Shown piece by piece: positions 1 through 25,654 of a stretch of DNA of 25,654 bases. This DNA comes from a virus. Position 1 is the stretch's first letter, and each line of letters begins with the position of its first letter. Location of the stretch: the IMG/VR virus record IMGVR_UViG_3300015168_000004, positions 1 through 25,654 of that record. The stretch is one strand, 5' to 3'. Both the position numbers and the translations under genes were made by a program. The notes below the pieces were generated by a model, which saw only the letters and a program-made list of their open reading frames with translations, searched no databases and had not been told where the DNA came from.

Positions 1-797
1 CCACCACCACCGCCGCCGCCGCTTGCCAATGTCGTATTAGCGCCGCCACGGCCACCACCACCGCCACCTGCACGAACTCGCACTGTTGTACCGAACGTCG
101 AATCGCCACCTGCGCCACCGTCACCGCCTGCAGCACCTGCAGCACCCGGAACACCTGCAGTTCCACCAACACCAACGTTAAGACTTTCAGTAGCTGATAA
201 ATCAGTAGCGCTAAACTGTTTATTATTCCAAGCACCACCGCCGCCACCTGCACCGCCTTTTGCAATTGCGGCCGTTGCTAACGATGCGCCAGCACCACCA
301 CCACCGCCGCCGCCGTATGCAACAACAACAACGGTAGTAGGATTAAACGATGTGGGCTTAGTCCAAGTACCTGCGCCGGTAGTTGTAAAGACTTGAAGGT
401 CAACAGCGGTATTGACAAGAGTTTTCGGCAATCCAGATGCTGTGTAAACAGTGATTTGTCCTGTTTCATCAAGGATCAATCGTTCGCCAATTGCTAAAGT
501 ACCTTTCCAAAGCGGCACAGTATTAGTGCCGTCATATTGTTCGAACGTAAGTGCATTTGCAACGGTCGCTGATTCATTTGCAATGATTACACCTTTAACA
601 TTGCGCTGTGTATTTGCTGCAGGTGCGGGAACAATAGTTGTCGTTGTCGCGCTAGCAATATCAGCATTAGTCAAACCACCCGGTGTAAATGTTGGTCCAG
701 TTGTCAAATCATCAACGTAGCTATAACTACTTGCAATCTGGCCTGCTGAACCCGTGGTAAGGCGAAGCAATGTAGACGTATCGTGAAGAATCAACAT
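1..797 (-). CDS. Phage tail protein with glycine-rich domain, 3' end missing
   Basis: The frame starts at an ATG at 797 (MLILHDTSTLLRL) and stays open to the window edge, so the C-terminus is missing; 265 residues are visible. The first ~130 residues read as a beta-rich virion domain. A segment around residues 140-165 (AGTWTKPTSFNPTTVVVVAY) runs directly into a poly-Gly tract. That is the usual join of the glycine-rich domain found at the tips of many phage tail fibres and in prophage tail proteins. Further Gly/Ala-rich blocks (GGAGGGGG, AGGGGGGRGG) follow to the edge. It is the last gene of the structural run and lies downstream of a terminator hairpin, so it may be expressed by read-through. 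Its role as fibre or receptor-binding protein is inferred from family type and position. Confidence 0.75.
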   Translation of the reverse strand, partial: MLILHDTSTLLRLTTGSAGQIASSYSYVDDLTTGPTFTPGGLTNADIASATTTTIVPAPAANTQRNVKGVIIANESATVANALTFEQYDGTNTVPLWKGTLAIGERLILDETGQITVYTASGLPKTLVNTAVDLQVFTTTGAGTWTKPTSFNPTTVVVVAYGGGGGGGAGASLATAAIAKGGAGGGGGAWNNKQFSATDLSATESLNVGVGGTAGVPGAAGAAGGDGGAGGDSTFGTTVRVRAGGGGGGRGGANTTLASGGGGGG

Positions 798-816
798 AAT
801 TTCTACTCGCTAAAAG

Positions 817-849
817 AAAAGCGCTGATACTTTACGCATCAGCGCTTTT
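817..849 (-). terminator. Rho-independent terminator
   Basis: A perfect 12-bp stem (817-828 with 838-849, AAAAGCGCTGAT) closes a 9-nt loop. On the minus strand it is followed by a T-rich tract. It lies just after the coiled-coil gene and before the glycine-rich tail gene. The stem ends in A/T on both sides, so it could act in both directions. Confidence 0.85.
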
Positions 850-865
850 ATGAGTGCAATAAGAT

Positions 866-1135
866 TTATTCTGCGCCCATCGGCGAAGCTGATAACGAGC
901 GTGCACCAAGCGCGCGATGCAATTGCCCTATTTGCTTATCAAGCGTGACAATATCAGCGCCTTCGATAGCTGCAATTTGCTCCGTAATTTCACGGATGCT
1001 TGCTTCCATCGGCGCGACTTGTTCTTGAATAGCTGCGCGCTTGTCTCGCAACGGTTGTGACTTCGCAGCTAGTTCTGCACGTTGTGCGGTAAGTGCATCC
1101 AGCAAGGTGCGTACTTGATCGTTCGGAGTGGTCAT
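866..1135 (-). CDS. Small coiled-coil protein in the structural module
   Basis: An 89-residue protein, mostly charged helix with heptad-like spacing (residues ~5-75, e.g. LTAQRAELAAKSQPLRDKRA), predicted to form a coiled coil. The ATG at 1135 has a good ribosome binding site (AAGGGG about 7 nt upstream), and the gene begins 12 nt after the end of the preceding gene. No family is recognised. Its place among tail genes suggests a structural or assembly role, but the sequence alone does not show one. Confidence 0.7.
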   Translation of the reverse strand: MTTPNDQVRTLLDALTAQRAELAAKSQPLRDKRAAIQEQVAPMEASIREITEQIAAIEGADIVTLDKQIGQLHRALGARSLSASPMGAE

Positions 1136-1147
1136 TTTGTGTGCCCC

Positions 1148-1573
1148 TTATGCAATAGTCATAACGCCGTTTGTGCCGTCAAAATCGACAACAAACGATT
1201 CGCCATCTGCTAGCGTAATAGAGGAACCGTAGTCCCACCATGCAATAAGCGGCTTGGCAGGCGAAGTTGGCGTATCGTTATAAAGCGCGACATAACGAAA
1301 CGGCCCGATACTGCCGCCAGCGGCCAAAAACGTAACATCGCCTAGAACAAGTTTGTACGTACCTGAAGTCTGCGAAGATGACGTAATTGAAGGTGCTGTA
1401 CCGCCAGCGGTATAACCATTGCCAGCACTAATATCCGTCAAATCAGCTTTAACGGCGTTAGTCGCAACAGGTGCGGTATTCGTCAACATAACCTTAAGCG
1501 AATCCGACGCAAGGTTATGTACCTTTTCAGCAATGTTTTTAACAAACACCTGAATTTTATTATACGCTGCCAT
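1148..1573 (-). CDS. Conserved phage structural protein (tail or head fibre-like)
   Basis: A 141-residue protein starting MAAYNKIQVFVKNIAEKVHN, with the motif SLKVMLTNTAPV, a Gly-rich turn (SAGNGYTAGG), and a C-terminal beta region containing GPFRYVALYNDTP and WWDYGSSITLADGESF. I recognise this pattern from small structural proteins often found between head and tail genes in phages; no precise molecular role is assigned. The start has a GAGGA ribosome binding site about 9 nt upstream. It lies 6 nt downstream of the adaptor gene and is probably co-transcribed with it. Tail-associated or decoration protein are the alternatives. Confidence 0.7.
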   Translation of the reverse strand: MAAYNKIQVFVKNIAEKVHNLASDSLKVMLTNTAPVATNAVKADLTDISAGNGYTAGGTAPSITSSSQTSGTYKLVLGDVTFLAAGGSIGPFRYVALYNDTPTSPAKPLIAWWDYGSSITLADGESFVVDFDGTNGVMTIA

Positions 1574-1579
1574 TTTGCT

Positions 1580-2113
1580 TTATCCTCGTGTTAACGGAAT
1601 CATGTATGAACTACCGGCGTTCTTTAAGAATACCGACAACAGGCTATCAACTGTCTGAAACAACGTTATTTGCCGCGCGTCGCGGGCATATTTCGTCGTT
1701 ATAGGACCTACTGTTTCTTCCAGAACAGGCGGCCCCAAATCCGGCAACAAATCCTGACCGTTTGAAATTCGAACTGCTACATCAATCGTTGCGTTAACAA
1801 TTTCTGTAGGTACGACATTATTCGGATAGAACGAATCAAATGGTGAATACTCGCCCGGACCATCAACAAACGTAACTTGATAACGTGGCCAATCAAGCGC
1901 TTGCGTTGTAGATACTCGATAGCCTGCCCACAGAAGACGGTAACGCATCGTCATAAACAACGTTGCGCGAATCAGAAACGTTTCCTTTTCTGACGTATCA
2001 AGGTCGGGCCAAATTTCATCACCAAGCAACTCTTGCCGTTCATCGGCTTGCGCTACTGTGGCGTAGCTATTGGCACCGGCAACTTTCGTACCGTCTTCTA
2101 CAATCAAAGTCAC
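1580..2113 (-). CDS. Head-tail adaptor, DnaT-like phage family
   Basis: A 177-residue protein beginning MTLIVEDGTKVAGANSYATV, the characteristic N-terminus of the phage family labelled 'putative DnaT-like ssDNA-binding protein'. Other shared features are FLIRATLFM, the QALDWPR motif at ~86-93, and VPTEIVNATIDVA. In phages this family occupies the head-completion/adaptor position directly after the coat protein, so the DnaT label is misleading; here it lies two genes after the coat gene, which fits an adaptor joining portal to tail. The start codon is GTG at 2113, two bases after the stop of the upstream gene, which implies translational coupling. Confidence 0.75.
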   Translation of the reverse strand: MTLIVEDGTKVAGANSYATVAQADERQELLGDEIWPDLDTSEKETFLIRATLFMTMRYRLLWAGYRVSTTQALDWPRYQVTFVDGPGEYSPFDSFYPNNVVPTEIVNATIDVAVRISNGQDLLPDLGPPVLEETVGPITTKYARDARQITLFQTVDSLLSVFLKNAGSSYMIPLTRG

Positions 2114-2114
2114 T

Positions 2115-2348
2115 TCAGACTTTCACCCAACCGGCTTGCAGCCAGTTTGAAACTTCATCTTCGTGAACGTCTGCAGAAACGGGACCTGTATAGCCTTCAG
2201 GCACATACGAAAGCTTCATTACGACAAGACGTTTAGAATATTCAGCCGCTGACAGTTCTTTTGCGGCTGCTGCTGCGGCTGAAAGTGCTTCAGCGACCTT
2301 AGGGTCTGCAGGAGCGGAGCCCCAAGCGGGTTTATTTTCGGCTGGCAT
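2115..2348 (-). CDS. Small hypothetical protein between coat and adaptor genes
   Basis: A 77-residue protein with an Ala-rich helical N-terminal half (residues ~15-40) and a C-terminal segment LVVMKLSYVPEGYTGPVSADV ending in SNWLQAGWVKV. The ATG has a GAGGT ribosome binding site 6 nt upstream. It follows the coat gene and a leaky-looking terminator and ends 2 nt before the adaptor start. The C-terminal 'W-L-x-x-G-W' pattern resembles small head-neck proteins of other phages, but I do not recognise the family. Confidence 0.65.
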   Translation of the reverse strand: MPAENKPAWGSAPADPKVAEALSAAAAAAKELSAAEYSKRLVVMKLSYVPEGYTGPVSADVHEDEVSNWLQAGWVKV

Positions 2349-2373
2349 TTTAATACCTCAATTTTGAGTTACG

Positions 2374-2407
2374 AAAATACCGGGCGCGTTTCCCAACGGC
2401 CCGGTAT
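2374..2407 (-). terminator. Probable terminator after the coat gene
   Basis: A 9-bp perfect stem (ATACCGGGC at 2377-2385 with GCCCGGTAT at 2399-2407) and a 13-nt loop, followed on the minus strand by TTTTCGT. It sits 8 nt downstream of the coat stop. The short T run suggests partial termination, which would make coat transcript more abundant than the tail transcript downstream. Confidence 0.7.
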
Positions 2408-2414
2408 CACACTA

Positions 2415-3566
2415 TCAGCCGAGCAACAGTGCGACGTGTTCAGGCTTGATACAGGCGGTGCCCCAAGCCATAGCAACTTCGTACTTGACTTGACGGTAAC
2501 CCGGATACACCGAGATTTCGAAAGACAAGCCGCTGAAGGGATCAGCAATGCTCATGCGATCGGTTGCGCTATCACCACCCTTAGGCAATGCCGGTGCGCG
2601 AGCGGCAAGAATGATTGCACTGCGTGCAAACGCCAGATTAGGCGTGTACGCAGCAGCAAGCGTCAGTGCACCATTGTCGGCAAGCGTTGCACCGAACACA
2701 CCCGGCTTTGCGATACTGAACGTACCTGCGCCAAGTGCGGCATTAACGACATACTTGTTGCCATCAGCAGCAGTAACAACGTCGCCAGCAACAATAGTAC
2801 CAGTACCGGTATCGGTAGTGATTGCAACAGTACCAACAATCAAGCCTGCACCGTTGATCAAATAACCCGTACCAGTACCCGCAACGTGCTGACGGAAACC
2901 GGCAGAATTGCGAAGCGCAAAGCCTTGCAGGCGATCCGTCATACCGTTGCGAAGCATGTCAGACGAACCGGCTTCGTTCACTTTGAACAGAACGCTTTGC
3001 TTGCCGCGCAGGTTGAACATAGAACCGCTGTTCAGTGCCAATTGCAGGTCACCAAGGGGTGCGCCGTTGTCTTCCAAGATGCGACGAACGCCTGCAACGT
3101 CAGACAGATCGTTTGCAGTGCCAAACGGCGCGGTTCCTGCAGTACCGTAAGCGCGCGATGCAGCAAGTACGCCGGTCAAGCACAGGTCAATTTCGATAGC
3201 GTTGACAAGCTTGCGCATCCCATCTTCGAATTGATCAGCAAGAATACGGTTATACGTACCGCTAGTGCCAACGGCAAGCTGTTCTTCACCATTCCACACG
3301 ACAGGCGCGGCCTTCGACTTGGTAATGGTAATGTCTGCGTATTGCACCGTAGTGTTACCGGTGTCTTGCGGCAGTTGACCCGGCGTAACATCCTCAAGCG
3401 CGCCAGCTTCACCAATCGGCACGCGAACCGTTTGATTTTTCGCAGCGCGTTCTGCGTTGCTGTGGGAATTCACTGCGGGAATCATGCCGACCATTTCACG
3501 CGAAACGCGGTTAAGCGCTTCGTAAAGAGTCGGAATGATACCGGTAAGAACGTTTGCAGTCGTCAT
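2415..3566 (-). CDS. Major capsid protein, P22 gp5-like family
   Basis: 383 residues. The N-terminus carries the signature of the P22 coat family: IPTLYEALNRVSREMVGMIP followed by AVNSHSNAERAAKNQTVRVP. Residues ~240-310 form a Gly/Thr/Ala-rich beta insertion, as expected for the accessory domain of this HK97-fold group, and the C-terminal part (DPFSGLSFEISVYPGYRQVKY) also fits. It assembles the procapsid shell with the upstream scaffold. The ribosome binding site AAAAGGAAAG lies about 12 nt before the ATG. Two structural cues, the downstream terminator and position after scaffold, agree with high expression. Confidence 0.9.
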   Translation of the reverse strand: MTTANVLTGIIPTLYEALNRVSREMVGMIPAVNSHSNAERAAKNQTVRVPIGEAGALEDVTPGQLPQDTGNTTVQYADITITKSKAAPVVWNGEEQLAVGTSGTYNRILADQFEDGMRKLVNAIEIDLCLTGVLAASRAYGTAGTAPFGTANDLSDVAGVRRILEDNGAPLGDLQLALNSGSMFNLRGKQSVLFKVNEAGSSDMLRNGMTDRLQGFALRNSAGFRQHVAGTGTGYLINGAGLIVGTVAITTDTGTGTIVAGDVVTAADGNKYVVNAALGAGTFSIAKPGVFGATLADNGALTLAAAYTPNLAFARSAIILAARAPALPKGGDSATDRMSIADPFSGLSFEISVYPGYRQVKYEVAMAWGTACIKPEHVALLLG

Positions 3567-3627
3567 GATGGGGCTTCTTTCCTTTTGTGTTGCCCCACTA
3601 TGCGGGGCGGGTTACGTCAACGAAACT

Positions 3628-4398
3628 TCAATCTGTGATGACGTGACTCGCAACCGTAGACATACGTTCAGCAGGCCCAAGCGTTTCGAACTGTTGTCGG
3701 CTCATGACTGGCTTTCCGCCACTCATTCCGCCTGACCCGCCCGCACCGCCTTTGCTACCAGTGCCACCGGCGCCAGTCCCTTTAAGGATATTCGCCTTGC
3801 CCTGATACTGCCCGACAATCACTTCCAATGCTTCGTCAAACGATGCCGGTTGACCCGGATTCGTCGGCGAGAAAATGTCATTGCCATTCAACTTTGCAAC
3901 AACCTTTCCGTCAACCATTTGGAAGTGACGACCGAACGTTGCTTGAAGCATGTCCCGTGGTACGTGTTCGGCAATTTTCGTCTTGATGAATTCACTATTT
4001 GCGAATGCGTTTCCGAGCGTAACGTCTTGAAGTTGTAACTTCAATTGTCCGTTTTCATCAACAAACGGCTTGTACTTTTCTTCGGTAGCCTTGATTGCTT
4101 CCAAGCGAACCGTTTCCAGTTTGCCAGCGTCAATCACGTCTTTTCCGGTCAAGTCCTTGACAGTCTGAAGCGCTCTCTTTACTTCGGTAGGATTCAAACC
4201 TGCGAATTCCTTTACAAGCAATTCTGCAGCTTCTTTACCTTCACGAAACGTTTTCGCTTCACCCATCACGCGCCCAACTGTGTCAAACGACTTTTCAGCG
4301 TCAAACGCAATTTCCGTACCGTCAGTCTTCACAAACACAGGCAAGTCATCTTTAATTACGATCTTACCAGCGTCATCAAGCTTCAATTTCCAAACCAT
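3628..4398 (-). CDS. Scaffolding-like protein
   Basis: 256 residues from the chosen ATG at 4398 (MVWKLKLDDAGK), which has AAAGGTGA at good spacing; upstream ATG (4404) and GTG (4422) starts are possible but poorly spaced. The N-terminus has the 'LDDAGKIVIKDDLPVFV.TDGTEI' pattern common to phage scaffold-like proteins, followed by a long charged, helical, coiled-coil-prone middle (residues ~35-130). A Gly-rich linker (residues ~208-228) precedes a short C-terminal helix, which may be the coat-binding element. Position between portal and coat gene is the standard scaffold location. Function is inferred from composition and position. Confidence 0.8.
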   Translation of the reverse strand: MVWKLKLDDAGKIVIKDDLPVFVKTDGTEIAFDAEKSFDTVGRVMGEAKTFREGKEAAELLVKEFAGLNPTEVKRALQTVKDLTGKDVIDAGKLETVRLEAIKATEEKYKPFVDENGQLKLQLQDVTLGNAFANSEFIKTKIAEHVPRDMLQATFGRHFQMVDGKVVAKLNGNDIFSPTNPGQPASFDEALEVIVGQYQGKANILKGTGAGGTGSKGGAGGSGGMSGGKPVMSRQQFETLGPAERMSTVASHVITD

Positions 4399-4436
4399 CG
4401 TCATCACCTTTGCGGCATCCACCGCGACACTTTTAG

Positions 4437-4470
4437 GGCATCAGCCCCGACACACCCCTAGGCATCAGCC
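4437..4470. repeat. 10-bp direct repeat in the portal-scaffold spacer
   Basis: GGCATCAGCC occurs at 4437-4446 and 4461-4470 in the ~100-bp noncoding gap between portal and scaffold. On the minus strand the second copy forms a short GGGC-TGAT-GCCC hairpin followed by TAAAA. It might be a weak mRNA structure or processing signal; no function is demonstrable. Confidence 0.4.
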
Positions 4471-4497
4471 ATTGGAGCAATTAAGCGAGATACTACA

Positions 4498-5964
4498 TTA
4501 TTTCGAGCCAGTAGGTAGATTATTTTGCGGGCCTACCGGGTTTCTTGGCGCAACAGCAGCAAGGACTGTTGCATTTGCGAGCGCTGCAGCTTGATTCTCT
4601 ACTTTGTCAGCGTCAATCTTCGTCTTTTCGTCTTTCCAAGTAACTCCGGGGTTAAGGTTCCATCGACGCTGCAATTCATTGTAAGTAGATTCACGCGACA
4701 ACAAACCATCATCAGGCAAAGCGACAAGTAATTGATTAAGCGCATCGTCCATAGCTTCAGCGCCAAACTCATTAAATAATTTAAGCGTTCCGCCACCTGA
4801 CGTAATACGAATCCATTTCGCCATCATATCAAGAGCTATGATTAGCGAATCTTGCAACGCCTGAGTAACACGTTGAAGCGCACAGGTGCCCACAGATGCG
4901 TCATCGTTGATTTCAGTTGCAGTAGCAGGCGCGTCACGGAATACAAGCAATTCGGCGCCGCTTTGGCGCATTTCATCTTTCAAATCGTCAAGTGATGTTT
5001 TGCCAGCTTCAATAGACTTGCCGGTATGTTCTGTATATGACAATTTGGCATCAGCAGGAATACGAACCGCAACGTTACCTGAAATAGTAAGTTCAAACTG
5101 TGTGTCATCAGTAGCAACACCGAGAATAGGAACTCTTGCGAAATGCAAAAGGTTATCTTGGTCACTCTGTGATTGCCAATGTTTAATATTCAAATATGCC
5201 AGTTCAATAAGCGGCGGCTTACTAAGCATGAAGCCTAAAAACTCACCATATACCGGAACAAACGGAACGAAATCAATTGACGTAGTACCTTGACTAATTT
5301 GAACCCATTGACGAAACGGGTTTTCACGCCAAATAGACCATTGACCAATTCCGATTACTTTAATCTGACGAATCTTATTAGTTGAAAAACCATCAGTACC
5401 TTTTTCTTCTACAGTTTCATAGAAACGAACCTGAGTCAAGGTCGGTTTTCCATTCATCATTTCAACGATCCAACCAAGCATATCGGTTGGCATCACCTTA
5501 GCGAAATAAGGACGAACACCTGCAGCCTTTTCTGCCGCCTGAGTATTTGCAATACCGTCACGCACAGGGGCATCGACCAAGATACCGCCCATGCCGTAAC
5601 CAAGGGCCGTAGCTAGCATGTCAGCGCTGAATTCTGCAATGCTGCGACCCATCATGTCGATATCGTCAAGCCACGGCAAAAGCTGTGAAGGAATGTCCTT
5701 GTTTAACGTCACAGGACGACTAAACGGCTTTGCAGCAAGCGTAGTTACAGTACGCGAGTACGCTGGAAATAACGTAGAGGCGTTCAGACGTTTTGAATAG
5801 TTGTCCTGCGTTTCCTTAGGCCACTTCGGCAGATGCCGAACGCCTGCAACCCGCATTGCTTTAGTCCCGCCCAATAGATCACCAGCAATGCCCCAAGCTT
5901 CCGACATTCCAGCAACAGCCATAGACGCTACCGCAACTGGATTTAAAGTGAATTGAGGTGCCAT
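4498..5964 (-). CDS. Portal protein, DUF4055 family
   Basis: 488 residues. The pattern matches DUF4055 portal proteins: an N-terminal helical part with YSKRLNASTLFPAYSRTVTTL and AAKPFSRPVTL, then the LATALGYGMGGILVDAP segment (~residues 115-133). A central beta region with VPFVPVYGEFLGFM follows, then the helical stem with LIELAYLNIKHWQSQSDQDN. The C-terminus is Ala-rich. The dodecameric portal forms the DNA channel at one capsid vertex and binds the terminase. The start ATG has TAGGA upstream that overlaps the TerL stop, indicating a shared transcript. Length is normal for the family. Confidence 0.88.
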   Translation of the reverse strand: MAPQFTLNPVAVASMAVAGMSEAWGIAGDLLGGTKAMRVAGVRHLPKWPKETQDNYSKRLNASTLFPAYSRTVTTLAAKPFSRPVTLNKDIPSQLLPWLDDIDMMGRSIAEFSADMLATALGYGMGGILVDAPVRDGIANTQAAEKAAGVRPYFAKVMPTDMLGWIVEMMNGKPTLTQVRFYETVEEKGTDGFSTNKIRQIKVIGIGQWSIWRENPFRQWVQISQGTTSIDFVPFVPVYGEFLGFMLSKPPLIELAYLNIKHWQSQSDQDNLLHFARVPILGVATDDTQFELTISGNVAVRIPADAKLSYTEHTGKSIEAGKTSLDDLKDEMRQSGAELLVFRDAPATATEINDDASVGTCALQRVTQALQDSLIIALDMMAKWIRITSGGGTLKLFNEFGAEAMDDALNQLLVALPDDGLLSRESTYNELQRRWNLNPGVTWKDEKTKIDADKVENQAAALANATVLAAVAPRNPVGPQNNLPTGSK

Positions 5965-5975
5965 TTGTTATTTTC

Positions 5976-7274
5976 CTACCGGTGTATCATTTGAGAAACT
6001 TGGACAATATGTTTAACAATCGGGAACTTGTAAACAATGAAATACGTTGCAGCATCAATTATATGGTCAATCCCTGCCGTCTTATCAGGTTCGCCATTCT
6101 TGTCATATATTTGTTTTTCGAAACCTTCGACAAGATGCGGTGCAAACTCACCATTCACAAAATAGCGCCGTTCACCATTACGATTCATCATAACGTTTGA
6201 CGACAGAATACGGTCACGTACTGCGGGGTTCTTAGAATTAGCGTATACAGTGAATTCTTTTCGAAGTAACGTTATATCAGTTTCACTAGCGTTATTCGAA
6301 TCTCTAGCCTTCCCCGAAGCATCAGGGTAGATGATAACCGTATGGCCCTTATCTTTGAAGCGTTCTTTTAGAAGTTTGATCATGGCAGGCGTATCAAATA
6401 CGTCTACCAATTCGCCAACACAATGAACTGTTTCACCGCGCAATACGTGAATTGCAGCCGCCATTTTAGTGACGTTAAAGTCCATACCAACATGCAAAAT
6501 ATCCTTTTGCTTATCAGTAGAAATAATGCGTTCGTTACTGTTATTCTTTTTACGATCAAACCCGGTATATACCGTGCCTGATGTTAGATTTACAAACCGA
6601 CCTTCAAGATATGCTGTGCAAAGCGCTTCAGGATAAGTATTGCGCAAATCAGATTCGTAATTCAGCGGCAAGAATTTACGATTAGATGAAGTCGGCGCTT
6701 GAATGAGTTTATAGCCCTTGTCAGGAGTAGTTTTACGTCCTACCTTATCCCAAGTGTCATAACAGAATCTAAATCCTTCAGGTGTGGTTGCAACACCTAC
6801 AGTGTTAAGTGCACCGTTGCGTTTCTTCTGTCTGTTGCGGGCAATTATTTTATTCCACGCTTCATCGGCTTTGTCACGTGGTAAAGTGTCTAGTTCATCA
6901 ATGGCGCTGTCTGCAACTTCATAACCCACAATATTCGCTGGCTTATCAAGCGTCCTAAAAATAACTTGACCCCATTTACCTTTATTGACATGCAATATAT
7001 GATCGCTTGCATTCAAACGAACAGGTATGCCCAAATCTCTAAAATGGTCAATGAATCGCGGATAGCCGATTTGTTTTACTAGATCGTATGTAGGTAAATA
7101 GTATGCAACGTTGCATTCAGGATCAATCAGCTTACGCGAAACAAGCCGACTAATGTTCGCCTGAGTCTTACCACTGCCAAATCCACCAACAAAAGCAGGA
7201 TAAATAGCGTCCGTTGATACGAATTCATGTTGCGGTCTGCTAAGTTCGATTATCTTAGGCCGGCGCTTTATCAT
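5976..7274 (-). CDS. terL: Terminase large subunit (packaging ATPase and nuclease)
   Basis: 432 residues from the ATG at 7274 (MIKRRPKI); a start at 7292 is also possible. The ATPase domain has Walker A GGFGSGKT (residues 30-37) and Walker B SAIDELDTL with acidic D126-E127. The RNase H-like nuclease domain has D265 in HVGMDFNV, D318 in IIYPDAS, and D403/D407 in GIDHIIDAATYF. All expected catalytic acids are present, so the protein looks intact. It binds the portal, cuts concatemeric DNA and drives packaging. Its start lies inside the 3' end of terS (20-bp overlap), indicating translational coupling. Confidence 0.92.
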   Translation of the reverse strand: MIKRRPKIIELSRPQHEFVSTDAIYPAFVGGFGSGKTQANISRLVSRKLIDPECNVAYYLPTYDLVKQIGYPRFIDHFRDLGIPVRLNASDHILHVNKGKWGQVIFRTLDKPANIVGYEVADSAIDELDTLPRDKADEAWNKIIARNRQKKRNGALNTVGVATTPEGFRFCYDTWDKVGRKTTPDKGYKLIQAPTSSNRKFLPLNYESDLRNTYPEALCTAYLEGRFVNLTSGTVYTGFDRKKNNSNERIISTDKQKDILHVGMDFNVTKMAAAIHVLRGETVHCVGELVDVFDTPAMIKLLKERFKDKGHTVIIYPDASGKARDSNNASETDITLLRKEFTVYANSKNPAVRDRILSSNVMMNRNGERRYFVNGEFAPHLVEGFEKQIYDKNGEPDKTAGIDHIIDAATYFIVYKFPIVKHIVQVSQMIHR

Positions 7275-7677
7275 GATCGGCGCCAACGGCATAAGTTACT
7301 GAAGGAGGCATTTCGTGTACTTCAGCACCTGACGTATCGGGCTTTTCAATCCATCCGCTGACTTCTGCAAGCAATTTCATTGCCTTAATACGCTCATCTT
7401 TAGGGCCTTCGTTTGTCCATTGCCAAATACGAATTGCGGCAGCTTCTTTTGTGGGCATGAAAGCTGATGCGCCCTCTTTCGTGCCTAGAAGTTTATTCGT
7501 AATTTCGAGTATCTTAGGATCGTTAGGCCATTCCGCAGCTACAAACGCAGTTACCCCCATGCGTTCGGTGCCAAATACTGCTATCGCAGCATCCATAGGC
7601 TTCAAAGGATTACGCAACAATTCACCTGCGAATTGTTCGCGCTGCGCATCCGTGAATTGAAAATCTACCGTTGCCAT
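7255..7677 (-). CDS. terS: Terminase small subunit (DNA recognition), putative
   Basis: 140 residues from ATG 7677 (MATVDFQFTDAQREQF). It is helical, with an N-terminal helix-turn-helix-like segment (residues ~5-45) and a C-terminal part MKLLAEVSGWIEKPDT like the end of many small terminases. Assignment rests mainly on overlap with terL. A longer frame to 7731 would translate through the terminator and is rejected. A -10-like TATACT at 7687-7692 directly behind the terminator might start a nearly leaderless late transcript, but its -35 is poor. No good ribosome binding site is seen. Confidence 0.75.
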   Translation of the reverse strand: MATVDFQFTDAQREQFAGELLRNPLKPMDAAIAVFGTERMGVTAFVAAEWPNDPKILEITNKLLGTKEGASAFMPTKEAAAIRIWQWTNEGPKDERIKAMKLLAEVSGWIEKPDTSGAEVHEMPPSVTYAVGADHDKAPA

Positions 7678-7693
7678 AATGGCGGCAGTATAA

Positions 7694-7725
7694 ATGAAAA
7701 AGGGCCGCACGAATGCGGCCCTTTT
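7694..7725 (-). terminator. Strong Rho-independent terminator ending the lysis operon
   Basis: A perfect 12-bp stem (7698-7709 with 7714-7725, AAAAGGGCCGCA) with a 4-nt loop that reads TTCG on the minus strand, followed by TTTTTCATTT. It separates the lysis genes from the packaging genes. Confidence 0.92.
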
Positions 7726-7742
7726 ACACAACGGTAAATCGT

Positions 7743-7967
7743 TCAGGGAGTCGGCGTAGGCGTCGAGGGAGTCGGCGTGTTTGCCGTCACTGCCGCCGCA
7801 AGCGACGTAGCGTGTGCAGCGATATCGTCCTGAAGCGCCTTCAGGGCAACCGGATCGGTGCCAGCAGCCGCGATCAGAGCGGGAATGCCCTTAATCAGCG
7901 TAACAGCCGAGTCGATAACGGTGTCTTCAGCAGCGACAGAAGCTTGAAGGTCAGAAAGTGCATTCAT
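7743..7967 (-). CDS. Small helical hypothetical protein with Pro/Thr tail
   Basis: 74 residues from ATG 7967 (MNALSDLQASVAAEDTVIDS), with AAAGGAA 5-8 nt upstream; an adjacent in-frame ATG at 7970 is an alternative. It contains two amphipathic Ala-rich helices and a low-complexity C-terminus of PTPSTPTPTP type. Similar small proteins occur in phages and prophages near lysis and tail genes; I know no function for them. It is the last gene before the lysis terminator. Confidence 0.7.
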   Translation of the reverse strand: MNALSDLQASVAAEDTVIDSAVTLIKGIPALIAAAGTDPVALKALQDDIAAHATSLAAAVTANTPTPSTPTPTP

Positions 7968-8056
7968 CATATTCCTTTGGTTGTGAAGTACGAGGTGAAG
8001 AAGGGTGAGAATAGCGGTTTTGGCTTTCATGTCAATGACCCTATAGAAAGCAGGTG

Positions 8057-8239
8057 TTACTTCGTCTGTGCGGCGATATCTGCGGCAAGTTGATTGATAT
8101 CAATATCAAGTTTAACCGCAGCGGCGTCTAGATCGGCTTTGGTTAGCGTACCTGCAGTTTTTTGGGCTTGAAAATTCTGCCAATACGTCAATCCCTGCGT
8201 TAGCAGTTCGTCAGCAAGTGCGATTTCTGCAGGCGTCAT
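8057..8239 (-). CDS. Small acidic helical hypothetical protein
   Basis: 60 residues, starting MTPAEIALADELLTQGLTYW, with KADLDAAAVKLDIDINQLAADIAAQ at the C-terminal half. It is probably entirely helical and soluble. Its ATG overlaps the stop of the upstream lipoprotein gene (ATGA), so the two are probably coupled. Phage proteins of this 'AEIALADELL' type often lie next to lysis genes; no function is assigned. Confidence 0.7.
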   Translation of the reverse strand: MTPAEIALADELLTQGLTYWQNFQAQKTAGTLTKADLDAAAVKLDIDINQLAADIAAQTK

Positions 8240-8571
8240 GGTTTTGCCCCAAGAGTTGCAAGATAGGTTTGTGTCGCAGTAAGAATAGCAAGCGTCACGT
8301 TGATTTTCGTCAATCCTTGCGCCGGATCAACTGTAGCTTTAGCAGTATTCAAACCGTCACGCGCTAGTTTTACTGCAGCAAGCGTATTTACCGCGTCTTG
8401 ACCCTTTAAGACATTCGCTTTAGCTGCACTATCAGCGGCTAGCGTAACCTGATCTACAAGAATTGTAGCTCTGGCAACGCTATCGGTAAATTGTGCTTGC
8501 GTAGCCGTGCCTGTAGTAGCGCAAGCTGCTAGCAAACTAAATGCAAATACTGTGATAATTCGTTTAATCAT
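8236..8571 (-). CDS. Small lipoprotein in the lysis operon
   Basis: 111 residues with a lipoprotein signal peptide: MIKRIITVFAFSLLAAC, lipobox LAAC with Cys17. The mature part is Ala/Thr-rich and helical. The ribosome binding site is GAGGT about 5 nt before the ATG. The gene overlaps the holin candidate upstream and the 60-residue gene downstream by stop-start ATGA. A lipoprotein in this position could be an outer-membrane spanin partner. However, it lacks the proline-rich stretch usual for o-spanins, so it may instead have a periplasmic or exclusion role. Confidence 0.72.
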   Translation of the reverse strand: MIKRIITVFAFSLLAACATTGTATQAQFTDSVARATILVDQVTLAADSAAKANVLKGQDAVNTLAAVKLARDGLNTAKATVDPAQGLTKINVTLAILTATQTYLATLGAKP

Positions 8572-8915
8572 TTCGTTACCTCGGTAGTTGTACCTGTATC
8601 GGTTGATGTAGTTACTTCAGTAGTACTAGCAGGAGTAATAGTTTTAACGACTGTGCCAGAAACTACCGTAGGAGGATTTGACGCCATAGCTATTGTAGTC
8701 ATTTGAGCATCTTTACTAGCAGAGTCAGTATTCTTTCCGATAAAAAAGAATACGACAGCCGTTACCAATGTAAATAACGTTTGCTTAATATCGGCATCGA
8801 CATGAAAATCAGATTTAAGCCCCGGAAGAAAAAGTACACCTGCAAACATAAGTAGAAGCGCACCGGCAATTGCGGCTTGCACAATAGGGCTTAGTTTATT
8901 CTGTGCGGGGTCCAT
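8568..8915 (-). CDS. Holin candidate, two transmembrane segments
   Basis: 115 residues. TM1 is at ~10-32 (VQAAIAGALLLMFAGVLFL) and TM2 at ~44-60 (TLFTLVTAVVFFFIGKNTDS). These are followed by a soluble Thr/Val-rich tail. The 'VVFFFIGKNTDSASKDAQ' end of TM2 is common in phage inner-membrane proteins next to endolysins. It lies 10 nt downstream of the GH19 endolysin and overlaps the lipoprotein gene. Size and topology suit a class II holin, but the unusually long Thr-rich tail leaves doubt. Confidence 0.65.
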   Translation of the reverse strand: MDPAQNKLSPIVQAAIAGALLLMFAGVLFLPGLKSDFHVDADIKQTLFTLVTAVVFFFIGKNTDSASKDAQMTTIAMASNPPTVVSGTVVKTITPASTTEVTTSTDTGTTTEVTK

Positions 8916-8925
8916 TTTATTCCAA

Positions 8926-9474
8926 TTAAGTAATTACATTAAGTGCAAGTTTCGCGCGTGACCAACGCAATTGCCTATCAGAAAAACCGTTTACACCGCC
9001 ATTTATACGTTTAGTCAACCCTAGAAAATCGTTCAAATCTGCAAAATTATTGCAGCGTTTGAATTTCCAAAAAGCACCCGAACTACGGCATGCATTCGAT
9101 ATATCATCAAGTAATTCAGGATTATTAATTAAGTCTAACCCCATTACGTTACCGATCAGCCAATAATTGTATCTGCCGGTAATTTGAATTGGCCCGCGGC
9201 CTGCAAAACGTTTGCCGTCACCTGTAAGTTTGTTTCCAAGCCTAGTTGCTGAGTCGCTAGGCGGTTCATACGCTAATTGCGCTGCTGTCGGACCCCACAA
9301 TTCATGGAACCATTGCAATCCGCCCGATTCGTGCCCCAATTGCGCCAAATATGCGGCCTGTCGTACAGGTGTATTAATATCAAACTCGACCATTGTCGCA
9401 GTTAGATCAAATGCATATTTCTGTGCAAGCGCTAACGTTGCGCCTGTACAAGTGGCAATAAGTTCAGGTGTCAC
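8926..9474 (-). CDS. Endolysin, glycoside hydrolase family 19 (chitinase-like)
   Basis: 182 residues. The family 19 core is visible: AAYLAQLGHESGGLQWFHE with catalytic Glu49 and probable second Glu58, then FAGRGPIQITGRYNYW (~90-105) and the C-terminal TKRINGGVNGFSDRQ. Family members in phages cleave the peptidoglycan glycan chain. No signal peptide or TM anchor is seen, so export depends on a holin. The start is GTG at 9474, overlapping the stop of the upstream membrane-protein gene (GTGA). Confidence 0.9.
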   Translation of the reverse strand: MTPELIATCTGATLALAQKYAFDLTATMVEFDINTPVRQAAYLAQLGHESGGLQWFHELWGPTAAQLAYEPPSDSATRLGNKLTGDGKRFAGRGPIQITGRYNYWLIGNVMGLDLINNPELLDDISNACRSSGAFWKFKRCNNFADLNDFLGLTKRINGGVNGFSDRQLRWSRAKLALNVIT

Positions 9475-9842
9475 TTATTGCCCCGTTGTTGGCTTTTCAA
9501 CGTACTTTCAATATCGACCATTCTTGCAGTCAATGCGGTTATCTGTGCGTATTGGGACGACAACTTATAATCGTGTTCAAGGTCTTTCAAATCAGCTTTA
9601 TTCTGAGTGCTTGTAATTGTGTCAAGCTTTGAATTCATCTGAACTGTATTAGCTTGAAGCGATATAAGTTTTTCACCTTGCGACAACTGGCCGTAATACA
9701 TTGATGCGGCATTGGCAGCGAAAATGCCTAACGCTGTCACGATACCCCAAAGCGGTATTACTCGTGACACGCGAATTACGTCGCTATGATCAGTCTGCCG
9801 GTGCGGAAGCATCGTCGAAGTGTCTTCGAAATCATCGCTCAT
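9471..9842 (-). CDS. Membrane protein with coiled coil, lysis region
   Basis: 123 residues from ATG 9842 (MSDDFEDTSTMLPHRQTD). There is one TM helix at ~28-48 (VIPLWGIVTALGIFAANAAS), then a charged helical region predicted as coiled coil (residues ~55-120). This topology (N-in, periplasmic coiled coil) is like that of some i-spanins and of small lysis-region membrane proteins. A longer frame up to 9968 would run through a terminator and is not used. It is the first gene of the lysis run and overlaps the endolysin start. Confidence 0.7.
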   Translation of the reverse strand: MSDDFEDTSTMLPHRQTDHSDVIRVSRVIPLWGIVTALGIFAANAASMYYGQLSQGEKLISLQANTVQMNSKLDTITSTQNKADLKDLEHDYKLSSQYAQITALTARMVDIESTLKSQQRGNK

Positions 9843-9855
9843 GTCAAAAGCCCGG

Positions 9856-9878
9856 AAAAAGAGCCCGCCGAAGCGGGC
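9856..9878 (-). terminator. Rho-independent terminator, innermost of three
   Basis: A 6-bp GC stem (GCCCGC at 9863-9868, GCGGGC at 9873-9878) with a TTCG tetraloop on the minus strand, closed by C-G, followed by TCTTTTT. It lies only 14 nt upstream of the first lysis gene start. Confidence 0.85.
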
Positions 9879-9920
9879 GAATGGCATGGCAACTGCCGGG
9901 GTCGAGTGTAGCGCATAGGC

Positions 9921-9958
9921 AAAGAAATGCGGGCTAGGGATTGACACCCCTAGCCCGC
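9921..9958 (-). terminator. Rho-independent terminator, middle of three
   Basis: An 11-bp perfect stem (9929-9939 with 9948-9958, GCGGGCTAGGG), an 8-nt loop, and ATTTCTTT downstream on the minus strand. Confidence 0.8.
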
Positions 9959-9960
9959 CT

Positions 9961-10020
9961 TTACGCACCCTCTACAGCCATCAACCAACACCACCCATCA
10001 AAGCGATGCGATCTTACCAT
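9961..10020 (-). CDS. Possible 19-residue peptide between two terminators
   Basis: An ATG at 10018-10020 opens a 19-codon frame (MVRSHRFDGWCWLMAVEGA) that ends with TAA at 9961-9963, three bases before the middle terminator stem. It fills the space between two hairpins almost exactly. Two Trp, one Cys and a downstream terminator recall a leader peptide. There is no clear ribosome binding site, and chance is a fair alternative. Confidence 0.25.
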   Translation of the reverse strand: MVRSHRFDGWCWLMAVEGA

Positions 10021-10021
10021 G

Positions 10022-10054
10022 AAAAAGGCCCTACAGGGGTCACCTGTAGGGCCT
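10022..10054 (-). terminator. Strong Rho-independent terminator, outer of three
   Basis: A perfect 12-bp stem (10026-10037 with 10043-10054, AGGCCCTACAGG), a 5-nt loop, and TTTTTC on the minus strand. It ends the transcript of the 226-residue gene at 10074-10754. Confidence 0.92.
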
Positions 10055-10073
10055 CAGGTCGAGTCAAAGCCGA

Positions 10074-10754
10074 TTAGGCAATGCGACCCACTGCTGCACC
10101 AGCAATGCCCTTGTAGGCGTCGCCGAACGGTGCGCCGTCCGCAATGGCGCGAATGCCGAACTTGCGGTCTTGAATCTTCGGGTACACGTCAGCGCCCTTA
10201 CGATTCTTGACCATCGGCTTGCTCGTGTCATCACGCGAATAGCGAAGCGTTGCGCTCGCAACGGTCGAAGCGTATTGCTTGACCGGATTCGGCTTGTCAG
10301 TCGTTGCAGGAATGAAGAATGCTTGACCGACTTCAAGTGCGCTGAACGGATACACTTCAGGACGTGCACCGAAATTGCCGCCGACACGCTTAGCTTCCGG
10401 CAGAGCAAACGACACGATTGCAAACGTAGGCTTCACAGCAGCAACTGCGGGTGCAGCGGCGACTGCAGGCGCAGCACCAAACGGCGATGCGGCAGCGGTA
10501 TCGGCCGGATGATCGGCAAGATACTGCGCACCGGCGGTCGAAACGCGAACGGCAGGGCCTGCCGGCGTTGCGTACTGAGTATCGGGGTTGACTTCGACAA
10601 GCCCCAATGCAGCCAGCTTGGCAGCTTCTGTGGCATCGGCGTTCATGTAGAACGGCGTAACAGCAGTTGCGGATGCGATCATCGCCAGTAGAACGCGATT
10701 CACGGTCGGTGCAGCAGGTGCTGCGGTTTCGGTCTTCTTAGGCTTAGTTGCCAT
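10074..10754 (-). CDS. Hypothetical phage protein with Ala/Pro-rich linker
   Basis: 226 residues. Layout: a basic Lys/Ala/Pro-rich N-terminus (MATKPKKTETAAPAAP), a helical domain (~20-85) with NADATEAAKLAALGLVEVNP, which might be a winged-helix-like fold, an Ala/Pro linker (~88-110), and a C-terminal domain (~110-226) with the YPFSALEVGQAFFIP motif. The last motif recurs in small phage proteins of unknown function. It has its own near-consensus promoter, AAGGA ribosome binding site and strong terminator, which suggests a well-expressed single-gene unit. A DNA-binding role is possible because of the basic tail, but unproven. Confidence 0.75.
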   Translation of the reverse strand: MATKPKKTETAAPAAPTVNRVLLAMIASATAVTPFYMNADATEAAKLAALGLVEVNPDTQYATPAGPAVRVSTAGAQYLADHPADTAAASPFGAAPAVAAAPAVAAVKPTFAIVSFALPEAKRVGGNFGARPEVYPFSALEVGQAFFIPATTDKPNPVKQYASTVASATLRYSRDDTSKPMVKNRKGADVYPKIQDRKFGIRAIADGAPFGDAYKGIAGAAVGRIA

Positions 10755-10785
10755 GATAAATTTTCCTTATGATGAGTTGATGAAG

Positions 10786-10799
10786 TGTCAAAATTGACA
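10786..10799. promoter_or_regulatory. Operator-like palindrome at a promoter start site
   Basis: TGTCAA-AA-TTGACA is an inverted repeat with perfect 6-bp arms, directly downstream of the -10 box at 10805-10810. It would cover the transcription start of the 226-residue gene. Overlap with the expected +1 makes it a candidate repressor site. Confidence 0.45.
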
Positions 10800-10804
10800 G
10801 ACGA

Positions 10805-10833
10805 ACTTTAATAGTTTACGTCAGCGCTGTCAA
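10805..10833 (-). promoter_or_regulatory. Sigma70-type promoter (TTGACA-17-TAAAGT)
   Basis: The -35 TTGACA (10828-10833) matches consensus in all six bases, the spacer is 17 bp and the -10 is TAAAGT (10805-10810). It starts 7 bp after the stop of the 65-residue gene and drives the gene at 10074-10754. Confidence 0.85.
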
Positions 10834-10840
10834 GCGATTT

Positions 10841-11038
10841 TCAGTTTGTTACACCTTTGGTCGCGTCACCCGCAGCGGCAGGCGCCAAACGAGCAATTTC
10901 TGCCCTGTGATAATCGACCTGATGAGTCCACAGCGCTAGGCTACGCTCTGCGTCGTATAAGTCCTTTTCGTGAGCTTCAATTTCATTCTTTGCGCGTTGC
11001 TGCACTGACAGCTTACCAAACCAACCCCATTTAAACAT
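10841..11038 (-). CDS. Small phage protein, helical
   Basis: 65 residues: MFKWGWFGKLSVQQRAKNEI, then a charged helix (KDLYDAERSLALWTHQVDYH) and a short flexible tail. Short 'MFKWG(W/F)FGKLSVQ' proteins with a following coiled-coil helix recur in phage early regions; function unknown. The ribosome binding site AAGGGG lies 8 nt before the ATG. It is the last gene of a five-gene run and is followed at once by the next promoter. Confidence 0.75.
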   Translation of the reverse strand: MFKWGWFGKLSVQQRAKNEIEAHEKDLYDAERSLALWTHQVDYHRAEIARLAPAAAGDATKGVTN

Positions 11039-11039
11039 T

Positions 11040-11252
11040 TCAATACCCCTTAGGTAGTTTGTAAATCAATTCACTCGGTCGCGAATCATCATAGACCAAC
11101 CAAATTTCTTGGTGATCACCTTTTGTCAACAAAACAGGTTCGTCATCGCGATAGAACAAGGCTTCCAGATGACACATGATTTCGGAAATTGTGCGTTGTT
11201 TCCCCACAGCAGCGTCACAGTAGCCCGACGCGATCAAAATTGCCTTGCTCAT
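11040..11252 (-). CDS. Small hypothetical protein
   Basis: 70 residues, MSKAILIASGYCDAAVGKQR at the N-terminus, then mixed alpha/beta sequence with DEPVLLTKGDHQEIWLVYDD. It has a good ribosome binding site (AAAAGGG). The ATG overlaps the stop of the upstream gene (ATGA) and the gene ends 2 nt before the next start. Unrecognised. Confidence 0.7.
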   Translation of the reverse strand: MSKAILIASGYCDAAVGKQRTISEIMCHLEALFYRDDEPVLLTKGDHQEIWLVYDDSRPSELIYKLPKGY

Positions 11253-11449
11253 GATTCAACCCTTTTAAGTTGCGAACAAACACCCATCTTTTCTACAAAA
11301 ATACGATGAAAGTTGCAATACGGATTTTTACCGCGCATGACTGAGTTTGGACAACGCGCGCAGCAATCAACACGTTCTTGCTTGGTGACGTAGCCAGAAT
11401 CCTTGTATCGACCCCAAGCCTGTCCTGAGTGTTGAAACGGTTGCGTCAT
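11249..11449 (-). CDS. Small Cys-rich protein, probable zinc binder
   Basis: 66 residues from ATG 11449 (MTQPFQHSGQAWGRY), with AAAGGGG 5-6 nt upstream; an upstream start at 11476 is less likely. Five Cys and one His are grouped as VDCCARCPNS...YCNFHRIF...GVC, the pattern of a structural zinc site. Small phage proteins with this 'CxxC...CxxH...C' layout are frequent in early regions and are uncharacterised. Both ends overlap neighbours by 4 nt. Confidence 0.7.
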   Translation of the reverse strand: MTQPFQHSGQAWGRYKDSGYVTKQERVDCCARCPNSVMRGKNPYCNFHRIFVEKMGVCSQLKRVES

Positions 11450-11625
11450 TGCAACCCCTTTAACATATCTTCCCATCGATCAATAGGAATTTCCATTACT
11501 GATTTATCGACAGGAAAACGCGATGCCAATTCCTGTCTAACCTTTTCTGAAGGCGTAGCGTTCAGATTGATATCTAACGGTTCAATTTTGACTGAACCGA
11601 TGTAGAAAGGCTTATCGTTCGTCAT
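11446..11625 (-). CDS. Small hypothetical protein
   Basis: 59 residues from ATG 11625 (MTNDKPFYIGSVKIEPLDIN); it ends RWEDMLKGLQ. No motif is recognised. The ATG lies inside the 3' end of the upstream gene (14-bp overlap) and no strong ribosome binding site is visible, so translation is probably coupled. Its own stop overlaps the Cys-rich gene. Confidence 0.6.
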   Translation of the reverse strand: MTNDKPFYIGSVKIEPLDINLNATPSEKVRQELASRFPVDKSVMEIPIDRWEDMLKGLQ

Positions 11626-11812
11626 GATTAAACGACGCAAAAATTTGCGTTTGTTCAGTTTGAATGCGCGAAATCATATCGCGTTCGCTTTCTATCATCG
11701 GTGCAAGCACTCCGCGACCCTTGGCAGCATTAAGCGCATTCTTGTAGCTGTCAGACCAAACGGACATAACTTTTCGGCCAGTAGCATCGTAAACATGAAA
11801 AGTTTGGAACAT
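11612..11812 (-). CDS. Small hypothetical protein, first gene of its operon
   Basis: 66 residues: a compact beta-turn N-terminus (MFQTFHVYDATGRKVMSVWS), a helix (DSYKNALNAAKGRG), and an acidic C-terminal helix. 'V-x-D-x-x-G-x-K-V-x-x-V-x-S' followed by 'A-x-x-A-A' is a form seen in small phage proteins without known role. It follows a near-perfect promoter with a 32-nt leader containing AGAGA as a weak ribosome binding site. Confidence 0.7.
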   Translation of the reverse strand: MFQTFHVYDATGRKVMSVWSDSYKNALNAAKGRGVLAPMIESERDMISRIQTEQTQIFASFNHDER

Positions 11813-11844
11813 GATTTAAATCTCTGTGGGTAGTTGATGGTTAG

Positions 11845-11873
11845 ACTATACGACAAGAGAAACGATAAGTCAA
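11845..11873 (-). promoter_or_regulatory. Sigma70-type promoter (TTGACT-17-TATAGT)
   Basis: The -35 TTGACT (11868-11873) overlaps the last codons of the TOPRIM gene; the spacer is 17 bp; the -10 TATAGT is at 11845-11850. It drives the five small genes from 11812 to 10841. Confidence 0.88.
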
Positions 11874-12787
11874 GCGCCGTCGCGAAGATTTTTCAAATAT
11901 TGTGTAACGTCTTCCCAATTATCGGCAGCATCTTCAATTAGTTTACGGTTATCTTGTTCTTCGTCATGTAACGATTGCCATTCTGCAACGTCAAGAACGC
12001 TTGTGATATGACGTTCTAGAATGTCGTTGATGACTTCAGGCGGCATACTGTCGAGTTCCCATGACGATTCGCCGAACTTTTCCGCGTAGTCAGCGAACCG
12101 ACTATCTGTTTCCTTCGCAGGATTCTCTGGCGGATCGTATTCCTCGATTTGATCCATGTTCAATGCCACTCGGATGAAATCAAGCGGCACGCCGGAAAAC
12201 ATTTGTAAGCGTTCCCGGTTGTCTCGTGTCATGTCGATTCCGCTAGGATCATGATCACCAAGGTGATATATCACAATTCGCTCATGATTACCACGATGCA
12301 AGGACTGAAGACGCTTTCCTGCAACATAAAGTTCTGATTGCGATGCGTAGCCACGGCAAGGGAAGTACGGTACACGCCACTTGTCACAGGATCGCGCAAC
12401 TACACCCGACAGTGCATCCTTTTCAACCCAAACTTCGCAATAAGTTTCGTTGTTACGCCAAAGATTTTCTGCGTACTGACCAACCATTGCTTGAATAAAT
12501 TCCTGCGGGTCTGAATAGTCAGGAATCGAGCGAAGCCAACGGGTGCGGTCTTCTATCAAGTCCCAATCAATCAAACCAGCAAGCCGCGCAAGATTGATTA
12601 CGCTACCAAGTTTCTTATAGTTAGTTACAGTATTCTTGATGTAATCTCGCGCAACGAACTGATAGTAAAGCTGTCTAAGCGTAAGGCTATAGCCTTTTGC
12701 AAGATACTCGTTAGCTATCGCGTTAGCTTGATTGATAATCTTGTGTGATGAAGCATAAAACGACTGTTCAATGAATTTTTCAATCAT
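11870..12787 (-). CDS. TOPRIM protein resembling Spo11/topoisomerase VI subunit A
   Basis: 305 residues. The N-terminal part has a winged-helix-like segment with SLTLRQLYYQFVARDY. Its YY (41-42) lies where Spo11/TopoVI-A proteins carry the DNA-cleaving tyrosine in '(T)xRxxYY'. The TOPRIM domain follows: Glu122 in CEVWVEKDALSGVV, then Asp178 and Asp180 in IYHLGDHDPSGIDM, the DxD metal site. These are the acids that bind Mg2+ in the family. At 305 residues it is shorter than typical TopoVI-A (about 350-390), and no TopoVI-B ATPase gene is nearby. It could be a DNA nicking/cleaving enzyme or a non-cleaving TOPRIM relative. A nested promoter lies just upstream. Confidence 0.75.
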   Translation of the reverse strand: MIEKFIEQSFYASSHKIINQANAIANEYLAKGYSLTLRQLYYQFVARDYIKNTVTNYKKLGSVINLARLAGLIDWDLIEDRTRWLRSIPDYSDPQEFIQAMVGQYAENLWRNNETYCEVWVEKDALSGVVARSCDKWRVPYFPCRGYASQSELYVAGKRLQSLHRGNHERIVIYHLGDHDPSGIDMTRDNRERLQMFSGVPLDFIRVALNMDQIEEYDPPENPAKETDSRFADYAEKFGESSWELDSMPPEVINDILERHITSVLDVAEWQSLHDEEQDNRKLIEDAADNWEDVTQYLKNLRDGA

Positions 12788-12800
12788 GATTTGACCAATG

Positions 12801-12835
12801 AAAAAGGGGCAAGACCTAGTTTAGTCTTGCCCCTT
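12801..12835 (-). terminator. Rho-independent terminator with a promoter nested in it
   Basis: A 12-bp stem (12804-12815 with 12824-12835, AAGGGGCAAGAC), an 8-nt loop, and TTTTTC on the minus strand. It ends the ten-gene run that begins at 15000. The loop coincides with the -10 box of the next promoter. Confidence 0.88.
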
Positions 12836-12847
12836 AGCACTTGTCAA
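12818..12847 (-). promoter_or_regulatory. Promoter (TTGACA-18-TAAACT) overlapping the terminator
   Basis: The -35 TTGACA (12842-12847) is perfect; the spacer is 18 bp; the -10 TAAACT (12818-12823) lies in the terminator loop. Transcription would start inside the distal stem arm, so RNA made here cannot fold the hairpin and passes into the TOPRIM gene. Confidence 0.65.
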
Positions 12848-12852
12848 GCGGC

Positions 12853-13326
12853 TTAGCTCAAATATTCTTTGATAGTGTCTGCAGCCTCGCGCCAAGTCCT
12901 GCAAATCCTATAGACGTAGCAATTGTCGTTGCAATGCCGCTCGAAATCGTGCTGTTCGTCCGACTGTCTGCCGATAGTCGTTTTCATTTCAATATAAAGC
13001 CCACAGTATGAGACATGCTGCGCATTCCCCCAACGCTTTGGCACAGGTAGAAAAATATCCGCAACACCGCGCCTTACGCCTTCAGCCTTCATCAAAGCAG
13101 CGGTCTTTGCGTCACGATTACCGCCGTTTGGAATTGCATGCAACCATTCAAGCACAGGTACAGGTTTTGTTATTGTGATACTAACAAGCCCGAGTCCAGC
13201 ACGACTATAAGCATCCATATCGTCAGCGATTGCGAAGCCGTAGCGTTGCGCCATAGCTGCCCAAGCGAAGACCGCTTTCTGTTCGCCCGATTCGCTGTGT
13301 TTTTTCGATAGATCGTCTGGATTCAT
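12853..13326 (-). CDS. VRR-NUC domain nuclease
   Basis: 157 residues from ATG 13326 (MNPDDLSKKHSESGEQKAVF). VRR-NUC features: GEQKAVFAWAA near the N-terminus, AIPNGGNRDAKTAALMKAEG (~80-100), RRGVADIFLPVP with the metal-binding Asp, and GLYIEMKTTIGRQSDEQHDF with the E-x-K catalytic pair. The family cuts branched or flapped DNA, or acts in phage replication and restriction-like roles. The frame extends to 13422, but that extension would overlap the upstream gene more and reads less like protein. No clear ribosome binding site is present, so coupling with the upstream gene is likely. Confidence 0.85.
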   Translation of the reverse strand: MNPDDLSKKHSESGEQKAVFAWAAMAQRYGFAIADDMDAYSRAGLGLVSITITKPVPVLEWLHAIPNGGNRDAKTAALMKAEGVRRGVADIFLPVPKRWGNAQHVSYCGLYIEMKTTIGRQSDEQHDFERHCNDNCYVYRICRTWREAADTIKEYLS

Positions 13327-13438
13327 GATACGTTGGATAGTTCGTGTGATTACCGTTGTAGTTACGACTTTGCTTAGGTTCAACCTGATATCGTGTGGGA
13401 TTAGCACACCACCAAGGTTCACCCGGTTCTAGTGACAT
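13223..13438 (-). CDS. Small Trp/Tyr-rich protein overlapping the nuclease gene
   Basis: 71 residues from ATG 13438 (MSLEPGEPWWCANPTRYQVE). The ATG directly follows the stop of the upstream micro-gene, with one base between. The first ~38 residues look like real protein. The rest (SRRSIEKTQRIGRTESG...) is out of frame across the start of VRR-NUC and has shadow-like Arg/Ser content. The overlap of about 100 bp is large for this phage. Either this is an overlapping gene or a frameshift joins it to the nuclease frame. Confidence 0.45.
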   Translation of the reverse strand: MSLEPGEPWWCANPTRYQVEPKQSRNYNGNHTNYPTYHESRRSIEKTQRIGRTESGLRLGSYGATLRLRNR

Positions 13439-13439
13439 A

Positions 13440-13562
13440 CTATTTCTTTGGTGAAGGCACAACTATAGCTATGAAAGGTACGTGCCGTTCCTTAAGCGAT
13501 AGCGCAGCTTGAATGAAACGCGGTATGTAGTTGGGATCAGGATTGATTGGTACGTAGTTCAC
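13440..13562 (-). CDS. 40-residue protein, GTG start
   Basis: GTG at 13562 opens a 40-codon frame: NYVPINPDPNYIPRFIQAAL, then a KERHVPFIAIVVPSPKK end. It has a good ribosome binding site (AAAGGGA about 7 nt upstream). The GTG overlaps the TGA of the upstream gene, and the TAG lies one base before the next ATG. These overlaps on both sides support it. Unrecognised. Confidence 0.65.
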   Translation of the reverse strand: MNYVPINPDPNYIPRFIQAALSLKERHVPFIAIVVPSPKK

Positions 13563-13756
13563 CTATTTTCCCTTTCAAATCCACACGTTGCACAGCGAAT
13601 GCGGTTAGTCCAATCACCATTGACCCAAACCCAACGATAGCAATGCGAACCCTTACGGCTATTCGGATTGTCGGGTTCGTGAATGCACACCTCTTTGCTG
13701 TCTTGCGCGTAAGCGGGCACGGGCGTTGCACCATCGTTCTGAAGTGGTGTCGTCAT
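13559..13756 (-). CDS. Small zinc-ribbon-like protein
   Basis: 65 residues (MTTPLQNDGATPVPAYAQDS at the start). CIHEPDNPN...HCYRWVWVNGDW...RCATCGFERENR gives a C-x-H and a CxxC that would form one zinc site. Such single-ribbon proteins are common in phage early regions. The ribosome binding site is GAAGGA 6 nt before the ATG. Start and stop each overlap a neighbour by 4 nt. Confidence 0.75.
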   Translation of the reverse strand: MTTPLQNDGATPVPAYAQDSKEVCIHEPDNPNSRKGSHCYRWVWVNGDWTNRIRCATCGFERENR

Positions 13757-14022
13757 TGGTGTCCTTCAGCCATGTTACTTGGCGTTTGGTGTTCAGGCAA
13801 TCCGCTACTGCGAACGCTGTCAGCATTGCTAACCACTGGTCGGGCAAATGTGACTTGTTCATTAGGCGGTAACATCAAATTTAACTCACGAATAATACCG
13901 TGTCGCCTGATAAAACTACGGTACGTGTCGTCAGCATGAGCAACGTTGAATTTCGGACCTTCTAATAGCGTATTGATTATCGCGCGTATCGTCTTAGCTT
14001 GTTTTTGTGTTACGTGTATCAT
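13753..14022 (-). CDS. Small hypothetical protein
   Basis: 89 residues from ATG 14022 (MIHVTQKQAKTIRAIINTLL). The N-terminal half is helical and basic, and the C-terminal third is polar and disordered (SSGLPEHQTPSNMAEGHQ). A start at 14061 is possible but would overlap the upstream membrane gene fully. GGAAAGAAAA precedes the ATG. No family is recognised. Confidence 0.65.
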   Translation of the reverse strand: MIHVTQKQAKTIRAIINTLLEGPKFNVAHADDTYRSFIRRHGIIRELNLMLPPNEQVTFARPVVSNADSVRSSGLPEHQTPSNMAEGHQ

Positions 14023-14114
14023 TTTTCTTTCCACCAAACCCAAATTGCAAACAATAGACAAAATACGATAGCTGCGCCTGATATTATTACTATTATGTCA
14101 GCTACCAACTTCAC
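14019..14114 (-). CDS. 31-residue single-TM membrane peptide, GTG start
   Basis: GTG at 14114 starts a 31-codon frame: KLVADIIVIISGAAIVFCLL, then FAIWVWWKEK. It is one hydrophobic helix of about 22 residues with a positively charged C-terminal end, so N-out/C-in is likely. GTG overlaps the TGA of the upstream gene, and its own TGA overlaps the next ATG (ATGA). The exact fit in a gap and the coherent TM helix support a real gene. Role unknown. Confidence 0.65.
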   Translation of the reverse strand: MKLVADIIVIISGAAIVFCLLFAIWVWWKEK

Positions 14115-14398
14115 GTAACCTGTTTCCAGTAGCCGCAACCGGGTTTTACGCAAATACCGAATGATGAGAAAGTATGCCAGCAAATAGGCTTTTTGTCAAC
14201 CACTTTAGGTTGCATAAACTTAGGGTCGGCAGCGCGTTGTGCAGTGATTTCTGCACGTTTAGCGTCGTAAAGTTCCAAACCTTGTGCAATTTGCAATTGC
14301 AATTCGCTAGTACGTCGAATGACGCGAAGATTCAAACACTCATCTGACTCTTTACAGCCCCAAAATGTAGGACATTGATTGCATGGCGCAAATGACAT
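14111..14398 (-). CDS. Cys-rich small protein, probable zinc binder
   Basis: 95 residues from ATG 14398 (MSFAPCNQCPTFWGCKESDE). Cys residues are arranged CNQCPTFWGCKESDEC near the N-terminus and ICWHTFSSFGICVKPGCGYW near the C-terminus, with a charged helix between. Two metal sites or a redox role are possible. An upstream TTG start (14437) would overlap the previous gene and is not needed. The ATG follows the upstream stop by one base. Confidence 0.68.
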   Translation of the reverse strand: MSFAPCNQCPTFWGCKESDECLNLRVIRRTSELQLQIAQGLELYDAKRAEITAQRAADPKFMQPKVVDKKPICWHTFSSFGICVKPGCGYWKQVT

Positions 14399-14399
14399 A

Positions 14400-14597
14400 T
14401 CAGACCCAATTGATTGAAAAACTAGCTGTGTCGTCAACTAACGTTTTGAACATAATGTAAGGCAACGTCACATATGCGTAGCGCTTGCCCACACGTTCGG
14501 GCGAGTCGATTACAGCCATACGGGCAAGCCTGCGCAATTCGTCGCGGAAATCTTCGACAAGCAACGCTTCATTTGCAACTGTTATTTCTATTTGCAT
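14400..14597 (-). CDS. Small hypothetical protein
   Basis: 65 residues from ATG 14597 (MQIEITVANEALLVEDFRDE). It has an acidic helix, then KRYAYVTLPYIMFKTLVDDT. The ATG sits inside the last codons of the upstream secreted-protein gene (10-bp overlap). No motif is recognised. Confidence 0.65.
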   Translation of the reverse strand: MQIEITVANEALLVEDFRDELRRLARMAVIDSPERVGKRYAYVTLPYIMFKTLVDDTASFSINWV

Positions 14598-14890
14598 ATT
14601 GTTGCCCAAGTTCTATCGTCAATAGTATCGTAAATAACAACGTGGTTCTTGACAACTATGAATTTTTGATAGCCTGTGTACGCACCAAAGCTATTCTTTG
14701 CGTTAAGTTCCCCGCACGTACCGCCCGAGTTGCTATGCACATTGCGAAAGCTAACGCTATCAGGGTCTTTCAATTCGCCAACTGCTAGCGTTAAGTCACG
14801 GCTTTTATGAATATTGTGCGTTGTGAGTGCAGAAATGCAGACCATCGCAGCAAGTATCACTGACATGGCACAAACTACGTGCTTTTTCAC
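14588..14890 (-). CDS. Secreted or membrane-anchored protein, conserved CGELNAKN domain
   Basis: 100 residues from GTG 14890, chosen because it gives a normal signal/anchor segment (KKHVVCAMSVILAAMVCISA) and has GGA 8 nt upstream. The mature domain has KDPDSVSFRNVHSNSGGTCG, then ELNAKNSFGAYTGYQKFIV. The 'DP(D/S)SxxFR...CGexNxKNxFGxYxGxxxF' pattern is familiar from phage and bacterial envelope proteins of unknown function. An exported small phage protein expressed early could change the cell surface, for example superinfection exclusion; this is inference. It overlaps both neighbours. Confidence 0.72.
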   Translation of the reverse strand: MKKHVVCAMSVILAAMVCISALTTHNIHKSRDLTLAVGELKDPDSVSFRNVHSNSGGTCGELNAKNSFGAYTGYQKFIVVKNHVVIYDTIDDRTWATICK

Positions 14891-15000
14891 AGCGCATTCC
14901 AAGCTGCAGCCGCAAGCACAACTGTAACAGCAGTGCCAGCAATAACAATCAGCGCAAGACGCCACAGCATCTGCCAAATTGTGTACGTTTCATCTTCCAT
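14887..15000 (-). CDS. 37-residue single-TM membrane peptide
   Basis: ATG 15000 opens MEDETYTIWQMLWRLALIVI, followed by AGTAVTVVLAAAAWNAL and a stop. A single TM helix spans ~13-34. The ribosome binding site AAAGGGA is 5 nt before the ATG. It is the first gene after a near-consensus promoter, and its TGA overlaps the GTG of the next gene. Together these make it a confident small gene. Confidence 0.78.
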   Translation of the reverse strand: MEDETYTIWQMLWRLALIVIAGTAVTVVLAAAAWNAL

Positions 15001-15036
15001 GATTTCCCTTTGTGTGTTGGGAGTTGCAATGGAGCT

Positions 15037-15065
15037 ACTTTAACTGATTGCGATAGCTTTGTCAA
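15037..15065 (-). promoter_or_regulatory. Sigma70-type promoter (TTGACA-17-TAAAGT)
   Basis: The -35 TTGACA is at 15060-15065, spacer 17, -10 TAAAGT at 15037-15042. It lies 4 bp beyond the stop of the DUF1996 gene and drives the ten-gene run 15000-12853. Its leader is a near copy of the leader at 17829-17864. Confidence 0.88.
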
Positions 15066-15068
15066 CAA

Positions 15069-16445
15069 CTAATTGCCGTCGAATGACAACATCATGCGAC
15101 CGTCACCCAACATATGCGCTTGACAGTCAACCGCTGCGTTATCGCAATTCTTAATCCATGTAGCCATGATATCGGGCTTCCAACCGTTGAACCAATCGCC
15201 GTGCGCTGAATAGCCCGCAGGTAGCGTTTTGTCATACGCATCCGACGAAAGACGCCAACGCAGCGTTGCGTGCGATTCAACGATTGGATACAGAATGTTG
15301 TAACTGATTTCAGGAACAGGAACCGGATGCGTTGCAGGGCAAGCGCCTTTCGTTGGATAGTTCATATGACTTTTATGGTCAGGACTATCGAGGTTCACTC
15401 CATCCCAACACTGCGGAAAACTTACAACCATCCAAAGAGTGTTGCCGGTAACACAATCGGGAATTTGCCAAGCCCATGCGCCAACAATGTTTGCTGTCGT
15501 GTTATCCATGCAACCAAACTTCGTCGGCCCCCATTCTTCAGGTGCTTTACGCGTCGGGTCGCCAGCAATCATGCGCAAACCTTGCGGAAATGCCTTTACG
15601 GCCGAAGCCGCAATGCCATTATAGCCTGTCTTGTAGTACGTAATCAATGATTGTGGAACAATCGCACTATTATCTTTAGTGTCGATCATTGTAGGCACCC
15701 AATAACCTGTGCGGTTAATCGTTGCGCCGCGGCAAGTGCTGTTACCAGTAGTTGCAATACTTAGTGCTGTAGAATAGGCATTTAAACCTGTGTTACCAAA
15801 GAACGTATGAAGATGAGGCACACCCGGCTGACCCGGATACACAATAGGGTCATCAAACGCCATATGCGAGGGTGAGCATACAGACCTAAATGCGCCAATA
15901 CCATCAGGTGTGGGTTTTGCAATATCAGTCGTTTGTGCCAGCATATCAGACCCGCGACCAACTGCAGGTTTCATCAATGTAGTTACGTCAACTGTAATTC
16001 CACCATGCATTAGCGGCGGTACGACAACGACAGGAGGCACAACGACAGGCGGAATCGGATCGGGTGTCGTACAGGCACCTACAGGCGCTTTAGCTGGCAA
16101 CCAAGCGCCTGTAACCCAAACGTTCGAACTTGACAACGCATAACTTTGCGTTTGAGTCCAAGTGCCCACAGTTGGGGCAACGCACGTAGCTGATTTCGTA
16201 TTATTTGGCGGTTGAACACCGACAACAGTTCGTGCTGTCGTTTGACGACACGAGTAAGGCGGATTCGCTAGCGTATTTGCGTATGCAGCAGCAGCATCAA
16301 GCGTAGTAGTGCCTGCGGGTAGTTTGATAGGTGTGGCGCCTTTCAAACATGACGGCGGACCAACAGTATCTGCTGCAAATACATATGCAGTAAATAGCAT
16401 AAGTACGAACAAAACGAATAGTTGTCGCTTTGAAAAAGTTTTCAT
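15069..16445 (-). CDS. Secreted DUF1996-domain protein
   Basis: 458 residues. A Sec signal peptide (MKTFSKRQLFVLFVLMLFTA, cleavage near YVFAA) is followed by an N-terminal domain with paired Cys (~25-130), a Pro/Val linker (PIPPVVVPPVVVVPP), and a DUF1996 domain (~185-450). The DUF1996 motifs are DDPIVYPGQPGVPHLHTFFG, TGYWVPTMID, FPQCWDGVNLDSPDHKSHMN, CPATHPVPVPEISY and SAHGDWFNGWKPDI. The conserved His/Asp set suggests a metal-dependent or carbohydrate-active enzyme, but the family has no established activity. The ribosome binding site is AAGGAAA. The gene sits between the integron-like insert and a new promoter; it is large and exported, unlike its neighbours, so probably a transferred accessory gene. 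Confidence 0.85.
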   Translation of the reverse strand: MKTFSKRQLFVLFVLMLFTAYVFAADTVGPPSCLKGATPIKLPAGTTTLDAAAAYANTLANPPYSCRQTTARTVVGVQPPNNTKSATCVAPTVGTWTQTQSYALSSSNVWVTGAWLPAKAPVGACTTPDPIPPVVVPPVVVVPPLMHGGITVDVTTLMKPAVGRGSDMLAQTTDIAKPTPDGIGAFRSVCSPSHMAFDDPIVYPGQPGVPHLHTFFGNTGLNAYSTALSIATTGNSTCRGATINRTGYWVPTMIDTKDNSAIVPQSLITYYKTGYNGIAASAVKAFPQGLRMIAGDPTRKAPEEWGPTKFGCMDNTTANIVGAWAWQIPDCVTGNTLWMVVSFPQCWDGVNLDSPDHKSHMNYPTKGACPATHPVPVPEISYNILYPIVESHATLRWRLSSDAYDKTLPAGYSAHGDWFNGWKPDIMATWIKNCDNAAVDCQAHMLGDGRMMLSFDGN

Positions 16446-16519
16446 AATCGTTTCCTTGGTTACCTTTAGAAATTGCTACTGATGGTGCAAATGTGGCTAT
16501 GGGTGGCAAGGGCTGCCGT

Positions 16520-16795
16520 CTATATCACGTTAGGCGTCTTTCCAAGTGCAAAGCAGCGGCGCCCGAATTGCTTCCAGTCGAAATCACTGTCATGCGTGCC
16601 TTGAAGCCAGCAATCGTTATAGATCGCGAAAAGCACTTCATCGGTCGGCATGGAAGCGGCGACTAACCTACCGTGCTGAGTGCAAAAGTTTCCGATGGTC
16701 TTCCGGCGTCCGCACTGCACCAAATTCCCGTCGCGCATCGTTGCATCGGCTTGGCAGCGATCTTCTGTCTTGGCGTCTACGAATCGTCGCTTCAT
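16520..16795 (-). CDS. Cassette-borne small Cys/His protein
   Basis: 91 residues from ATG 16795 (MKRRFVDAKTEDRCQADATM), which has a strong ribosome binding site (AAGGAG, 5 nt). An in-frame ATG at 16876 (27 residues longer, with GAGGA nearby) is a second choice. DRCQAD...VQCGRRKTIGNFCTQHGRL is a compact C...C...CxxH zinc-knuckle pattern. GC is clearly higher than in the phage genes around. The last codons (TPNVI) read through the GTTAGGC core box into flanking DNA, so the native C-terminus was replaced at the boundary. The gene runs against the usual attC polarity. Confidence 0.72.
   Translation of the reverse strand: MKRRFVDAKTEDRCQADATMRDGNLVQCGRRKTIGNFCTQHGRLVAASMPTDEVLFAIYNDCWLQGTHDSDFDWKQFGRRCFALGKTPNVI
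16529..16535 (+). other. Left boundary of cassette insert: integron core site
   Basis: GTTAGGC marks the point where cassette DNA begins (expected crossover between G16529 and T16530). The ~15 bases before it (TGCCGTCTATATCAC) resemble the L' part of the complete attC at 16900-16957 (GCCGCTTACCTCTAC). The site may therefore be the right half of a degenerate attC rather than a chance core box. Confidence 0.55.
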
Positions 16796-16899
16796 TTCAT
16801 CTCCTTCAAGTCGGCACGGTTTGTGGCAATACGCCAGCACGCTCGTGCATTCGCCCCTGGTCTTGCAGCCGCTCATAGTCCTCTGCCTCAGTTCACCAC

Positions 16900-16957
16900 G
16901 CCTAACACGGCGGTCAAGCGGACGGGCTAAAGCCCGCCGCTTACCTCTACGTTAGGC
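16900..16957 (+). other. Complete integron attC recombination site
   Basis: 58 bp. Core boxes are GCCTAAC (16900-16906) and GTTAGGC (16951-16957). Inner arms are GGTCAAGCGGACGGGC and GCCCGCCGCTTACC around a TAAA tip. The left arm has an extra C and an extra A compared with the right arm. An unpaired base at this C position is the extrahelical base that fixes attC polarity, as in aadA-type sites. Read this way the plus strand is the attC top strand. The site separates two cassettes. Confidence 0.88.
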
Positions 16958-16966
16958 GTCAAGTTT

Positions 16967-17143
16967 CTATGCCGCGGGCTCTTCCACCGGAACGCGGTTC
17001 CCCGTCACTTGAAGCCACTCGCCGGAGTCCGCATCGACCACGAAGTATTCTTCGCACGCCGCGAGTTCTTCGGCCTTGTTCTGATCGTTGGTGCCCTCCA
17101 CATTGCCGTCGAAAGTGTTCGTGATGTAGAAGCGAAATTTCAT
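16967..17143 (-). CDS. Cassette-borne 58-residue hypothetical protein
   Basis: ATG 17143 opens MKFRFYITNTFDGNVEGTND, ending GEWLQVTGNRVPVEEPAA. It has a beta-strand start, an acidic helix with QNKAEELAACEEYF, then VVDADSGEWLQV. It is a small acidic soluble protein of no known family, typical in size for integron cassette genes. The stop lies 10 nt from the complete attC and the start 36 nt from the truncated attC, so it occupies one full cassette. GC and codon use (GCC, GTG, GGC, CTC) differ from the phage genes. It is antisense to the usual cassette gene direction. Confidence 0.75.
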   Translation of the reverse strand: MKFRFYITNTFDGNVEGTNDQNKAEELAACEEYFVVDADSGEWLQVTGNRVPVEEPAA

Positions 17144-17178
17144 GTTGTTTCTCAGTCGTGGCGTCTATCTGGGCAGAC

Positions 17179-17202
17179 GCCTAACCCTTCCTTGAAGCGG
17201 AC
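17179..17202 (+). other. Truncated attC (left half) at right boundary of insert
   Basis: GCCTAACCC...AAGCGGAC over 24 nt: the R'' core box, a spacer and the L'' arm, in the same polarity as the complete site. The tip and right half are missing. It abuts the stop codon of the phage-side gene (17203-17205), so the break or fusion point is exactly there. Confidence 0.7.
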
Positions 17203-17577
17203 CTACGGCATCACCACCGATCCACCAAGCAATTCCCAATGCGTATGGCTAGCGTAACCACCGCGACCGGAACCACTACCGCGAGTAGTCCAAGTACGCC
17301 ATTGAAACGTCACTGTGACGTAATGCCCGTATTGGTCATACGCAAGTCCTTGCAACGATGGGTCTTTACCAGCGTATTGAACACCATTAATCCAAATACC
17401 GAACGTTCCATACGTAGCACTAGCATAGACAAGAATGTCTGCTTCTGGCGTAGCGTCATTAGCTACAGCAGTACAAACGCGCGTATCAGTACAAGCCGAA
17501 TCTTCAAGCGTAATAGTTGCTGCGCTTGCGCAAAGGCTCATCATCGCCATTACAGCGAACATCAACAGCTTTTTCAT
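17203..17577 (-). CDS. Small secreted protein
   Basis: 124 residues from ATG 17577, with AAAAGGA 7 nt upstream. Signal peptide MKKLLMFAVMAMMSLCASAA; predicted cleavage after ASA. The mature part has two Cys (DSACTDTRVC), probably a disulfide, followed by beta-rich, Gly/Tyr/Trp-containing sequence (YGTFGIWINGVQYAG, YVTVTFQWRTWTTRG). It ends GGSVVMP directly at the truncated attC, so the original C-terminus may be changed. No family is recognised; exported accessory protein. Confidence 0.7.
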   Translation of the reverse strand: MKKLLMFAVMAMMSLCASAATITLEDSACTDTRVCTAVANDATPEADILVYASATYGTFGIWINGVQYAGKDPSLQGLAYDQYGHYVTVTFQWRTWTTRGSGSGRGGYASHTHWELLGGSVVMP

Positions 17578-17615
17578 TGCCGTTCCTTTTAGTGCGATCA
17601 GAAAATACGGTCCGA

Positions 17616-17828
17616 TCAATCCGTCTTGCGCATCATAGACGGCATGAGCAAGTCAAGCAAGGCGCATTCTTCATCGTCGGTTGCTTGTTTCAAGTCAATT
17701 AGTTTGCGATAAGCCCCGATAAGTTCTGCGGTTGACATATCGTATTCAAACGTTTCGATATATTGACGTGCAATATTAGCTACGTCCATTTCTACACTTT
17801 CTCTGATAGAAATAATTTTATTACTCAT
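17616..17828 (-). CDS. Small helical hypothetical protein
   Basis: 70 residues, MSNKIISIRESVEMDVANIA at the N-terminus, then an acidic helical body with STAELIGAYRKLIDLKQATD and a C-terminal MPSMMRKTD. AAAGG lies 8 nt before the ATG in the promoter leader. It is the first gene after the promoter at 17865-17893 and probably heads a transcript through the secreted protein, the cassettes and DUF1996. Unrecognised. Confidence 0.7.
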   Translation of the reverse strand: MSNKIISIRESVEMDVANIARQYIETFEYDMSTAELIGAYRKLIDLKQATDDEECALLDLLMPSMMRKTD

Positions 17829-17864
17829 GATGCGCCTTTGTGTGGTGGCAGTTGCGATATGCGT

Positions 17865-17893
17865 ACTTTAACAAAATTACGCTACGTTGTCAA
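17865..17893 (-). promoter_or_regulatory. Sigma70-type promoter (TTGACA-17-TAAAGT)
   Basis: The -35 TTGACA (17888-17893) directly abuts the stop codon at 17894; spacer 17; -10 TAAAGT at 17865-17870. The leader shares GCAACT...CCACACAAAGG-like blocks with the promoter at 15037-15065. Confidence 0.88.
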
Positions 17894-18103
17894 CTACATT
17901 CTATCAGGCAGACGAATATAATGTGTAACATTTGGAATGCAAAAATGTTCCTCGTTATGAACACGCCAGCATTTCATGTGTTCACTGTGACGATAGACGC
18001 AAGCACTGAATTGCCTTAGGTCTGCACTGTAAACCCAGTACAGTGCGCCGTGCATCGGTAAGCCTTCAAGGCTTGATGCTTTCTTGAATTCTTCAAGTGT
18101 CAT
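17894..18103 (-). CDS. Small hypothetical protein
   Basis: 69 residues: MTLEEFKKASSLEGLPMHGA, then LYWVYSADLRQFSACVYRHS and CWRVHNEEHFCIPNVTHYIR. Compact alpha/beta sequence with three Cys and several His. The ATG overlaps the stop of the upstream gene. Unrecognised; last gene of its run. Confidence 0.68.
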   Translation of the reverse strand: MTLEEFKKASSLEGLPMHGALYWVYSADLRQFSACVYRHSEHMKCWRVHNEEHFCIPNVTHYIRLPDRM

Positions 18104-18312
18104 ACGTCATCCAATCCGGCATCTGGATTACCAGTGCCTAGCGGCGGTGTGAACGCTTCGACAGTGTAGCCTTCTACATAAGCGCCGAAGTTGTGCGCTA
18201 CTGTTTCGGCTTGACCATCAGCGAATGGCCCCGGGCGAAGCTTAAGAGTAATTCGGTGTGTTCCGTCAAACAGAACTACGCTTCCATTTACGATGGATGC
18301 TGCGATTGTCAT
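18100..18312 (-). CDS. Small beta-rich hypothetical protein
   Basis: 70 residues: MTIAASIVNGSVVLFDGTHR, ITLKLRPGPFADGQAETVAH, then a Pro/Gly-rich acidic tail (PPLGTGNPDAGLDDV). It is probably a small beta barrel or sandwich. A GC hairpin lies 8 nt upstream of the ATG and no ribosome binding site is clear. Its stop overlaps the following ATG. Confidence 0.65.
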   Translation of the reverse strand: MTIAASIVNGSVVLFDGTHRITLKLRPGPFADGQAETVAHNFGAYVEGYTVEAFTPPLGTGNPDAGLDDV

Positions 18313-18319
18313 GATTCAG

Positions 18320-18335
18320 ACCCGCCGAAGCGGGT
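18320..18335 (-). other. Hairpin with TTCG loop upstream of a start codon
   Basis: A 6-bp stem (ACCCGC / GCGGGT) with a TTCG tetraloop on the minus strand. There is no T tract, so it is not a standard terminator. It lies between the damaged small frame and the next gene, and could stabilise or modulate the mRNA. Confidence 0.5.
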
Positions 18336-18349
18336 TCCTGTGTTGGTTA

Positions 18350-18481
18350 TTAGACTTCGGACGGTGAATATGGTTCGTAATATTCGCACCGCTGAATGTA
18401 ATATGCAGATGCCGAAGGATATTGTGCAATCAATTTCGGCAGCGTGTAATCTGCGTGCTCGCGTGCTTGTTCATAATTACC
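18350..18481 (-). pseudogene. Start-less small reading frame, possibly broken
   Basis: The frame from 18481 to TAA at 18350-18352 reads NYEQAREHADYTLPKLIAQY and then PSASAYYIQRCEYYEPYSPSEV, clearly protein-like and followed by two stops. No ATG or GTG in this frame precedes the sequence; an upstream TGA closes it. An ATG exists one base out of frame (MNKHASTQITRC..., ended after 14 codons). A one-base deletion or a sequencing error near 18470 would explain it, as would frameshifted translation. Confidence 0.5.
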
Positions 18482-18734
18482 TCATATTTACAGAAGCCAG
18501 CATTTCAAGCATAACAGCACGAGCCTTCAAGAAACGGTCAGCCGCAGCGTTAGCTGTCTCGCGCGAATCGCTTGTACCCGGATCAGGTTGGCACGCTTCA
18601 TTCGCACGAAAATATTCCATTAGGGCATTCGTGACAGGTGCAGCAGCTTGCAATGCAGTATATGCGGTTGACACTGCGCCTTCAAGCCTTCGAATGCGTG
18701 TGCGCAGCAATTGGTTTGAATTGCCTTGACTCAT
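18477..18734 (-). CDS. Small helical hypothetical protein
   Basis: 85 residues: MSQGNSNQLLRTRIRRLEGA, AVSTAYTALQAAAPVTNALM, then a polar loop and a long C-terminal helix (ANAAADRFLKARAVMLEMLA). It is coiled-coil-prone and soluble. AAGGTG is 6 nt before the ATG, and the ATG overlaps the stop of the upstream micro-gene. Unrecognised. Confidence 0.7.
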   Translation of the reverse strand: MSQGNSNQLLRTRIRRLEGAVSTAYTALQAAAPVTNALMEYFRANEACQPDPGTSDSRETANAAADRFLKARAVMLEMLASVNMR

Positions 18735-18856
18735 GACAGCACCTTATTGCAGCGGTTCAATGCGGCACGTTGCCACTGATCGAACCTATGTTGATGATGA
18801 GCGATCATTGGCGGATTTGCAATCCACCTTCTGACGATTGAATGTGCGCGCTTCAC
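18731..18856 (-). CDS. 41-residue basic protein, GTG start
   Basis: GTG at 18856 opens KRAHSIVRRWIANPPMIAHH and QHRFDQWQRAALNRCNKVLS. It is strongly basic (Arg/His/Lys) with Trp residues. The GTG overlaps the TGA of the upstream gene (GTGA) and its TGA overlaps the next ATG (ATGA). Exact overlaps on both sides support translation. A nucleic-acid-binding role is possible from charge only. Confidence 0.65.
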   Translation of the reverse strand: MKRAHSIVRRWIANPPMIAHHQHRFDQWQRAALNRCNKVLS

Positions 18857-18972
18857 TTCGGCTTAGCTTGCTGCACAGGCACAAGCTTACGATTACGGCT
18901 ATTCCACTGCATCAGCGAATACTTAAGGTTTGCTGCGGTTTCACGATTTTGGTAGCGTTGTTTTGCGTTCAT
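18853..18972 (-). CDS. 39-residue basic protein, first gene of its operon
   Basis: ATG 18972 opens MNAKQRYQNRETAANLKYSL, then MQWNSRNRKLVPVQQAKPK. Basic, Asn/Gln-rich, no TM. AAAAGGA lies 11 nt upstream, in the leader of the promoter at 19006-19034. It is followed by a GTGA overlap with the next micro-gene. Unrecognised. Confidence 0.68.
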   Translation of the reverse strand: MNAKQRYQNRETAANLKYSLMQWNSRNRKLVPVQQAKPK

Positions 18973-19002
18973 GATGATAAGTCCTTTTGGTTGATGTGAG
19001 AT

Positions 19003-19188
19003 TCAATTATCGCTCTTACGTCGCTTTAAGTCAAGTACATTTTCTTTTTCTTTGAAAGTGTTACGTTTTACAATATGATATGCAAGTTCCTGATTAAGCG
19101 CTATGCACGAAGCCTCAAGAATACCTATGTACTCTTGCGCCCATTTGGGTAGAGTTTTAATTCGAGTTACAATCTCGATAGTTTTCAT
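19003..19188 (-). CDS. Small hypothetical protein
   Basis: 61 residues: MKTIEIVTRIKTLPKWAQEY, then a helix (GILEASCIALNQELAYHIVK) and a basic tail (LDLKRRKSDN). 'IKTLPKWAQEYI' is common in small phage proteins. There is no good ribosome binding site, and an 18-nt gap separates it from the upstream gene. Its last codons contain both boxes of the next promoter. Confidence 0.62.
   Translation of the reverse strand: MKTIEIVTRIKTLPKWAQEYIGILEASCIALNQELAYHIVKRNTFKEKENVLDLKRRKSDN
19006..19034 (-). promoter_or_regulatory. Sigma70-type promoter (TTGACT-17-GATAAT)
   Basis: -35 TTGACT at 19029-19034, spacer 17, -10 GATAAT at 19006-19011, wholly within the 3' end of the 61-residue gene. It drives the micro-gene run starting at 18972. 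Confidence 0.82.
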
Positions 19189-19206
19189 TTAACTAGCGGC
19201 GCAACT

Positions 19207-19434
19207 TCATTCTGCGCACACTCCGTAAATACAAACTATATCAAGCCAATCTGTTTCGGGCAGACGTTCTAGCAGACTACCAACGATTTCTGCAAGCTTT
19301 TCGACTTGGGCCTGTACGCTTTGCAAATTGCCTGCGTCATATGGGATAGCACGTTCTAGCGCAACCTTCACCAATCCAATAGCGTCAACGTCACGCGTGC
19401 GCGGCTTGAAATGACCTTCTATAACGATTTTCAT
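19207..19434 (-). CDS. Small hypothetical protein
   Basis: 75 residues from ATG 19434: MKIVIEGHFKPRTRDVDAIG, a helical middle (SVQAQVEKLAEIVGSLLERL) and DWLDIVCIYGVCAE at the end. The ATG overlaps the stop of the upstream membrane-protein gene (TGATG). No family is recognised. Confidence 0.68.
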   Translation of the reverse strand: MKIVIEGHFKPRTRDVDAIGLVKVALERAIPYDAGNLQSVQAQVEKLAEIVGSLLERLPETDWLDIVCIYGVCAE

Positions 19435-19658
19435 CACGAATTCCTAAGCGCAGCGTCAATGAACATCGCAGCCACAAATGCAATCGACAACCAAGAAACA
19501 ACGTTCCACACAATTGCGCCCCAATTGAAAGTACGCTTGTATAGAACCTTGTCGTACTGTTCAACCATTGCGCTAAGCTTAGACGGTTTTTGCCATGACG
19601 GCAAATAGTCATCCAATGTGGCATTTGCGTCTAACTTGTTTTCTTTACGTTGTGTCAT
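19434..19658 (-). CDS. Small membrane protein, C-terminal TM helix
   Basis: 74 residues: a polar N-terminal half (MTQRKENKLDANATLDDYLP) and a TM helix at ~45-68 (GAIVWNVVSWLSIAFVAAMF), followed by IDAALRNS. The ribosome binding site is TTGGAGA. It starts one base after the stop of the upstream gene. Tail-anchored topology is likely; function unknown. Confidence 0.72.
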   Translation of the reverse strand: MTQRKENKLDANATLDDYLPSWQKPSKLSAMVEQYDKVLYKRTFNWGAIVWNVVSWLSIAFVAAMFIDAALRNS

Positions 19659-19659
19659 T

Positions 19660-19821
19660 TCAATGTCTCCAAGTCAAAACAGAAAACTTACGACCAACCT
19701 TTTCAGCTTCAGCCTGCGCCTTTGCAACCTGAACATGAATGTATGATTCAGAAATGAACTTCTGAACACAACTTGGAAGTTGTTGCATCTTCATCTTGGC
19801 TTCTGATTGGTAGTTGCGCAT
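19660..19821 (-). CDS. Small helical hypothetical protein
   Basis: 53 residues from ATG 19821 (MRNYQSEAKMKMQQLPSCVQ), then KFISESYIHVQVAKAQAEAE and KVGRKFSVLTWRH. A TTG start at 19845 would be almost on the transcription start and is not preferred. GAAAGAAG precedes the ATG. Basic, helical; no family recognised. Confidence 0.62.
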   Translation of the reverse strand: MRNYQSEAKMKMQQLPSCVQKFISESYIHVQVAKAQAEAEKVGRKFSVLTWRH

Positions 19822-19852
19822 AACTTCTTTCGTTTGTTGATCCAATGACTAG

Positions 19853-19881
19853 AGTATACGTCATAGGATTACGTTAGGCAA
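19853..19881 (-). promoter_or_regulatory. Sigma70-type promoter (TTGCCT-17-TATACT)
   Basis: -35 TTGCCT at 19876-19881, spacer 17, -10 TATACT at 19853-19858. It starts 7 bp after the stop of the 70-residue gene and drives four genes (19821-19003). The -35 is weaker than in the sister promoters. Confidence 0.7.
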
Positions 19882-19887
19882 GTAGCT

Positions 19888-20100
19888 TTACAATGTAACG
19901 AAATCGCCACCAACAACTTCGCCAGCACAGCACTTCTTAGCAAACGCCACGGCTTCGCGTTCGCACGAAATGTCATAGTCACGCATACCAATGATTTGCA
20001 TTGCATCTGCATCGCGATGAATGACACGGTAAACAGTAGCTTCACGCGTCACTTGAGTTGTAGTGCCGAATTCGTAATTAGTTTCGAGGTAGACAAGCAT
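19888..20100 (-). CDS. Small hypothetical protein, single-gene unit
   Basis: 70 residues: MLVYLETNYEFGTTTQVTRE, beta-rich start; ATVYRVIHRDADAMQIIGMR; then a helix with EREAVAFAKKCCAGEVVGGD. It lies between two promoters and so may be transcribed alone. Ribosome binding site GAAAG. Unrecognised. Confidence 0.68.
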   Translation of the reverse strand: MLVYLETNYEFGTTTQVTREATVYRVIHRDADAMQIIGMRDYDISCEREAVAFAKKCCAGEVVGGDFVTL

Positions 20101-20132
20101 GATTTGCTTTCGTGTTCAGTTGGTATGTATGT

Positions 20133-20161
20133 ACTTTACGGCAGCCAAACCGGTAAGTCAA
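20133..20161 (-). promoter_or_regulatory. Sigma70-type promoter (TTGACT-17-TAAAGT)
   Basis: -35 TTGACT at 20156-20161 (inside the 3' end of the upstream gene), spacer 17, -10 TAAAGT at 20133-20138. Confidence 0.85.
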
Positions 20162-20327
20162 CTGTTTTCTCTAACTTTACAATCGTAACGCTACCATGCA
20201 AGCGATAGAGCATTCTGTTAAACGGCAACTGGCATTGACATGATACCCACACATCAACCCAACCTTGCGTGCCCGCTTCGAACGCAATCGGCCACGCTAT
20301 AGCAATTCCGTCAAGGTAGACAATCAT
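20136..20327 (-). CDS. Small protein, paralogue of the next gene's C-terminal domain
   Basis: 63 residues: MIVYLDGIAIAWPIAFEAGT, then QGWVDVWVSCQCQLPFNRML and YRLHGSVTIVKLEK. Compare the C-terminus of the 126-residue neighbour: VLLNGKPVQKWETAD, RGYVDVWFRQYKAP, HRLFGKVEFVKL. The same order of strands and the G-(W/Y)-V-D-V-W core point to a duplicated domain. The ATG overlaps the upstream stop by 4 nt. Confidence 0.7.
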   Translation of the reverse strand: MIVYLDGIAIAWPIAFEAGTQGWVDVWVSCQCQLPFNRMLYRLHGSVTIVKLEKTVDLPVWLP

Positions 20328-20704
20328 AGCTTGACAAACTCGACTTTACCAAACAGACGATGCCGAATGACTCCAGGTGCTTTGTACTGCCTGAACCAAA
20401 CATCAACGTAGCCGCGTTCACTGTCTGCAGTCTCCCATTTCTGCACAGGTTTACCGTTAAGTAAAACACCATAACTGCGAAACGCACATTCACTATTCAA
20501 GTGTGCAAATCCGTCACGCATGCTTAGGAACGTTGGATGTTCGCTAAGTATTTCGTCAACCGAAGTCCATTTGCCATCTATCCAATGATGTGATGCGATC
20601 ATTACTGCTGTCGAATACAAAGTGTCATGAGGCGATGCGATCCAAGGAACGTTAGGTAATGGCGGTGTAACCATTACGCTACCGGGTTTTACGTCAGGAA
20701 TCAT
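20324..20704 (-). CDS. Hypothetical protein with duplicated C-terminal domain
   Basis: 126 residues: MIPDVKPGSVMVTPPLPNVP, a helix-containing middle (SVDEILSEHPTFLSMRDGFA), and the C-terminal domain from ~80 on (YGVLLNGKPVQKWETADSER, GYVDVWFRQY, LFGKVEFVKL) shared with the next gene. AAAGGA precedes the ATG by 9 nt. It is the first gene after the AT-rich control region. Unrecognised family. Confidence 0.7.
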   Translation of the reverse strand: MIPDVKPGSVMVTPPLPNVPWIASPHDTLYSTAVMIASHHWIDGKWTSVDEILSEHPTFLSMRDGFAHLNSECAFRSYGVLLNGKPVQKWETADSERGYVDVWFRQYKAPGVIRHRLFGKVEFVKL

Positions 20705-20737
20705 GATTTGTCGTCCTTTGATTGTGGAAAAGTGAAG

Positions 20738-20917
20738 CTAAGTCGTTGATTCTTATATACTTATAATATTTATATTAATATATAGTATAGTCAAGAAAAC
20801 TGTACTCTCACGATGTGAAATTGGTGTGGTATTTGCGCAACGTTAGGTAGGTATCACATAGACCCCCCATTGGTTTTGACAATAACGCTTGTTTTGTTAA
20901 TCAAATCAACGACTTAG
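20738..20917. repeat. 14-bp inverted repeat enclosing an AT-rich noncoding block
   Basis: CTAAGTCGTTGATT (20738-20751) is repeated exactly in inverted form as AATCAACGACTTAG (20904-20917), with 152 bp between. The enclosed DNA includes an almost pure A/T stretch at ~20752-20788, a C6 tract (20864-20869) and a TTGACA at 20876-20881. It lies in the 239-bp gap beside the primase-helicase gene; no protein frame is seen in the gap. Candidate origin, paired operator sites or element remnant. Confidence 0.6.
20766..20794 (-). promoter_or_regulatory. AT-rich promoter region with TTGACT -35
   Basis: -35 TTGACT at 20789-20794. The sequence downstream is so A/T-rich that the -10 is ambiguous (AAATAT at 17 bp, AATATT at 18 bp). 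It would drive the 126- and 63-residue genes, giving a leader of about 60 nt. Confidence 0.55.
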
Positions 20918-20943
20918 GTATGTCAGAAACCAACTAGAACCAT

Positions 20944-23298
20944 TCAACCGCGGCCACTCGCGCGCCTGAAGACTGGCGCATTCTGAATTGCGTAAACTTC
21001 TGCCACTGTATCAAACCGCTTTTGGCAATCAAGCTTAGAGATTTCAAGTAAATCGCCGTTACTAACGATTAGCTTAAGCGCAATTCTCAACGCATTAGTT
21101 CCGCCAACGCGCGCATGACGGAATGCAGAAGTAGACATTAAGTTTTGCGACAGATACGACAATGGCACAACGCTAGCCATGTGCATCTTTTCCCAAGCTG
21201 GCGTGAACTTAGAACGTTCATCCTTAGTCAAGTAAAGGAATTTCGACACCATACGGATGACTTCTTTGACGTGCTTATCGTCCGTATTTTGCTGCCCTAT
21301 TTCGCCAGTCTCGAAACGATCTAGCAAACGTTGTGTATTGTGGGAACTGAGGCGAATTGCCCACTTAGCAGCAGCGGTTGACACCATCGGTTCGTACGGA
21401 TGCTCACCAACTGCAAGCAAACCTGCTAGTTTGAGTGCACGTAAGTGCGCACGATTCCAGATATGCCGGATAACCTCTTGGTTGTCCTGAGCGTTAATCT
21501 TGGCGCGACAGAATTCTTCGAACGCGTCAAGCGCTGCCTTAGCGTCCGGTTCAAAACGGATATCAATGACCTTGCCGGCATTGTTCAGGTTTAGCGAATT
21601 GGCACACAGCGATGCGATTTGCGTAACCAATTCCTTAGGCGGTTCACAGCCTGCGAACGGGTTTAGGGCGGGTTGCTGGCCGGTGTATTCAATGAGAGTA
21701 AAGCGAGGTAGCATGCCGTCCGACACTAGGGCTTCATCAACGCTGTTGTAAAACGATTCCGGGGCTGATTCGCCGATGAACGAGAAGGCTGGCGAATTGA
21801 GGGCCATTGTGTTCTTGTCGGCATCGCTGTAGATCGTTGGGCGCAAAACTGAGCCACGGCCGGATTTTCCGAATAGGTCAAGCATTGTTCGCTTGATGCC
21901 TTTGACGACGCTGGAACCATTGATGCTAGCCATTTGTTGCAACGTGTGGCCGAACTCACCACCTATCGAAACGAAAGAACTGGATTTCTTAGCGATATAC
22001 TTCAAGAGCGCGGCATCGGATCGAATCTCGCCGGGTCCAACGAAGTCCATTGATGACGGCACGACCTTTGACACTTCGCCCATTAACTTAGAGATACCAA
22101 GCGCCATTGCTTCTTTGCCGCTACCTGTTGGCGCTAGAAGCATGAAGTAATGGTTTAAGCCGGTCGAACTGATATTGAACGCGCGCCCACAGATGCCCGC
22201 CATGAGCCCTAGAGCGGCGCACAGGGCGATTTCTGGCACCTGCCTAGGTGCTTGGCTGTAGACATAGCGTGCAATCTCTCCAACGAGCCCTGCAGGCACG
22301 CTATACACGTCAGGAACGTCTACAGGACTGACCGGCTTGGGTTGCTCTGGCTCAGGTTCCTTGTAGGTACCTAAGCGCTGTTTGGCTGCAACTGATTGGG
22401 CTTCGCGCTTTGCTTCGCGTTCGGCCATCATCGCAGTTACGTTAGCCTGCAACCGGCTGAAGTCAATTTCTGGTGGTTGGTTGTCGAATGCTCTGGAAAG
22501 CATCTTTTGAACGTAATCAACGCGCTTTGCTTTATCACGTTGACCTAACGCAGATGCTCTAAAAATTCGCGTTATCTGTTCACGATTCTTTGTGAAGTAG
22601 GCAACGATATCAATTAGTGCAAAGTCAGCTTCTGACTGTGATGTGTAAAGGTTTTCCCATCTACCTTGGTACAGTTCAACAAACTTCGAACCATTCAGTG
22701 CAGCCGCTGCGCGGTCGCACACGGCGTTATCATCTTCAGTTTGGGGGCCGTTCGTTTTGCTATCGTAATGAACACCGTTAGGGGGTGCCAATTCATCCCA
22801 CAGTGTTGTCAATAGTTCTTGCTGTTCGTTTACAGGTGCATTGCGCCAAACGTTGCCTGTCATCGTCATGTATCGACCTGACGAATAGACTTCAACACCT
22901 GCGCGTCTTCGACCGGTAGGAACCGATCCTTTGACGATGATGTGCAAGCCTTGACCTGATGGACTCAGTTCTGAATATGTGTCGAAGGCGTGTGCTATGC
23001 GTTGGTGTCGTGCTTTGTCGTCAGGCGTCAACGTTGGGTCATATGTGTCTAGGTCAATGAATGTGTACGGATCATTCTCCGTCATCACGAATCCAATGCC
23101 TGAATAGTGGCCTGTCTGCAGTGCGTCTACAGCAGCTTCAAACGTCACCCAAGTTTTAGGATCAGTGCTTGAAGCGTGCCAACCGCTGCGAGGGTCGTAC
23201 AATGGTTTTGTGGGCTTGATTGCGCCGGGCAACAATTCATAGCGCCAAGTTACGAATTGCGGAAGCGCCCGCAATTCAGCAGGAATGTTTGAATACAT
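20944..23298 (-). CDS. Primase-polymerase/DUF3987 helicase fusion, phage replication protein
   Basis: 784 residues. The N-terminal prim-pol-like domain has GFVMTENDPYTFIDLDTYD with D82 and D84, SPSGQGLHIIVKGSVP with His119, and EVYSSGRYMTMTGNV; these are the three archaeo-eukaryotic primase motifs in NrS-1-like form. A helical bundle (~185-272, SQSEADFALIDIVAYFTKNR) follows, as in those proteins. The C-terminal DUF3987 ATPase has Walker A LLAPTGSGKEAM (388-398) and FVSIGGEFGH further on. It probably unwinds and primes phage DNA at the fork. It lies 6 nt after the small RHH-like gene with no clear ribosome binding site, so translation is probably coupled. Confidence 0.9.
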   Translation of the reverse strand: MYSNIPAELRALPQFVTWRYELLPGAIKPTKPLYDPRSGWHASSTDPKTWVTFEAAVDALQTGHYSGIGFVMTENDPYTFIDLDTYDPTLTPDDKARHQRIAHAFDTYSELSPSGQGLHIIVKGSVPTGRRRAGVEVYSSGRYMTMTGNVWRNAPVNEQQELLTTLWDELAPPNGVHYDSKTNGPQTEDDNAVCDRAAAALNGSKFVELYQGRWENLYTSQSEADFALIDIVAYFTKNREQITRIFRASALGQRDKAKRVDYVQKMLSRAFDNQPPEIDFSRLQANVTAMMAEREAKREAQSVAAKQRLGTYKEPEPEQPKPVSPVDVPDVYSVPAGLVGEIARYVYSQAPRQVPEIALCAALGLMAGICGRAFNISSTGLNHYFMLLAPTGSGKEAMALGISKLMGEVSKVVPSSMDFVGPGEIRSDAALLKYIAKKSSSFVSIGGEFGHTLQQMASINGSSVVKGIKRTMLDLFGKSGRGSVLRPTIYSDADKNTMALNSPAFSFIGESAPESFYNSVDEALVSDGMLPRFTLIEYTGQQPALNPFAGCEPPKELVTQIASLCANSLNLNNAGKVIDIRFEPDAKAALDAFEEFCRAKINAQDNQEVIRHIWNRAHLRALKLAGLLAVGEHPYEPMVSTAAAKWAIRLSSHNTQRLLDRFETGEIGQQNTDDKHVKEVIRMVSKFLYLTKDERSKFTPAWEKMHMASVVPLSYLSQNLMSTSAFRHARVGGTNALRIALKLIVSNGDLLEISKLDCQKRFDTVAEVYAIQNAPVFRRASGRG

Positions 23299-23304
23299 GA
23301 AACG

Positions 23305-23484
23305 TCAGACTGCAGCGGTAAGGGATTGCTCTAGCTCTTTTACAGCACGGCGTATCACTTCGCTTACAGTCAAACGTTTCTGTTCTTTTTTCTCTAGTAA
23401 ATGCTTTACTCGCAAAAGCCTATCGTTATCCTCGCGATTTGCCGAAATATTGAGGGCCTTAGCTAATCTATTGGGGTTTTCCAT
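23305..23484 (-). CDS. 59-residue ribbon-helix-helix-like regulator candidate
   Basis: ATG 23484 opens MENPNRLAKALNISANREDN, DRLLRVKHLLEKKEQKRLTV and SEVIRRAVKELEQSLTAAV. The end 'LTVSEVIRRAVKELE' is the second helix pattern of CopG/Arc-type ribbon-helix-helix proteins, preceded by a charged helix; the N-terminal strand is less clear. GGATT lies about 5 nt upstream. It is the first leftward gene next to the divergent promoters, the usual place for an autoregulator, and precedes the replication gene. DNA binding is inferred. Confidence 0.7.
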   Translation of the reverse strand: MENPNRLAKALNISANREDNDRLLRVKHLLEKKEQKRLTVSEVIRRAVKELEQSLTAAV

Positions 23485-23516
23485 TACGAATCCGGCTGCT
23501 ACAGTAAGTAGGGCGC

Positions 23517-23546
23517 ATCCTACACGAAAAACAAGGGGTTGCGCAA
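23517..23546 (-). promoter_or_regulatory. Leftward early promoter (TTGCGC-18-TAGGAT)
   Basis: -35 TTGCGC on the minus strand at 23541-23546, spacer 18, -10 TAGGAT at 23517-23522, 33 nt from the ATG of the RHH-like gene. The -35 is part of the palindrome GTTGCGCAAC (23538-23547), which also holds the -35 of the rightward promoter. Confidence 0.6.
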
Positions 23547-23567
23547 CTCTTTATGATGAGGTAGAGT
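23539..23567 (+). promoter_or_regulatory. Rightward early promoter (TTGCGC-17-TAGAGT)
   Basis: -35 TTGCGC at 23539-23544, spacer 17, -10 TAGAGT at 23562-23567. It leads into a ~100-nt structured leader before the MazG-like gene and shares its -35 palindrome with the leftward promoter. Confidence 0.65.
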
Positions 23568-23569
23568 GC

Positions 23570-23647
23570 GGTTGCTGGCTTTCGGCGGTAATGGGAAAGC
23601 TGCCATTCTCCACCAGTCATACAAGCTGAAGTCGTGAGCCAGCAACC
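23570..23647 (+). other. Long-range stem in the rightward leader
   Basis: GGTTGCTGGCT (23570-23580) pairs perfectly with AGCCAGCAACC (23637-23647), enclosing 56 nt that contain a smaller AATGG/CCATT hairpin. It begins just after the predicted transcription start and ends 23 nt before the MazG-like ATG. A structured 5' leader, small RNA or operator pair are possible readings. Confidence 0.5.
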
Positions 23648-23670
23648 ACACAAACTACCCACACAACACA

Positions 23671-24327
23671 ATGACACCTTCATTCATTGACCTTGCCCTT
23701 GTCACGAAATCTGACCAATTTCACGGCGACAAGCTAAGCAAAGCGGAATTCCTTAAAGTTGTTGGTTCGGCCATTGTTGCTTTGAATCAACTTGATGCAG
23801 TTAAGAAGACGCTTTTCTATGGTCGCGAGTTTCCGAGTCATCGCAACACGATTTCTGAAAATTGCAAAGAAATTTCCACAGGTTGGACAACGCAGCAGCG
23901 CGTCTCACGCATGGGCCATGAACTCACAGAAGTCAAAATTTTCGACGAACAGAAGGCAATTGACGTAATTCACACTATTCTAGGTATGGCAACAGAAGCT
24001 GGCGAACTGCTAGAATTGTTGAATGAAACAATTCGATTGAAGGCGTTCGATCCTGTCAATTTTGGCGAAGAAATTTTCGATAGCCAATGGTATGAAGCTA
24101 TTGGCTGTTCAGTTGTTGGAATGACCTTCGAACAAGGCCAAGAAATGATCATTGACAAACTGAAAAAGCGTTTCGGCGACAAGTTCACAGCTTGGTACGC
24201 AAACAATCGCGATTTGGTTGCTGAACGTGTTGTACTTGAAAAAGGACAAGCGTTGAAAGAAGTTACGCGCGAACTACATTCACGCCATACGCCGTTAGAT
24301 GACGCGTTCAGAACTGAACCAACGTAA
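23671..24327 (+). CDS. MazG-like nucleotide pyrophosphohydrolase
   Basis: 218 residues. The all-alpha MazG/dUTPase-like metal site is visible: ILGMATEAGELLELL with E109 and E112 (ExxE), then NFGEEIFDSQWY with E134 and D137 (ExxD), 21 residues later. The RVSRMGHEL segment lies before the first motif. Family members hydrolyse (d)NTPs or related alarmones to monophosphates. In phages they may adjust nucleotide pools or counter ppGpp signalling. First gene of the rightward operon; no good ribosome binding site is seen (leader ACACAACACA before ATG). Confidence 0.82.
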   Translation: MTPSFIDLALVTKSDQFHGDKLSKAEFLKVVGSAIVALNQLDAVKKTLFYGREFPSHRNTISENCKEISTGWTTQQRVSRMGHELTEVKIFDEQKAIDVIHTILGMATEAGELLELLNETIRLKAFDPVNFGEEIFDSQWYEAIGCSVVGMTFEQGQEMIIDKLKKRFGDKFTAWYANNRDLVAERVVLEKGQALKEVTRELHSRHTPLDDAFRTEPT

Positions 24328-24343
24328 CAAAGTGTAATAACGT

Positions 24344-24372
24344 TTGCGCTGTCATTTGCTTTATCGTAAAGT
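24344..24372 (+). promoter_or_regulatory. Rightward promoter (TTGCGC-17-TAAAGT)
   Basis: -35 TTGCGC at 24344-24349, spacer 17, -10 TAAAGT at 24367-24372, 38 nt before the ATG of the next gene. It has the same unusual -35 hexamer as the 23.5-kb promoters and the same -10 as the leftward series. Confidence 0.65.
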
Positions 24373-24409
24373 CTAGTCATCGGATCAGCAACGCAAAGAG
24401 GTAAAGCAA

Positions 24410-24577
24410 ATGGATAAGTTCATAACCAACGCAGAAGCAAACGCAGTTTGGCAGCAAGGCTACAAGGCTGCTGAATTCAGCAACCAAACGAATCCGTATG
24501 ACTATGACGGCGACGGTAACCGCGCTGCTGAATGGGATGCGGGGTTTAACGAAGCTTGCAACAGGAATTCAAAATGA
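24410..24577 (+). CDS. 55-residue protein resembling ribosome modulation factor
   Basis: ATG 24410 opens MDKFITNAEANAVWQQGYKA, then AEFSNQTNPYDYDGDGNRAA and EWDAGFNEACNRNSK. The 'QGYxA...NPY......AAEWDAGF' layout matches small RMF-like proteins of phages and bacteria. RMF dimerises 70S ribosomes in E. coli, but the phage forms are not characterised. The ribosome binding site is AGAGG 8 nt upstream. Its TGA overlaps the next ATG. It was too short for an ordinary ORF cut-off. Confidence 0.75.
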   Translation: MDKFITNAEANAVWQQGYKAAEFSNQTNPYDYDGDGNRAAEWDAGFNEACNRNSK

Positions 24578-25059
24578 ACATGCCTACAGCAGCCGTCCTA
24601 CTCAATCAAGGTTGGGGCGCTCCCCCGATGAGCAAAGAACAAGTTTTGCAAGCATGGGTCGAATCTTCGACAGCATTGACTGCAGCAAAAGATGCTGAAA
24701 TGATTTTGCGCAAGCAAGTCGTTACCCTGTTTCCTGAACTTGACGCCAAGAAAGAAGGTACGGCATACGCACCGCTGGCGAACGGTTGGCAACTTAAGGT
24801 TGTCAAGAAACAAAACTACAATCTAACTGACAAGAACGGTGCGACAGACAAAGCGCTTGAAGCTTACGAAAATGCTGCCGGCTCGCCTGAAGAATACGGT
24901 AAGCGTAAGTTGATTACAGAACGTCTTGTGTCTTGGAAGCCTGCATTGTCGATCAAAGAATATCGCGAAGCTGACGACGAACTTTTGAAAGCGCTTGAAG
25001 GTGTTTTGACTATTACTGATGGCGCACCGGCGCTTGAATTGGTTGAACCGAAGAAGTAA
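24574..25059 (+). CDS. Phage early protein, DUF7173-like
   Basis: 161 residues from ATG 24574 (MNMPTAAVLLNQGWGAPPMS), with AGGA 7 nt upstream. A helical N-terminal half (EQVLQAWVESSTALTAAKDA, EMILRKQVVTLFPELDAKKE) is followed by a beta segment (GWQLKVVKKQNYNLTDKN). The end has ERLVSWKPALSIKEYREADD. This order resembles phage proteins placed near single-strand annealing or recombination genes in other genomes; a role is not established. Its stop is followed directly by the tRNA gene. Confidence 0.72.
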   Translation: MNMPTAAVLLNQGWGAPPMSKEQVLQAWVESSTALTAAKDAEMILRKQVVTLFPELDAKKEGTAYAPLANGWQLKVVKKQNYNLTDKNGATDKALEAYENAAGSPEEYGKRKLITERLVSWKPALSIKEYREADDELLKALEGVLTITDGAPALELVEPKK

Positions 25060-25136
25060 GGGCCGCTAACTCAATTGGTCAGAGTAGCGAACTCATAATT
25101 CGTTAGTTGCAGGTTCGAACCCTGCGCGGCCTACCA
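25060..25136 (+). tRNA. tRNA with CAU anticodon, probably Ile2 (AUA) rather than Met
   Basis: A full cloverleaf with encoded CCA: acceptor GGGCCGC/GCGGCCT (one G-U), D arm ACTC/GAGT, anticodon stem GCGAA/TTCGT with loop CTCATAA, variable TAGTT, and T arm GCAGG/CCTGC with TTCGAAC. CAU can be elongator Met or lysidine-modified Ile2. The C4-G69 and C5-G68 pairs agree with E. coli tRNA-Ile2 and not with elongator tRNA-Met (U4, A5). The first base follows the upstream stop directly, so it must be processed from the mRNA. Confidence 0.93.
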
Positions 25137-25152
25137 AATTAAGGAAATTAAA

Positions 25153-25654
25153 ATGCTTGCGTATCACAATGATCCTGCTGTAAAAGCTAAATACATTGCT
25201 CGCTTTGCAGCACATAGGGAAGCTGACGAAGTAATTCAAGGGACTGGATTCGAAAACGGCAGAGGCTGTTTTGTGGGTTGTACTTTGAATGAATATAATT
25301 ATTCAAAGTTTCAGGATGAGCTTGCATGGCCTGAATGGTTGGCTAATCTAGCAGACACTATTTTTGAAGGCTTACCTAAATCAGAAGCTGCACAATTCGG
25401 AACTGATATTCTTTCATCAGTTTCTATTGGAAGTAATCTCGAATTTGTTAAAACACCCTTTCTTATTTCAATTGAAATACGAAATCTTGCAAGGCTTGAA
25501 GGAAATTCCGAACCTTACGCTGAAGAATGCAGAAAAGCCATTCAAGGCGTAATCGACTGGCTTAAAGCTGGTATTGATTATGAGTCGGCGCGGTCGGCGG
25601 CGTGGTCGGCGGGGGCGGCGGCGCGGTCGGCGCGGTCGGCGGCGTGGTCGGCGC
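25153..25654 (+). CDS. Phage protein with Ala-Ser-Trp/Arg repeats, 3' end missing
   Basis: 167 residues visible from ATG 25153, with AAGGAAA 7 nt upstream. The N-terminal domain (1-142) has AKYIARFAAHREADEVIQGT, NGRGCFVGCTLNEYN, WPEWLANLADTIFEGLP and RKAIQGVIDWLKAGIDYE. It then changes abruptly into SARSAAWSAGAAARSARSAA and on to the window edge. Proteins with this N-terminal domain and a tail of SA(R/W/E)-type units occur in many phages, with tail length varying between relatives; function unknown. The repeat DNA is extremely G+C-rich compared with the AT-rich start of the same gene. Confidence 0.82.
   Translation, partial: MLAYHNDPAVKAKYIARFAAHREADEVIQGTGFENGRGCFVGCTLNEYNYSKFQDELAWPEWLANLADTIFEGLPKSEAAQFGTDILSSVSIGSNLEFVKTPFLISIEIRNLARLEGNSEPYAEECRKAIQGVIDWLKAGIDYESARSAAWSAGAAARSARSAAWSA
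25583..25654 (+). repeat. G/C-rich short tandem repeat coding for SAR/SAW units
   Basis: Built from TCGGCG plus GCGTGG/CGG blocks, e.g. TCGGCGGCGTGG occurs three times (25592-25603 and later copies at ~25634-25651, the last incomplete). Each 9- or 12-nt unit encodes S-A-R or S-A-A-W. The array continues beyond the window. Confidence 0.8.

Follow-up and report, generated by a model that had tools for sequence, protein, structure and literature searches.

A candidate integron array in a phage genome

The stretch of DNA analyzed here (hereafter, the window) is an IMG/VR virus record of 25,654 bases. It carries an attI-like site (16512..16535, + strand) whose R box is GTTAGGC at 16529-16535. Reading of the core boxes places cassette 1 (16530..16951, attC polarity +) between the G|TT of this site and the G|TT of a complete attC site, attC1 (16900..16957, + strand). 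The gene of cassette 1 (16520..16876, − strand) encodes up to 118 amino acids and is reversed relative to attC. Its product matches phrog_36569 (E 2e-12) and P33 of phage phiL7 (41% over 46 amino acids), and its final codons (TPNVI) read through the attI R box. A leader with a Shine-Dalgarno-like AGAGGA (16877..16899, − strand) lies between attC1 and the start codon; among 151 loci, exact copies of the leader motif GTGAACNGAGGCAGAGGACTATG occur only in the window and in the phage contig L100. The gene of cassette 2 (16967..17143, − strand), also reversed relative to attC, encodes 58 amino acids and has homologs in viral contigs, Xanthomonas plasmids and the Microcystis phage Me-ZS1. Next along the window comes a broken site, attC2 (17179..17202, + strand), in which only R′′ and L′′ can be read and which is cut at the stop codon (17203-17205) of the next phage gene.

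On the other side of the array, a DUF1996 gene (15069..16445, − strand; PF09362, E 1e-47) starts 84 bases past the attI core, where relatives carry intI. The DUF1996 protein has a signal-like N-terminus and relatives in 11 other viral contigs. The GC content of the array is 0.55-0.61 vs 0.39-0.50 in the flanks, and four of the seven exact copies of GTTAGGC in the window fall within the 0.66 kb of the array, where about 2.4 would be expected window-wide. We found neither intI nor any other integrase gene in the window contig, which is possibly a fragment. Near the contig end lie a tRNA gene (25060-25133; Rfam, 65 bits) and an open reading frame (25153-25653) that runs off the end and encodes a repetitive tail rich in Ala, Ser, Trp and Arg.

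A preliminary description of this DNA had already reported the complete attC with its diagnostic extra C, the left core, the half site, the higher GC content and the missing integrase, and all of these hold up. It overlooked the reversed orientation of the genes, which is the main point. Taken together, the sequence features read as a reduced array composed of attI, a reversed cassette, attC, a second reversed cassette and half an attC, with intI absent. Such an array would need an IntI supplied in trans or would be a relic; intI may also lie elsewhere in the genome. By the usual classification, a CALIN has at least two attCs without intI; of the two attCs in the window, one is intact and the other a half site. 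In a complete integron intI adjoins attI, an arrangement that is lacking in the window contig and is found in phages such as those represented by L149 and L184; attI itself is present in the window as the best-scoring predicted site; and cassette genes run along the attC direction and are read from an integron promoter, whereas both window genes lie on the − strand.

The window carries an attC site and a phage-type attI-like site

The sequence at 16900-16957, GCCTAACACGGCGGTCAAGCGGACGGGCTAAAGCCCGCCGCTTACCTCTACGTTAGGC, fits the R′′/L′′/L′/R′ fold with GTT and AAC cores and the attC profile, and its top strand carries an extrahelical C and A (G and T on the bottom strand). As folded DNA, the bottom strand reaches −23.8 kcal/mol (z −5.7), a value equaled by none of 200 shuffled sequences. 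A pattern derived from the R′′ and L boxes of the window retrieved 13 bacterial contigs (from Rhodanobacter, Frateuria, Rhizobacter, Methylibium, Nitrosomonas and others), and an alignment of 19 attC sites from these contigs, which excludes the window site, was used to build a covariance model, R1. On the window, R1 reports 16900-16957 with 59.9 bits and E 2.5e-12, on the + strand only, as a model tuned to this attC type through training sites gathered with the window-derived pattern; attC2 is too short to be called. R1 discriminates attC from other DNA, as a screen of 1.2 Mb from 98 further viral and plasmid loci yielded no attC, with a top match of E 1.3. Rfam models found no attC in the window, where a tRNA was the sole entry above the gathering score. 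When the window attC was used as a query against phage records, it gave weak partial matches only, the top one in Shewanella phage M16-3. Judged by sequence and predicted fold, 16900-16957 is a genuine attC of + polarity.

What had been described as a left core site is better read as an attI-like site. When scored with a weight matrix built from nine other phage attI sites, the − strand site with its AAC at 16531 reaches 15.1, the best of 51,270 window positions (runner-up 12.8), and its strand and placement are correct. Its coding-strand reading, from 16531 to 16512, is AAC|GTGATATAGACGGCAGC. Across about 80 viral loci with attCs, just eight AAC sites score 14 or higher, and all eight lie no more than 0.9 kb from an attC. 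At the locus L299, an attI-like site next to an array of nine attCs is immediately followed by what remains of an intI gene (7645-8042, − strand; 82 amino acids, 50% identity). This order suggests that intI can be lost, and the remnant was perhaps caught midway.

P0001 of the window has no relative in the viral contigs or plasmids searched. TerL relatives are at most 59% identical and show no empty site, and almost no genes are common to the window phage and the array-bearing loci analyzed here. The preliminary description had proposed that related phages carrying these genes without core boxes would refute its integron reading. Such relatives were found for P0002 only (L093-L095, loci with no attC), and they are not decisive because genes may move into and out of cassettes. 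The families of both cassette genes also occur without attC.

Cassette genes are mostly reversed in the phage arrays scanned

In normal integron cassettes, the gene and its attC share one direction. In the window, both genes run against the attC polarity, on the − strand, and homologs of the − strand translations back this strand assignment. A strict attC pattern applied to viral contigs identified one further contig, L100, whose parent G001 carries portal, capsid and tape measure genes according to our reading of its long open reading frames. Its six attCs are all on the + strand inside one 3.1 kb stretch, and family matches place the genes between them (DUF1643/phrog_3230, phrog_37496 and phrog_887) on the − strand.

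A looser pattern applied to IMG/VR yielded 35 viral contigs with 1 to 15 attCs apiece. Gene orientation was scored with a self-trained codon model that was validated against HMM matches; an earlier hexamer gene caller was dropped after mis-calling antisense open reading frames. In this first scan, 112 genes between consecutive attCs run opposite to attC vs one in the same direction, and all 31 scorable phage contigs (integrase set included) are mostly inverted. The same scoring of bacterial arrays gives 17 genes in the same direction vs two opposite. A replicate scan, which relied on a different attC pattern, on R1 site calls and on a gene model trained before those loci were obtained, gave 117 opposite vs three same, with 35 contigs inverted and two standard, of which one came from an isolate genome. 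Pooling both scans, 229 of 233 scored phage-array genes are reversed, a count drawn from metagenomic contigs, many of them fragments, that represent some attC types only and are partly non-independent (a few overlaps or near-copies), many having no detectable mutual homology.

The contig L118 carries two arrays (220-2161 and 8646-12926) of opposite polarity, with + attCs over − genes in one case and − attCs over + genes in the other. The orientation rule therefore follows the genes and not the genome, because both arrays are reversed relative to their own genes.

At L149 (~3830-5790, − strand), a group II intron with a reverse transcriptase gene (Rfam matches to the intron at 5455-5623 and 3834-3903) is located at the end of an attC-like hairpin in a phage array and is co-directional with the phage genes; group IIC-attC introns in bacteria likewise sit at the ends of attC hairpins. 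A cassette between attCs in L142 (1801-2243) recurs, at 83% identity, as a segment of L130 (1533-1975) that has no called attC nearby, a pair that may bear on cassette formation or decay.

Phage integron integrases and their attI sites

Of 36 records, three contain a match above the cut-off of the integron integrase model TIGR02249, namely those from which L138, L149 and L145 derive, the last being bacterial in type. A search with an IntI alignment extended the set to 37 viral contigs. When these loci are oriented with intI on the + strand, 68 of 69 attC matches lie on the − strand, and the remaining one duplicates a site already in the tally, called weakly on its second strand. This relative polarity of intI and attC is the canonical one. 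The genes between attC and intI, by comparison, lie on the intI strand in the phage contigs. In all 19 scorable phage loci, four of them near-identical and with L172 and L187 from isolate genomes set aside, the gene nearest upstream runs in the same direction as intI, whereas it diverges from intI in 40 of 46 scorable bacterial loci.

The catalytic residues R-K-H-R-H-Y are intact in every full-length phage IntI except that of L189, and the integron-type insert region is recognizable. In a tree of IntI proteins, the phage sequences form several clades, some apart from the bacterial proteins and one close to them, with uncertain deep branching; the reversed arrangement occurs in at least four of these phage clades. 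The attI site lies upstream of the intI start, where each clade shows conserved sequence beginning at an AAC core and unrelated sequence beyond it. A terminase gene follows intI within about 1 kb in the contigs of L149, L167, L168 and L169, and terminase is present on 20 of 47 contigs (that of L145 excluded). In a phage record (KX853513, Virus Rctr41k; L278), the gene annotated as 'xerD' at 4680-5678 encodes an integron integrase relative, with no attC of R1 type around it. The first 50 kb of Pseudoalteromonas phage H101 contained no R1 match.

These results bear on the two origins proposed in the preliminary description, namely that a phage captured a bacterial array or that phages collect genes by attC recombination. 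Accidental capture of a piece of a bacterial array, with sites useless to the phage, was the reading we considered first, and we set it aside on gene orientation. It would account for a short, partly broken array without intI, bacterial-type integrons are known in prophages such as those of Vibrio anguillarum and Shewanella, and the attC type of the window is common in beta- and gammaproteobacterial integrons. However, captured arrays such as those of L145 and Shewanella phage M16-3 keep gene and attC in one direction, whereas the genes are reversed in the window and in 66 other phage contigs. Capture is therefore unlikely, because the genes run against attC, because they resemble those of phages and plasmids, and because the left core matches phage attI. 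The alternative, gene collection by attC recombination, is better supported.

Signs of cassette exchange and structural constraint

Pairs of related loci reveal abrupt changes in similarity near attI. Identity between L184 and L197 is 96% across the 200 bases toward intI vs 28% on the other side (35% for shuffled sequence), and the corresponding values are 94% and 42% for L184 and L195, 84% and 41% for L194 and L196, and 84% and 24% for L169 and L171. The contrast is absent from some wider pairs, for example L184 and L183. Where it is present, similarity breaks off at the attI core, the place where IntI is known to cleave. Homologous cassettes ending in attC also recur in different neighborhoods. 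Such a pattern is the signature of cassette exchange, with the enzyme reaction deduced from the sequences. The cargo includes C5, N6/N4, D12 and (weakly) Dam methyltransferases and a Mom family protein, and predicted functions of this kind support a counter-defense role.

The phage hairpins might instead be mRNA terminators, attenuators or processing sites that are not recombination sites today. They are intergenic, hold one constant orientation to transcription, and lie near stop codons and ~25-45 bases ahead of the next start. Against this reading, the AAC/GTT cores do not vary, the extrahelical C and A are conserved in 126 and 130 of 133 phage sites, respectively, the window hairpin has no run of T residues after it, and intI and attI stand at the array end, where the sequence breaks fall at the attI core. 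Among the same 133 sites, 325 cells show changes on both sides of a pair vs 80 in shuffled controls and 27-61 in slid structures; overall, 93% of cells pair, a figure inflated by the fitting of the alignment to the model. Compensatory changes of this kind indicate that phage attCs are under structural constraint. We regard a role restricted to mRNA as improbable, and hairpins may serve in both mRNA function and recombination.

A third possibility, that the loci are assembly chimeras or bacterial contigs misfiled by the automatic calls of IMG/VR (the isolate-derived L145 does hold a standard array of bacterial type, intI included), is very hard to credit given the structural genes of G001, the terminase genes on 20 of 47 other contigs, beside intI in several, and a uniform reversal in two samples that chimeras would not yield.

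A proposed phage-borne integron class with reversed cassettes

Given these findings, the array in the window is probably a reduced form of a phage-borne integron class whose cassettes are reversed, as judged from sequence comparisons. Complete members present early genes separated by attCs, then attI, then intI, in several contigs just upstream of terminase genes. Since attI, attC and the catalytic residues are present, the phage IntI would be expected to insert circular cassettes at attI via the folded bottom strand of attC, as in bacteria. An upstream early promoter reading toward intI would presumably express the flipped cassette genes and intI together. We propose that a single early transcript would favor reversed genes, given that new cassettes arrive next to intI. 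In this layout the recombinogenic bottom strand is the coding strand. Phages could thus trade short accessory genes, notably DNA modification genes that act against host restriction. More broadly, it seems probable that proteobacterial phages possess an integron system of their own, with several phage-specific IntI lineages, a dedicated attI, a pool of reversed-gene cassettes read from a phage early promoter in place of an integron promoter, and a trade between phages in accessory genes, those against restriction among them.

The phage class has its attC sequence type, IntI family and attC-intI polarity in common with the sedentary chromosomal integrons of Xanthomonadales and Burkholderiales, but differs in its phage host, in its reversed cassette genes and in an intI that is co-directional with them. 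Integrons or attC clusters have been described in 21 of 10,705 phage genomes, and five of six tested attCs from virulent phages recombine with IntI1 (Qi et al., 2023; PMC9892861). Those systems resemble the class described here in carrying attCs in phage genomes and, in some cases, methyltransferase cargo; that study describes neither reversed cassettes nor IntI clades specific to phages, and the arrays of TJE1 and Shewanella phage M16-3 have the standard gene orientation. In the 'reverse' integrons of Treponema, intI and cassettes are likewise co-directional, but intI is turned and transcribed toward attI (PMC3607928, PMC4909258), whereas phage intI runs away from attI as normal and the cassette genes are the reversed part. 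In the literature searched, with bioRxiv and most subscription journals outside its scope, we found no report of reversed cassettes or of a phage IntI class. Phage-borne integrons with reversed cassettes, often with anti-restriction genes as cargo, are apparently widespread and unreported, a novelty that we state conditionally.

The gene-orientation rule offers a simple test that can be repeated on any virome data set. Phage genomes are mosaic, and exchange among them is usually ascribed to illegitimate or homologous recombination. If our proposal is correct, a site-specific cassette system in early operons would provide a concrete and testable mechanism for the modular exchange of counter-defense genes. 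It would also alter the view of integrons as bacterial devices, account for the orphan attC sites seen in phages, and inform the long-standing question of where cassettes originate.
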